DNA of 64,000 nt from Ancylobacter sp. TS-1 (lineage in GTDB: Bacteria; Pseudomonadota; Alphaproteobacteria; Rhizobiales; Xanthobacteraceae): NCBI RefSeq assembly GCF_009223885.1, contig NZ_CP045144.1, forward strand, positions 558,001 to 622,000, read 5' to 3'. Of the stretch, positions 1 to 64,000 are shown one piece after another (the first letter of the stretch is position 1; every line of letters begins with the position of its first letter). The position numbers were made by a program, and so were the translations under genes. The notes beneath the pieces are model-generated. The model was not told the DNA's origin. It worked only from the letters and a program-made list of their open reading frames with translations, and ran no database searches.

Positions 1-175
1 CGCGCGTCTCGAACCACTCGCCGAGACTTCCCTGCGGATCGCAGTCCAGCAGGGCGACGCGGCCAATGCCACGTTCCGCAGCGTGATGGGCGAGGGCGAC
101 GGCGAGATGCGCCGCGAGGGTGGTTTTCCCCGAGCCACCCTTCTGCTGGGCAATTGTGATAATAATACCACTCAT
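1..175 (-). CDS. ParA-family ATPase, N-terminal part (runs off the window)
   Basis: Only the first 58 codons lie in the window; the gene continues beyond position 1. The product begins MSGIIITIAQQKGGSGKTT, with a deviant Walker A motif KGGSGKTT at residues 12-19 and a Walker A-prime/switch segment DCDPQGS at residues 44-50, as in ParA/Soj/MinD-type P-loop ATPases. Such proteins use ATP-dependent dimerisation to position DNA or other cargo, but the cargo cannot be told from a fragment. The ATG at 175 is preceded by a GGAGG ribosome-binding site. No parB or centromere-like repeats are visible here, so a role in chromosome or plasmid partition is not established. Confidence 0.9.
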   Translation of the reverse strand, partial: MSGIIITIAQQKGGSGKTTLAAHLAVALAHHAAERGIGRVALLDCDPQGSLGEWFETR

Positions 176-297
176 CGAAAACGCCTCCAGAGAGTTCAGA
201 AAAATAACCGTGTCTCAAAGGCAACAGTAGAAAGAGCGGCTCTCCGGGATGTCGGCGATACAACCGATGGGTGCAGTGCGTCGATGCCGGAAAACGG

Positions 298-996
298 TCA
301 GGCGGCGGCCGCGCCACCCAGGACGATCACCTTCGTCCCGACGGGGATGCGGTTATAGAGGTCGATGGCGTCCTGATTGATCATGCGGATGCAGCCGGAC
401 GACACATTGGTGCCGATGGTCTCCGGTTCGAGCGTGCCGTGGATGCGGTAGAGCGTGTCCTTGCCGTTCTGCCAGAGATACATCGCCCTCGCGCCGAGCG
501 GATTCGACAGTCCGCCCGCCACCCCCTGCCCGCTGCGCAGCTGGGAGAGCTGCGCCTTGATGTCGGGTCGCCGCTCGATCATCTCCTTGGGCGGATACCA
601 GTCCGGCCACTCCTGCTTGGAGTTGATGGTCGCCGTGCCCGACCAGCCGAACCCCTCCTTGCCGACACCGACCCCATAGCGGATCGCCGTGCCGCCGGGC
701 TGGACCAGATAGAGGAAGTGCTCGCGCGGATCGATGACGATGGTGCCCGGCGGCTGGCTGGTCACATAGGCCACCTCGCGTCGCAGATAGGCGGGGTCGA
801 TCTCGGCGGTATCGACCCCCGCGATTGGGAACCTGTCGGCCACGGGGCCATAGGCGCCGACCGGCGCATAGGCCGTCACCGGAGCGATCGGGGTCAGCGG
901 TGCGCTGGCCGTAGTGGTCCGCTTGCACCCTCCCAGGGCGAGGGCAAACGCCCCCAGGGAGAGGGCGAGCGCGGCGCGACGATCAAATTCCAACAT
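298..996 (-). CDS. L,D-transpeptidase (YkuD domain) lipoprotein
   Basis: A 232-residue exported L,D-transpeptidase. The N-terminus has Arg-Arg at residues 6-7, a hydrophobic stretch and a lipobox ending LGGC, with Cys24 the predicted lipidation site, so it is probably membrane-anchored in the periplasm. The catalytic signature is clear: His186 in HGT and the nucleophile Cys202 in SSGCIRM, with the usual Gly and Ser between. Enzymes of this family form 3-3 peptidoglycan cross-links or attach proteins to peptidoglycan; which one is unknown here. I chose the ATG at 996 over an upstream TTG at 1005 because it gives a normal signal sequence. It lies upstream of the ParA-family gene on the same strand, 122 bases away. 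Confidence 0.9.
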   Translation of the reverse strand: MLEFDRRAALALSLGAFALALGGCKRTTTASAPLTPIAPVTAYAPVGAYGPVADRFPIAGVDTAEIDPAYLRREVAYVTSQPPGTIVIDPREHFLYLVQPGGTAIRYGVGVGKEGFGWSGTATINSKQEWPDWYPPKEMIERRPDIKAQLSQLRSGQGVAGGLSNPLGARAMYLWQNGKDTLYRIHGTLEPETIGTNVSSGCIRMINQDAIDLYNRIPVGTKVIVLGGAAAA

Positions 997-1626
997 CAGT
1001 GACAAGCCCCAACGCGTTCATACGCTGAATATTAGTGCGGATATGGTAAACAACCTGTTGTCAAACGCGTGAATAATGAGTCGCGTCGGACGCAGAGGAG
1101 GGTAGGCGTGCGATGTCGGGCCGAAGGGCCGGCAGCCGGTAACGTTAATGCCCAAGCGCATGTACTAAATTGCGCGCCGTAGTGACTGTATCGCAAACTA
1201 TCGCGCAGTGAATGTCGAATCGGTATTTCGGAATTCGGCGCCAGAAGCGGAACATTTTTGCCAAAATAATACGTGGTATCAGCCCATTAGGCATCATTTA
1301 TAAGGTGAGCAAAAACCCCTAACAGTCGTAGCCGTGAGTTGTCGACGTAGTTACACCAACACTCATGTTGCTGCACCGTCAGTACTGTTGTTTCGCGGCG
1401 ACTTCCGGTATCCAGGTAGATGTGTCGGGCGGTGAGATGGGCGCCCGATCCTGGGTCTCGTGCCGATCTGGCTGATCGTCGCCGGGAGGCGCGAGGGTGA
1501 TGCGGGCGGGGTGTCAAGATACCGCCATCACGCCGGAATTGACTCGGCGTGATTGGGATATGCATTTACCAGTAACAATGTTATTGTTCCAGCAGGTAGT
1601 GTTTCGGTACATCGGGGGGTGTGCCT
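997..1626. other. Long gene-poor interval with lower GC than its flanks
   Basis: About 630 bases between the start of the L,D-transpeptidase gene and the toxin-antitoxin pair. No convincing coding sequence is seen: the open frames here have no recognisable product and no well-placed ribosome-binding site. The base composition is visibly more AT-rich than the flanks, and this continues into the 5' part of the next gene. It must hold the promoters for the divergent transpeptidase and antitoxin genes. The only clear sequence element is a short inverted repeat at 1574-1588. The composition suggests acquired or decayed sequence; that is inference. Confidence 0.5.
1574..1588. promoter_or_regulatory. 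Inverted repeat, candidate antitoxin operator
   Basis: AACAAT (1574-1579) and ATTGTT (1583-1588) form a perfect 6-base inverted repeat with a 3-base spacer, ending 38 bases before the antitoxin ATG. Type II antitoxins usually repress their own operon by binding such sites near the promoter. A role here is inferred only from position and symmetry. Confidence 0.35.
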
Positions 1627-2028
1627 ATGTCAAAGTACAGTGCCTTGACGACGTTTCTGTCCAGTCGGACGCAGCCACGAATCTCCATGTCTTTCGATGA
1701 CATAGAGCGGATTGTTGGCACGCGACTTCCACAATCGGCGTTCAATCACCGGGCGTGGTGGAGTAACAACCCAACAAACAGTGTTATGACCAAGGCTTGG
1801 CTGTCCGCAGGCTTCCGAAGCGAGGAAGTCGATATGGTCGGTCGAAAACTGGTGTTTTCTCGGCACCTGCCAAATGTCGCCGCCGACCCCGCGTCGGCGC
1901 GGCCGGCATCGGCCTCGACAGGCTCGCCTCTGGCGGGGCTCTTCGGCGGGCTCAGGGGCACGATCCATGTCGAGCCGAGCACCGATCTCACCCAGCCGGT
2001 GAGCATCGACTGGACGGTGGAGGAGTGA
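1627..2028 (+). CDS. Probable antitoxin: DUF7662-like domain with a VapB-type C-terminal tail
   Basis: A 133-residue protein in two parts. Residues 1-80 resemble the DUF7662 family: a start like MSKYSALTTFL, then SFDDIERIVG, the signature RAWWSN (42-47), AWLSAGF (57-63) and a final VFSR-type strand. After an Ala/Ser/Pro-rich linker (about 84-102), residues 103-133 (LFGGLRGTIHVEPSTDL...DWTVEE) look like the C-terminal toxin-wrapping tail of VapB-like antitoxins. The stop codon is 1 base before the PIN-toxin start, which supports an antitoxin role. GC content rises sharply near 1870, where the domain boundary falls, suggesting the two halves have different origins. The ATG at 1627 follows a G-rich ribosome-binding site. 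Antitoxin activity is inferred from context. Confidence 0.7.
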   Translation: MSKYSALTTFLSSRTQPRISMSFDDIERIVGTRLPQSAFNHRAWWSNNPTNSVMTKAWLSAGFRSEEVDMVGRKLVFSRHLPNVAADPASARPASASTGSPLAGLFGGLRGTIHVEPSTDLTQPVSIDWTVEE

Positions 2029-2029
2029 C

Positions 2030-2446
2030 ATGGGACTGCCGCTTTTGCTCGACACCTGCGCAGCGGTCTGGATCGCCCAGGGCGCCCCGATCGCCGACGA
2101 GGCGCGCGGCACACTGATCGAGGCGCGGCTGCGCGGGACCCCGATCGCGGTCTCGGCGGTAACGGCTTGGGAGATCGGGGTGCTGGTGCATCAGGGCCGG
2201 ATCCGCCTGGCCATGGATCCGGCGAAGTGGTTCGCGGCGCTGAGCACGCTGCCGGGGGTGAGTGTCACCGCGCTGACGGCGGACACGCTGATCGCGGCGT
2301 CCTTCCTGCCGGGCATGCCGCCGAGCGATCCCATCGACCGCATTCTGATCGCGACCGCGCGCGACCAGGGGTACCGGCTGATGACGCGCGACCGGGTTCT
2401 GCTCGATTATGCGGAGTCGGGGAATGTGCAGGCCGTCGCCTGCTGA
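2030..2446 (+). CDS. PIN-domain ribonuclease toxin (VapC-like)
   Basis: A 138-residue PIN-domain protein. Acidic residues typical of the metal-binding site are present: Asp8 in LLLDTCA, Glu48 in SAVTAWEIG, Asp100/Asp103 in PSDPIDRILIATA and Asp121 in LMTRDRVLL. VapC-type toxins are Mg2+-dependent endoribonucleases, often cutting tRNA or rRNA; the target here cannot be predicted. The ATG is 1 base after the stop of the upstream antitoxin gene and has a GGAGG-like site inside that gene's end, so the two are translationally coupled. Length and motifs are normal for the family. The TGA stop lies 3 bases before the convergent flavin reductase gene end. Confidence 0.92.
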   Translation: MGLPLLLDTCAAVWIAQGAPIADEARGTLIEARLRGTPIAVSAVTAWEIGVLVHQGRIRLAMDPAKWFAALSTLPGVSVTALTADTLIAASFLPGMPPSDPIDRILIATARDQGYRLMTRDRVLLDYAESGNVQAVAC

Positions 2447-2449
2447 GGG

Positions 2450-3049
2450 TCAGCGCGGCCGGGGCAGGGAGCGCACGGCGTCGACCCAGCTATAGTCGAA
2501 ATAGCCGTCGCGCCCGAGCGGGTGCAACCGTTCCGTGCGCAGCAGGCCGTGCTCGATGAAGGTCTCGTCGATGTGCACCCCCACCACCTCACCCAGCGTA
2601 AGGTGACTTCCGGCCGGTTCGCCGTGCCGGTCCTTCAGTTCGAGTGTGTCAATCCAGACACATTCGAGGGCGCAGGGCGCGGCGGCGACGCGCGGCGGCT
2701 TCACCATACGGCAGGGCGCGCGGGCGAGCCCGGCGAGGTCAAATTCGCTTTCGCCGGCCGGAATCGGCTTGGAGGTGAGGTTCACCGCCTCGATGAGTTC
2801 GACCGTGGCGAGATTGCAGACGAATTCGCGCGTCGCGAGGATGTTGCGCACGGTGTCCTTCAGGCCATCGCTCGAGAAGGCGACGATATCCGGCTGGGCG
2901 CTGACCAGATTGAAGAAGGAATAGGGGGCCAGATTGGCCACCCCGTCCTCGGAAAGCGTCGAGATCCAGCCGATGGGGCGCGGCGCCACGATGGCCTTGA
3001 TGGGATCGTGCGGCAGGCCGTGATTGCGTCGCGCCGGCTCGTAGAACAT
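2450..3049 (-). CDS. Flavin reductase-like domain protein (FMN-binding split barrel)
   Basis: A 199-residue protein of the flavin reductase-like family. The N-terminal section PIKAIVAPRPIGWISTL (17-33) and the following NLAPYSFFN segment are the usual FMN-binding strands, and a DIVAFSS strand with the FVCNLAT motif follows. Members reduce flavin with NAD(P)H or act as FMN-binding oxidoreductases; the substrate is not evident. It lies 3 bases downstream of the nitroreductase gene stop on the same strand, so the two flavoproteins are probably co-transcribed and may share a redox role. That functional link is inference. Confidence 0.85.
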   Translation of the reverse strand: MFYEPARRNHGLPHDPIKAIVAPRPIGWISTLSEDGVANLAPYSFFNLVSAQPDIVAFSSDGLKDTVRNILATREFVCNLATVELIEAVNLTSKPIPAGESEFDLAGLARAPCRMVKPPRVAAAPCALECVWIDTLELKDRHGEPAGSHLTLGEVVGVHIDETFIEHGLLRTERLHPLGRDGYFDYSWVDAVRSLPRPR

Positions 3050-3052
3050 GGC

Positions 3053-3616
3053 TCAGTACCGCGTCACAATGGCGCTCAGGGGCGGGCGCGGGCGGTCTTC
3101 CTGTGGCCGCGCGAGCGTGCCGATGTGAATGAAGCCGATGAATCGCTCATCCTCGGCGAGGCCGAGAGCGGCGCGCGCATGGGCATCATAGGCGTACCAT
3201 TCGGTCAGCCAGGTGGCGGCATAGCCGTGCGCATGCGCGGAGAGCACGAGAAGCGTGGCGGCGGCGGCGCCCGAAAGCGTCTGCTCCCATTCCGGGATCT
3301 TGGCGTGCGGGCCGGCCTTCGACACGACGGCGATCACCAGCGGCGCCCGCGTCAGCCGGGCACGCTCAATGGCGAGGCGCTCGGCATCGGCGTCCGGGTT
3401 TTCGGCGGCGAAGACGGCGGCGATGGCCTCGCCGGCGCGCTCGCGCGCCTCGCCCGCGAATATGATGAAGCGCCAGGGCGTCAGCTTGCCGTGATCGGGC
3501 ACGCGCGAGGCGATGGTGAGCATCTCCTCGATTTCCTCCGGCGTCGGTCCCGGCGCGGCGAGATCGAAGACCTTGGGGCTCTTGCGGGTCTTCAGCAGGG
3601 TCAGGGGGGCGGTCAT
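3053..3616 (-). CDS. Nitroreductase-family protein
   Basis: A 187-residue FMN-dependent nitroreductase-fold protein beginning MTAPLTLLKTRKSPKV. The segment IASRVPDHGKLTPWRFIIF is typical of the subgroup that contains small E. coli YdjA-like proteins, and the C-terminal GFIHIGT section is also characteristic. These enzymes reduce nitro compounds, quinones or related electrophiles using NAD(P)H; the natural substrate is unknown. The ATG at 3616 has a GAGG site at suitable distance; an upstream GTG at 3628 is less likely. It is the first gene of a probable two-gene unit with the flavin reductase. Confidence 0.85.
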   Translation of the reverse strand: MTAPLTLLKTRKSPKVFDLAAPGPTPEEIEEMLTIASRVPDHGKLTPWRFIIFAGEARERAGEAIAAVFAAENPDADAERLAIERARLTRAPLVIAVVSKAGPHAKIPEWEQTLSGAAAATLLVLSAHAHGYAATWLTEWYAYDAHARAALGLAEDERFIGFIHIGTLARPQEDRPRPPLSAIVTRY

Positions 3617-3787
3617 GGGCGTCCTCACTCCTTATATATATGCGCCTAGCACGCGCCGGGCAGGGCACCAAGGCGCGCGGGCGTGCCTGAAGGCGGCAAT
3701 TCGGAAAGCCACGGGAGGGCTGGCGGGGCCTCCGCGTCGGCGTGCGCGACTTGAATTTGCCGCCGTTTGGGGGCACCAACGGCGGCG

Positions 3788-4993
3788 ATGTCCCACGCCC
3801 GACTGCTGCCGATCCGCCTGATTCGAGCCCGCCGCCCCCGTGCCGGCGGCGGCGTTCAGCGACTCGCCGCCGCGCTGCTGGTGGCGATGACCGCGACGGC
3901 GCAGGCGCAGTCCGGTTTTGTGCAGGATCCGTCCGGGGCGATGTCGTTCGGCCCCTCGCAATTCTCCCAGCCGCTCGCCGTCGAAGGGTTCGGCGGCCTG
4001 CCGGCCGGACGCGCCGCGTCGGACGGAAAGGGCCAGGCGCCGCGCGCGCCGGCGCTTCCGTCGCAGGCGCTCCCCTTCGTCGGCACCCCGCCTGCGACCG
4101 GCCCAGCCGCCGGCCCGCGACCCACGACCGGGGCGGCGGGCGCGATAACCGATCCGCACAGCATCCTGCCGCAGCCGCCGGCCGGAAAGGTGGCGATCGG
4201 CATGAGCGCGCGCTTCGGCGACAATGAGCCCTTCATTCCGCGCGGGCTGGTCTGGCGGGTCTTTGCCGACCGCCCGGAGGCGTCAGGCGCTTATCCGCTG
4301 GTGGCGGAGGCCGCCGATCCCGCGCCGGTGTTCTTCCTGTCGCCCGGCGGCTATGTCGTCCATGTCTCCTACGGGCTCGCCAGCGTCGCGCGCCGCATCG
4401 TCGTCGGCGACGAATCCCGCCGCGAACAGCTCGTCGTGCCGGCCGGCGGAGTCACGCTGCACTCGGATGTGAACGACCGTCCCATCCCGACGCAGAAGGT
4501 CACCTACGATATTTTCGAGGGCAGCTTCCTGCAGGGGCGGGCCTCCACGCGGCCCTATTTTCGCGGCGCCAGTTCGGGCGACACGATTATTTTGCCGGCT
4601 GGCGATTATTATGTCGTGTCTACCTATGGCGAGGGCAATGCCGTCATTCAGGCGGATGTGGCCGTTGCGCCGGGCAAGGTGACGGATGCCACGCTGCATC
4701 ACCGCGCCGGTGAGGTGACGATGCGGCTGGTGAGGGTCGCCGGCGGCGAGGCGCTTCCCGAGACCCAGTGGTCGATCCTCACGCCGGGCGGCGACGGCAT
4801 CAAGGAATCGATCAACTCTCTGCCGGTCTTCGTGCTGGCGGAAGGCGAATACACCGCTGTCGCGCGCTATGAGGGCAAGACCTACACCAAGGAATTCGCC
4901 GTCGAGGCGGGCAAGGACGGCCCGGTCGAGGTGATGATCGGCGATCAGGTGGCGCCGCAGGGGATCGAGCCCCAGGAGGGCAGCGGCGACTGA
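3788..4993 (+). CDS. Secreted protein with three tandem beta-rich repeats, function unknown
   Basis: A 401-residue protein I do not recognise by name. It has a long basic N-terminus followed by a hydrophobic stretch ending ATAQAQ (about residues 25-41), consistent with a signal peptide and periplasmic location. Residues 45-130 are Pro/Ala/Gly-rich. From about 135 there are three related units of roughly 80 residues with a shared pattern: a Leu/Pro-x-Gly-x-Tyr turn (FFLSPGGYVV 182-191, IILPAGDYYV 267-276, FVLAEGEYTA 348-357), then a strand ending V-x-x-GK. This resembles Ig-like or carboxypeptidase-regulatory folds. ATG at 3788 was chosen over a TTG at 3767. The next gene is co-oriented, 89 bases away. 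Confidence 0.75.
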   Translation: MSHARLLPIRLIRARRPRAGGGVQRLAAALLVAMTATAQAQSGFVQDPSGAMSFGPSQFSQPLAVEGFGGLPAGRAASDGKGQAPRAPALPSQALPFVGTPPATGPAAGPRPTTGAAGAITDPHSILPQPPAGKVAIGMSARFGDNEPFIPRGLVWRVFADRPEASGAYPLVAEAADPAPVFFLSPGGYVVHVSYGLASVARRIVVGDESRREQLVVPAGGVTLHSDVNDRPIPTQKVTYDIFEGSFLQGRASTRPYFRGASSGDTIILPAGDYYVVSTYGEGNAVIQADVAVAPGKVTDATLHHRAGEVTMRLVRVAGGEALPETQWSILTPGGDGIKESINSLPVFVLAEGEYTAVARYEGKTYTKEFAVEAGKDGPVEVMIGDQVAPQGIEPQEGSGD

Positions 4994-5018
4994 TCCGCCG
5001 CGTGCCCGCATTTTATGG

Positions 5019-5033
5019 TCAACGCTTTCTTAA
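5019..5033. promoter_or_regulatory. CtrA-like box upstream of the DUF2336 gene
   Basis: TCAA-CGCTTTC-TTAA matches the CtrA consensus TTAA-N7-TTAA with one mismatch and lies about 50 bases before the DUF2336 start codon. CtrA is the conserved cell-cycle response regulator of alphaproteobacteria. Binding is inferred from the motif only. Confidence 0.35.
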
Positions 5034-5082
5034 GTGCCGGTCGGCATCATCGAACCTCGATGGATGCAGCCGGGAGTCGGCC

Positions 5083-6210
5083 ATGATCGTGCGTCAGTTT
5101 CTCGAATGGGCGCGTACGGCACCGGATGGGGCGCGCGCCAAGGCGGTCGCGGCCCTCGGCCGGGCCTATGTGCTTCCCGATCTCGGTGTGCAGGACCGGG
5201 CCGACATGGATGCGGCCTTCCCCCTGATCGCCGTCGATCCCTCGCCGCTGGTGCAGTTCGAGCTTGCCTCGGCGCTCTGCCGGCATCCGCTGGTACCTGC
5301 GGACCTCGTGGTCAAGCTGGCCGCCCTGCCGGGCGAGGCGGGCGAGATCGTGCTGGAACAGTCGCCGGTGCTCAATACCCGCGAGCTGATCGAGTTCTGC
5401 ACCGCTGGAACCCCGGACCGCCAAGCTGCCATTGCCCGGCGCGAGGAACTGCCGGCGCCCATCGCCGCCGTGCTAGCCGAGTCCGGCGACATCGGCGCCT
5501 GCCTCGCGCTGGTGCGGAACCCGACCGCCGACGTGCCTGGCTTCGCGCTCGGCCATATCGTGGCGCGTTTCGGCACGGTGCCGGAGCTGCGGGAGGCGCT
5601 GCTGATCCGTCCCGACCTTCCCGCCGACGCGCATCACGCGCTGATCCGCACCGTCGCCGGCGCGCTAAGCTCCTTCGTCGAGGAGCGCCGCTGGCTCTCC
5701 CCGGGGGAGGCGGCCCGGGTCGCCCGCGAGGCGTGCGACAGTGCCACGGTCGCGCAGGCCGGCCGGCCCCATTTCACGGACGTGCGCGCTCTCGCACAAG
5801 CGCTGCAGGCGCGCGGCGAACTCACCTCCGCCCTGGTGCTGCGCTCGCTGCTGTCGGGCCAGATGCGCCTGTTCCTGGAGGCGATGTCGATCAGTTCGGG
5901 CATTCCCGTCGATCACGTCGCCGCGCTGGCGGCTGACCGTTCCGGCGATGCGTTCCGCCTGCTCTATGAGCGCCTCGGCCTGCCGGCGGGAGCCTTCGTG
6001 GCCTTCCGCACGGCGCTTCAGGTCGTGCAGGCGGAGGCCTATCTCGACGAGAGCGAAGAGGCGCCGGGCCTGCAGCAGCGCATCATCGAGAGGGTGATTG
6101 CCGCCTATGAGGCGCTGCCGGAGGAAGCGGAGAACAGCGTGCTCGCGCTGCTGCGCCGCTGGCAGGCGGAAGCGCGCCAGCGCCGGCAGGCAGCCTCGCT
6201 GGCCGCCTGA
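5083..6210 (+). CDS. DUF2336 domain protein
   Basis: A 375-residue soluble, helix-rich protein of the DUF2336 family, found mainly in alphaproteobacteria. It has no signal peptide or membrane segment. HEAT-like helical repeats are suggested by the regular pattern of short amphipathic helices (for example PSPLVQFELASALCRHP, a segment of the type where asymmetric damage or ageing repeats occur), and the C-terminal third is charged. Function is unknown. The ATG at 5083 follows the CtrA-like box at 5019-5033. An upstream in-frame start at 5002 would run through that box and is less likely. It lies downstream of the secreted three-repeat protein on the same strand. Confidence 0.8.
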   Translation: MIVRQFLEWARTAPDGARAKAVAALGRAYVLPDLGVQDRADMDAAFPLIAVDPSPLVQFELASALCRHPLVPADLVVKLAALPGEAGEIVLEQSPVLNTRELIEFCTAGTPDRQAAIARREELPAPIAAVLAESGDIGACLALVRNPTADVPGFALGHIVARFGTVPELREALLIRPDLPADAHHALIRTVAGALSSFVEERRWLSPGEAARVAREACDSATVAQAGRPHFTDVRALAQALQARGELTSALVLRSLLSGQMRLFLEAMSISSGIPVDHVAALAADRSGDAFRLLYERLGLPAGAFVAFRTALQVVQAEAYLDESEEAPGLQQRIIERVIAAYEALPEEAENSVLALLRRWQAEARQRRQAASLAA

Positions 6211-6214
6211 GGGC

Positions 6215-7033
6215 TCAGCCGAACTGCTCGGCGAGGATGCGTTCCTCGATGGAATGGTCGCGGTCGACCAGCATCGTCATGGACGAGGACTGGTCGAGCC
6301 GGGCACGCACCGCCACCACGCTCAGCACTTGGAAGTGGTCGGCGGTCGCGTTCACCGGCCGCTTCTCGAATTCCAGCACCGCGATGTCGACCCGCGCGCG
6401 GTCCGGCACCAGCGCGCCGCGCCAGCGTCGCGGGCGGAAGGCGGAAATCGGCGTAACCGCCAGCAGCGGCGTGCCGATGGGCAGAATAGGCCCCTGCGCG
6501 GAGAGGTTATAGGCGGTCGAGCCGGCCGGGGTGGCGACCAGAACGCCGTCGCAGATCAGCTCTTCCATGCGCATCTTGCCGTCGATGGCGATGCGCAGCT
6601 TCGCCGCCTGATAGGACTGGCGGATGAGCGAGACCTCGTTGAACGCCCAGGCGCGATGCTGCCGGCCGTTGACGTCGGTCGCCTCCATCATCAGCGGGTG
6701 GATGACGACGCGCTGCGCCGCCGCCAGCCGTGCCGGCAGGTCCTCCTCGCGGAAACTGTTCATCAGGAAGCCGATGGAGCCGCGATTCATCCCGTAGATC
6801 GGGGTGCCGCTGTCGCGGAAGCGGTGCAGCGTCTGCAGCATGAAGCCGTCGCCGCCCAGAGCGACCACGACGTCGGCCTCCTCGGGCGCGACATTGCCAT
6901 AGCGCCCGACAAGCTGGGCCTGCGCCAGCAGGGCGTCGGGCGCCTCGCTCGCGACGAAGGCGATTCGGCCATATGCTCGCGGGGAGTCGGCTTCCACGCT
7001 GCTCTGACCGGCGGGGCGGGCGACTTCGTTCAT
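6215..7033 (-). CDS. nadK: NAD kinase
   Basis: A 272-residue NAD kinase that phosphorylates NAD to NADP in the cytoplasm. The family signatures are complete: GGDG at residues 60-63 (nucleotide binding, catalytic Asp), the NE pair at 132-133 ([10 protein letters not shown]), and the Gly-rich [14 protein letters not shown] at 162-175. Upstream sequence resembles the short proteobacterial form, without a long N-terminal extension. The gene ends 4 bases from the DUF2336 stop, tail to tail, and starts 32 bases from the divergent cutA gene, so the two share a very short promoter interval. Confidence 0.96.
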
Positions 7034-7065
7034 GCTGGACGGCCCGGTGGTGATGGGGAACGGCG

Positions 7066-7398
7066 ATGCCTGAAGGCGGCTATAGCATAGTCATGGTCTA
7101 TACGACGTGGCCCGAGGCCGTCGAGGCGGAGGCGGCGGGGCGGGCCATTGTCGCCGATGGCCTGGCCGCCTGCATCAATATAGTGCCCGGCATGGTCTCG
7201 ATCTATCGCTGGCAGGGCGAGATCGAGCGCGCGCAGGAGGTGGTGGTGATCTTCAAGACCCGTGCCGACCTCGCCGAGGCCGTCGCGCAGGCCGTGCGCG
7301 CCCGCCACCCTTATGAGACGCCGGCCGTGCTGTTCCTTCCCGTCGCCGGCGGCAATGCCGATTTCCTCGACTGGATCGCCGCCGAGACGGAAGGGTGA
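7066..7398 (+). CDS. cutA: CutA divalent-cation tolerance protein
   Basis: A 110-residue CutA1-family protein. Diagnostic segments are present: [19 protein letters not shown] near the N-terminus, the [22 protein letters not shown] core (about 33-54) and [13 protein letters not shown] at residues 81-93. CutA forms a stable trimer related to PII proteins and was named for divalent-cation tolerance, although its molecular role remains unclear. The ATG is 32 bases from the divergent nadK start. Length is normal for the family. Confidence 0.95.
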
Positions 7399-7414
7399 GG
7401 GCTGACGCCAGCCT

Positions 7415-7666
7415 TCAGCTGTCGCCTTCAACCTCGCGCAGATAGGGCTCGACCGGGCCCTGAAGCTTCACCGTCATCGGGTTGCCGGCGCGGTCCTTGG
7501 CCTTGCCGACGGAGACGCGGATCCAGCTCTCGCTGACGCAGTATTCCTCGACATTGGTCTTCTCGGCGCCCTTGAAGCGGATGCCGACGCCGCGCTCCAG
7601 AAGCTCGGCGTTGTAGAAGGGGCTGTTCGGGTCGCTCGACAAGCGGTCGGGAAGGGTGTCGGCCAT
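7415..7666 (-). CDS. DUF3297 family small protein
   Basis: An 83-residue protein of the DUF3297 family, recognised by the start MADTLPDRLSSDPNSPFYN and by segments such as GIRFKGAEKTNVEEYC. Function is unknown. It has no signal peptide or membrane helix and is predicted to be cytoplasmic. The gene stands alone between the convergent cutA gene and the upstream metallo-hydrolase gene on the same strand, 93 bases away. Confidence 0.85.
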   Translation of the reverse strand: MADTLPDRLSSDPNSPFYNAELLERGVGIRFKGAEKTNVEEYCVSESWIRVSVGKAKDRAGNPMTVKLQGPVEPYLREVEGDS

Positions 7667-7759
7667 GATGTCCTCAGGTCCGGGTGGCGGTCGGGGCGAG
7701 ACATAGCCGCGCCCGCGTCCGCTTGCCAGCCCGTCGCGCGAGATCGCGTGCGCGCGGGT

Positions 7760-8758
7760 CTAGAGGACCGGCCGCCAGACCGCCGGAACCGCCTCATAGC
7801 CGTCGCCCGATTTGCGGATGAAGCCGGTGGCGGGGAAGGGGTAGTGATAGCCGGTGAGCTGGAGCCGCTCGGCGGCCAGCATGTCGTAGATGCGCTTGCG
7901 CGTCTGCGCCGCCTTGGCGCCGTCCATGTCGAACTGCACCTGCCAGTCCGGGTTCGGCGCGAACAGGATCGGCGTGTTGGTGACGTCGGACTGGATGAAC
8001 AGCTTGCCCTCGCCCGAGGCGAGCACGAAGGCGGTGTGGCCGGGCGTGTGTCCCGCCGCGTCCACCGCCGTCAGGCCGGGGACGACCTCCTTGTCCCATG
8101 CGAAGCGCGCGACCTTGCTGTCGATGTCCTTGAAGACCCGCTTCACGTTCTGGAAATTGGCCTTGAGCGCGTCCGGCGCGCGGCTTTCCTCGCCCTCGTC
8201 CATCCAGAACGCCCATTCGGCTTCCGGCACCATGATCTCGGCATTGGGGAAGGCGAGCCCGCCATCCTCGGCGCGCAGGCCGTTGATGTGGTCGCCGTGG
8301 AAATGGGAGATGACCACCGTCTGGATGTCGGCCGGCTTCACCCCGGCCCAGGCGAGGTTGGCGCGCAGCTTGCCGACGGTCGCATTGCCCGGCTGGGGGC
8401 CGTTGCCGGTGTCGATCAGCGTCAGCTTGCCGCCATTGTTGATCAGCAGCGGGTTGAACTGGATGCTCATCACATCCTTGGGCTGGAAGGCAGCCTCAAG
8501 CGCCGCATTGACCTGATCGCGGCTGGCGTTGCGCACGAAGCCGTCCGGCAGCGGGAAGGTGCGGACGCCGTCGTTCACGGCCGTCACCTCGATGGCGCCG
8601 ACCTTGTAGCGGTAGAGGCCCGGCACCTGCTGGCCGGAGCCGGTCTGCGCGGCGGCGGGGGAGGAGAGAAGGCCCGCGAGCGGGGCGGCGAGCGGCACCG
8701 CGCCGGCGCCGATCATCAAATGGCGGCGCGACAGGTGGGGCATCGGAACGGTGTCCAT
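7760..8758 (-). CDS. Tat-exported metallo-beta-lactamase-fold hydrolase
   Basis: A 332-residue hydrolase. A twin-arginine signal peptide is visible (SRRHLMIGAGAV at 10-21, cleavage near PAAAQ), so it is probably folded with metal before export to the periplasm. The zinc-binding motif HFHGDH lies at residues 152-157, with further ligands in AGHTPGH (235-241) and Asp258 in FIQSDVT. This subgroup includes lactonases and related quorum-quenching hydrolases, but sequence alone does not fix the substrate. The start could be ATG at 8758 or the internal Met6; both keep the Tat motif. No transporter or regulator lies next to it. Confidence 0.88.
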   Translation of the reverse strand: MDTVPMPHLSRRHLMIGAGAVPLAAPLAGLLSSPAAAQTGSGQQVPGLYRYKVGAIEVTAVNDGVRTFPLPDGFVRNASRDQVNAALEAAFQPKDVMSIQFNPLLINNGGKLTLIDTGNGPQPGNATVGKLRANLAWAGVKPADIQTVVISHFHGDHINGLRAEDGGLAFPNAEIMVPEAEWAFWMDEGEESRAPDALKANFQNVKRVFKDIDSKVARFAWDKEVVPGLTAVDAAGHTPGHTAFVLASGEGKLFIQSDVTNTPILFAPNPDWQVQFDMDGAKAAQTRKRIYDMLAAERLQLTGYHYPFPATGFIRKSGDGYEAVPAVWRPVL

Positions 8759-8856
8759 GGCAGCTCTCCAGACGTGAACGGACTCGGGCGCCGCAGGCTA
8801 GGGGGGCACCCGCGCGCGGTCACGCCGGGGAGGGGTCACGTTGGCGTGAGGGGGCG

Positions 8857-9456
8857 TCAGAACTTGTAGCGGTAGCCGACCTCGATGGCGTCATAGGAAG
8901 GCTGGCCGTCGCTCCAGTCGCGTTCGATGTAGAGCGAAATGCTGTTATGGGCGTTGAGACTGTAGGTGACGCCCATCGCCGCTTCGGGCGTGTTGTAGTC
9001 GTTCGAGTTGTCGAAGGCGTTGCGGTAGCGCAGGCGGAACGCGTTCCACGTCCACTTGTCGTTGAGCGGCACCGCTCCGGCGAGGGTGAAATAGTAATAG
9101 GGGAAGTTCGAGGGGTCGTCGGAGTGGATGAAGTGCTGGCCGATGCCGGCGCCCCCGGTGAGCGAGAACGCCCCGAAATCGTAGGTGTAGCCGACGCCGA
9201 GCTGGGCATTGAACTTGTAATCGGACGTGCCGGCGGTGTCGTAGTACTTCACCGCGCCGGAGACGCTGAACTTGTTGTCGAAGGTGTGCGCGACGTCGAT
9301 CTGCCAGTCGGACGACTTGGTCTCGGTGAAGTCGTCCGGCGCACGCTCCGTGGTGTAGGAGCCGCCGATGCTGGTGCTGCCGGCCTGGGCCGCAGGGGCC
9401 CCGAGCAGCAGCGCGGCCGCGAGCACGGGGCAGGCGAGGAGGCGGTTTGTACGCAT
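8857..9456 (-). CDS. Small outer-membrane beta-barrel-like protein
   Basis: A 199-residue protein with a clear signal peptide (MRTNRLLACPVLAAALLLG...AAQAG) followed by alternating polar/hydrophobic strands rich in Tyr, Phe and Gly, and a terminal Phe (EVGYRYKF) as in proteins inserted by the BAM complex. It is likely an 8- to 10-stranded outer-membrane barrel. Function is unknown. The chosen ATG at 9456 gives the signal peptide directly; an earlier ATG at 9486 would add ten residues. An inverted repeat at 9460-9513 overlaps the ribosome-binding region, so translation may be influenced by RNA structure. Confidence 0.75.
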   Translation of the reverse strand: MRTNRLLACPVLAAALLLGAPAAQAGSTSIGGSYTTERAPDDFTETKSSDWQIDVAHTFDNKFSVSGAVKYYDTAGTSDYKFNAQLGVGYTYDFGAFSLTGGAGIGQHFIHSDDPSNFPYYYFTLAGAVPLNDKWTWNAFRLRYRNAFDNSNDYNTPEAAMGVTYSLNAHNSISLYIERDWSDGQPSYDAIEVGYRYKF

Positions 9457-9459
9457 GCG

Positions 9460-9513
9460 GTCATCCCGGGTTGCCCCCGGCATCATTCCGGGCCGCTGTG
9501 CAACCTGGATGAC
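9460..9513. repeat. Inverted repeat at the 5' end of the barrel-protein gene
   Basis: GTCATCCCGGGTTG (9460-9473) and CAACCTGGATGAC (9501-9513) are complementary except for one extra base, with a shorter nested CCCCGG/CCGGG pairing between them. The GTCATCC ends resemble short dispersed palindromic elements common in alphaproteobacterial intergenic DNA. It covers the region just before the start codon at 9456. Confidence 0.55.
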
Positions 9514-9545
9514 GGAACGCGTGCGGTCTTACCGTTTCGCCCGGC

Positions 9546-10343
9546 CTAACGCCGCGGCTTGCCTTTGAGCAACACATAGGTGACAGCGGCGACGAGCGTC
9601 AGCACGACGAAGATCACGCCCACCACATTGATCACCGGCGACAGGCCGAAGCGCAGCCGCGAGGCGATCTCCGTCACCAGCGTCCACTCGCCGCCAATGG
9701 CGAAGACGGTGGTGTTGTAGTTCTCGAAGGATTGCAGGAAGGCGACGACGGCGGCGGTAAAGCAGGTCGGCGCCAGGAAGGGCAGGGTGATGCGTCGGAA
9801 CACCAGCGTGTGGCTGGCGCCGAGGTCGAGGGCAGCCTCCTCCAGCGTGCGGTCCTGCCGCTGGAGCCGGGCGAGGAAGAGCAGCATGGCGTAGGAGGCG
9901 ATGAAGCTCGACTGCGCCATGACAGCGACGAACAGCCCGCCCGGCACGCCGAATTCGCGCCAGAAGATCAGGCTGGAAATGCCCAGGATGATGCCCGGGG
10001 TGAGCACCGGCGACACCAGCACCGAATAGAGCACCGTGCCGGAGCGCTGGCCGAGCCGGGTGAGGATCAGCGCGCCCGAAAGACCGGCGGGGATCGACAC
10101 CACGATGACGCCCAGCGCGACGAGCACGGAATTGACCAGCCCCTGCAGCAAACGCTCGTCATGCGCGAGCGCGACGAACCATTTCAGGGTGAAGCCGTGC
10201 CATTGCGTGACGGACGGGTAGTCGAAGGAGTTGAACGCCGCCGCCGACATCACCGCCAGCGGCAGGAAGAGATAGAGCACGAAGATGCCGATATAGATGT
10301 TCATCACCAGCCGGGCGCCGGCGCTCTCGGTGGCGGTGCTCAT
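9546..10343 (-). CDS. ABC transporter permease, PotC/PotI type
   Basis: A 265-residue inner-membrane permease with about six hydrophobic segments. The cytoplasmic EAA loop is clear (EEAALDLGASHTLVFRRI, about residues 160-177), where the ATPase docks. It resembles the second permease of spermidine/putrescine-type importers. Its start overlaps the end of the upstream permease gene by 4 bases (ATGA arrangement), so translation is coupled. The ATG at 10343 begins MSTATESAGARLVMN; a longer upstream reading is out of keeping with the overlap. It is the last gene of the four-gene transporter unit running from 13,801 to 9,546. Confidence 0.88.
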   Translation of the reverse strand: MSTATESAGARLVMNIYIGIFVLYLFLPLAVMSAAAFNSFDYPSVTQWHGFTLKWFVALAHDERLLQGLVNSVLVALGVIVVSIPAGLSGALILTRLGQRSGTVLYSVLVSPVLTPGIILGISSLIFWREFGVPGGLFVAVMAQSSFIASYAMLLFLARLQRQDRTLEEAALDLGASHTLVFRRITLPFLAPTCFTAAVVAFLQSFENYNTTVFAIGGEWTLVTEIASRLRFGLSPVINVVGVIFVVLTLVAAVTYVLLKGKPRR

Positions 10344-11377
10344 TTCGCGATATCCCTCAGCCCGACGCCGAACAGGCGCATCATGATGAGGATGAAGGCC
10401 GTGCACACCACGAGCAGCGACACCGCATAGGCCGAGCCCATGTTCCAGTTGTTGCTCTCGTAGAACTGCCGGTAGACGAGCTGGCTGAACCAGTCGCCGC
10501 CCTGGCCGCGTGTCATGATCGCCGGCACCGAGTAGGAGCCGGCCGACAGCATGAAGGTCATGATGCAGCCGACCGCGATGCCCGGCTTGGCGTGCGGAAT
10601 GATGACCCGGCGATGGATGCGCAGCGTCGAGGCGCCGAGATCGCGCGCGGCCTCGATCTGGTTGCGGTCGAGCGTCTCCAGCGTGTTCACCATCGGGAAC
10701 ACCATGAACAGCACATAGGTGTAGATCATCGCCAGGAAGACGGCAGAGGGGTTTTCGAGGAAGGGAATCCACTCCCGCGCATCGAGATCGATGAAGCCCA
10801 TCCATTGCAGCACGCCGTTGATGACGCCCCGGTAGTCGAGGATCATCAGCCAGGCGTAGACGCGCAGCAATTCGTTGATCGCATAGGGAACGATGAGCGC
10901 GACCATCAGGATGATCGCCTTGCGCGGGCCGCTGGCCAGCGCCACCACATAGGCGACGGGGTAGCAGACCACGAGCGCCAGCGCCGTCACCATCAGCGCA
11001 TAGAAGATGGTCCGCACGAAGATGTAGAGGTGCAGGGCGCTCATGCGGGTGAAGTTGGCGAAGCCGTAGGTCTTGGGCGGGTCCAACTCCTGCGCTTCAA
11101 GCGTGCTGGCCTCGGCCTGCTTCTGCTGGAGGGCGCTATCGAAGGCGGCCTGCTTCGCGGGGTCGGCCTCGTTCTCGCGGTCGAGCTGGATCGTCGCGAT
11201 CTCGTTGTAGAGCCGGTCGATCTGCAGCGAGATGTCGCCCTTGGAGTCCCGCCACCACAGCGACTGTTCCAGCATGGCGCCGAGCGGCACAAGGATCAGG
11301 GCGAGAATCCACACCGCCGCGATCAGCGCGATGACGCTGGCGAGCGGCCGGCCATAGGCTTGCGCCAGGCTACCCAT
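10340..11377 (-). CDS. ABC transporter permease, PotB/PotH type, with a charged insertion
   Basis: A 345-residue permease, longer than the usual 280-310. After the first membrane helix (about 14-34) there is a highly charged, Gln/Glu/Ala-rich segment (about 44-98) that looks like a coiled coil and should face the periplasm; five further helices follow. The EAA loop reads EAARDLGASTLRIHRRVI. The segment is unusual for a spermidine/putrescine-type permease and may contact the binding protein, which is inference. It overlaps the upstream ATPase gene by 8 bases and the downstream permease by 4. Confidence 0.86.
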   Translation of the reverse strand: MGSLAQAYGRPLASVIALIAAVWILALILVPLGAMLEQSLWWRDSKGDISLQIDRLYNEIATIQLDRENEADPAKQAAFDSALQQKQAEASTLEAQELDPPKTYGFANFTRMSALHLYIFVRTIFYALMVTALALVVCYPVAYVVALASGPRKAIILMVALIVPYAINELLRVYAWLMILDYRGVINGVLQWMGFIDLDAREWIPFLENPSAVFLAMIYTYVLFMVFPMVNTLETLDRNQIEAARDLGASTLRIHRRVIIPHAKPGIAVGCIMTFMLSAGSYSVPAIMTRGQGGDWFSQLVYRQFYESNNWNMGSAYAVSLLVVCTAFILIMMRLFGVGLRDIAK

Positions 11378-12446
11378 GGGCGAGGGCCCCCATCGGGAAG
11401 ACCAGCGCGTCGTCGACGCCGAAGGAGAGCATCAGCTCCTCCGGCAGTTCGCGCGCCGAGGGGCCGTTGGCAACGGTCACGGTCAGGGTTTGGCCGGCGG
11501 CGGCGCACAGGAGATTGACCGAGGGGCCTTCCAGATTGCGCGAGACGAGGCGTGAGGCGACCGCATTGGTGGCACCGCCGCCGAGGGTGATGCGTTCGGG
11601 CCGGACCATTACCAGCGCCTCCTCGCCGACCCGCAGCGGGCCCTTGATCCGCCCCTCGATGCGGCCGACCGGGGTGTCGACGCCGGTGAAGTCGTCGGTG
11701 AGGCTGGCGACCGTGCCGCGCAGCACATTCTGCTCGCCGACGAAGGTAGCGACGAAGGGCGTCGCCGGCTCGGCGTAGAGGAGATCGGCGTCGGCCACCT
11801 GTTCAAGACGGCCGCGGCTCATCACCGCGACGCGGTCGGACATGGCGAGCGCCTCGCCCTGGTCGTGGGTGATGTAGATGAAGGTGATGCCGACGCGCTT
11901 CTGGATGGCGCGCAACTCGGTGCGCATGTGCTGGCGCAGCTTCAGGTCCAGCGCGGAGAGCGGCTCGTCGAGCAGCAGGACGGCGGGCTCGACGGCAAGG
12001 GCGCGGGCGATGGCGACGCGCTGGCGCTGGCCGCCGGACAAGTCCGCCGGCTTCTTGTCGCCGAAGCCGCTAAGCGCCACCAGTTCCAGCAGTTCCTGCG
12101 CCCGGCGCTGCCGGTCGTGCCTGGCGACGCCGCGTGCCTCCAGCCCGAAGGCGACGTTCTCGGCCACGCTCATCAGCGGGAACAGCGCGAGATTCTGGAA
12201 GATGAGGGCGGTGGGGCGCTCGTTCGGCCCCTTGCCACCCATGTCCTCGCCGCCGATCAGCACGCGGCCTTCGGTCGGCTGGATGAAGCCGGAGATGGTC
12301 CGCAGCAGCGTCGTCTTTCCGCAGCCGGAGGGGCCGAGGATGGAGAAGAACTCGCCGGCATGGATGGCAAGGTCGGTCGGCTGGACGGCGGTCGAATCGC
12401 CGAAGCGGATGGAAACCTGATCGAGACGGACGTCCTTGCCGCGCAT
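11370..12446 (-). CDS. ABC transporter ATP-binding protein, PotA type
   Basis: A 358-residue ATPase that powers the importer. Motifs are in order: Walker A GPSGCGKTT (38-46), Q-loop LIFQNLALFP (81-90), signature LSGGQRQRVAIARAL (136-150), Walker B and D-loop LLLDEPLSALD (157-167), and a C-terminal TOBE region (about 270-358) as in PotA/UgpC-type proteins. The ATG at 12446 follows an AGAGG site; a longer upstream frame runs through intergenic repeats and is unlikely. The stop codon lies inside the start of the permease gene. Substrate class is inferred from the family, probably polyamine or a related small cation. Confidence 0.9.
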   Translation of the reverse strand: MRGKDVRLDQVSIRFGDSTAVQPTDLAIHAGEFFSILGPSGCGKTTLLRTISGFIQPTEGRVLIGGEDMGGKGPNERPTALIFQNLALFPLMSVAENVAFGLEARGVARHDRQRRAQELLELVALSGFGDKKPADLSGGQRQRVAIARALAVEPAVLLLDEPLSALDLKLRQHMRTELRAIQKRVGITFIYITHDQGEALAMSDRVAVMSRGRLEQVADADLLYAEPATPFVATFVGEQNVLRGTVASLTDDFTGVDTPVGRIEGRIKGPLRVGEEALVMVRPERITLGGGATNAVASRLVSRNLEGPSVNLLCAAAGQTLTVTVANGPSARELPEELMLSFGVDDALVFPMGALAHG

Positions 12447-12520
12447 GGGCAGACCTCTGCATGAAGGAGAGCCGGAGGCCGGTGCCGGGGACGGCGCGTC
12501 GCCGACACCATCCCCGATCA

Positions 12521-12621
12521 ACGTCGTCCTGAGGTGCCCGGCCACCGGCCGGGACTCGAAGAAGGTAGGTCCGGCCACCCGGCTCCGTCATCCCGCGCGG
12601 CGCGCGCAGTTCGGAATGACG
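12521..12621. repeat. Dispersed intergenic repeat-like sequence within the transporter operon
   Basis: Between the binding-protein and ATPase genes lies a pair of elements: a segment starting GTCCTGAGGTGCCCGG (about 12,524) through CGGGACTCGAAGAAGG, and a second with ends CGTCAT (12,586-12,591) and ATGACG (12,616-12,621). Both look like dispersed palindromic repeats seen in Hyphomicrobiales intergenic DNA. Such elements inside operons can stabilise upstream mRNA; a role here is inference. Confidence 0.45.
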
Positions 12622-12673
12622 GCCCGCCGGGCGTGGCCGGAACAAAGCGAGGGGCGGAGGGCCGCCCCGTGCC

Positions 12674-13801
12674 TCAGCTGTTGGTCAGCTTCTCGACGTA
12701 CTCGCCGCGCAGCTTGGCGTAGAAGTCCGTCTGCATCGGCCACCAGAACAGGTTGTCGATGGTGCCGGCCGGATAGGCCGCCTCGAAGGCCGAGCGGGCC
12801 TCGTCGGAGAGGAACTGGCCCGCGCCGGCCGCCGCGCTGTTGTAGCCGGTGGTGTTGGCGAAGCGGGCGCCGACCTCGGGCTGGTAGATGAAGTTGGCGA
12901 AGGCGTAGGCCTGCTCGACATTGGCCGCGCCGGCCGGGATGCCGAGCGTGTCGGTCCAGGCCAGGCCACCTTCCTTCGGCATGCCGTAACGCCACTTCTT
13001 GTCGGTGTTGCGGTGGAGCAGGATGCCGGTGGTGTCCCACGTCTGGCCGATGGTGCAGCCGGCGTCGGTGAAGGCGGCGGTCGCCTCGGTGGCGTTGTTC
13101 CAGTAGGCGCCGATATTGCCCTTATGGGCGAGGATGTACTTCAGCACGCCCTCGAAGACGCGGCGCGAGTCGGCCTCGGACTTGTACAGGTCGAGGCCGC
13201 GGTCGGACTTCAGCTCGCCGGTGGCGTCGAGATAGAGCGCCACGCCGTTGAACACCGACTTCTGGCGGATGGCGGTCTGCTTGGGATTGCCGGCCAGCCA
13301 CATGTCGCCATAGGAGATTTCGCCCGACTTCTTGTCCGGGAACTTCGTCGAATCCCAGGTGACGCCCTCGGTGCCCCAGTCGAACGGCACCAGATAGCGC
13401 TTGCCGCGATAGGCGGCGCCGAGCGTGAGCGAGTTGCGGTAGATGGACGGGATGATCAGGGAGGACTTGAACTTCGCCTCGTCGATCGGCTGAAGCAGGT
13501 TGTCCTTGTAGTAGTTCGGGCCGGTATCCACCGACGGGAACACGATGTCGAAGCCCTTGCCGCCGGCAGCGCGCAGCTTGTTCTCGCACTCTTCGTTGGA
13601 GCCGTAGGTCGACAGGTTCACCGTCACGCCCGTGGCGTTGGTGAAGTCGGCCAGCAGGGTGTTCTTGTCGAAATAGTCGCCCCAGGCATAGACGTTGAGC
13701 GAACCGGAGGTGGCGAGCGCATCGTGGGCGCGCAGCACGGCTGGCGCGGCAAGCGCGAAGGCGCCGGCTTTCATCAGGTCGCGACGCGAAAAGCGGGTCA
13801 T
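12674..13801 (-). CDS. Periplasmic substrate-binding protein, PotD/PotF type
   Basis: A 375-residue solute-binding protein with a Tat-type signal (SRRDLMKAGAFALAAPAV, residues 5-22, cleavage near DALAT). The mature part starts SGSLNVYAWGDYFDK, typical of the spermidine/putrescine-binding family, and includes YDIVFPS-like and GTEGVTWD segments. It would capture substrate in the periplasm for the ATPase and two permeases encoded downstream. The ATG at 13801 follows a strong GGGAGG site. It is the first gene of the unit; a 227-base gap with repeats separates it from the ATPase gene, often a sign of higher expression of the binding protein. Confidence 0.9.
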   Translation of the reverse strand: MTRFSRRDLMKAGAFALAAPAVLRAHDALATSGSLNVYAWGDYFDKNTLLADFTNATGVTVNLSTYGSNEECENKLRAAGGKGFDIVFPSVDTGPNYYKDNLLQPIDEAKFKSSLIIPSIYRNSLTLGAAYRGKRYLVPFDWGTEGVTWDSTKFPDKKSGEISYGDMWLAGNPKQTAIRQKSVFNGVALYLDATGELKSDRGLDLYKSEADSRRVFEGVLKYILAHKGNIGAYWNNATEATAAFTDAGCTIGQTWDTTGILLHRNTDKKWRYGMPKEGGLAWTDTLGIPAGAANVEQAYAFANFIYQPEVGARFANTTGYNSAAAGAGQFLSDEARSAFEAAYPAGTIDNLFWWPMQTDFYAKLRGEYVEKLTNS

Positions 13802-14239
13802 ATGTACCTCCCTTGGCCCCGATGGGCGAAACGGCGTTCGCTCTAGTTCCGGGGAATGAACGGACGATGACATGCGGGCGCGGCCGGCGGAAGGCGATGT
13901 CGCCTCAAGACAAATATTCCGTCGTATCCGAACAAACCTTCCCGAGCGTGAGAACCGTTGTGCGCGGTGGCGCGAGCCGGCAGGGGTGCGACAATCTGTC
14001 AGGTCGGAAAGCTCTGGCAATGGACCGCGCCTGCCTTAAGTTCTGCGCACCCGTTGATCCGGGCCCCTCTGACGCGAGCCGAGCCGGCGTTCGCGTGATG
14101 TCGGATCGCTTTCCGACGTCGCGCCGGTGGAACCGTGTCTAGATGAGATTGATTTCCTTTCCGACTGCATCCTTGTCCCGTCGTTGCGCGTTATCGCGCC
14201 GCGAACGGTCTGTCGTGACGATTTCGGGGGAGTGATCCG
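13802..14239. other. Divergent intergenic region between the transporter and TerC genes
   Basis: About 440 bases holding the divergent promoters for the transporter unit (minus) and the TerC-family gene (plus). No confident promoter or protein gene was found. A manganese (yybP-ykoY) riboswitch, sometimes found ahead of TerC-family genes, was looked for but its conserved loops were not seen. Confidence 0.4.
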
Positions 14240-14977
14240 GTGGACTATTTGATGGAACTTGCCGCCAGTCCGGCGGCCTGGGCAGCGCTTGTCACTCTGG
14301 TGGCGATGGAAGTCGTGCTCGGCATCGACAACCTGCTGTTCATCTCGATTCTCACCAACAAGCTTCCGGAGGACATCCGGCCGCGTGCGCGCAAGATCGG
14401 CATCGGGCTGGCGCTGATCATGCGTCTGGGCCTGCTCAGCACGGTGGCCATCATCGTGACGCTGGTCGAGCCGGTATTCTCCGTGTTCGGCCATCCCTTC
14501 TCCTGGCGCGACATCATCCTGATCGCGGGCGGCCTGTTCCTGGTGTGGAAGGCGACCAAGGAAATCCACCACAGCATGGCGCCGCATGACGAGCAGGAAG
14601 CTGCGATGGGCGGGGCGCTGCAGGTGAGCTTCAGCGCCGCCATCGTGCAGATCCTGATCCTCGACCTCGTCTTCTCGGTCGACAGCATCATCACGGCGGT
14701 GGGCATGACCGAGCACATCCCGATCATGGTGATCGCGGTGGTCTTCGCGGTGCTGACCATGCTGTTCGCGGCGGGTCCGCTGGCGAACTTCATCAACCGC
14801 AACCCGTCCATCGTGATGCTGGCGCTCGGCTTCCTGCTGCTGATCGGCACCACGCTGATCGCGGAAGGCTTCGGCGCCCATGTCTCGAAGGGCTACATCT
14901 ACACCGCCATGGCGTTCTCGGCGGCGGTGGAAGGCCTCAACATGATCCAGCGCCGGCGCCGGCCGGCCTCGCACTGA
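14240..14977 (+). CDS. TerC-family integral membrane protein
   Basis: A 245-residue inner-membrane protein with about seven hydrophobic helices. The family motifs [15 protein letters not shown] (about 29-43) and [15 protein letters not shown] (about 142-156) carry the conserved acidic residues in the membrane. Some TerC-family proteins export manganese or supply it to secreted enzymes; others are linked to tellurite resistance. The sequence does not say which. I took the GTG at 14240 because GGGGAG is well spaced before it; an ATG at 14252 is the alternative. It ends with a short basic tail. Confidence 0.88.
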
Positions 14978-15064
14978 CGCAGCTTCCCGGCGGCGTGGGG
15001 ATGTGAAACCCCACGCCGCCGGACGATGCTATGATCGCGCTCCCACCCGCTCAGGAGCCCGGAC

Positions 15065-15760
15065 ATGAGTGACGACGCCGAACCGCCTTCCTCTCCCGAC
15101 GCAGCCTCTCCACCCTCCGACACCAAGCTCACCCTGACCAAGCAGCGCTGGGCGCGCGAGGGCAAGTTCCTGACCGGACGGGTGACACGGCCGGAAGAGG
15201 ACCGCCTGCCGCCCGGCCAGCATCTCGTGCGCGACTGGCCGGTTCTGGACCTCGGCATACAGCCGCGTGTGCCGCTCGACCGCTGGCGGCTCGATGTCGA
15301 CGGTGCCGTCGAGAATCCCGTCTCCTGGGACTGGGAGACCTTCCGGGCGCAGAAGCAGACCCGCGAAACCACCGACATCCACTGCGTCACCACCTGGTCG
15401 CGCTACGACAACCACTGGGAAGGCGTGTCGACGCGCGACCTGCTCGACGTGGTGATGCCGAAGGCGGACGCGCATTTCGTCATGCTGCACTCCCATGACG
15501 GCTACAACACCAACCTCGCCCTTGAGGATTTCGCCGCCGAGGATGCGTTGATCGTCCATAGCTGGGAGGGGCAGCCGCTCACCCGCGAGCATGGCGGGCC
15601 GGTGCGGCTGGTGGTGCCGCATCTGTATTTCTGGAAAAGCGCCAAGTGGCTGAAGCGCATCGAGTTCCGCAGCTTCGACAAGCGCGGCTTCTGGGAGGAG
15701 AACGGCTATCACAACCACGCCGACCCCTGGAAGGAAGAGCGCTATTCCGCCGATGAGTGA
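15065..15760 (+). CDS. Sulfite-oxidase-like molybdopterin oxidoreductase
   Basis: A 231-residue protein of the oxidoreductase molybdopterin-binding family. It has the conserved Cys in DIHCVTTWSRYDN (about residues 105-117) that would coordinate molybdenum, followed by DGYNTNL and a GGPVRLVVPHLYFWKSAKW segment. It lacks a signal peptide and a heme or dimerisation domain, so it is a small cytoplasmic type, with an unusual Pro/Ser-rich N-terminus (residues 1-20). Reaction and electron partner are unknown. It stands alone downstream of the TerC gene and ends at a shared terminator. Confidence 0.88.
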   Translation: MSDDAEPPSSPDAASPPSDTKLTLTKQRWAREGKFLTGRVTRPEEDRLPPGQHLVRDWPVLDLGIQPRVPLDRWRLDVDGAVENPVSWDWETFRAQKQTRETTDIHCVTTWSRYDNHWEGVSTRDLLDVVMPKADAHFVMLHSHDGYNTNLALEDFAAEDALIVHSWEGQPLTREHGGPVRLVVPHLYFWKSAKWLKRIEFRSFDKRGFWEENGYHNHADPWKEERYSADE

Positions 15761-15790
15761 CACGGCGAATCTTCGCGCGCCACAATGAGA

Positions 15791-15829
15791 AAGGCCCGGA
15801 CGGCATCCCGTCCGGGCCTTTTCTTATTT
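15791..15829. terminator. Bidirectional intrinsic terminator
   Basis: AAGGCCCGGACGG (15791-15803) pairs with CCGTCCGGGCCTT (15808-15820), a 13-base-pair stem with a 4-base loop, followed by TTCTTATTTC. The opposite strand also has a T-rich tail. It sits between the convergent ends of the molybdoenzyme and the proline-rich membrane-protein genes. Confidence 0.9.
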
Positions 15830-15845
15830 CGTTGCGATGGGGCGC

Positions 15846-16790
15846 TCAGCGCGGGCGGAAAGCCCCCGAACGCAGGAACGAGCCGGTCTGCCGGGCCGGC
15901 TCGGCCGGCTTCTCGGGCGGCCGGCCGGGCTTGGCGCTGCCGGACGCCAGATTGGCGAGCACGGGCGAGCCACCATTCTGACCGAGGCTGCCGAGCGTGT
16001 AGCCGGCCGGCTTGGCCGCGACCTGCTGGGGCTTGCCCATCGGCTGGCTGGCCGCAAGCGGCTTGGCCGGCGGCAGCTTGGTGGAAAGCGGCTTGGCGGG
16101 AGCGGCCTTCGAGGTCTGGTACTTGCCGGGCGTCGGCGTGGAGGGGGCGGACGTCTGGGGCCGCGCATAATTGCCGGCCTGCGGGCGCGGCTGCGCCTTG
16201 GGATCGGCGTTGCGGGCATATTGCGAGGTGCGCGGCAGGTCGGGCGAGACGGCAGGACGGCTGCTGGGGCGATTGATCGACAGTTCGGCCCGCAGCTTGG
16301 CCCAGGTCTCGGCCAGCGCGGTGGCGTCCCAGCTCGGTTCCTTCTCGTCGATCTCCCACTTCTCCATCTTGTCGGGCGTCGCCGCACCGGAATCGACCCG
16401 GTGGCGGGGCGTCGGCTCGGGCACCGCCTGCTGGACGGACAACTCGATGTCAGCGGGGGGAGGGGCAGCCGCCATGACGGGCGCTTGCGCCGGTGCGACC
16501 GCCTCGGGCGGCGCGGCCTGCAGCGCGACGGCCTGCATCTGCCCGGCATCCCCGGCAATCGCAAGTGACTGGACCGGCTGGGGAATAAGCGCCGCGAGCG
16601 CCGGCTGAACCGGCATCGGCACGTTCCACTTGCCGGTTTCCCACTCGTTGATCGCCCACATCACCGCAGCGCCGAGACCGGCGCCCGCACAGACGTCGGT
16701 GAAGCTCACGCCGGGCACGATGGAGAGATACAAGGCGCAGAGAACGCCGACACCGACATAGCAAGCGGGTGCGCGCCATTTCGACTGCAT
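15846..16790 (-). CDS. Proline/alanine-rich membrane protein, function unknown
   Basis: A 314-residue protein I do not recognise. Two hydrophobic segments lie near the N-terminus (about residues 10-28 and 33-48), then a long low-complexity region rich in Pro, Ala, Lys and Gln. A short structured stretch, PSWDATALAETWAKLRAELSINR (about 150-172), interrupts it. The tail probably sits in one compartment as a flexible linker or binding arm. The ATG at 16790 follows a GGGGGA site; a TTG two codons earlier is the alternative. An inverted repeat and a CtrA-like box lie in its promoter region. Confidence 0.7.
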   Translation of the reverse strand: MQSKWRAPACYVGVGVLCALYLSIVPGVSFTDVCAGAGLGAAVMWAINEWETGKWNVPMPVQPALAALIPQPVQSLAIAGDAGQMQAVALQAAPPEAVAPAQAPVMAAAPPPADIELSVQQAVPEPTPRHRVDSGAATPDKMEKWEIDEKEPSWDATALAETWAKLRAELSINRPSSRPAVSPDLPRTSQYARNADPKAQPRPQAGNYARPQTSAPSTPTPGKYQTSKAAPAKPLSTKLPPAKPLAASQPMGKPQQVAAKPAGYTLGSLGQNGGSPVLANLASGSAKPGRPPEKPAEPARQTGSFLRSGAFRPR

Positions 16791-16811
16791 GACCAAATCC
16801 CCCAGGAATTT

Positions 16812-16830
16812 GAATCAACATAGCTGATTC
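16812..16830. promoter_or_regulatory. Inverted repeat near the promoter of the proline-rich gene
   Basis: GAATCA (16812-16817) and TGATTC (16825-16830) form a perfect 6-base inverted repeat with a 7-base spacer, starting 22 bases upstream of the start codon on the minus strand. It could be an operator or a 5' untranslated hairpin. No matching regulator is encoded nearby. Confidence 0.35.
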
Positions 16831-16886
16831 GAGGGAATCTCAGAGGCTTAGCGTAGAGAAATAATCTCGAAACAATGCATCCGCCG

Positions 16887-16901
16887 TTAACCATTCGGTA
16901 A
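16887..16901. promoter_or_regulatory. CtrA-like box upstream of the proline-rich gene
   Basis: TTAA-CCATTCG-GTAA fits the CtrA consensus TTAA-N7-TTAA with one mismatch, about 100 bases upstream of the start codon of the minus-strand gene. This is the same arrangement as at 5019-5033. Binding is not shown by sequence alone. Confidence 0.4.
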
Positions 16902-16994
16902 CTATTGAACGATTACTGGCGGCATCGAATCACGTAGCATGCGAGTCTTTCCCGCAGGACGAATCGTCAGCTTCTCGCATGCGCCAGAGGTGGC

Positions 16995-17069
<75 letters not shown>

Positions 17070-17477
17070 ACATCTTGCCAGCCACGTCACAGTTCCGGGC
17101 ATGTCTTGCATGCCTCGGCCGGATACGGCCCGAAGGCGGTAACGCGCTGCGCTCCGTTCGGAGGTACAGGCGTTTCGGCCACCGGCTGACGTTGCCACCA
17201 CCGGGATTGTCATCGCCCAAGCCGCGTCGAGCGTCAACGGCCGATCGGCACGAGCGGGCCTTACGCCGAGTTCCGCGACAATTGCCGGAGACATGACGGA
17301 ACGGTTCGCGGGCTTGTGGGCGCGGGCGCCGCGCGAGTTCTTTGCAAACGAAAATCGACATTGCGTCACGCATCGGCATCTGCGAGACGAGTCGCAGGGG
17401 AGGTGTTCTACGGTGGCGAGCCGTCTCCCCTTCGCCGCCGGCGCCGTCGGCGGCTCACCCTGAACGGGAGGCGAGAT
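17070..17477. other. Intergenic region before the Cys-repeat gene
   Basis: About 400 bases holding the promoter of tRNA-Thr (minus) and of the Cys-repeat and OmpA genes (plus). No coding sequence is convincing. A GC-rich hairpin, GCCGCCG with CGGCGGC near 17,431-17,455, lies shortly before the next start codon and has no T-run, so I do not call it a terminator. Confidence 0.4.
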
Positions 17478-17900
17478 ATGTTCCGATTTGCATTCGGGTT
17501 GGCAGCGTTGCTGCTGGCCTTCACGGCCGGCAGCGCGTCGGCCCAGACCATGAGCTACGCCGAGGCCGGGGCGCTCATCTCCAAGAGCTGCGGCCCGTCC
17601 ATCGAGCGCTTCTGCGCGAAGGACAATCTCGGCACCGGCGAGATCCGCAACTGCCTGATGTCGCATCAGGACCAGGTGCCGCAGCAGTGCTTCGACGATT
17701 ATGCCGCCGCGCGCGCCTCGATCGCCAAGCGCATCGCCGCGCAGGGCGACGCCTACAGCGTCTGCAATGGCAGCATCCGCGAGTTCTGCGCCGGCATTCA
17801 GCCCGGTGACGCCAACATTCTGACCTGCCTGCAGACCGCCAGCAAAGTCGTGCGTCCGGCCTGCAAGCAGGTGCTGAACGACGCCGGCTGGTGGAACTGA
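17478..17900 (+). CDS. Secreted Cys-rich repeat protein with two identical-spacing Cys units
   Basis: A 140-residue exported protein. The signal peptide (MFRFAFGLAALLLAFTAGSASAQ) is followed by two units with exactly the same cysteine spacing: Cys38, 46, 59, 71 and Cys96, 104, 117, 129, that is C-x7-C-x12-C-x11-C twice, offset by 58. This fits the Cys-rich repeat seen in Golgi-protein-1-like domains, including bacterial ones; four disulfides are likely. Function is unknown. The ATG at 17478 follows GGGAGG. The stop is 34 bases before the OmpA-like gene on the same strand, so they are probably co-transcribed. Confidence 0.8.
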   Translation: MFRFAFGLAALLLAFTAGSASAQTMSYAEAGALISKSCGPSIERFCAKDNLGTGEIRNCLMSHQDQVPQQCFDDYAAARASIAKRIAAQGDAYSVCNGSIREFCAGIQPGDANILTCLQTASKVVRPACKQVLNDAGWWN

Positions 17901-17934
17901 CGGACCGGGACAAGGCCAGGGAAAGAGACAGATC

Positions 17935-18564
17935 ATGACCCGTATTACCCGTTTCGTCGGGGGCATCGCCCTCGCAGCCATGATGGCGGCACCGCTCGCC
18001 AGCACGGCGACCGCGCAGACGCCCGACTCCGACGCGCAGATCATGCAGGGCCTGTCGCAGGCCACCATGTTCGATCCGTCGCTCACCGCCCAGGTGCTGC
18101 GCCAGATGGCTCAGGACGCGGTGGCCAGGAACGCGCCGCTGACGCTGGACAAGTCCGAGATCGCCAAGCGGCTCGACAAGCTGGCGCAGATCACTGTGCA
18201 GATCCAGTTTGCGCTCGGCTCGGACATCATCCGCCCCGAGTCCTACCGGACGCTCGGCGCCATCGCCGATGCGATGCACCACCCGATCCTGTGGAACTAC
18301 AAGTTCATCGTCGTCGGCAACACCGACACGACCGGCACGCGTGCCTTCAACCTGAAGCTCAGCCAGCAGCGCGCCGAGGCGATCGTGCAGGCGCTGGTGA
18401 CGGTGTTCGGCATTTCGCCGGCCCGGCTCGAGGCCGTCGGCCTCGGCCAGGAGGCGCTGCAGGTGCCCTCCAAGCCGCAGGACCCGATCAATCGCCGCGT
18501 GCAGATCTTCACCATCGGCACCGTCGGCCCGATGGGCAAGCCTGTTCCGACCAACGCGCCCTGA
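17935..18564 (+). CDS. OmpA-like C-terminal domain protein
   Basis: A 209-residue exported protein with a signal peptide (ending ASTATAQ) and a C-terminal OmpA-like domain (about 85-200). The peptidoglycan-binding fold is recognised by IQFALGSDIIRPESYRTLGAIADAM, VGNTDTTGTRAFNLKLSQQRAEAI and a final NRRVQIFT. It lacks an obvious N-terminal barrel, so it is probably a periplasmic or lipid-free peptidoglycan-associated protein. In the second segment the usual Gly-His-Thr-Asp reads GNTDTTG, so Asn replaces His. It is paired with the upstream Cys-repeat gene and followed by a strong terminator. Confidence 0.85.
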   Translation: MTRITRFVGGIALAAMMAAPLASTATAQTPDSDAQIMQGLSQATMFDPSLTAQVLRQMAQDAVARNAPLTLDKSEIAKRLDKLAQITVQIQFALGSDIIRPESYRTLGAIADAMHHPILWNYKFIVVGNTDTTGTRAFNLKLSQQRAEAIVQALVTVFGISPARLEAVGLGQEALQVPSKPQDPINRRVQIFTIGTVGPMGKPVPTNAP

Positions 18565-18594
18565 TCGCGACAGGCGCGCGTCTCGCGTGCTAGC

Positions 18595-18637
18595 AAGGCC
18601 GGCCGGTGCCCGGGGGGTGCCGGCCGGCCTTTTTATT
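18595..18637 (+). terminator. Intrinsic terminator after the OmpA-like gene
   Basis: AAGGCCGGCCGG (18595-18606) pairs with CCGGCCGGCCTT (18620-18631), giving a 12-base-pair stem followed by TTTATTT. It closes the Cys-repeat/OmpA unit and lies before the RidA-family gene. Confidence 0.88.
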
Positions 18638-18675
18638 TGGCCGTTCCCCCACCGACGAATCCAGAGTTTCGGCAG

Positions 18676-19017
18676 ATGAGCATCAAGAGAATCGAGGTCG
18701 GTCCGCGCATGAGCGAGGCCGTCATTCACGGGTCGGTCGTCTATCTGGCGGGGCAGGTCGCCAAGGGCGAGACCGTCACGGCGCAGACGGAGGCCGTGCT
18801 CGCGTCGATCGACGCGCTTCTGGCGCAGGCCGGCACCGACAAGTCCAAGCTGCTGACGGCGACCATCTACCTCGCCGACATCGCGACCTTCGCCGAGATG
18901 AACGCGGTGTGGGACAAGTGGGTCTCGGCCGGCAACACGCCCGCCCGCGCCACCGTCCAGGCCCTGCTGGCGACGCCCGACTACAAGGTCGAGATCGTGG
19001 TGAAGGCCGCCCTCTGA
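18676..19017 (+). CDS. RidA/YjgF-family protein
   Basis: A 113-residue protein of the Rid family. Recognisable segments are YLAGQVAKG near residues 23-31, the LLTATIYLADIATFAEMNAVWDKW core and PARATVQ, which keeps the Arg that binds carboxylate in RidA enzymes. Members hydrolyse reactive enamine/imine intermediates from PLP enzymes, but many subfamilies have untested roles. A cytoplasmic trimer is expected. The ATG at 18676 has only a weak ribosome-binding site; an earlier in-frame start at 18637 would lie in the terminator tail and is less likely. Confidence 0.85.
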   Translation: MSIKRIEVGPRMSEAVIHGSVVYLAGQVAKGETVTAQTEAVLASIDALLAQAGTDKSKLLTATIYLADIATFAEMNAVWDKWVSAGNTPARATVQALLATPDYKVEIVVKAAL

Positions 19018-19045
19018 GACCGTCCGCGCCGGCGAACGCCGCAAA

Positions 19046-19080
19046 AAAGGCCCCGTCCTGCGACGGGGCCTTTCCATTTT
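19046..19080. terminator. Bidirectional intrinsic terminator
   Basis: AAAGGCCCCGTC pairs with GACGGGGCCTTT around a 4-base loop, with an A-tract before and TTTCCATTTT after. It lies between the convergent RidA-family and MFS transporter genes and can serve both. Confidence 0.9.
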
Positions 19081-19118
19081 GAGGCTCCGCCCGCGTGGGG
19101 CGGAGCCGGGGCACGCGA

Positions 19119-20792
19119 TCAGTGCCAGTTCTCGAGGTCGCGGTCCTTGGTTTCCGGCAGGAAGATCAGGCCGATGATCGCCGTCATGACGGCGATGATG
19201 ATCGGATACCAGAGGCCGGAGAAGATGTTGCCGGTCGCGGCCACGATGGCGAAGGCGGTGGGCGGCAGGAAGCCGCCGAACCAGCCATTGCCGATGTGGT
19301 AGGGCAGCGACATGCCGGTGTAGCGGATGCGGGTCGGGAAGAGTTCGACCAGCAGGGCCGCGATCGGGCCGTACACCATCGTCACGTAGAGGACGAGGAT
19401 GAACAGGAGGCCGATCAGGGTGAGCGTGCGGCTGTCGCTCAGCACGCCGCCGACGCTCGGCTGCTTCACGATGGACGCGTCGCCCACCTTGGGATAGCCG
19501 GCGGCCTGGGCTGCGGCGACGATGGCGGCGCCGGACTTGTCGGTGTCGGCGATCGTGACCGGCGTGCCGTTGACCGAGACCGCCACGGGCGAGCCCGCCG
19601 GGCCCGGCAGCAGCGCGTAGTGCATCGAATTGGTCGCCAGCGTGCGGCGATAGACGTCGCACGGCCGGGTGAAGACGCGCACGCCGACCGGGTCGAACAG
19701 GGTTCCGCAGCTCGCCGGATCGGCGGTGATGTCGATCTTCACCGAGTCGGTGGCTTCGATCAGCTTCGGATTGGCGACGCGGGCGATGTTCTCGAAGAGT
19801 GGGAAGTAGGTCGCCGCGGCGATGAGGCAGCCCGCGATCAGGATCGGCTTGCGGCCGATCTTGTCCGAGAACCAGCCGAAGAAGACGAAGAACGGCGTGC
19901 CGAGGAGCAGGCTGAAGGCGATGAGAAGGTTCGCCGTCGTGCCGTCCACCTTCAGTGTCTGTGTCAGGAAGAACAGTGCGTAGAACTGGCCGCAGTACCA
20001 GACCACGGCCTGGCCGGCGGTGCCGCCGAACAGGGCGATGAGCGCGATCTTGGCGTTCGACCAGCGGCCGAAGGCTTCGGTGAGCGGCGCCTTCGAGCGC
20101 GAGCCTTCCGCCTTCATCTTCTGGAAGGCCGGCGACTCGTTGAGCGAGAGGCGGATCCAGATCGAGAAGCCGAGCAGGATGATCGACAGCAGGAACGGAA
20201 TGCGCCAGCCCCAGGCCGCGAAGTCTTCCGGCGACATGGACAGGCGGAGCGTCAGGATGACCAGCAGCGAGAGGAACAGGCCGACCGTGGCGGTGGTCTG
20301 GATCCACGAGGTGTAGAAGCCGCGGCGTCCGTGGGGCGCATGCTCGGCGACATAGGTCGCCGCGCCGCCATACTCGCCGCCGAGCGCGAGGCCCTGCAGC
20401 AGGCGGCAGACGATGAAGATGACCGGAGCGGCGTAGCCGATCGAGTCATAGCTGGGCAGAAGGCCGACCAGGAAGGTGGCGATGCCCATCAGCGTCATGG
20501 TGACGAGGAAGGTGTACTTGCGGCCGATGAGATCGCCGAGGCGACCGAAGACCAGAGCGCCGAACGGGCGCACCGCGAAGCCGGCGGCAAAGCCGAACAG
20601 CACGAAGATGAACTTGGCGGTGTCGTTCGTGCCGGGCACGAAAGTGGCGGCGATGTTGGCCGCGAGCGAGCCCGCAAGATAGAAGTCGTACCATTCGAAG
20701 ACCGTGCCGGCGGAGGAGGCGATGATCACCTTCCTCTCTTCCCGGGTCATCGGGGCCGCCTTCTTGGCGGGCCCTGCCGTTGTAACGCTCAT
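19119..20792 (-). CDS. MFS transporter, metabolite:H+ symporter (MHS) type, with a large insertion
   Basis: A 557-residue inner-membrane symporter. The start has the usual SSAGTVFEWYDFYLAG (27-42); the two MFS signatures are GRLGDLIGRK (83-92) and GWFSDKIGRK (306-315). This resembles the proline/betaine, ketoglutarate and shikimate transporter group, but the substrate is not apparent. Between the helices around residue 335 and 455 sits an extra hydrophilic stretch of about 110 residues (340-452), with two Cys (362 and 378), which probably forms a periplasmic domain. A GGAAGGGA ribosome-binding site precedes the ATG at 20792. The gene stands alone. Confidence 0.9.
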   Translation of the reverse strand: MSVTTAGPAKKAAPMTREERKVIIASSAGTVFEWYDFYLAGSLAANIAATFVPGTNDTAKFIFVLFGFAAGFAVRPFGALVFGRLGDLIGRKYTFLVTMTLMGIATFLVGLLPSYDSIGYAAPVIFIVCRLLQGLALGGEYGGAATYVAEHAPHGRRGFYTSWIQTTATVGLFLSLLVILTLRLSMSPEDFAAWGWRIPFLLSIILLGFSIWIRLSLNESPAFQKMKAEGSRSKAPLTEAFGRWSNAKIALIALFGGTAGQAVVWYCGQFYALFFLTQTLKVDGTTANLLIAFSLLLGTPFFVFFGWFSDKIGRKPILIAGCLIAAATYFPLFENIARVANPKLIEATDSVKIDITADPASCGTLFDPVGVRVFTRPCDVYRRTLATNSMHYALLPGPAGSPVAVSVNGTPVTIADTDKSGAAIVAAAQAAGYPKVGDASIVKQPSVGGVLSDSRTLTLIGLLFILVLYVTMVYGPIAALLVELFPTRIRYTGMSLPYHIGNGWFGGFLPPTAFAIVAATGNIFSGLWYPIIIAVMTAIIGLIFLPETKDRDLENWH

Positions 20793-21142
20793 TGTCGTTC
20801 CCTTCCCCAAAGTAAGTCGCGCCAATATCCAGACGTGCGAAGAACTGCGCACGCACGAAAGACGACGGGCTCGCCGGGAGCCTCGTCTGATGTCGTGATC
20901 GAGTTTGGGTGTTCCGCTGGAACGCCGTCCGCTCGGGCTTTTTCCTCCCGGAGGGCGGCCCACCATGCGCAGGCGGCGCCAGTCCCCGGTATCGCGATGC
21001 GCGGAATTCTTCGATTCCTTCTGCACCTCAACGGAAAGCTTGGCGAAAGCCGCTGGGTTTGACGATTGGCAATTGGTCGTAACCCCGCATTGCGCTGCAG
21101 TGCGGGAGAAAAATGCTGTAGGTGCGAAGTATTATCGGGCGG
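20793..21142. other. Intergenic region between the MFS transporter and rlmB
   Basis: About 350 bases upstream of the MFS gene and downstream of rlmB, both on the minus strand. No coding sequence is convincing. A hairpin of CCCGCA (21084-21089) with TGCGGG (21101-21106), extended by inner TGC/GCA pairs, lies 37 bases beyond the rlmB stop and may stop transcription, but has no T-run on the minus strand. Confidence 0.4.
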
Positions 21143-21964
21143 CTAGTCTCGTCCGCCGACGGCGCGGCGGGCGATATAGAGCGCGAGCACGGCCGCGTTC
21201 GACACGTTCAGGCTGATGATGGCGCCCGGCAGGTCGATGCGCGCGAGCGTGTCGCAGGTCTGGCGGGTGAGCTGGCGCAGGCCCTTTCCTTCGGCGCCGA
21301 GCACGAGGGCGGCAGGGGCGGAAAGGGTCGTGTCGACGAGATCGGCCGGACCCTCGCTGTCGAGGCCGACCACCTGCACGCCGCGCTCTTTCAGCTCGTC
21401 CAGCGCGCGGGCGAGGTTGCCGACGAAGCAGAACGGCACGTGCTCCAGCCCGCCGCTCGCGCTCTTGGCCAGCACGCCGGTTGCCGCCGGGCTGTGGCGG
21501 GCCGTGGTGACGATGGCGCCGACCTTCAGCGCCGCCGCCGAGCGCACGATAGCGCCCACATTATGCGGGTCGGTGATCTGGTCGAGCACCAGCAGCAGGT
21601 CGCACTCGGCCGCCTTGGCGAGACTGAGCACGGGCAGGGGGTCGCATTCGGCGAGCAGCCCCTGGTGCACCGCGTCGGGATCGAGCTGCCGGTCGATCTC
21701 GCCGGGGCGCACGATCTCCGGCGCGATCTTGAGCGGAATCGCTTCCTCTTCGAGCCGGCGCGCGGCGTTCTCGGTGGCGAGCAGGCGGCGAAACTTGCGG
21801 CGCGGGTTGCGCAGCGCCTCGACGACGCTGTGCCAGCCATACAGGATCGCGACGTCGTCCGGCCACGCGCCGAAGGGGCGCCCGGCGGGGCGCGGGCGCG
21901 GCGTGCGGTTGCGGTCGGCAGGGCGCGAGGGCCGGCCGTGCGGGCGGTTCGGGCGATCGTTCAT
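21143..21964 (-). CDS. rlmB: 23S rRNA (guanosine-2'-O)-methyltransferase, RlmB/TrmH family
   Basis: A 273-residue SPOUT methyltransferase. The N-terminal 35 residues are Arg/Pro-rich and likely disordered; then comes a substrate-binding domain (about 40-110) and the knotted domain with motifs NVGAIVRSAAALK (about 143-155), LVLGAEGKGLR (about 224-234) and DLPGAIISLNVSNAAVLALY (about 246-265). RlmB methylates the 2'-OH of G2251 in 23S rRNA using S-adenosylmethionine; the match is by family. The ATG at 21964 is preferred to an earlier start. It is read away from the tRNA-Tyr/tuf cluster. Confidence 0.9.
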   Translation of the reverse strand: MNDRPNRPHGRPSRPADRNRTPRPRPAGRPFGAWPDDVAILYGWHSVVEALRNPRRKFRRLLATENAARRLEEEAIPLKIAPEIVRPGEIDRQLDPDAVHQGLLAECDPLPVLSLAKAAECDLLLVLDQITDPHNVGAIVRSAAALKVGAIVTTARHSPAATGVLAKSASGGLEHVPFCFVGNLARALDELKERGVQVVGLDSEGPADLVDTTLSAPAALVLGAEGKGLRQLTRQTCDTLARIDLPGAIISLNVSNAAVLALYIARRAVGGRD

Positions 21965-22044
21965 GGCGCGCGTTCTGTCACGACACGCCCTCATTGGCAA
22001 TTTGCCGCGCGTCCACAGTGTGGGGGACGGAGCCGCGAGCGGGG

Positions 22045-22073
22045 TTGACAGGGCAGGGGCACGTCACCATAAA
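22045..22073 (+). promoter_or_regulatory. Sigma70-type promoter for the tRNA-Tyr/tRNA-Gly/tuf transcript
   Basis: TTGACA (22045-22050), a 17-base spacer and CATAAA (22068-22073) lie about 110 bases before tRNA-Tyr. The -35 is a perfect match and the -10 is close to the alphaproteobacterial form. Confidence 0.6.
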
Positions 22074-22182
22074 GCCGGCCGCACGGGGGCGCCACGCTTT
22101 GCGCCGGACGCTCCCCGTGGGGTCGAAGGCCGGGGCGTCGTCCGCGTCGGTCGTGACCGACGCGACGTGCCTTGAGTGACCT

Positions 22183-22267
22183 GGGGGAGTGTCCCGAGCG
22201 GCAAAGGGGGCGGACTGTAAATCCGCTGGCTATGCCTTCGTAGGTTCGAGTCCTACCTCCCCCACCA
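22183..22267 (+). tRNA. tRNA-Tyr (anticodon GTA)
   Basis: A long-variable-arm tRNA beginning GGGGGAG and ending CTCCCCC plus A, with CCA encoded. The anticodon stem GCGGA/TCCGC holds the loop CTGTAAA, giving GTA. It is 32 bases before tRNA-Gly and probably in the same transcript; E. coli likewise has tRNA genes ahead of tufB. Confidence 0.97.
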
Positions 22268-22299
22268 CGTCGCCTCTCGCTATATTGCCTCTACCTTTC

Positions 22300-22373
22300 G
22301 CGGGTGTAGCTCAATGGTAGAGCAACAGCCTTCCAAGCTGATGACGAGGGTTCGATTCCCTTCACCCGCTCCA
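22300..22373 (+). tRNA. tRNA-Gly (anticodon TCC)
   Basis: The sequence starts GCGGGTG and ends CACCCGC plus T, with CCA encoded. The anticodon stem CAGC/GCTG surrounds a loop with TCC, which reads GGA and GGG. It lies between tRNA-Tyr and the first tuf gene. Confidence 0.97.
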
Positions 22374-22566
22374 AATCCGCCCGTGCTTCCTATATGAGGC
22401 GTGCGCCGGTTCCGTGCGCAGTCGGCATTCCGTGTGTGCCCGAGGCGTGAATCGCAGCGGGTGCGCCGCCCCGCCGCGCAACGCGGCACTTGCGGAATGA
22501 GCCGAAACCGCCTATCCCACGCCCCGATTTTCGCGACTTCCGGACTGTCGCTGAAGGAAAAACACT

Positions 22567-23757
<1,191 letters not shown>

Positions 23758-23765
23758 TCGATGCA

Positions 23766-23790
23766 GGGATGCGGCTTGCCGCATCCCTTT
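23766..23790 (+). terminator. Hairpin terminator after tuf copy 1
   Basis: GGGATGCGG pairs with CCGCATCCC around CTTG, then TTTCC. The stem is strong but the T-run is short, so partial read-through into tRNA-Trp is possible. Confidence 0.7.
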
Positions 23791-23929
23791 CCGGCACCGG
23801 CATTTTTCCGCCGGACCTGCCGGACTGTTGATACCGGCGCCGCGTGCCCTCGACCTTCGCGCGCCGCCGGTTATAGTGCCTCGCGATTCGAGAGGCGGAC
23901 GATCTGGCTGAAGCCCCGTCCGCTTCTTT

Positions 23930-24006
23930 AGGAGTGTAGCTCAACTGGTTAGAGCACCGGTCTCCAAAACCGGGGGTTGGGGGTTCGAGTCCCTCCACTC
24001 CTGCCA
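23930..24006 (+). tRNA. tRNA-Trp (anticodon CCA)
   Basis: It starts AGGAGTG and ends CACTCCT plus G, with the 3' CCA encoded. The anticodon stem CCGGT/ACCGG encloses a loop with CCA. A TATAGT -10-like box lies at 23872-23877, with only a weak -35. tRNA-Trp before secE-nusG is the usual alphaproteobacterial order. Confidence 0.97.
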
Positions 24007-24045
24007 CTCCCTCGGATGAGTGGCGGGCAAGGCGGCAAACGTCCT

Positions 24046-24074
24046 TTGACGCGAGGCAGCTTTGCGGGCTATAC
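24046..24074 (+). promoter_or_regulatory. Sigma70-type promoter for secE-nusG
   Basis: TTGACG (24046-24051), a 17-base spacer and CTATAC (24069-24074) form one of the best promoter matches in the window, about 130 bases before secE. Confidence 0.65.
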
Positions 24075-24204
24075 GCCCGCTTCGTGTATTTGACGGTACC
24101 GTCGCGGGTTGCCCACCGGGCGGCGCGTTACGACATCCTGCAGGCCGGCGTCGCGATCACACCGATTTTGGCGCGGGCGGCATCAGAGGCGTTTCGAGAC
24201 GAGC

Positions 24205-24402
24205 ATGGCGAAGACGAATCCGGTCGAGTTTTTCCAGCAGGTCCGCGCGGAAGCGCGCAAGGTGACCTGGCCGACCCGTCGCGAGACGCTGATCACCACG
24301 GCGATGGTGTTCGTCATGGTGGTTCTGGCCTCGCTGTTCTTCCTGGTCGCCGACCAGATCCTGAGCTTCGTCATCGCTCAGGTCCTCCAGTTCGGCCGGT
24401 GA
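24205..24402 (+). CDS. secE: Preprotein translocase subunit SecE
   Basis: A 65-residue SecE, the short type with one membrane helix. The amphipathic start [27 protein letters not shown] carries the conserved VTWPTR motif that clamps SecY, and a hydrophobic helix follows (about 28-50). SecE stabilises SecY in the inner membrane. The ATG at 24205 fits family length; longer readings upstream are untranslated leader. nusG starts 11 bases after its stop. Confidence 0.96.
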
Positions 24403-24413
24403 GGAGAGACGCG

Positions 24414-24944
24414 ATGCCCATGCGCTGGTACATCGTCCACGCCTATTCGAACTTCGAGAAGAAGGTCGCCGACTCCATCAAGGAGCAGGCCGCGCAGCGC
24501 GGGCTCACCGACCTGTTCGAGCAGGTGCTGGTGCCGACCGAGAAGGTCGTCGAGGTGCGCCGCGGCCGCAAGGTCGACGCCGAGCGCAAGTTCTTCCCTG
24601 GCTACGTGCTGGTGAAGATGGACCTCACCGACGAAGCCTTCCACCTCATCAAGAACACGCCGAAGGTCACGGGCTTCCTCGGCGCCGACAACAAGCCGAT
24701 GCCGATCGCCGAGAAGGAGGCCATGCGCATCCTTCAGCAGGTGCAGGAAGGCATCGAGCGCCCCAAGCCCTCGATCACCTTCGAGGTTGGCGAGACGGTC
24801 AAGGTGGCGGACGGCCCCTTCGCCTCGTTCAACGGCATCGTCGAGGAAGTCGACGAGGCGCGCTCGCGCCTCAAGGTGGCGGTGTCGATCTTCGGCCGCG
24901 CCACGCCGGTCGAGCTGGAGTTCGCGCAGGTCGAGAAGACCTGA
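24414..24944 (+). CDS. nusG: Transcription termination/antitermination factor NusG
   Basis: A 176-residue NusG. The NGN domain starts [22 protein letters not shown] and includes [30 protein letters not shown]; the KOW domain lies at about 125-176 ([25 protein letters not shown]). NusG binds RNA polymerase, couples it to ribosomes through S10, and helps Rho. The ATG at 24414 follows GAGGAGAGACGCG. It is co-transcribed with secE, and a hairpin terminator follows. Normally rplK comes next; here two unrelated genes intervene. Confidence 0.97.
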
Positions 24945-24972
24945 TCGCCGATCCACGGCGGCACGTTCTGCG

Positions 24973-25001
24973 AGGGCGCGGCTTCGGCGGCGCCCTTTTT
25001 C
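24973..25001 (+). terminator. Intrinsic terminator after nusG
   Basis: AGGGCGC (24973-24979) pairs with GCGCCCT (24990-24996) around a GC-rich inner stem-loop, followed by TTTTT. Confidence 0.8.
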
Positions 25002-25112
25002 GTTTGAGGCGCGCGTTAACGGGTTAACACCCTCGCCGCCGGCCGACCGCCTATCCTCCTCCCAAGCCTTGCCGCCGCGCCACGGACGGCGGCGTCAACA
25101 TGGGAGGACACA

Positions 25113-25727
25113 ATGGCAGGCAAACGCATCCTGATGATCGTCGGCGATTTCGTCGAGGACTACGAGACCATGGTGCCGTATCAGGCGCTGCTGGCCGTGG
25201 GCCACACCGTGCACGCGGTCTGCCCGGACAAGAAAGCCGGCGACAGCGTGGCCACCGCGATCCACGATTTCGAGGGCCAGCAGACCTATTCGGAAAAGCG
25301 CGGCCACAATTTCGCGCTCAACGCGACCTTCGCCGACATCGACCCGGCCCGCTACGACGCGCTGGTGATTCCGGGCGGGCGCGCGCCGGAATATCTGCGG
25401 CTCAACGCGCGGGCGGTCGAGATCGTCCGGCACTTCTTCACGGCCAACAAGCCGGTCGCCGCCATCTGCCACGGCGCGCAGCTTCTGGCCGGGGCGAGGG
25501 TGCTGGAGGGCCGCCTGTGCTCGGCCTATCCGGCCTGCCGCGCCGAGGTCGAACTGGCGGGCGGAACCTATGCCGACATCGCCATCGACGCGGCGGTGAC
25601 GGACGGCAATCTGGTCTCGGCCCCGGCATGGCCGGCCCATCCCGCGTGGATCGGCCAGTTCCTCGCGGTGCTCGGCACCACCATTTCCCATGGCGAGGTG
25701 AACACCTCCGCTCGCCAGGCCGCCTGA
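25113..25727 (+). CDS. DJ-1/PfpI-family protein
   Basis: A 204-residue protein of the DJ-1/PfpI (class I glutamine amidotransferase-like) superfamily. The nucleophile-elbow Cys119 is in [10 protein letters not shown], with Glu15 in GDFVEDYE and the segment [13 protein letters not shown] (85-97) nearby; these fit proteins related to PfpI and glyoxalase-III-like members. Reaction is not known. Two GTTAAC sites lie about 85 bases upstream. The gene has its own terminator-separated unit between nusG and rplK, an order that does not match the usual nusG-rplK arrangement. Confidence 0.88.
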
Positions 25728-25855
25728 CGGCGACGGCCCCGATCGCGGGCGTACGCGCCTTCGCGGAACGGCCGAACGGGATTATGATGGCGCGGCGGGG
25801 CGGACGGCTCCGCCGCCAAGGGACGTCACAAGGTGGCGTCGCCAGGGAGGGCGTC

Positions 25856-26233
25856 ATGTGCAAGCTCTTCATCGAGGCCGATCCCCGTCTGTGGCAGACG
25901 CGGCTCAAATCGGTGCGGCTCCACGGCTACTCGACCAGCGTGCGGCTGGAGAACCTCTACTGGCAGGTGCTGGAGGAGATCGCCCAGCGCGACGGCATGA
26001 GCCTTGGCCAGCTTCTCGCCAAGCTCCATGAGGAACTGGTCTTCGCCCATGGCGGGGTCGAGAACTTCGCCTCCTTCCTGCGTGTGTGCTGCGGGCGCTA
26101 TCTGGCGCTCCAGCTCGAGGGCGACGTGCCGCGCGACCTCGGCACGCCGATCCGCAGCCTCGATGCCGACGCCATTCTCGCCCGCGAGGCGCGGCGCACC
26201 GGGCGCGGGCGGGCGCTGCCGTCGGCGGCGTGA
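25856..26233 (+). CDS. Ribbon-helix-helix domain protein
   Basis: A 125-residue protein of the alphaproteobacterial RHH_4-type family. The segment LKSVRLHGYSTSVRLENLYWQVLEEIAQRDGMSLGQLLAKLHEEL (about 17-61) has the strand and two helices of a ribbon-helix-helix fold. The rest is helical with FASFLRVCCGRYLALQLE. A DNA-binding role is plausible but the target is unknown. The ATG at 25856 follows GGGAGGGCGTC. It is 128 bases after the DJ-1/PfpI gene on the same strand. Confidence 0.78.
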   Translation: MCKLFIEADPRLWQTRLKSVRLHGYSTSVRLENLYWQVLEEIAQRDGMSLGQLLAKLHEELVFAHGGVENFASFLRVCCGRYLALQLEGDVPRDLGTPIRSLDADAILAREARRTGRGRALPSAA

Positions 26234-26494
26234 GGGGCGGGTAGGTTAGTGCCGGCGCGGGCATCGCCGGCGGCTGTCATCCGGCTGCCACGTTGCGTCG
26301 GCACGCAAATTGCTGTATCGGAGCGACCGCGCCCCTCGGGTCGCATTCATACGCGGGAGGCACGGCCGGTTCGCCAGCCGGCGTGATACACGTGCCGCAA
26401 CCGCGATCCTCCATATACGCCGCCCGCGATGAAGCCGTCGCGACGGCGTGCTTTGGCGTTTGCGACCGGCAGTCGCGGCGCCGAGGAGTTCGTC

Positions 26495-26944
26495 ATGGCG
26501 AAGAAGATCACCGGCTACATCAAGTTGCAGGTGCCGGCCGGCTCGGCCAACCCCGCGCCGCCGATCGGCCCGGCGCTCGGTCAGCGCGGCCTGAACATCA
26601 TGGAATTCTGCAAGGCGTTCAACGCCCAGACCGGCCAGCTCGAAAAGGGCATGCCGATCCCGGTCGTGATCACCGCCTATCAGGACCGTTCCTTCACTTT
26701 CGAGCTGAAGACTCCCCCGGTCTCCTACTTCCTCAAGAAGGCCGCCGGCCTCGAGACGAAGAAGAAGCCGGGCTCGGGTTCCAAGACCCCGGGCAAGGGC
26801 GGCTTCGCCGGCAAGGTCACGCGCGCCCAACTCGCGGAGATCGCCGAGAAGAAGATGAAGGACCTCAACGCCGACACCGTCGACGCGGCGGTCCGGATGA
26901 TCGAGGGCTCCGCCCGTTCCATGGGCCTCGAAGTGGTGGGTTGA
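26495..26944 (+). CDS. rplK: 50S ribosomal protein L11
   Basis: A 149-residue L11 with the start [30 protein letters not shown]. It is about seven residues longer than E. coli L11, owing to a Gly/Lys-rich stretch between the two domains (about 82-101). L11 binds the GTPase-associated centre of 23S rRNA. The ATG at 26495 follows GAGGAGTTCGTC. TTGCGT, 17 bases and TATCGG near 26,292-26,320 is a weak promoter candidate. rplA starts 4 bases downstream. Confidence 0.98.
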
Positions 26945-26948
26945 GCTG

Positions 26949-27653
26949 ATGGCCAAGATTTCCAAGCGTATTCGCGCCGTCCGTGAGGGCATCGATCCGG
27001 TCAAGCTCTACGGGCTCGACGAGGCGATCCAGCTCCTGAAGGAGCGTGCCAACGCCAAGTTCGACGAGACCATCGAAGTGGCGATGAATCTCGGCGTCGA
27101 TCCCCGCCATGCCGACCAGATGGTCCGTGGCGTGTGCAACCTGCCGAACGGCTCCGGCCGTACCGTGCGCGTTGCAGTGTTCGCGCGCGGCGCCAAGGCC
27201 GACGAGGCCAAGGCGGCGGGTGCCGACATCGTCGGCGCCGAGGATCTGCTCGAGACCATCCAGGGCGGCACGATCGATTTCGATCGCTGCATCGCGACCC
27301 CGGACCTGATGCCGCTGGTCGGCCGTCTCGGCAAGGTGCTGGGCCCGCGCGGCCTGATGCCGAACCCGAAGGTCGGCACCGTGACCATGGACGTCAAGGG
27401 CGCCGTCGAAGCCGCCAAGGGCGGCGCGGTCGAGTTCCGCGTCGAGAAGGCCGGCATCATCCACGCCGGCATCGGCAAGGCCTCGTTCCCGGTCGACAAG
27501 CTGGCCGAGAACATCCGCGCCTTCGCCGACGCGGTGGTCCGGGCCAAGCCGACCGGCGCCAAGGGCACCTATGTCCAGCGCATCGCGCTGTCCTCGACCA
27601 TGGGCCCCGGCCTGAAGGTCGACACGTCGTCCGTGCTGTCGGCGGCGAGCTGA
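26949..27653 (+). CDS. rplA: 50S ribosomal protein L1
   Basis: A 234-residue L1 of normal length. It carries the conserved [21 protein letters not shown] segment (about residues 123-143) and an N-terminal [12 protein letters not shown]1 forms the mobile stalk of the 50S subunit and in bacteria represses its own rplKA message; no leader structure matching that is clear here. It starts 4 bases after rplK. A GC-rich hairpin follows its stop near 27,681-27,700 without a T-run. Confidence 0.98.
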
Positions 27654-28133
27654 GCGGGTATCGATGCCTCGCGGCGAGAACGGGGCCGGTCGCGGCCCCG
27701 TGATCGCGGCGATGTGGATTTGTCAAGCCCTTGGTGCTATCAGGGGTGACAAATCCCGAGAGACCCACTATATGGGCGGTTTCGTTCCCGGCAATGAGTC
27801 GGGAGCGAACCAACAGATTCGCAGCTTTCGCCCGCGTAAAACCGGGCGGAGAGGCCGGCAGGGTTCGCCTTGCCGGCTTTAAGTCCTGTCCGAGACTGCC
27901 GGCGCCCCTCGTTCGAGGTGGCTTAATCCCGCTTCGGGGCCAGCATAGACGGGGTACGACCGAAGGAAGGGTTCCGGTCTCCGGGGCTTGGATTTCGGCT
28001 CGAACCAGCGCCTTGGCCGGTTTTCCGGTCCCAGGGGGACAGGATTCTAACCGTCGTCTCTCCGCGAGGAGGGGCGACAAGGCGCAAACCCGGCGGGGGA
28101 GCATGTCTTCCTCGCCACCGGAGAGCAAGTGAA
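27654..28133 (+). other. Long rplJ leader region, likely L10-binding regulatory RNA
   Basis: About 480 bases between rplA and rplJ with no convincing protein gene. It holds a promoter candidate (27746-27774), then about 360 bases of transcribed leader with several GC-rich inverted repeats, such as GCCGGCAGGG/CCTTGCCGGC near 27,850-27,880. In E. coli, L10 bound to L7/L12 binds a kink-turn structure in this leader to repress translation. A leader of this kind is expected here but I could not identify the kink turn by eye. Confidence 0.5.
27746..27774 (+). promoter_or_regulatory. Promoter candidate for rplJ-rplL
   Basis: GTGACA (27746-27751), a 17-base spacer and TATATG (27769-27774), about 360 bases before rplJ. 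Position at the start of the long leader supports it. Confidence 0.45.
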
Positions 28134-28652
28134 GTGGATCGAGCACAAAAAGAAGAGCTCGTCACGTCGCTTTCCGAGGTGTTCAAGAGCACCTCGGTTG
28201 TCGTCGTGGCCCACTATTCCGGCCTCACCGTCGCCCAGCTGTCGGCCCTGCGCCGGCAGGCCAAGGCGGCCGGTGCGACTGTGAAGGTGGCCAAGAACCG
28301 CCTCGCGAAGATCGCTCTCGAAGGTTCGGACGTCGCGCATGTCGCGTCCCTGATGAAGGGACCGACCCTGATCGCCTATTCCAGCGATCCGGTTGCGGCG
28401 CCGAAGATTGCCACTGACTTCGCCAAGACGAACGACAAGTTCGTCATCCTCGGCGGAGCCCTCGGCAAGTCCGCCCTCAACCCCGACGGCGTCAAGGCTC
28501 TGGCCACGCTGCCGTCTCTCGACGAACTGCGCGCCAAGCTGGTCGGCCTCATCCAGGCCCCCGCCACCAAGGTTGCTCAGGTCGTCAACGCGCCGGCGGC
28601 GAAGCTCGCCCGCGTGTTCGGGGCCTATGGGCGCGAGAACGAAGCCGCGTGA
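28134..28652 (+). CDS. rplJ: 50S ribosomal protein L10
   Basis: A 172-residue L10 starting [17 protein letters not shown] from a GTG codon. The conserved RNA-binding part holds [23 protein letters not shown] and [10 protein letters not shown]; the C-terminal helix (about 140-172) is the L7/L12-binding spine, rich in Ala and Lys. L10 anchors L7/L12 dimers on the stalk. The GTG follows GGAGAGCAAGTGAA. rplL starts 50 bases downstream. Confidence 0.97.
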
Positions 28653-28702
28653 GGCTTCCCGGTTAAATCTGGTTCGAACCGAAATCCAAGGACTTAAGTA
28701 AA

Positions 28703-29080
<378 letters not shown>

Positions 29081-29094
29081 TCATCTGATCATGG

Positions 29095-29120
29095 GAGGCC
29101 GCCGGTTCGCCGGCGGCCTC
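29095..29120 (+). terminator. Hairpin between rplL and rpoB, likely attenuator or processing site
   Basis: GAGGCCGCCGG pairs perfectly with CCGGCGGCCTC around TTCG, an 11-base-pair stem with a stable tetraloop. It is followed by TGCCTTCG rather than a T-run. At this position E. coli has a partial terminator and an RNase III site that lower rpoBC expression relative to rplL; a similar role is inferred. Confidence 0.55.
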
Positions 29121-29349
29121 TGCCTTCGCTCGCGGGCGAAGGCGACGTAGGAAGCCCGACGGCTTCCCCGACGGTCCGCAGCAGGATCGTCCGGCGAGCC
29201 GTCGGTTTGCGGAACGGTCAAGGGGCAGGCGTCAGGTCGCCTCATCCTTTTGACCGATTCGTTTCGCAAGCATGTGCCACCACCGTTGCCGGGCCTTTTG
29301 CCCGGGCCGTGGCTGGCGCGACGGTTACTGGGACGGAGCGAGGAGCGAC

Positions 29350-33480
<4,131 letters not shown>

Positions 33481-33605
33481 CCGACTGACAAGAGGGGCGG
33501 GCGGCGTATCGGCCGCCGCCCCTTCGATCGCTCGACAGATCAGACTTTTCAGTGACCCAAGCGAGCCGCGGCGGCGGAGGCGGGGTCCATCCGAAGGAGA
33601 CGGCG

Positions 33606-37796
<4,191 letters not shown>

Positions 37797-37833
37797 TCGG
37801 CACGCCGGCACCCGCTCGGGTCCGCTGAAACAG

Positions 37834-37868
37834 AAAGGGCCGCTCCCTCGGGAGCGGCCCTTTTGCTT
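37834..37868. terminator. Bidirectional intrinsic terminator after rpoC
   Basis: AAAGGGCCGCTCC pairs with GGAGCGGCCCTTT around a 4-base loop, with TTTTGCTTT following on the plus strand and a T-rich run on the minus strand. It separates rpoC from the convergent ohr gene. Confidence 0.92.
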
Positions 37869-37888
37869 TGTGGGACGTGCGGCGCGGC

Positions 37889-38311
37889 TCAGGCGACGGT
37901 GAGGCGAACGTCCAGGCTGCCCTTGGTCGCGTGGGAGTAGGGGCACACGACATGGGCGCGGGCGACCAGATCCTCCGCCACGGCGCGCTCGATGCCCGGC
38001 AGCTTGATGGTCAGCGCCACGTCGAGGCCGAAGCCGGTGCCGTCTTCGCGCGGACCGATGCCGACATCGGCGGTGACGGTGCTGTCGTCGGGAACCTTGA
38101 TCTTCTGCTGGCCGGCGACGAACTTGATCGCGCCGAGGAAGCAGGCGGAATAGCCGGCGGCGAAGAGCTGCTCGGGGTTGTTGCCTACGCCGCCCGGCCC
38201 CCCAAGTTCCTTCGGGGTGACGAGATCAACCTTCAGCGCGCCGTCATGGGTGGCGGCCGAGCCAGTGCGCCCGCCGGTGGCGGTCGCCTGCGTCCTGTAG
38301 AGAATGCTCAT
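37889..38311 (-). CDS. ohr: Organic hydroperoxide resistance protein Ohr
   Basis: A 140-residue Ohr peroxidase. The two redox Cys are at 57 (YSACF) and 123 (VVCPYS), with Arg15 and Glu47 as in the Ohr active site. Ohr reduces organic and fatty-acid hydroperoxides using lipoyl proteins as reductant. The ATG at 38311 follows GGAGGACTATC; a longer upstream frame lacks support. It is divergent from ohrR, 318 bases apart, and its promoter region holds candidate OhrR operators. Confidence 0.96.
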   Translation of the reverse strand: MSILYRTQATATGGRTGSAATHDGALKVDLVTPKELGGPGGVGNNPEQLFAAGYSACFLGAIKFVAGQQKIKVPDDSTVTADVGIGPREDGTGFGLDVALTIKLPGIERAVAEDLVARAHVVCPYSHATKGSLDVRLTVA

Positions 38312-38629
38312 GATAGTCCTCCGCAAAAGGGCCGCGGCCCGGTGTTCATATGCGCCAATCAATCGTGCGCGATATAAAATGGATAGCTGGTCGCCCAATG
38401 CCTGTCTAGCGAAAAGTTATCGCGATAACTAATGTCGTGGTATGTTTCTCACGGCCGAATCTGGAAGGGCAGAGGGGCGGCAGGACGCCCGGTCCGTGAG
38501 CGGGCAGGGCACTCACCTTGGAAGCGGGCGACGGCGTGTGCGTCGGCCCCGAGGCGATCCATGCATCCGCACGGGCGGATCGGCCGCCGGCCCATGGTCG
38601 TGACGCGTGGCGGAACGGAGGAGGTTGCG
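38312..38629. other. ohr-ohrR divergent regulatory region
   Basis: The region between ohr and ohrR contains no gene. It holds the perfect 16-base palindrome at 38415-38430 and a similar half-site GCGCGATATA near 38367-38376 that overlaps a TATATC -10-like box for ohr on the minus strand (TTGGGC 16 bases upstream). This fits a shared control region. Confidence 0.6.
38415..38430. promoter_or_regulatory. Perfect palindrome, candidate OhrR operator
   Basis: AGTTATCGCGATAACT is a perfect 16-base palindrome in the ohr-ohrR gap, about 200 bases before ohrR and 104 before ohr. An imperfect related site with CGCGATA lies at 38362-38374. OhrR repressors bind palindromes in this location; the exact sequence recognised here is not known from family consensus alone. 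Confidence 0.6.
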
Positions 38630-39112
38630 ATGAGCGAGACCGAAGATGCCCGCAGGCTGGAGAGTCAGTTCTGCTTCGCGCTCTATTCGGCGACCCATGC
38701 GGTGATGCGCACCTATCGGCCGCTGCTGGAGCCGCTCGGCCTGACCTACCCGCAATATCTCGTCATGCTGCTGCTCTGGGAGGGCGGCACGCAGACGGTG
38801 GGGGGAATCGCCGAGCGCATGCTGCTCGATTCGTCCACCCTCACGCCGCTGCTCAAGCGCCTCGAGCAGCTCGGCCTGGTCAGCCGGCGCCGCAACCCGG
38901 ACAATGAGCGCCAGCTCATCGTCGCGCCGACGGCGGCGGGGATCGCGCTCGAGGAGCAGGCGCGGGCGATTCCCGAGGCGATTCTGTGCGCTTCGCAGCA
39001 GACGGTTGCCGATCTTCTACGTCTGCGCGATGAAATGACGGCGGTGCGGGACGCCTTTGCGGCGAATCGTACCGAGTCGCCGGGGGGCGCTTCCGACGGC
39101 GCAGCGCCCTGA
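38630..39112 (+). CDS. ohrR: Organic hydroperoxide sensor OhrR (MarR family)
   Basis: A 160-residue MarR-type repressor. The redox-sensing Cys15 is in LESQFCFALYSA, and Cys120 lies near the end of the fold (AILCAS), 105 residues later. This matches the two-Cys OhrR type, where peroxide oxidation links the two and releases DNA. The winged-helix core holds QYLVMLLLWEGG, IAERMLLDSSTLTPLLKRLEQLGLVSRRRNPDNERQ. The ATG at 38630 follows GGAGGAGGTTGCG. It is divergent from ohr. Confidence 0.93.
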   Translation: MSETEDARRLESQFCFALYSATHAVMRTYRPLLEPLGLTYPQYLVMLLLWEGGTQTVGGIAERMLLDSSTLTPLLKRLEQLGLVSRRRNPDNERQLIVAPTAAGIALEEQARAIPEAILCASQQTVADLLRLRDEMTAVRDAFAANRTESPGGASDGAAP

Positions 39113-39214
39113 CCTTGCGGGCGTCACTTACTTGCGCCGCGTGACAGCGCGACGAAATCTAACGTCTTCAATGCCTCGCACGAGGGCGTGAGCGGCCAAA
39201 CTTGCGGTTCGCAC

Positions 39215-39243
39215 TTGACGGAAGACGACTCGACGCGTAGAAG
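39215..39243 (+). promoter_or_regulatory. Promoter candidate upstream of rpsL
   Basis: TTGACG (39215-39220), a 17-base spacer and TAGAAG (39238-39243). The -35 is good and the -10 is only fair. Confidence 0.35.
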
Positions 39244-39402
39244 GCGCCTACTTTCACGGCAGGCGGTTGGAATTACCGCGTTCGGACACCCTGTCTGGAC
39301 ACAGAATTCCAAGACGCTGCCGGGACGCATGCACGACCAAATCCGGCGCATGATCGCGCAATCGGGCGGTTTAACAACCGTTCGCGTGATCCTCTGAACG
39401 TT

Positions 39403-39441
39403 AGCGCCCTCGGCCAGCTTCTGGCCGGCGGCGCTTATTTT
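39403..39441 (+). terminator. Terminator-like hairpin, possible attenuator ahead of rpsL
   Basis: AGCGCC (39403-39408) pairs with GGCGCT (39430-39435), and inner GGCCAG pairs with CTGGCC around CTT; TATTTTG follows. It lies about 150 bases before rpsL and downstream of the promoter candidate, so it may be an attenuator of the str operon or the terminator of an upstream transcript. Confidence 0.5.
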
Positions 39442-39589
39442 GTTCGCAGATAGCCCGGAGATGCGGCCCAGTGGGCCGGCGATGTGCAGATTGTTCCGAA
39501 CCGTCGAGAGCGAATGCGGTTGTGGCCGCGGAAATTTGGGTTAGCGCGGGACACTCTGTCCTTAGCGCAGCGAGACGAAGGCGAGACAC

Positions 39590-39961
39590 GTGCCGACGAT
39601 CAACCAGCTGATCCGCAAGCCGCGGGAAGCCCAGAAGGCCCGGAACAAGGTTCCGGCGCTGCAGGCCAGCCCGCAGAAGCGCGGCGTTTGCACCCGCGTC
39701 TATACGACGACCCCGAAGAAGCCGAACTCGGCGCTTCGTAAGGTCGCCAAGGTTCGTTTGACCAATGGCTACGAAGTCATCGGTTACATCCCCGGTGAGG
39801 GGCATAACCTGCAGGAACACTCCGTGGTCATGATCCGCGGCGGCCGCGTCAAGGATCTTCCGGGCGTGCGCTATCACATCCTGCGCGGCGTGCTCGACAC
39901 CCAGGGCGTCAAGAATCGTAAGCAGCGCCGTTCGAAGTACGGCGCCAAGCGGCCGAAGTGA
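39590..39961 (+). CDS. rpsL: 30S ribosomal protein S12
   Basis: A 123-residue S12 from a GTG start. It carries Lys43 ([12 protein letters not shown]), Lys88 and Pro91 ([12 protein letters not shown]), the streptomycin-sensitive type residues. S12 sits at the decoding site. It is the first gene of the str unit with rpsG 10 bases later. Confidence 0.98.
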
Positions 39962-39971
39962 GGATTGAGCG

Positions 39972-40442
39972 ATGTCCCGTCGTCATCGTGCAGAGCGCCG
40001 TGAAGTCACCCCGGATCCCAAGTTCGGGAGCGAGGTGCTCAGCCGCTTCATGAACGCCGTCATGTATGACGGCAAGAAGTCGGTCGCCGAGCAGATCGTC
40101 TATGGCGCGCTCGACCTGGTCGAGAACCGCGCCAAGTCGGAGCCGCTGGGTGTGTTCACCCAGGCACTCGACAATGTGAGCCCGGCCATCGAGGTGCGCT
40201 CCCGCCGCGTCGGCGGCGCCACCTATCAGGTGCCCGTCGAAGTGCGTCCCGAGCGCCGTCAGGCGCTGGCGATCCGCTGGCTGATCATTGCGGCCCGTGC
40301 CCGCAACGAGAAGACCATGGTCGAGCGTCTGTCGGGCGAGCTGCTCGATGCCTCGAACAATCGTGGCACCGCCGTGAAGAAACGTGAAGATACCCACCGC
40401 ATGGCGGAGGCGAACCGCGCCTTCTCTCACTACCGCTGGTGA
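39972..40442 (+). CDS. rpsG: 30S ribosomal protein S7
   Basis: A 156-residue S7 starting [20 protein letters not shown]. It has the usual [21 protein letters not shown] segment and a C-terminal RAFSHYRW. S7 nucleates assembly of the 30S head and in E. coli represses its own operon. It starts 10 bases after rpsL; fusA begins 27 bases later. Confidence 0.98.
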
Positions 40443-40469
40443 TGAAGAGAGCCGGGACGAGGATCTGAT

Positions 40470-42545
40470 ATGTCGCGCATTAATGCTATCGAAGACTACC
40501 GTAACTTCGGCATCATGGCCCACATTGATGCCGGCAAGACCACCACGACCGAACGGATCCTCTACTACACCGGCAAGAGCCACAAGATCGGCGAAGTCCA
40601 TGATGGCGCTGCCACCATGGATTGGATGACCCAGGAGCAGGAGCGCGGCATCACCATCACGTCGGCCGCGACGACCGCTTTCTGGCATGGCAAGCGCCTC
40701 AACATCATCGACACGCCCGGCCACGTCGACTTCACCATTGAAGTCGAGCGTTCGCTGCGCGTGCTCGACGGCGCCGTGTGCGTTCTCGACGGCAACCAGG
40801 GCGTCGAGCCGCAGACCGAGACCGTGTGGCGTCAGGCCGACAAGTACAACGTGCCGCGCATCGTGTTCGTCAACAAGATGGACAAGACCGGCGCGGACTT
40901 CTTCCGCTGCGTGGAGATGATCATCGACCGCGTGGACGGCAAGCCGGTGTGCTGCCAGCTCCCGATCGGCTCGGAGAACAACTTCAAGGGCATCATCGAC
41001 CTCGTCCGCATGAAGGCGGTCGTGTGGGACAATGAAGAGCTCGGCGCGAAGTATCACGACGAAGAGATCCCGGCCGAGCTGCTCGACCAGGCGGTCGAAT
41101 ATCGCGGCAAGCTGCTCGAGGCGGCTGTCGAACTCGACGACGACGTTCTCTCGGCCTATCTCGACGGCGTTGAGCCGGACGAGGCGACCCTGAAGGGCCT
41201 GATCCGCAAGGCCGTCATCGGTCGCGTGTTCAACCCGGTGTTCTGCGGCTCGGCCTTCAAGAACAAGGGCGTGCAGCCGCTGCTCGACGCCGTTTGCGAC
41301 TTCCTGCCGAGCCCGATCGATCGCGGCGCCATCAAGGGCATCGACTTCGACACCGAGGAAGAGACCGTCCGCAACCCGAGCGATGCCGACCCGCTGTCGG
41401 TCCTCGCGTTCAAGATCATGGACGACCCGTTCGTCGGCACCATCACCTTCTGCCGCATCTACTCGGGCAAGCTCGAGACCGGCATGGGCCTGCTGAACTC
41501 GACCCGTGACAAGAAGGAGCGCGTGGGTCGCATGCTGCTGATGCATGCGAACAACCGCGAGGACATCAAGGAAGCCTATGCGGGCGACATCGTCGCTCTC
41601 GCCGGCCTCAAGGAAGTCCGCACCGGCGACACGCTCTGCGATCCGGCCAAGCCCGTGATCCTCGAGAAGATGGAATTCCCCGAGCCGGTCATCGAGATCG
41701 CGATCGAGCCGAAGTCCAAGGCCGACCAGGAGAAGCTGGGTCTCGCGCTCGCCAAGCTGGCGGCCGAGGATCCGTCCTTCCGCGTGTCGACCGACCACGA
41801 GAGCGGCCAGACCATCCTCAAGGGGATGGGCGAACTGCACCTCGACATCAAGGTCGACATCCTGAAGCGCACCTACAAGGTCGACGCCAACATCGGCGCC
41901 CCGCAGGTGGCCTATCGCGAGACGATCACCCGCAAGACCGAGGTGGACTACACCCACAAGAAGCAGACCGGCGGTACCGGTCAGTTCGCCCGGGTGAAGT
42001 TCGTGGTCGAGCCGAACGAAGTCGGCAAGGGCTTCGGCTTCGAGAGCAAGGTCATCGGCGGCGCGGTGCCGAAGGAATACATCCCCGGCGTGACCAAGGG
42101 CCTCGAAAGCGTGCTCGGTTCGGGCGTGCTGGCCGGCTTCCCGGTCGTGGACGTCAAGGTCGAGCTGATCGACGGCGCTTACCATGAAGTCGACTCGTCG
42201 GCGCTCGCCTTCGAAATCGCCTCGCGTGCGGCGTTCCGCGAAGCCCTGCAGAAGGGCGGCCCGGTGCTCCTCGAGCCGATCATGAAGGTCGAGGTCGTCA
42301 CCCCGGAAGACTACACCGGCTCGGTGATCGGCGACCTCAACTCCCGCCGCGGCCAGATCCAGGGCCAGGACATGCGTGGCAATGCGAACGTCGTGAACGC
42401 GATGGTGCCGCTCGCCAACATGTTCGGCTACGTCAACACGCTGCGGTCCTTCAGCCAGGGCCGCGCGACTTTCACCATGCAGTTCGACCACTACGAGCAG
42501 GTGCCGTCGAACGTCGCGCAGGAAGTCCAGGCCAAGTACGCGTGA
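40470..42545 (+). CDS. fusA: Elongation factor G
   Basis: A 691-residue EF-G, the GTPase that drives translocation. The P-loop reads AHIDAGKTT (17-25), switch [13 protein letters not shown]3 DTPGHVDF and G4 NKMD. All five domains fit the length. The message continues to tuf copy 2, 65 bases on. It is the only fusA in the window. Confidence 0.99.
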
Positions 42546-42610
42546 CGCGTACGGCCTGACTGACTGAGCGTTTCGTACCCAACACAGAATATCGACCGAC
42601 GGAGAGCCCC

Positions 42611-43801
<1,191 letters not shown>

Positions 43802-43816
43802 GACCAAACAATCCCG

Positions 43817-43846
43817 AGGGGCGCGGGATCGCCTGCGCCCCTTTTT
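43817..43846 (+). terminator. Intrinsic terminator after tuf copy 2
   Basis: AGGGGCGC (43817-43824) pairs with GCGCCCCT (43835-43842), followed by TTTT. It would separate the str and S10 units, or let some read-through reach rpsJ. Confidence 0.8.
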
Positions 43847-43899
43847 CGTGGAGCTCGTTACAGAGCCCGACTGACGAGCCCTCTGGGAGCCTGAAGTCA

Positions 43900-44208
43900 A
43901 TGAACGGCCAGAACATTCGGATCCGCCTCAAGGCGTTCGATCATCGCATCCTGGATGCCTCGACGCGCGAGATCGTCTCGACGGCGAAGCGCACGGGCGC
44001 CCAGGTCCGCGGTCCCATTCCGCTGCCGACGCGGATTGAGAAATTCACGGTCAATCGTTCTCCCCACGTGGACAAGAAGTCCCGTGAGCAGTTCGAGATG
44101 CGGACGCATAAGCGTCTGCTGGACATAGTCGACCCGACCCCCCAGACGGTGGACGCGCTGATGAAGCTCGACCTCGCCGCGGGTGTCGACGTCGAGATCA
44201 AGCTCTGA
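43900..44208 (+). CDS. rpsJ: 30S ribosomal protein S10
   Basis: A 102-residue S10, beginning [19 protein letters not shown]. Conserved [29 protein letters not shown] is present. S10 also binds NusG/NusB in antitermination. It opens the S10 gene block, 98 bases after tuf; no obvious promoter was found in that gap. Confidence 0.98.
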
Positions 44209-44230
44209 GAGAAGGCGAAGGGACACGGCC

Positions 44231-44968
44231 ATGCGGTCAGGCGTCATCGCCCAGAAGGTCGGCATGACCCGCATCTTTAACGATGCAGGTGAACATGTTC
44301 CGGTCACTGTGCTGAAAGTCGATAATTGCCAGGTGGTTGCCCACCGTACTGTCGAGAAGAACGGCTATACCGCCGTCCAGCTCGGCGTCGGTAAGGCGAA
44401 GCCGCAGAACACCACCCGCGCGATGCGCGGCCACTTCGCGGTTGCGAGTGTGGAGCCGAAGCGTCGCCTCGCGGAGTTCCGCGTGGAAGAGGGCGAGCTG
44501 ATCCCGGTCGGCGCCGAACTGACTGTCGACCACTTTGTGGTCGGCCAGTTCGTCGACGTCACCGGCACCTCCATCGGCAAGGGTTTTGCCGGTGGTATGA
44601 AGCGCCACAACTTCGGCGGTCTGCGCGCGACTCACGGCGTGTCGGTCTCGCATCGTTCGATCGGTTCGACCGGCGGCCGTCAGGACCCGGGCAAGACCTT
44701 CAAGAACAAGAAGATGCCGGGTCAGATGGGCGCCGAGACGGTGACCACCCAGAACCTCAAGGTCGTGCTGACGGATGTCGAGCGCGGTCTGATTGCGGTC
44801 GAGGGCGCGGTTCCCGGCAACAAGGGGGGCTGGATCCTGGTCGCCGACGCCGTGAAGAAGAAGCTGCCGGCCGAAGCGCCGAAGCCGGGCAAGTTCCGGC
44901 TGCCGGGCTCCGAGACGGTCGCCAGCGACGCCCCGGTGGTCGAGGCTGCGGTCGAGGAGAACGTGTGA
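44231..44968 (+). CDS. rplC: 50S ribosomal protein L3
   Basis: A 245-residue L3 starting [16 protein letters not shown], with the [19 protein letters not shown] loop that reaches the peptidyl-transferase centre. It has a longer Ala/Pro/Val-rich C-terminal tail (about 215-245) than E. coli L3, as is common in alphaproteobacteria. The stop TGA overlaps the rplD start by one base. Confidence 0.97.
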
Positions 44969-45591
44969 TGGTTGAAATCGCCGTTAAGACGCTCGAAGGC
45001 GCCGAAGCCGGGTCCGTGACCCTGTCGGACGAGATCTTCGGTCTCGAGCCGCGCCAGGACATCCTGCACCGCATGGTGGTGTGGCAGCTTGCCCGCCGCC
45101 AGGCCGGCACGCACGAGACCCTGACGCGCTCCGAGGTCAACCGGACCAAGCGCAAGATGTACAAGCAGAAGGGCACCGGCGGCGCTCGCCACGGCGCGGC
45201 TTCCGCTCCCCAGTTCCGCGGCGGCGCCAAGGCGTTCGGCCCGGTTGCCCGCAGCCATGCGAGCGACCTGCCGAAGAAGGTTCGCGCCCTCGCTCTCAAG
45301 CATGCGCTGTCGTCCAAGGCGAAGGATCAGCAGATCGTCATCCTCGATGACGCGGTGCTGACCGAGCCGAAGACCAAGCTGCTCAAGGAGCGTCTGGCGG
45401 GTCTGGGTCTGTCGAGCGCGCTGGTCGTTTCCGGCGCCGAGGTGGACGCCAATTTCGGCCTCGCCTCGCGCAATGTCACCCATCTCGACGTGCTGCCCGT
45501 CCAGGGCATCAACGTCTACGACATCCTTCGCCGTCGGACCCTGGTTCTGACGAAGGCGGCTGTCGACGCTCTGGAGGCGCGCTTCAAATGA
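44968..45591 (+). CDS. rplD: 50S ribosomal protein L4
   Basis: A 207-residue L4 ([15 protein letters not shown]). The loop that lines the exit tunnel is visible in [28 protein letters not shown]4 represses its own operon in E. coli; that is not tested here. ATG at 44968 is preferred over the overlapping GTG at 44965. It overlaps rplC by 1 base and rplW by 4. Confidence 0.97.
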
Positions 45592-45884
45592 GTCTCGATC
45601 CGCGCCACTACGACGTGATCGTGTCCCCGGTCATCACCGAGAAGGCCACGGCTGCGTCCGAGCACAACAAGGTCGTCTTCAAGGTTGCTCTGACGGCTAC
45701 CAAGCCGCAGATCAAGGAGGCGGTCGAGAAGCTTTTCGACGTGAAGGTCGAGAGCGTCAACACGCTGGTCCGCAAGGGGAAGACGAAGTTCTTCAAGGGC
45801 CGCAAGGGCGTGCAGAACGACGTGAAGAAGGCGGTCGTGACCCTCGCCGAGGGCCACTCCATCGACATCACGACGGGTCTGTGA
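45588..45884 (+). CDS. rplW: 50S ribosomal protein L23
   Basis: A 98-residue L23 at the tunnel exit, with [13 protein letters not shown] near the start and the [19 protein letters not shown] loop. It docks SRP and trigger factor. It overlaps the rplD end by 4 bases (ATGA). Confidence 0.97.
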
Positions 45885-45907
45885 GCCGGAATTAAGGGAC
45901 CAGAGAC

Positions 45908-46741
<834 letters not shown>

Positions 46742-46758
46742 GCGAGGGAATCTGAACT

Positions 46759-47037
46759 ATGTCTCGATCGGTCTGGAAAGGTCCGTTCGTCGACGGCTAC
46801 CTCCTCAAGAAGGCGGATGCCGCGCGCTCGTCGGGTCGTCACGACGTCATCAAGATCTGGAGCCGCCGCTCCACGATCCTCCCGCAGTTCGTGGGGATCA
46901 CCTTCGGCGTTTACAACGGCAACAAGCATGTCCCGGTGTCGGTCACCGAGGACATGGTCGGCCACAAGTTCGGCGAGTTCGCCCCGACCCGTACCTATTA
47001 CGGGCACGCGGCGGACAAGAAAGCCAAGCGGAAGTGA
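46759..47037 (+). CDS. rpsS: 30S ribosomal protein S19
   Basis: A 92-residue S19 ([19 protein letters not shown]) of normal length, ending [10 protein letters not shown]. It binds the 30S head with S13. It lies 17 bases after rplB and 9 before rplV. Confidence 0.98.
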
Positions 47038-47046
47038 GGCAGGGTC

Positions 47047-47427
47047 ATGGGTAAGGCAGCTCGTCCGCGCACGCTCGCGGATACGGAAGCCAAGGCGGTC
47101 GCTCGCAATCTTCGCGTGAGCCCCCAGAAGCTCAACCTCGTCGCGGGTCTGATCCGCGGCAAGAAGGTCTCGGTCGCTCTCGCCGACCTGCAGTTCTCGC
47201 GCAAGCGGATTGCCGGCGATGTGAAGAAGTGCCTCGAGTCGGCCATCGCGAATGCCGAGAACAACCATGAGCTGGACGTCGACGATCTCATCGTCGCCGA
47301 GGCTCATGTCGGCAAGGGCCTGGTGATGAAGCGCTTCGCCGCTCGCGCCCGTGGTCGTGCGAGCCGCATCGAGAAGCCGTTCTCGCATATCACCATCGTG
47401 GTGCGTGAAGTCGAGGAGAAGGCCTGA
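47047..47427 (+). CDS. rplV: 50S ribosomal protein L22
   Basis: A 126-residue L22 with the tunnel-lining hairpin near [25 protein letters not shown]. The N-terminus reads [18 protein letters not shown], a longer form usual in this group. Its TGA overlaps the rpsC ATG by one base. Confidence 0.97.
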
Positions 47428-48134
47428 TGGGTCAGAAGGTCAACCCGGTCGGGCTCCGGCTCGGCATCAACCGCACCTGGGATTCGCGCTGGTTCGCCAG
47501 CAAGGGCGAATACGGCCAGCTGCTGCACGAGGACATCAAGATCCGCGAAGCGCTTCATAAGCTTCTGAAGCAGGCGGCGGTGTCCAAGATCGTGATTGAG
47601 CGCCCGCACAAGAAGTGCCGCGTGACCATCCACTCGGCGCGTCCGGGCGTGGTCATCGGCAAGAAGGGCGCGGACATCGACAAGCTGCGCAAGAAGGTCT
47701 CCGAGATGACGAACTCGGAGGTGTTCATCAACATCGTCGAGATTCGCAAGCCGGAAATCGACGCCCGTCTGGTCGCCGAATCGATCGCCCAGCAGCTTGA
47801 GCGCCGTGTGGCGTTCCGTCGCGCCATGAAGCGCGCCGTGCAGTCGGCGATCCGTCTGGGCGCGGAAGGCATCCGTATCAACTGCTCGGGCCGCCTTGGC
47901 GGCGCTGAGATCGCGCGCCTCGAATGGTATCGTGAAGGGCGCGTGCCGCTTCACACCTTGCGCGCGGACGTGGATTACGGTACGGCCACCGCCTTCACGA
48001 CCTACGGCACCTGCGGTGTCAAGGTCTGGATCTTCAAGGGCGAGATCCTGGAGCACGATCCGATGGCGCAGGACAGGCGCCAGGCGGAAGGTGAGCCGTC
48101 GGGTGGTCGCTCCTCGCGTCGCGACGCGGCGTGA
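47427..48134 (+). CDS. rpsC: 30S ribosomal protein S3
   Basis: A 235-residue S3 starting [24 protein letters not shown]. The KH-type segment [17 protein letters not shown] and the C-terminal basic tail are conserved. S3 lies at the mRNA entry site. It overlaps rplV by 1 base; rplP follows after 29. Confidence 0.98.
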
Positions 48135-48163
48135 GTTGAGACAGAAGGAATAAGAGGCGCGAC

Positions 48164-48577
48164 ATGCTGCAACCAAAGCGCACGAAGTTCCGCAAGCAGT
48201 TCAAGGGCCGTATTCACGGTGCTGCGAAGGGCGGAACTGACCTCAACTTCGGCCAGTTCGGGCTGAAGGCCATGGAGCCTGAGCGCGTGACCGCGCGCCA
48301 GATCGAAGCCGCGCGCCGCGCGCTGACCCGTCACATGAAGCGTGCGGGCCGCGTGTGGATCCGGGTGTTCCCGGATGTGCCGGTGTCGTCGAAGCCGACC
48401 GAAGTCCGCATGGGCAAGGGCAAGGGCGCGCCGGACTACTGGGCCGCCAAGATCAAGCCCGGCCGCATCATGTTCGAGATCGACGGCGTGAGCCAGGACA
48501 TCGCCCGCGAGGCCCTGCGCCTTGCGGCGGCCAAGCTGCCGATCAAGACCCGCTTCGTCGAACGTATCGCCGAGTGA
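48164..48577 (+). CDS. rplP: 50S ribosomal protein L16
   Basis: A 137-residue L16 ([19 protein letters not shown]) with the [19 protein letters not shown] segment near the A-site. Normal length and order. rpmC starts 11 bases later. Confidence 0.98.
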
Positions 48578-48588
48578 TGGAGGGAAAT

Positions 48589-48798
48589 ATGACGAAGATT
48601 TCCGACATTCGGACGAAGACCGTCGACGAGCTGCAGGACAACCTAGTGAGCCTGAAGAAGGAGCAGTTCAACCTGCGCTTCCAGAAGGCGACCGGTCAGC
48701 TCGAAAACACGGCGCGTGTGCGTCAGGTCCGCCGCGATATCGCGCGGGTCAAGACGATCCAGGCGCAGAAGGCCGGTTCGCCGGCCAAGGCTAAGTGA
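48589..48798 (+). CDS. rpmC: 50S ribosomal protein L29
   Basis: A 69-residue L29 starting [16 protein letters not shown], with the [29 protein letters not shown] helix. Normal family features. The ATG follows GGAGGGAAAT. It is 10 bases before rpsQ. Confidence 0.96.
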
Positions 48799-48808
48799 GG
48801 AGAGGGCG

Positions 48809-49057
48809 ATGCCGAAGCGTATGCTGCAGGGCGTCGTGGTGAGCGACAAGCAGGACAAGACCGTCGTGGTCCGCGTCGAGCGCCGTTTCACCCATCCGCT
48901 GCTGAAGAAGACCGTCCGTCGTTCCAAGAAGTATCATGCCCACGATGAGGGCAATGTGTGGAAGGAAGGCGACACCGTCTGGATCGAGGAGCACCGCCCC
49001 TTGTCCAAGCTCAAGAACTGGATCGTGGTCCAGGGCGAGAAGCGGGCTGAAGTCTGA
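48809..49057 (+). CDS. rpsQ: 30S ribosomal protein S17
   Basis: An 82-residue S17 ([21 protein letters not shown]), a primary 16S rRNA binder. ATG at 48809 follows GAGGAGAGGGCG. It is the last gene of the S10 block; a 73-base gap with a terminator-like hairpin separates it from rplN. Confidence 0.97.
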
Positions 49058-49080
49058 GCGCCCGGAAACGGGATTGAGGG

Positions 49081-49113
49081 GCGCGCACCGGTGACGGTTG
49101 CGCGCGGTTTTTG
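49081..49113 (+). terminator. Terminator-like hairpin between rpsQ and rplN
   Basis: GCGCGCACCG (49081-49090) pairs with CGGTTGCGCGC (49095-49105) around GTGA, with one unpaired base, followed by GGTTTTTG. It sits exactly at the junction between the S10 and spc gene blocks and may partly end transcription there. Confidence 0.6.
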
Positions 49114-49130
49114 CGAGAAATAGGTGCGTC

Positions 49131-49499
49131 ATGATCCAGATGCAGACCAATCTCGACGTGGCGGACAATTCCGGTGCGCGTCGCGTCATGTGCATCAAGG
49201 TGCTTGGCGGTTCGAAGCGCAAGTATGCCCATGTCGGTGACATCATCGTGGTGTCGGTGAAGGAAGCTATTCCGCGCGGCCGCGTGAAGAAGGGCGATGT
49301 GATGAAGGCGGTCGTGGTTCGCACGGCCAAGGACATCCGTCGCGTCGATGGCTCGGTGATCCGCTTCGACCGCAATGCGGCCGTGCTGATCAACAACAAC
49401 AAGGAGCCGGTCGGCACGCGTATCTTCGGACCGGTTCCGCGCGAGCTTCGCGCGAAGAACCACATGAAGATCATCTCGCTGGCGCCGGAGGTGCTGTGA
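49131..49499 (+). CDS. rplN: 50S ribosomal protein L14
   Basis: A 122-residue L14 ([27 protein letters not shown]), of normal length. It contacts the 30S subunit at a bridge. It opens the spc block. The TGA overlaps the rplX ATG by one base. Confidence 0.98.
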
Positions 49500-49816
49500 T
49501 GGCTGCCAAGGTCAAGAAGGGCGACAAGGTCGTCGTCCTCACCGGTCGCGACAAGGGTCGCACCGGTGAGGTGTTCGAGGTGCTTCCGAAGGAGGGTACC
49601 GCCCGCGTGCGCGGCGTGAACCTCGTCAAGCGCCACCAGCGGCAGAGCGCGAACCAGGAAGGCGGGATCATCTCCAAGGAGGCCCCGATCGACCTGTCGA
49701 ACATCGCGATCGCCGATCCCAAGGACGGCAAGCCGACCCGCGTCGGTTTCCTTGTGCAGGCTGATGGCACCAAGGTGCGCGTCGCCAAGCGCTCGGGGGA
49801 GAAGATCGATGGCTGA
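49499..49816 (+). CDS. rplX: 50S ribosomal protein L24
   Basis: A 105-residue L24 with a KOW-type start ([21 protein letters not shown]) and VNLVKRHQR. It starts early 50S assembly. ATG at 49499 is preferred to an overlapping GTG at 49496. It overlaps rplN by 1 base and rplE by 8. Confidence 0.97.
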
Positions 49817-50366
49817 GGCCAATTACACTCCGCGGCTGAAGTCCTTTTATGAGGACGTGGTCCGCCAGAAGCTGATCGAAGAGTTCGGCTACAAGAACGC
49901 CATGGAAGTGCCGACCATCGAGAAGGTCGTCATCAACATGGGCGTCGGCGAAGCCACTGCCGACACCAAGAAGGTCCAGAACGCCGCCGGCGACCTGGCG
50001 CTGATCGCCGGCCAGAAGCCGGTTGTCACCCGGGCCCGCAAGGCGATCTCGAACTTCAAGCTGCGCGAGAACCAGCCGGTCGGCGCGAAGGTCACCCTTC
50101 GCAAGGTGCGGATGTACGAGTTCGTCGATCGTCTCGTGAACATCGCCCTGCCGCGCGTGCGTGACTTCCGTGGCCTGAATCCGAAGAGCTTCGATGGCCG
50201 CGGCAACTACGCCCTGGGCATCAAGGAGCATATCGTGTTCCCCGAGATCAACTACGACAAGGTTGATCAGGCGTGGGGCATGGACATCATCGTCGTGACG
50301 ACGGCGAAGACGGACGACGAAGCGCGCGCGCTTCTGAAGGCCCTCAATTTCCCGTTCCGTCAGTAA
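49809..50366 (+). CDS. rplE: 50S ribosomal protein L5
   Basis: A 185-residue L5 with [33 protein letters not shown] and [16 protein letters not shown]. It binds 5S rRNA. The ATG at 49809 lies inside the end of rplX. rpsN follows after 59 bases, with a small GGGGC/GCCCC hairpin between. Confidence 0.98.
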
Positions 50367-50425
50367 GCATCCCCTTCCGGCAGTGGGGCGAAGGCCCCAA
50401 ACGCGGAGACTAGGAGCAAGGTCAT

Positions 50426-50731
50426 ATGGCGAAGAAGAGCGCGGTCGAGAAGAACGAACACCGCCGGAAGCTCGCGAAGAGCTATTCCGGTAAGCGTGCG
50501 CGTCTCAAGGCCCTGGTGAGCAACAAGGAACTGCCGATTGAGGAGCGCTTCGCCGCGGTCCTCAAGCTCGCGCAGCTTCCGCGTAATTCGGCGCAGGTTC
50601 GCGTCCGCAACCGGTGCGAGATCACCGGGCGTCCGCGTGCGTATTATCGCAAGCTTAAGATGAGCCGCATCGCGCTCCGCGAACTTGGTTCGCAGGGCCT
50701 GGTTCCCGGCCTCGTCAAGTCCAGCTGGTGA
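50426..50731 (+). CDS. rpsN: 30S ribosomal protein S14
   Basis: A 101-residue S14 of the long, zinc-free type ([18 protein letters not shown]...) with [29 protein letters not shown]. Consistent with alphaproteobacteria. It lies 12 bases before rpsH. Confidence 0.97.
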
Positions 50732-50743
50732 GGAGGCCGATTC

Positions 50744-51142
50744 ATGTCCACGACTGATCCGATCGGCGATCTCATCACCCGCATCCGCAACGCGCAGATG
50801 CGCCGCAAGGAAAAGATCACCACGCCCGGCTCGCGTCTGCGCGCCAGCGTGCTCGACGTCCTGGCGGCCGAAGGCTTCATCCGCGGCTATTCAGCGGGCG
50901 AGCCGGTCAACGGCCGCACCGAGTTCGAGATCGAGCTCAAATATTATGACGGCGAGCCGGTGATCCGCGAAATTTCGCGCGTGTCGAAGCCGGGCCGGCG
51001 GGTGTACTCGTCGGTCAAGACCCTTCCCCGCGTCGCCAACGGCCTTGGCGTCGCTGTCGTCTCCACGCCGCAGGGCGTGATGGCGGACCACGAAGCCCGC
51101 GACAAGAACGTGGGCGGCGAGGTCCTCTTCACGGTCTTCTGA
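50744..51142 (+). CDS. rpsH: 30S ribosomal protein S8
   Basis: A 132-residue S8 starting [25 protein letters not shown]8 binds 16S rRNA and in E. coli represses the spc operon. The C-terminal [15 protein letters not shown] is conserved. rplF follows after 20 bases. Confidence 0.98.
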
Positions 51143-51162
51143 TCGCGGAGGAGAGAGAGCAC

Positions 51163-51696
51163 ATGTCCAAGATCGGTAAAGCCCCCGTCTCCATTCCCGC
51201 CGGCGTCACTGCGACGATCGACGGCCAGACGGTGAAGGTAAAGGGCCCCAAGGGCGCCCTGGAAGTGAAGGTCGTCGACGAGATCGGCGTGAAGCTCGAG
51301 GACGGGGCCATCCTGTTCTCGCTCAATGGCGAGACCAACCGTCACAAGGCGATGTGGGGCCTGTCCCGCACGCTGGTGTCGAACCTGGTCGAAGGCGTGA
51401 CCAAGGGCTTCGAGAAGAAGCTCGAGATCAGCGGCGTGGGTTATCGCGCGGCGGTGCAGGGCAAGGTTCTCAACCTCGCGCTCGGCTACAGCCACGATGT
51501 GAACTACGCGATCCCGGAAGGGATCCAGATCGTCACGCCGAAGCCGACCGAGATCGTCGTCTCCGGCATCGACCGCCAGCAGGTCGGTCAGGTGGCGGCC
51601 GAGATTCGTGAGTACCGCGGCCCCGAGCCCTACAAGGGCAAGGGCGTCAAGTACGCCGGCGAGTTCATCTTCCGCAAGGAAGGCAAGAAGAAGTAA
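51163..51696 (+). CDS. rplF: 50S ribosomal protein L6
   Basis: A 177-residue L6 ([15 protein letters not shown]) with the C-terminal [18 protein letters not shown] motif near the sarcin-ricin loop. Normal length. It lies 12 bases before rplR. Confidence 0.98.
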
Positions 51697-51708
51697 CGGA
51701 CCCGAACC

Positions 51709-52071
51709 ATGGCTCAGTATCAGGACGCTACCGAGCGCCGCAAGGCGCGTGTCCGTCGGGCTCTCCGCTCGACGGCGAACGGGCGGCCGCGCCTCTCGGT
51801 GCATCGCTCGTCGAAGCACATCTATGCGCAGATCATCGACGACGCTCGCGGCGTGACCATCGCGGCCGCCTCGTCGCTCGAGAAGGCTCTGCGGGAAAGC
51901 CTCAAGACCGGCGCGGATGTCGCGGCGGCCGAGGCGATTGGCAAGCTCGTGGCGGAACGTGCCGTCGCGGCCGGTGTGAAGGACGTGGTCTTCGACCGCG
52001 GCGCCTTCATCTATCATGGCCGCGTCAAGGCGCTCGCCGATGCCGCCCGCGAGGGCGGTCTCAACTTCTGA
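51709..52071 (+). CDS. rplR: 50S ribosomal protein L18
   Basis: A 120-residue L18, with [19 protein letters not shown] and the [24 protein letters not shown] end. It binds 5S rRNA with L5. rpsE follows after 42 bases. Confidence 0.97.
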
Positions 52072-52113
52072 GATCACGAGCGGGATCCCCCGCAGAACGA
52101 CGAGGATAAGATC

Positions 52114-52665
52114 ATGGCTCGTGAACGTGAGCGTGAACGCGAAGATCGCGACAACACGTTCGTGGACAAGCTGGTCCACATCAACCGTGTTGCCAAGGTG
52201 GTGAAGGGTGGCCGTCGCTTCGGCTTCGCCGCGCTGGTCGTTGTCGGCGACCAGAAGGGGCGCGTCGGCTTCGGCCACGGCAAGGCCCGTGAAGTGCCGG
52301 AAGCCATCCGCAAGGCGACGGAAGCTGCCAAGCGCGCGCTGATCCGCGTGCCGCTGCGCGAGGGTCGGACGCTGCACCACGACGTGCACGGCCACCATGG
52401 CGCCGGCAAGGTCATCCTGCGCGCGGCTCCGGCCGGTACCGGCATCATCGCCGGCGGCCCGATGCGCGCCGTCTTCGAGACGCTGGGCATGCAGGACGTG
52501 GTGGCGAAGTCGTTCGGCTCGTCCAACCCGTACAACATGGTCCGCGCGACCTTCGACGCCCTGAAGAACCAGGACAGCCCGCGCCTTGTGGCTGCTCGCC
52601 GCAGCCTGAAGGTGTCGCAGCTTCAGTCCCGCCGCCGCGTCGATGACGCCGAAGCGACCGACTGA
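52114..52665 (+). CDS. rpsE: 30S ribosomal protein S5
   Basis: A 183-residue S5. The start [36 protein letters not shown] includes an unusually Arg/Glu-repetitive N-terminus, then the RNA-binding and [17 protein letters not shown] segments. S5 affects accuracy at the mRNA entry. rpmD follows after 23 bases. Confidence 0.97.
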
Positions 52666-52688
52666 CGCCAGGAGTAGGGAAGCTAATC

Positions 52689-52880
52689 ATGGCGAACAGC
52701 ACCAAGACGGTCACGGTGGAGCAGGTCGGTAGTGCGATCCGTCGCCCCGAGGACCAGCGGGCCACCCTCATCGGTCTCGGCCTCAACAAGCTCGGGCGTC
52801 GTTCGACGCTCGAAGACACCCCGGCCGTGCGTGGCATGATCTACAAGGTCCGCCACCTCGTCCGCGTCGTCGAAGCCTGA
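52689..52880 (+). CDS. rpmD: 50S ribosomal protein L30
   Basis: A 63-residue L30 ([24 protein letters not shown]), with [22 protein letters not shown]. Normal length for the short bacterial type. It is 20 bases before rplO. Confidence 0.96.
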
Positions 52881-52900
52881 CGGCGGGAAGGAGACTGGCT

Positions 52901-53389
52901 ATGAGCCTGAACGAGATCAAGGACAACGCCGGCGCCCGCAAGAAGCGGATGCGCGTCGGTCGCGGCATCGGCTCCGGCAAGGGCAAGACCGCAGGTCGCG
53001 GCGTGAAGGGTCAGACCTCGCGTACCGGCGTGGCGATCAAGGGCTTCGAGGGCGGCCAGATGCCGATCCATCGGCGTCTGCCCAAGCGCGGCTTCCACAA
53101 CATCTTCGCGCTGGACTGGAACGAGGTTTCCCTCGGCCGTATCCAGGCTGCGATCGATGCGGGCAAGCTGGACGCCAAGGCGACCGTGACGCAGGCGACG
53201 CTGGTCGAGGCGGGCGTGCTTCGCCGCGTCCGTGACGGCGTGCGCGTGCTCGGTTCCGGCGAACTGACCACCAAGGTCACGCTGGAAGTCGCCCATGCGA
53301 CCAAGTCGGCGGTCGAGGCAATCGAGAAGGTCGGCGGCACTGTGACGCTGCTGGCGTCCAAGGCCGAGACTGGCGAAACGGCGGCCTGA
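52901..53389 (+). CDS. rplO: 50S ribosomal protein L15
   Basis: A 162-residue L15 starting [34 protein letters not shown], the basic extension that threads 23S rRNA. It is slightly longer than E. coli L15 at the C-terminus. secY follows after 55 bases. Confidence 0.98.
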
Positions 53390-53444
53390 CGCTTAAGTCA
53401 GGCCTAACCGTCATTACCGGGCACAGACGAGGAGCGGAGCCACC

Positions 53445-54776
53445 ATGGCCTCGGCAGCAGAACAGCTTGCGGCAAACCTCAACTTCGGTGCTCTGGCAAA
53501 AGCCGACGAACTGAAGAAGCGCATCTGGTTCACACTGGGTGCGCTTCTCGTGTATCGGCTGGGCACCTACATTCCGATGCCCGGGATCAATCCCGACGCG
53601 CTCGCCGACGTGTTCCGCACGGCGCAGCAGGGCATCATCGGCCTGTTCAACATGTTCTCGGGCGGCGCGGTCTCGCGCATGGCGATCTTCGCCCTGAACA
53701 TCATGCCGTACATCTCCGCCTCCATCATCATCCAGCTGCTGACGACCGTCTCCCCGACGCTCGAGGCGCTGAAGAAGGAAGGCGAGGCCGGCCGCAAGCA
53801 GATCAACCAGTACACGCGCTACCTCACCGTGGTGCTCGCCGTGTTCCAGTCCTACGGCATCGCCGTCGGCCTCGAAGGTTCGGGCGCCGTGGTCGCGGAT
53901 CCCGGCTGGTTCTTCCGCATCTCGACGGTCATCACCCTGACCGGCGGCACCATGTTCCTGATGTGGCTCGGCGAGCAGATCACCTCGCGCGGCATCGGCA
54001 ACGGCATCTCGCTGATCATCTTCGCCGGCATCGTGGCGGAGCTTCCCTCGGCGATCGCCAACACGCTGGAACTCGGCCGTCAGGGCGCCCTGTCGACCGG
54101 CATCATCCTGGCGGTGATCCTGATGGCCGTCGCGGTCATCATGTTCATCGTGTTCATGGAGCGTGCCCAGCGCCGGCTGCTGATCCAGTACCCGAAGCGC
54201 CAGGTCGGCAACAAGGTGTATGAGGGCCAGTCCTCGCACCTGCCGCTGAAGCTCAACACGTCGGGCGTCATCCCGCCGATCTTCGCGTCCTCGCTGCTGC
54301 TCATCCCGACCACGGTCGCGAGCTTCATGCAGGGGCAGGGGCCCGGCTGGCTGACCACCGTCACCACGCTCATCGGCCACGGCCAGCCGCTGTTCATGCT
54401 GCTCTACGTGCTGCTGATCGTGTTCTTCTGCTTCTTCTACACCGCCATCGTGTTCAACCCGACCGAGACCGCGGACAACCTCAAGAAGCACGGCGGCTTC
54501 GTCCCCGGCATCCGTCCCGGCGAGCGCACGGCCGAGTACATCGACTATGTGCTGACTCGCATCACCGTCATCGGTGCGGCTTACCTTGCGATTGTGTGCC
54601 TGTTCCCCGAGATCCTGATCTCGTATGCGGCCGTCCCGTTCTACTTCGGTGGCACTTCGCTGCTGATCGTGGTGAGCGTGACCATGGATACGGTGGCGCA
54701 GGTTCAGGGGCATCTTCTGGCGCATCAATATGAGGGGCTGGTCAAGAAGGCCAAGCTCAGGGGGAAGCGCCGATGA
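53445..54776 (+). CDS. secY: Preprotein translocase subunit SecY
   Basis: A 443-residue, ten-helix channel protein in the inner membrane. Conserved features include [17 protein letters not shown], the [24 protein letters not shown] segment (helix 2), and [19 protein letters not shown]. It forms the SecYEG channel with SecE (also in this window). Its end overlaps the adk start by 4 bases. No rpmJ follows. Confidence 0.98.
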
Positions 54777-55357
54777 GGCTTATACTGCTCGGCCCGCCGG
54801 GGGCGGGGAAGGGCACGCAGGCGCAGCGGCTGGTGGCGCGTCACGGCATCGTGCAGCTCTCCACCGGCGACATGCTGCGCGAGGCCGTTCGCAACGGCAC
54901 GCCGATCGGCCTGCGGGCCAAGGCGGTGATGGATGCAGGCCAGCTCGTCTCCGACGATATCGTGATCGGCATCATTTCCGATCGGATCGACCAGCCGGAC
55001 GCCGCCAAGGGGTTCATCCTTGACGGCTTCCCGCGCACGGTCGCCCAGGCCGAGGCTCTGGACAGCATCCTGAACGAGAAGGGCCTGAAGCTCGACGCCG
55101 TGATCGAGCTCAAGGTCGATCAGGACAAGCTGGTCCACCGCATCATCCAGCGTGCCGCTGAAACCGCTGCGCGCGGCGAGCCGGTCCGCAAGGACGATGA
55201 CCCGGAAGTCTTCAAGACCCGTCTGGAAGCCTTCAACCGGGACACTGCCGTCGTCGCGCCCTACTATTCCGGGCGCGGGCTTCTGGTGGTGATCGACGGC
55301 ATGAAGCCCATCGACGACGTGACCAAGGCGATCTCGGACGTTCTTGAAACTGTCTGA
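54773..55357 (+). CDS. adk: Adenylate kinase
   Basis: A 194-residue adenylate kinase (ATP + AMP = 2 ADP). The P-loop is [14 protein letters not shown] (8-21), then [10 protein letters not shown] and [10 protein letters not shown]. The LID is short, without zinc Cys, so it is the short alphaproteobacterial type. It overlaps secY by 4 bases and is followed by a 188-base gap holding a strong promoter for rpsM. Confidence 0.97.
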
Positions 55358-55373
55358 GTCTCGCACCTGCGGC

Positions 55374-55402
55374 TTGACATAGGGGCGGAATCGCTCTATG
55401 TG
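55374..55402 (+). promoter_or_regulatory. Sigma70-type promoter for the rpsM operon
   Basis: TTGACA (55374-55379), a 17-base spacer and TATGTG (55397-55402). The best -35 match in the window, about 145 bases before rpsM. Confidence 0.7.
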
Positions 55403-55545
55403 CCGCGCTTCACTCAAGCGGGTGCCACGCATCGACATCACTGGATGATGTCGCGTGGCCTCGTGCGTATCTCCGCAAGGGCCGGCCTCCACCGGACGCG
55501 GGGCGTTCAAATTCCGGCTCTGCCGGACGACATGGAGAATGCGAC

Positions 55546-55914
55546 GTGGCTCGTATTGCAGGCGTTAACATCCCGACCAACAAGCGCGTCATCATCGCGC
55601 TTCAGTACATTCACGGCATCGGCGCCAAGAATGCGGCCGACATCGTCGCGAAGGTCGGTATCCCGCTCGAGCGTCGGGTGAACCAGCTCACCGACCAAGA
55701 AGTGCTGCAGATCCGCGAGACCATCGACCGCGACTTCCTCGTCGAGGGCGATCTGCGTCGCGAAGTCTCGATGAACATCAAGCGGCTGATGGATCTCGGT
55801 TGCTACCGCGGCCTGCGTCACCGTCGCGGCCTGCCGGTGCGTGGCCAGCGTACGCATACCAATGCCCGCACCCGCAAGGGCCCGGCCAAGCCGATCGCCG
55901 GCAAGAAGAAGTAA
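55546..55914 (+). CDS. rpsM: 30S ribosomal protein S13
   Basis: A 122-residue S13 ([26 protein letters not shown]), from a GTG start at 55546 after GGAGAATGCGAC. The C-terminal [15 protein letters not shown] motif is present. S13 bridges the subunits. First gene of the alpha block. Confidence 0.97.
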
Positions 55915-56031
55915 TTCACGGCGGGCTCAAGCCCGCCGGACAGCGCCGGCGCCCCGTGCGGCCGGCGCATTCGCTACGAGTATCGTCCCGAGCGCCTGGA
56001 ATGACGGGCGCGCCTGAAGGATCAAGGGTCT

Positions 56032-56421
56032 ATGGCTAAAGAAGTTGCCCGTATCAAGCGCCGCGAGCGCAAGAACATCGCCTCCGGCGTCGCGCATGTG
56101 AACGCGTCGTTCAACAACACCATGATCACCATCACCGACGCGCAGGGCAACACCATTGCCTGGTCTTCGGCCGGCGCCATGGGCTTCAAGGGTTCGCGCA
56201 AGTCGACGCCGTACGCGGCGCAGGTCGCTGCCGAGGATTGCGCCCGCAAGGCCGCCGATCACGGCATGCGCACCATCGAGGTCGAGGTGTCGGGTCCCGG
56301 TTCCGGCCGTGAGTCGGCGCTGCGCGCCTTCCAGGCCGCGGGCTTCACCGTGACGTCGATCCGCGACGTTACGCCGATCCCGCACAATGGCTGCCGTCCG
56401 CGCAAGCGTCGGCGCGTCTGA
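56032..56421 (+). CDS. rpsK: 30S ribosomal protein S11
   Basis: A 129-residue S11 ([29 protein letters not shown]) with [17 protein letters not shown] and the end [11 protein letters not shown]. It contacts mRNA near the E site. It lies 117 bases after rpsM; rpoA follows after 129 with a small inverted repeat (56,430-56,447) between. Confidence 0.97.
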
Positions 56422-56550
56422 CGCTATTCATCCAGCGGCGCTCCGAGCGCCGCAGGGGCCGCTGCGTTTGGCATTACCTAACCGGCCGAGGCCGGGGACG
56501 GGGGTGCCGGCCAGGGTGTCCGGGGCACCGTCGAAACCAAGGGTGACGTC

Positions 56551-57567
56551 GTGATTCAGAAGAACTGGCAAGAGCTGATCAAGCCCGAGAAGCTTGAGGT
56601 CGCGGTCGGCGGCGACCCGAAGCGCCTTGCGACCGTGATCGCCGAGCCGCTTGAGCGTGGCTTCGGCCAGACGCTCGGCAACGCGCTGCGCCGCATCCTG
56701 CTGTCCTCGCTCCAGGGCGCGGCGGTGACGTCGGTGCATATCGATGGCGTGCTGCACGAGTTCTCCTCGATCCCGGGCGTGCGCGAGGATGTCACCGACA
56801 TCATCCTCAACATCAAGGACATCGCTATCAAGATGGCCGGCGATGGCCCGAAGCGGATGGTGGTGAAGAAGCAGGGTCCGGGCGTCGTCACTGCCGGCGA
56901 CATCCAGACGGTCGGCGACGTGCAGGTGCTGAACCCCGAGCTGGTGCTCTGCACGCTCGACGACGGCGCCGAGATCCGCATGGAGTTCACCGTCGACACC
57001 GGCAAGGGCTACATCGCGGCCGACCGCAACCGTCCCGAGGACGCGCCGATCGGCCTGATCCCGGTCGACAGCCTCTACTCGCCGGTCAAGAAGGTCTCCT
57101 ACAAGGTCGAGAACACCCGTGAGGGCCAGATCCTCGACTATGACAAGCTGACCCTGACGATCGAGACCAACGGTTCGGTCACGCCCGAGGACGCGCTCGC
57201 CTATGCCGCGCGCATCCTGCAGGACCAGCTTGAGATCTTCGTGAACTTCGAGGAGCCCAAGCGCGAGACCGAGAGCCCGGCCATCCAGGAGCTGCCCTTC
57301 AACCCGGCGCTGCTGAAGAAGGTGGACGAGCTGGAACTGTCGGTGCGTTCGGCCAACTGCCTGAAGAACGACAACATCGTCTACATCGGCGACCTGATCC
57401 AGAAGACCGAGGCGGAGATGCTCCGTACCCCGAACTTCGGCCGCAAGTCGCTGAACGAGATCAAGGAAGTTCTCGCTTCCATGGGCCTGCACCTCGGCAT
57501 GGAAGTGCCGGGCTGGCCGCCCGAGAACATCGAGGATCTCGCCAAGCGGTTCGAAGATCACTACTGA
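56551..57567 (+). CDS. rpoA: DNA-directed RNA polymerase alpha subunit
   Basis: A 338-residue alpha subunit from a GTG start. The N-terminal dimer domain holds [18 protein letters not shown]; the C-terminal domain (about 262-338) has the UP-element binding segment [43 protein letters not shown]. Gap to rplQ is 73 bases. Confidence 0.98.
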
Positions 57568-57640
57568 GCATTGAACGCGGCATTCGAGCCGCACAACAAC
57601 CTCTCGGCTCGGAAGCCGTCGCACGTTAGGATAAGTCACC

Positions 57641-58069
57641 ATGAACCACGGCAAGGCATATCGCCGGTTCAACCGGACCGCGGAACACCGCAAGGCCATG
57701 TTCGCCAACATGGCGCAGGCGCTCATCACCCATGAGCAGATCATCACCACCCTGCCGAAGGCGAAGGATCTTCGCCCGGTGGTGGAGAAGCTGATCACCC
57801 TCGGCAAGCGCGGCAGCCTGCACGCCCGTCGTCAGGCGATCGCCGAAGTGCGCGACGTCGCCGTCGTGCGCAAGCTCTTCGACGTGATCGGCCCGCGCTA
57901 CAAGGAGCGCAATGGCGGCTACACCCGCATCATCAAGGCTGGCTTCCGCCACGGTGATTCGGCCGCGATCGCCGTGATCGAGCTGGTCGACCGCGACGAG
58001 AGCGCCAAGGGCGCCGCCGATCTTGCCCGCCTCGAGGCCTCCAAGTCCGAGGAAGCCGCCGCCGCGTGA
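57641..58069 (+). CDS. rplQ: 50S ribosomal protein L17
   Basis: A 142-residue L17 ([26 protein letters not shown]). It ends the alpha operon. The C-terminus (SKSEEAAAA) is a short charged extension. A strong terminator follows. Confidence 0.98.
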
Positions 58070-58122
58070 TCGGCGCCGCAAGGCAAGAGCTTGACGGGCA
58101 AGAGATTGCACGAGTTCGAATG

Positions 58123-58152
58123 AGGGGCGGCTGGACCGCCCCTTTTTCTTTG
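58123..58152 (+). terminator. Intrinsic terminator after rplQ
   Basis: AGGGGCGG (58123-58130) pairs with CCGCCCCT (58136-58143) around CTGGA, followed by TTTTCTTT. It closes the ribosomal-protein cluster. Confidence 0.9.
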
Positions 58153-58244
58153 GCGCGCCGCCGGAAGCACGCAAGCGCGGGCGAAATAGGCGCCGGGCGC
58201 GGCGGGGCCTTTCTCGACCGGCGGCTGCGGACTATATCTGGCGC

Positions 58245-59675
58245 ATGAAACGCTTCGCCCTGATTGCCGCCTCGCTCCTCGTCGCCGTTCCCGCGCTCGC
58301 GCAGACGCCCGCGACCGGCGGGCCGCGCGTGCCGGGCTCGCGCGCCGAGATCGGTCTCAGCTTCGCCCCGGTGGTCGCGCGCACGGCGCCGGCCATCGTC
58401 AATGTCTACGCGATGAAGACGGCGGCACGGGGCAGCAACCCGCTGCTGGACGATCCGTTCTTCCGGCGCTTCTTCGGCGATCGCGGCGGCCCGGACGTGC
58501 CGGGCTTCGACATGCCGCGCGAGCGTATCCAGCGTTCGCTCGGCTCGGGCGTGCTGGTGGACCCGTCCGGCATCGTGGTGACCAATAATCACGTCATCGA
58601 TGGTGCCGACGAGATCCGCCTGTCCCTGTCCGACAAGCGGGAGTTCGACGCCGAGGTGGTGCTGCGCGACCCGCGCACCGACATCGCCATCCTGCGCATC
58701 AAGGACGGGAAGGGCGCCTTTCCCTCGGCGACGCTCGGCTCGTCGGACGATCTTCAGGTCGGCGACATCGTGCTCGCCATCGGCAACCCGTTCGGCGTCG
58801 GTCAGACGGTGACGCAGGGCATCGTCTCCGCGCTCGCCCGCACGCAGCGCGGCATCACCGATTACGGCTTCTTCGTCCAGACCGATGCCGCCATCAATCC
58901 CGGCAATTCCGGCGGCGCGCTAGTGGACGGGGCAGGGCGCGTGGTCGGCATCAATACGGCGATCTTCTCGCGCTCGGGCGGCTCGCAGGGCATCGGCTTC
59001 GCCATCCCTGCCGACATGGTGCGCGTGGTGCTGCAATCGGCGCTGTCCGGCAGCAAGGTGGTGCGGCGGCCATGGCTGGGCGCCGACTTGCAGGAGGTGA
59101 CGCCCGACATCGCCGAGGGGCTCGACGTGGTGCGCCCGACCGGCGCGCTGGTGCAGGGCGTGCTTCCCGGCAGCCCCGCCGCCAAGGCGGGCCTGCGCGC
59201 GGGCGATCTCATCGTGGCGGTCGCCGGGCAGGAGGTCGACGATCCCGACGCCTTCGGCTTCCGCTTCGCCACGCGTCCGCTGGGCGGCACGGTCGATGTC
59301 GCGATTATCCGTCAGGGCAAGCCGGCGACGCTGCGGGTGGGGCTGGAGGCGGCTCCCGAGACGGTGCCGCGCGACGAGATCGTCCTGTCCGGGCGCTCGC
59401 CGCTGTCCGGCGCCACCGTGGTCAACCTCTCCCCGGCGGTCATGGAGGAGATGCGTACCATGGGGGCGACGAAGGGCGTGGTGATCACGGCGGTCGAGGA
59501 GGGATCGCCCGCCCAGCGCACCAGCTTCAAGCCCGGCGATGTCATCCTCGACATCAACGGCACCCCTATTGCCACGACGGCGGACCTCCAGCGCATCACC
59601 CGCACGCCCTCGCGGGCGTGGCGGGTCACGCTCCAGCGCGGCGGGCGCGTCATCTCCGCGCTCCTTCCCGGCTGA
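58245..59675 (+). CDS. HtrA/Deg-family periplasmic serine protease
   Basis: A 476-residue protease with a signal peptide (MKRFALIAASLLVAVPALAQ). The triad is His116 (VTNNHVID), Asp146 (RTDIAIL) and Ser222 (NPGNSGGAL). Two PDZ domains follow (about 275-370 and 390-475). Proteins of this type degrade or refold misfolded envelope proteins. It is close to DegQ/DegP but the exact paralogue is not certain. rarA starts 7 bases after its stop. Confidence 0.93.
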   Translation: MKRFALIAASLLVAVPALAQTPATGGPRVPGSRAEIGLSFAPVVARTAPAIVNVYAMKTAARGSNPLLDDPFFRRFFGDRGGPDVPGFDMPRERIQRSLGSGVLVDPSGIVVTNNHVIDGADEIRLSLSDKREFDAEVVLRDPRTDIAILRIKDGKGAFPSATLGSSDDLQVGDIVLAIGNPFGVGQTVTQGIVSALARTQRGITDYGFFVQTDAAINPGNSGGALVDGAGRVVGINTAIFSRSGGSQGIGFAIPADMVRVVLQSALSGSKVVRRPWLGADLQEVTPDIAEGLDVVRPTGALVQGVLPGSPAAKAGLRAGDLIVAVAGQEVDDPDAFGFRFATRPLGGTVDVAIIRQGKPATLRVGLEAAPETVPRDEIVLSGRSPLSGATVVNLSPAVMEEMRTMGATKGVVITAVEEGSPAQRTSFKPGDVILDINGTPIATTADLQRITRTPSRAWRVTLQRGGRVISALLPG

Positions 59676-59682
59676 GGCGCCC

Positions 59683-61002
59683 TTGGCCGATCTTTTCGCC
59701 AGCGCGGGAATGGAGGGGCAGGCGCCGCGCCCGCTGGCCGACCGGCTGCGTCCGCAGCGGCTCTCCGAGGTGGTCGGGCAGGAGCACCTGACCGGCGCGG
59801 ACGGCATGCTGACCCGCATGATCGCCAACCGCTCGCTCGCATCGCTCATCTTCTGGGGGCCGCCGGGCACCGGAAAGACGACGGTGGCGCGTCTGCTGGC
59901 GCGGGAGACGGACCTGCATTTCGAGCAGATCTCCGCCATCTTCACCGGCGTCGCTGACCTCAAGAAGGTGTTCGAGGCCGCGCGCGGCCGGCGCGCCATT
60001 GGGCAGGGCACGCTGCTCTTCGTCGATGAGATCCACCGCTTCAACCGCGCCCAGCAGGACGGGTTTCTCCCCGTCATGGAAGACGGCACCATCACGCTGA
60101 TCGGCGCGACGACGGAGAACCCGTCCTTCGAGCTGAACGCCGCGCTGCTTTCCCGCGCCCGCGTGCTGGTGTTCAAGGCGCTCGACGCACAGGCCATCGA
60201 GGGGCTGCTGCACCGCGCCGAGGAGATGGAAGGCCGCCGGCTTCCGCTGGAGCCGGAAGCGCGCGCCGCGCTCGCCGGCATGGCGGATGGGGACGGGCGC
60301 TATCTGCTCGGCCTCGCCGAGGAACTGCTGTCGCTGCCCGAAGGCCCCGATCTCGACGTGGCGGGCCTTGCCGCCACTATGCAGAAGCGGGCGCCGATCT
60401 ACGACAAGGGACAGGACGAGCACTACAACCTGCTCAGCTGCTTCCATAAGAGCCTGCGCGGCTCGGACGTGAACGGCGCCATGTACTGGGCGGCGCGCAT
60501 GATCACCGGCGGCGAGGATCCGGGAACGGTGTTCCGGCGCCTGTGCTGCGCGGCGTCGGAAGATGTCGGCATGGCCGATCCGCAGGCGATGCCGCAGGTG
60601 GTGGCGGCGTGGACCGCCTTCGATCGCGTCGGCTGGCCGGAGGGGCGGCTGTTCCTTGGCCAGGCCATCGCCTATGTCGCGACCGCGCCGAAGTCCAACG
60701 CCGCCTATTCCGCCTTCAACGCGGCGCTGGCGCTGGCGCAGAAGACCGGCTCCCTGCCGCCGCCCAAGCACATCCTCAACGCGCCGACCAAGCTGATGAA
60801 GGAACTCGGCTACCACGCCGGCTACCGTTACGATCACGATTATCCCGATGCGTTTTCGGGACAAGAGTTCTTTCCTGAAGAACTCGCCGGCGATTCCCGG
60901 GCAGACTTCTACACGCCGAACGAGCGCGGTTTCGAGCGCGACGTGAAGAAGCGTCTGGAATACTGGGCGCGGCTGCGCGCCGAGCGCCGGGGCGGCAAAT
61001 AG
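59683..61002 (+). CDS. rarA: Replication-associated recombination protein RarA (MgsA)
   Basis: A 439-residue AAA+ ATPase related to clamp loaders. Walker A GPPGTGKTT (59-67), Walker B LLFVDEIHRFN (111-121), sensor GATTENPSFE and the C-terminal tetramerisation region are present. It acts at stalled replication forks. I chose TTG at 59683, since the residues ADLFASAGMEGQAPRPLADRLRP match the family N-terminus and GAGG lies upstream; ATG at 59710 would lose them. Probably co-transcribed with the protease gene. Confidence 0.94.
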   Translation: MADLFASAGMEGQAPRPLADRLRPQRLSEVVGQEHLTGADGMLTRMIANRSLASLIFWGPPGTGKTTVARLLARETDLHFEQISAIFTGVADLKKVFEAARGRRAIGQGTLLFVDEIHRFNRAQQDGFLPVMEDGTITLIGATTENPSFELNAALLSRARVLVFKALDAQAIEGLLHRAEEMEGRRLPLEPEARAALAGMADGDGRYLLGLAEELLSLPEGPDLDVAGLAATMQKRAPIYDKGQDEHYNLLSCFHKSLRGSDVNGAMYWAARMITGGEDPGTVFRRLCCAASEDVGMADPQAMPQVVAAWTAFDRVGWPEGRLFLGQAIAYVATAPKSNAAYSAFNAALALAQKTGSLPPPKHILNAPTKLMKELGYHAGYRYDHDYPDAFSGQEFFPEELAGDSRADFYTPNERGFERDVKKRLEYWARLRAERRGGK

Positions 61003-61035
61003 GCAGTACGGGTACACAAGGGCGAGGGTCGTGGC

Positions 61036-61419
61036 GTGCATGGCTGGATTCTGATCTTCATCGGCGCCGGCATCGGCGGCGTGCTGCGCAACGCGGTCGG
61101 CCTCACCGCCATGCGGCTGTTCGGCATGGGCTTCCCGATCGGCACGATGGCGATCAACATCATCGGCTCACTCGTCATCGGGCTGGTCGCCGGCTGGCTC
61201 GCCTTCAAGGCCGGGGCCTCGTGGAGCATGTACGCCAAGGCCTTTGTCATCACCGGCGTGCTCGGCGGCTTCACCACCTTCTCGTCCTTCTCGCTGGAAG
61301 CGGCGATGCTGGTAGAGCGTGGCCAGTTCGGCCATGCGGCCATCTATGTGCTGGGTTCGGTCGGCCTCTCGCTCCTCGGCGTCTTCGCCGGACTGGCCGT
61401 GATGCGCGCTCTCGCGTGA
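61036..61419 (+). CDS. crcB: Fluoride channel FluC/CrcB
   Basis: A 127-residue membrane protein with four hydrophobic helices. The FluC signature is clear: GIGGVLRNAVG near the start, GTMAINIIGSLVIG (the Asn lines the pore) and GGFTTFSSFSLE. It exports fluoride down its gradient as an inverted dimer. The start is GTG at 61036. No fluoride (crcB) riboswitch was recognised in the 33-base gap. Confidence 0.93.
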   Translation: MHGWILIFIGAGIGGVLRNAVGLTAMRLFGMGFPIGTMAINIIGSLVIGLVAGWLAFKAGASWSMYAKAFVITGVLGGFTTFSSFSLEAAMLVERGQFGHAAIYVLGSVGLSLLGVFAGLAVMRALA

Positions 61420-61467
61420 CGTGGCGCCCTGTCTCGGCTATGTGCTGGGGCGAGGAGTAACCGATCC

Positions 61468-62559
61468 ATGGCCGTTGAGACTCGCCGCGTCGACCCGGAT
61501 GAAGAGGGCATGCGGCTCGACCGCTGGTTCAAGACGCATTTCCCCGACCTGTCCTTCGGCCATCTGCAGAAGCTGCTGCGCAGCGGGCAGGTGCGGGTGG
61601 ACGGTGGCCGGGTGAAGACCAATACGCGCCTTGAGTCCGGCCAGAGCATCCGCATCCCCCCGCTGGAGGAGAAGCCGCAGCTCTCCGCCGCCGACCATAT
61701 GGAGGCGGCGGAGGCGAAGGCGCGGGGCGAGGCGCCGCCGCGTCCGCCCCGGATCACGGCGGAAGACGGCGAGCACGACGTCGCCGCGCCGGCGGTGAAG
61801 CGGGCGAGTTCCGACGACAAGGACGCCCGCGCGCTGCAGGACATGACGCTCTACGAGGACCGCGACGTGCTGGTGCTCAACAAGCCCTTCGGCCTCGCCG
61901 TGCAGGGCGGCTCGGGCACCTATCGCCATGTCGACGGCATGCTGGAGGCGCTGCGCGGCACCGACGGGCAGAAGCCGCGCCTCGTCCACCGCATCGACAA
62001 GGACACCTCGGGCATCCTGCTGGTGGCCCGCACGCGGCTGGCGGCCTCGACGCTGGCCAAGACCTTTCGCTCGCGCGCGGCCCGCAAGATCTACTGGGCG
62101 CTGGTGCCTGGCGTGCCGCGTCCGGCACAGGGACGCATCTCGACCTATCTCGCCAAGGACGAGGCGGCCGAAAAGATGCGCGTCGCCCGCCATGGCGACG
62201 ACGAGGCCAGCCACGCCATCTCCTACTATGCCGTGGTCGACCATGCGGCGCAGAAGCTCGCCTGGCTGTCGCTCAAGCCGGTGACGGGGCGCACCCACCA
62301 GCTGCGCGCCCATGCCGCCCATATCGGCCATCCCATCGTCGGCGATCCGAAATATTTCAACGTCGAGAACTGGCCGCTGCCGGGCGGCTTGCAGAACCGG
62401 CTGCACCTGCTGGCGCGGCGCCTCGTCATTCCGCATCCGCGCGGCGACCGGCTGATCGACGTCTCCGCGCCGCTGCCTCCGCACATGCAGCAGAGCTGGA
62501 ACGTGCTCGGCTTCGATGCCTCGCAATACGATCCCATCGTCGACGCGCCGGAAAGCTGA
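61468..62559 (+). CDS. RluA-family pseudouridine synthase (RluC/RluD-like)
   Basis: A 363-residue enzyme that isomerises uridines in 23S rRNA. An S4 domain lies at 12-68, an unusually long charged linker (about 72-120) follows, then the catalytic domain with HRIDKDTSG (174-182; Asp178 is the nucleophile), and GRTHQLRAHAAHIGHPIVGD. It is closest to the RluC group, but the target sites cannot be fixed from sequence. It lies 48 bases after crcB. Confidence 0.9.
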   Translation: MAVETRRVDPDEEGMRLDRWFKTHFPDLSFGHLQKLLRSGQVRVDGGRVKTNTRLESGQSIRIPPLEEKPQLSAADHMEAAEAKARGEAPPRPPRITAEDGEHDVAAPAVKRASSDDKDARALQDMTLYEDRDVLVLNKPFGLAVQGGSGTYRHVDGMLEALRGTDGQKPRLVHRIDKDTSGILLVARTRLAASTLAKTFRSRAARKIYWALVPGVPRPAQGRISTYLAKDEAAEKMRVARHGDDEASHAISYYAVVDHAAQKLAWLSLKPVTGRTHQLRAHAAHIGHPIVGDPKYFNVENWPLPGGLQNRLHLLARRLVIPHPRGDRLIDVSAPLPPHMQQSWNVLGFDASQYDPIVDAPES

Positions 62560-62710
62560 CGGCTCCGCGAATCGCGAAAGCGGGCGTCCCCGGCCCGCCA
62601 TGCGGCGCGCGGAGGGCTGGAACGCGCGCGGTGCGTGGAACGGCCGATGGCGCCCGCGCGTGCAATCGGCTACGCCGTCGCGGCCTGTCATCATTTCCGG
62701 ATTCCCGACC

Positions 62711-63490
62711 ATGCCGCGCATCGTCCGCCTTGCCCTCGTTCTGGCGATGTGCGGGGGAATCGCTCCCGCACTCGCCGGGCAGGACTGCGCCGGCCGGCTC
62801 GGCACCTCGCGCGTCATGGAGGTGGACCCGGCGGGGCTTCAGGTCGGCACCAAGCATTTCCCGCAGACGCTGGACCTCGCCGACAAGGAGGTCGTGCTGA
62901 CCTTCGACGACGGCCCGCTGCCGGCGACGACGCCGGGCGTGCTGAAGGCGCTGGCGCGTGAATGCGTGCGGGCGACCTTCTTCGTCATCGGCCGCAACGC
63001 CGCCGCTCATCCCGACCTCGTGCGCCGCGAGATCGCCGAGGGGCACACGGTCGGCCATCACAGCATGACGCATCCGATGACGCTGGCCGACATGCCCTAT
63101 GACAAGGCCGTCGCCGACATCGAGAAGGGGCTGAAGGCCGATGAGCGGGCCGCCTATGGCGAGGCTGGGGCGCAGCCGCGCGTGCCGTTCTTCCGCTTTC
63201 CTGGATTCGGCTCTTCGCCGGAACTGCTGGACTATCTGAAGCGGCGCGGCATCGGCGTTTTCGGCGCCGATCTGTGGGCGTCGGACTGGAACCCGATGAC
63301 GCCGCAGGAGCAGCTCGATCTGGTGATGGCGCGCCTCGACCATGCGGGACGCGGGATCATCCTGTTTCACGACACGCGCGGCCAGACGCTGAAGATGCTC
63401 CCGGCCTTCCTCGCCGCGCTGAAGGAGAAGGGCTACCGCGTCGTCCACATCGTGCCGTCGCCGGCACGCACGGCGGCCGTGCCGCGCTGA
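62711..63490 (+). CDS. Polysaccharide deacetylase-family protein (secreted)
   Basis: A 259-residue exported protein with a signal peptide (MPRIVRLALVLAMCGGIAPALAG). NodB-fold motifs: TFDDG (64-68; metal-binding Asp67), HSMTH (117-121) for the two His ligands, and a C-terminal LFHDT segment. Members remove N- or O-acetyl groups from chitin-like or peptidoglycan glycans; the substrate is unknown. I chose ATG at 62711, since a longer frame upstream overlaps the pseudouridine synthase gene and lacks a signal. Confidence 0.9.
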   Translation: MPRIVRLALVLAMCGGIAPALAGQDCAGRLGTSRVMEVDPAGLQVGTKHFPQTLDLADKEVVLTFDDGPLPATTPGVLKALARECVRATFFVIGRNAAAHPDLVRREIAEGHTVGHHSMTHPMTLADMPYDKAVADIEKGLKADERAAYGEAGAQPRVPFFRFPGFGSSPELLDYLKRRGIGVFGADLWASDWNPMTPQEQLDLVMARLDHAGRGIILFHDTRGQTLKMLPAFLAALKEKGYRVVHIVPSPARTAAVPR

Positions 63491-63526
63491 GGCGGCGGGG
63501 CGCCGTTGAGGGCGCTGGAAACGACA

Positions 63527-63548
63527 ACGGCGACCCGAGGGTCGCCGT
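63527..63548. terminator. Hairpin between the deacetylase gene and tRNA-Leu
   Basis: ACGGCGACCC and GGGTCGCCGT form a 10-base-pair perfect stem with a very short loop. It is followed by GTGTTCC on the plus strand and GTTGTCGTTTCC on the minus strand, so it could stop both convergent transcripts. Confidence 0.55.
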
Positions 63549-63569
63549 GTGTTCCGAAACCGGAGAAAA

Positions 63570-63654
63570 TGGTGCGGTCGAGAGGACTCGAACCTCCACG
63601 GTGTTACCCACTGCCACCTCAAGGCAGCGCGTCTACCAATTCCGCCACGACCGC
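63570..63654 (-). tRNA. tRNA-Leu (anticodon GAG)
   Basis: The reverse strand gives GCGGTCG at the 5' end and CGACCGC plus A with CCA encoded. The anticodon stem CTGCC/GGCAG carries the loop TTGAGGT, giving GAG, which reads CTC and CTT. A long variable arm typical of tRNA-Leu is present. Confidence 0.97.
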
Positions 63655-63853
63655 GTCGCCAGACGCCGAACAGACCCGAAAGCTGCCCGGCGCGAGCGGG
63701 GCATCGTCTAACAGATCGAATGGGGCTCCACAAGGCCCGCGCCCGCTGCGGGTCCGCCGGCCGCTCAGGCTGTGGACAGCCACGCTCCCCGCGCATGGCG
63801 CCGCCGGTCGCGACGCAGGAGACAGCGAGCGGAGGCGTGATTATCTAGAGGCC

Positions 63854-64000
63854 ATGAACGACGCACCAGGCTCCGCTCCCGCCATCGCCCGCGATGCGCT
63901 CTCGCCGCTGCTCCTGCCCCGGCCCGGCAGCCCGCCGGTGCGCTGGCGCGTGTCGCGCGTGCCGGTCGCCTATCCCGATGCGCTGGCGACAATGGACGCG
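63854..64000 (+). CDS. lipB: Lipoyl(octanoyl) transferase LipB, N-terminal part (runs off the window)
   Basis: Only the first 49 codons are in the window. After a variable start (MNDAPGSAPAIARDALSPLL), the segment VRWRVSRVPVAYPDALATMDA matches the opening of LipB proteins, which transfer octanoyl groups from acyl-carrier protein to lipoyl domains. The catalytic Cys and Lys lie beyond the window, so the call rests on the N-terminus only. Confidence 0.75.
   Translation, partial: MNDAPGSAPAIARDALSPLLLPRPGSPPVRWRVSRVPVAYPDALATMDA

Follow-up and report, generated by a model that had tools for sequence, protein, structure and literature searches.

A DUF7662-headed putative antitoxin with a Phd-type tail precedes a VapC-like PIN gene in Ancylobacter

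Introduction

The closest described counterparts of the gene pair reported here are the Phd/YefM–VapC modules, which it resembles in gene order, in close spacing, in the clade of its PIN protein and, for part of these modules, in the tail of the antitoxin. PHD–PIN pairs and further families of antitoxins that accompany PIN proteins are in print (PMC2701414), and the portion of that account considered here makes no mention of DUF7662. Antitoxins of the Phd/YefM–VapC modules have a PF02604 head, whereas the antitoxin proposed here carries a DUF7662 domain, and a Pfam search at E ≤ 1 gave no match to the Phd/YefM N-terminal fold (PF02604).

A further point of comparison is offered by PanA antitoxins that bear an exchangeable Phd-C element. 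Linear neutralizing elements on exchangeable domains have been described, and the Phd-C element of PanA has been likened structurally to the Doc-blocking end of Phd (both in the portion of PMC10440598 considered here). These PanA proteins likewise join a non-Phd head to a linear Phd-like neutralizing element; they differ in combining a Panacea domain with a Doc toxin, whereas the present pair combines a DUF7662 head with a PIN protein. In the literature searched, no paper was found that mentions DUF7662 by name, nor one that connects DUF2188, a domain that enters below, with antitoxins or toxin–antitoxin systems.

Here we analyse such a pair in Ancylobacter sp. TS-1, within a window of 64,000 nucleotides (contig NZ_CP045144.1, positions 558,001 to 622,000) that belongs to a single-contig genome of 3.96 Mb. 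Comparison loci are designated by L numbers.

Results

Domain make-up of the gene pair

The two genes lie on the + strand (Table 1), and a single base (2029) separates the stop codon of the first (TGA, 2026–2028) from the ATG of the second at 2030. The first reading frame opens with ATG at 1627; GTG at 1621 is an alternative possible start. Its DUF7662 domain (PF24698, residues 4–79) scores 72.5 bits against a Pfam cut-off of 26 and includes both the RAWWSN and the AWLSAGF signatures, and the PIN domain of the second protein (residues 6–128) reaches 41.4 bits, the cut-off being 23.6. The initial annotation, made from the DNA letters, had described a 133-residue protein with a DUF7662-type head (its first 80 residues) bearing these two signatures that ends 1 base before a complete PIN gene; both descriptions are borne out by the profile matches and the codon positions.

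Pfam at E ≤ 1 detected nothing besides DUF7662 in the first protein and nothing besides PIN in the second. At E ≤ 1 neither protein was matched by an NCBIfam or PADLOC model, and antitoxins of this kind may therefore escape annotation that relies on family models. PHROGs held no match for the antitoxin. Searches of the PDB with the antitoxin, its profile and the PIN proteins yielded no usable relative, and a solved DUF7662 relative was not found, one PDB search having returned five matches (E 0.19–1.2) that we took as chance.

In an alignment of 93 PIN proteins paired with DUF7662 genes, residues D8, E48, D103 and D121 are invariant; these are the known catalytic acidic residues of PIN domains. 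The 93 were drawn from 106 distinct paired PINs, 13 truncated, over-long or near-identical sequences having been left out. The PIN profile that we used for scanning was made from the downstream frames themselves, and the PF01850 match found in 93/93 of the aligned proteins therefore serves as an independent check.

The G + C content across positions 1627–2025 is 53% in the head and 70–72% in the linker with the tail and in the PIN gene. Over 150 pair rows, duplicates included, means were 58% for the head and 65% for the linker with the tail.

Table 1. Positions of the features of the gene pair in the window.
Feature	Position	Strand	Basis
Inverted repeat AACAAT-GTT-ATTGTT, candidate operator half-sites	1574..1588	.	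Best repeat of the 90-nt upstream region
Six-G run, possible ribosome-binding site of the first gene	1614..1619	+	Inferred by reading the sequence
Proposed antitoxin gene, 133 aa, DUF7662 head and Phd-type tail	1627..2028	+	ORF, Pfam, homologues
DUF7662 domain, residues 4–79, proposed operator-binding or sensing head	1636..1863	+	PF24698, E 2.4e-20
Variable linker, residues 80–103	1864..1935	+	Gapped/variable in one alignment, without conserved columns in the 108-sequence alignment
Proposed toxin-wrapping tail, residues 104–133	1936..2025	+	G...G........DLT.P....W pattern; resemblance to tails of Phd-headed antitoxins
GGAGGAG, likely ribosome-binding site of the PIN gene, within the first gene	2019..2025	+	Inferred by reading the sequence
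PIN-domain (VapC-like) proposed toxin gene, 138 aa	2030..2446	+	PF01850, E 2.7e-10

Conservation of head and tail

A protein search with the window antitoxin gave 208 homologues at E ≤ 1e-3. Among the 120 matches listed, 104 are 120–150 aa long, and in 114 the alignment spans 93–100% of the query; the closest named relatives among the matches belong to Ancylobacter. When the window protein was aligned with 107 of the 120 homologues listed (108 sequences), conserved columns occurred in the head and in the tail and none in the linker. The head holds 13 of the 15 invariant columns. In the tail, two residues (G107 and L121) never vary, and G111, D120, T122, P124 and W129 are almost constant. The tail is, then, a conserved part of this protein family.

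Compared with seven orthologues, the head (residues 1–80) gave omega values of 0.03–0.09, dS exceeding 1 for six of the seven; the corresponding ranges were 0.04–0.34 for the tail (one saturated pair set aside) and 0.05–0.24 for the PIN protein. All of these values are rough, since dS frequently approaches or exceeds 1. As judged from these substitution patterns, the pair is held under purifying selection. The antitoxins of six Ancylobacter-group orthologues (L006–L011) measure 177 aa from the aligned start, the tail of each being lengthened by about 44 residues that follow the conserved P and precede the final W. The homologues listed include some of 157 aa as well.

The tail goes with the PIN gene

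We scanned genome contigs for relatives of the window antitoxin, confirmed 149 places and kept 80. In 79 of the 80 loci a PIN match begins no more than 60 nt downstream of the DUF7662 stop codon. The 80th (L060) holds a frame-broken copy of the antitoxin, with a PIN match 93 nt after the second piece. Spacing ran from an 8 nt overlap to 3 nt in 95 of the 113 rows with a PIN match (duplicates included), distances being taken to where the profile match begins instead of to the start codon. Two adjacent co-directional genes are thus kept together in relatives, as expected of a type II module. Decay was seen in L060, whose antitoxin is split, and in L161 (G078), whose PIN is split across two frames; a single Nitrospinae contig carries two DUF7662–PIN pairs about 10 kb apart (L013 and L022).

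We then tallied tails and PIN genes over 219 loci, most of them fetched for DUF7662 and 30 for PIN, which provided 165 DUF7662-headed frames that differ in sequence, near-copies among them. Tail and PIN (≤ 60 nt) occurred together in 102 of these frames; the tail was never present without the PIN. Five frames (L057, L082, L120, L124 and L182) had a PIN and no tail match, and by eye each has a diverged tail; a second tail profile gave 12.8 bits on the L120 gene (as L250) and 28.6 bits on the L124 gene (as L263). The remaining 58 had neither, and 42 of these are 80–120 aa long; the 58 include one piece of L060 as well as L114 and L116, whose PIN-like genes are invisible to the PIN profile used in the tally.

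Searches anchored on the PIN protein led to the same association. In one of them, which gave 49 PIN places, each of the 27 best (E ≤ 1e-25) lies next to a DUF7662 place, and with the PIN partner of a DUF2188 protein as query, DUF7662 plus tail precedes 16 of the 17 PIN places found, Phd preceding the other. The initial annotation had read the pair as a two-part antitoxin with a PIN partner, and had named the absence of further DUF7662 genes before PIN genes as grounds for rejecting that reading; many such pairs exist, that absence is excluded, and sequence comparison supports the proposed partnership.

DNA on both flanks of the pair matches the window in all seven relatives compared, and the operon therefore occupies one chromosomal place in them. 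Among 12 same-genus genomes listed, six have the DUF7662 gene and six are without it. In sampled genomes DUF7662 was present in 81/198 of the family, 15/385 of the class and 22/398 of the phylum. When viral contigs were scanned for two peptide patterns, 27 stretches matched, and no relative was confirmed among them.

Distances between head and PIN and between tail and PIN were compared over 105 pairs. The partial correlation with the PIN was higher for the head (r 0.60) than for the tail (0.39), the tail value lying above all 300 permutations. This is unlike what a partnership led by the tail alone would lead one to expect, although the tail is short.

Similar tails on Phd/YefM heads

We examined the upstream partners of PIN relatives that lack DUF7662. 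Of 21 such partners from genomes, one has a DUF2188 head and 20 are Phd/YefM-like in appearance; PF02604 matched in all five of the latter that were scanned, that of L162 below the curated cut-off. The PIN was matched by 94 plasmid records; of the 15 listed, five were fetched, with PINs 37–45% identical to that of the window. Four of the five partners are annotated Phd/YefM or prevent-host-death, and the fifth, which has no annotation, is a similar frame. A Phd–PIN pair (L002) is also present in the genome from which the window comes, with a PIN 38% identical to the window PIN.

The profile of the DUF7662-linked tail scored 18.0 bits on the partner from a Skermanella plasmid (L306) and 14.2 and 13.8 bits on those from two Sphingobium plasmids, against a maximum of 6.3 bits in 2000 shuffles; the other two plasmid partners gave no positive score. 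Of the 21 genome partners, four reached 8 bits and seven reached 5 bits, levels attained by 0 and 4 of 4200 shuffles respectively; 14 of the 21 stayed below 5 bits. None of 553 other frames in the window exceeded 2.4 bits. In single hhalign comparisons, with E computed for one target, the values were 1.4e-5 against 18 Phd partners and 2.4e-6 against 13, and the conserved matches fall in the tail, though the alignments start earlier. The window antitoxin has, in this respect, the C-terminal tail of the PIN-partnered Phd/YefM branch, a resemblance that stands out in some of the partners only. A PDB search started from a Phd partner gave weak matches to chains named VapB46 (6jqy, E 0.045) and uncharacterized protein (3dbo, E 0.13), the latter presumably being VapBC5.

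Because PIN relatives without DUF7662 have Phd/YefM-like or DUF2188 heads, several of them with a similar tail, the tail looks like a toxin-binding module carried on exchangeable heads. We built a PIN tree from 30 of the 93 DUF7662-partnered PINs (the window protein and 29 taken at random), 20 Phd-partnered PINs and the DUF2188-partnered one. The DUF7662- and Phd-labelled proteins each lie on one side of a branch, with supports of 83 and 65; a starred split (support 99) separates 12 Phd PINs from a set made up of the DUF7662 group, eight Phd PINs and the DUF2188 one. In a FastTree of all 93, the DUF7662-partnered PINs fall together with a support of 0.63. The midpoint-rooted tree fits a Phd ancestor with a single replacement by DUF7662, a polarity that depends on the assumed midpoint root and on the supports of 83 and 65.

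The initial annotation had proposed that a VapB antitoxin lost its DNA-binding head to DUF7662. The exchange of heads agrees with the sequence comparisons, its order resting on the midpoint root; the replaced head would have been of the Phd/YefM type and not AbrB, because the examined relatives in the PIN clade bear Phd/YefM-like heads. For the same reason we dropped the tail of AbrB-headed VapB proteins as a model for the present one.

Candidate operators upstream of the pairs

We searched the 90 nt before each start codon for the best inverted repeat and compared it with 60 random shuffles per sequence, a procedure by which the counts vary between runs because the shuffles are random. Repeats at p ≤ 0.05 were found in 39 of 94 DUF7662–PIN operons, where about five would be expected, and p exceeded 0.1 in 42 of the 94. 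With similar upstream sequences removed the count was 35 of 85. Among 47 low-scoring DUF7662 genes (30–85 bits) taken as controls, 6 reached p ≤ 0.05 (9 on a repeat draw); three of these 47 (L114, L116 and L120) have a PIN or PIN-like neighbour, and without them the figure was 7/44. The centres of the 39 significant palindromes lie at a median distance of 32 nt upstream of the start codon (quartiles 28–36). The repeat of the window itself is not significant alone (p 0.098 against its own shuffles). A promoter scan found no sigma-70-type promoter upstream of the window pair.

The half-site ATAGTTA or GTAACTA, which the window repeat lacks, occurs upstream of 23 of the 85 non-redundant DUF7662–PIN operons, and as an almost perfect palindrome in five loci. 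It is present in 0/23 Phd upstreams, 17/3200 random 90-mers of the same loci and 1/47 controls, the one being L116, and in 0/44 DUF7662 genes without a PIN. Since the motif was picked after a k-mer survey of the same upstream regions, only the control sets amount to an independent check; the lone control match is itself a DUF7662–PIN pair, and these counts together tie the half-site to the DUF7662 head in PIN pairs. Candidate operator upstreams of L024 and L048 read ATAGTTACTGTGTAACTAT. L116, a DUF7662–PIN pair with another tail and PIN, combines the half-site with a palindrome at p 0.049.

The initial annotation had named DNA binding or sensing as the likely role of DUF7662. The palindromes and the recurring half-site favour DUF7662 as the operator-binding head, although shared descent of the promoters may be the source of the recurrence. 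The palindromes nevertheless vary from locus to locus, whereas the head is almost constant; this is a poor fit to sequence-specific operator recognition and leaves room for a role in sensing.

DUF7662 and DUF2188 in other combinations

DUF7662 also precedes three other combinations of tail and PIN, which, like the window pair, place it directly before a PIN-like gene, with other tails and other PINs. The best represented is a second DUF7662 family (L240:2313–3179 (−), L244, L245, L297 and L298), whose tail reads FDLDR.WP....SWP.GFTVSREQIYDE.GRLTGGP. A PIN follows in 5/5 genomes, its LDT-like motif lying 8–10 nt after the stop codon, and Pfam gives the PIN assignment for the three of these five PINs that were scanned. 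A protein search for this family gave 650 matches, 120 of them listed; 22 aligned members have the tail in common, apart from one that stops short. L114 and L116 hold two further tails with PIN-like genes, that of L116 matching PIN at E 6.4e-4, below the Pfam cut-off.

A single protein in L247 (709–1737, +) combines a HEPN_Swt1 domain with a C-terminal DUF7662 (Pfam), and in L240 a frame similar to it adjoins the second kind of DUF7662–PIN pair. By tblastn, DUF7662 places were found in 12 plasmid and six phage records, none spanning 80% of the query, and partly under features named HNH (endonuclease), DUF4268 and RloF. In L239 (1492–1872, +) and L241 (1348–1737, −), DUF7662 is followed by a short LTIAEAKAGLA..FG....IEITI end, with no PIN seen beside it; the end in L239 matches phrog_37247 (E 6.1e-5).

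In L221 (604–1472, −; P0121) the head is DUF2188 (PF09954) instead of DUF7662, the tail is similar and the PIN gene that follows is related. A protein search found 20 homologues of this protein, and the tail is present in 12 of 14 aligned; L221, the one neighbourhood looked at, is the case in which such a protein was seen to adjoin a PIN gene. DUF2188 is possibly a second uncharacterized domain that serves as an antitoxin head.

Discussion

We propose, with a probability of about 80%, that the pair is a chromosomal type II toxin–antitoxin operon in which a VapC-like PIN protein is held in check by a DUF7662-headed antitoxin. The PIN protein, its acidic residues intact, would act as an RNA-cleaving nuclease. 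The C-terminal tail of the antitoxin would wrap and block it, as in Phd-headed VapB antitoxins, and thereby neutralize it; for the DUF7662 domain, which occupies the position of the Phd/YefM head, the most likely function is to bind a palindromic operator some 30 nt upstream of the start codon. Through this binding the pair would repress its own promoter. On sequence grounds we regard as established which domains make up the two proteins and in what order the genes lie, the strict link between tail and PIN, the presence of a similar tail on Phd heads, purifying selection and the operator-like palindromes across the family.

The part of this proposal most open to another reading is the head. 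DUF7662 might instead be a sensor or accessory domain of an antitoxin that neutralizes its toxin in the same way, much as Panacea is, in the portion of PMC10440598 considered here, the proposed sensor in some PanA antitoxins while another domain neutralizes. The concentration of invariant columns in a head whose palindromes vary by locus speaks for this, as does the joining of DUF7662 to HEPN_Swt1 and its occurrence under features named HNH endonuclease, DUF4268 and RloF; against it stands the half-site, found in 23/85 DUF7662–PIN operons and in none of the Phd upstreams or the DUF7662 genes without a PIN. We consider a sensing head rather unlikely, if worth keeping in view. The same company of nucleases, HNH by annotation, HEPN_Swt1 by Pfam and several PIN-like genes, could also be accommodated if the pair were no toxin–antitoxin system at all, and DUF7662 a recruiting subunit, docked through the tail peptide, that brings a PIN effector to a target such as foreign nucleic acid. 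That appears improbable, given that the antitoxin-first order, the 1 nt spacing, the Phd/YefM-like tail and the operator-like palindromes are the usual marks of type II modules, that no relative was confirmed in the viral-contig scan with two peptide patterns, and that no PADLOC model matched.

A chance neighbourhood of two unrelated genes, for which we found no supporting point, is excluded by the pairing in 79/80 loci, by the 102 tail-bearing frames with a PIN as against 0 without, and by the same chromosomal place in seven relatives; we give it practically no weight. A broader and rather unlikely reading, speculative for now, is that DUF7662 is a general exchangeable head placed before several nuclease-controlling tails. 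By sensing some conserved ligand or feature of nucleic acids, this head may set the nuclease free, and the pairs would then be triggered defence modules and not plain self-repressing toxin–antitoxin pairs. The basis counted for this consists of the four tail–PIN combinations with DUF7662 and the one kind of protein that contains HEPN_Swt1.

The link between tail and PIN gives the uncharacterized DUF7662 domain a testable role. Heads of three types (Phd/YefM, DUF7662 and DUF2188) stand ahead of similar tails and related PIN proteins, and this amounts to a natural experiment in the exchange of antitoxin heads.
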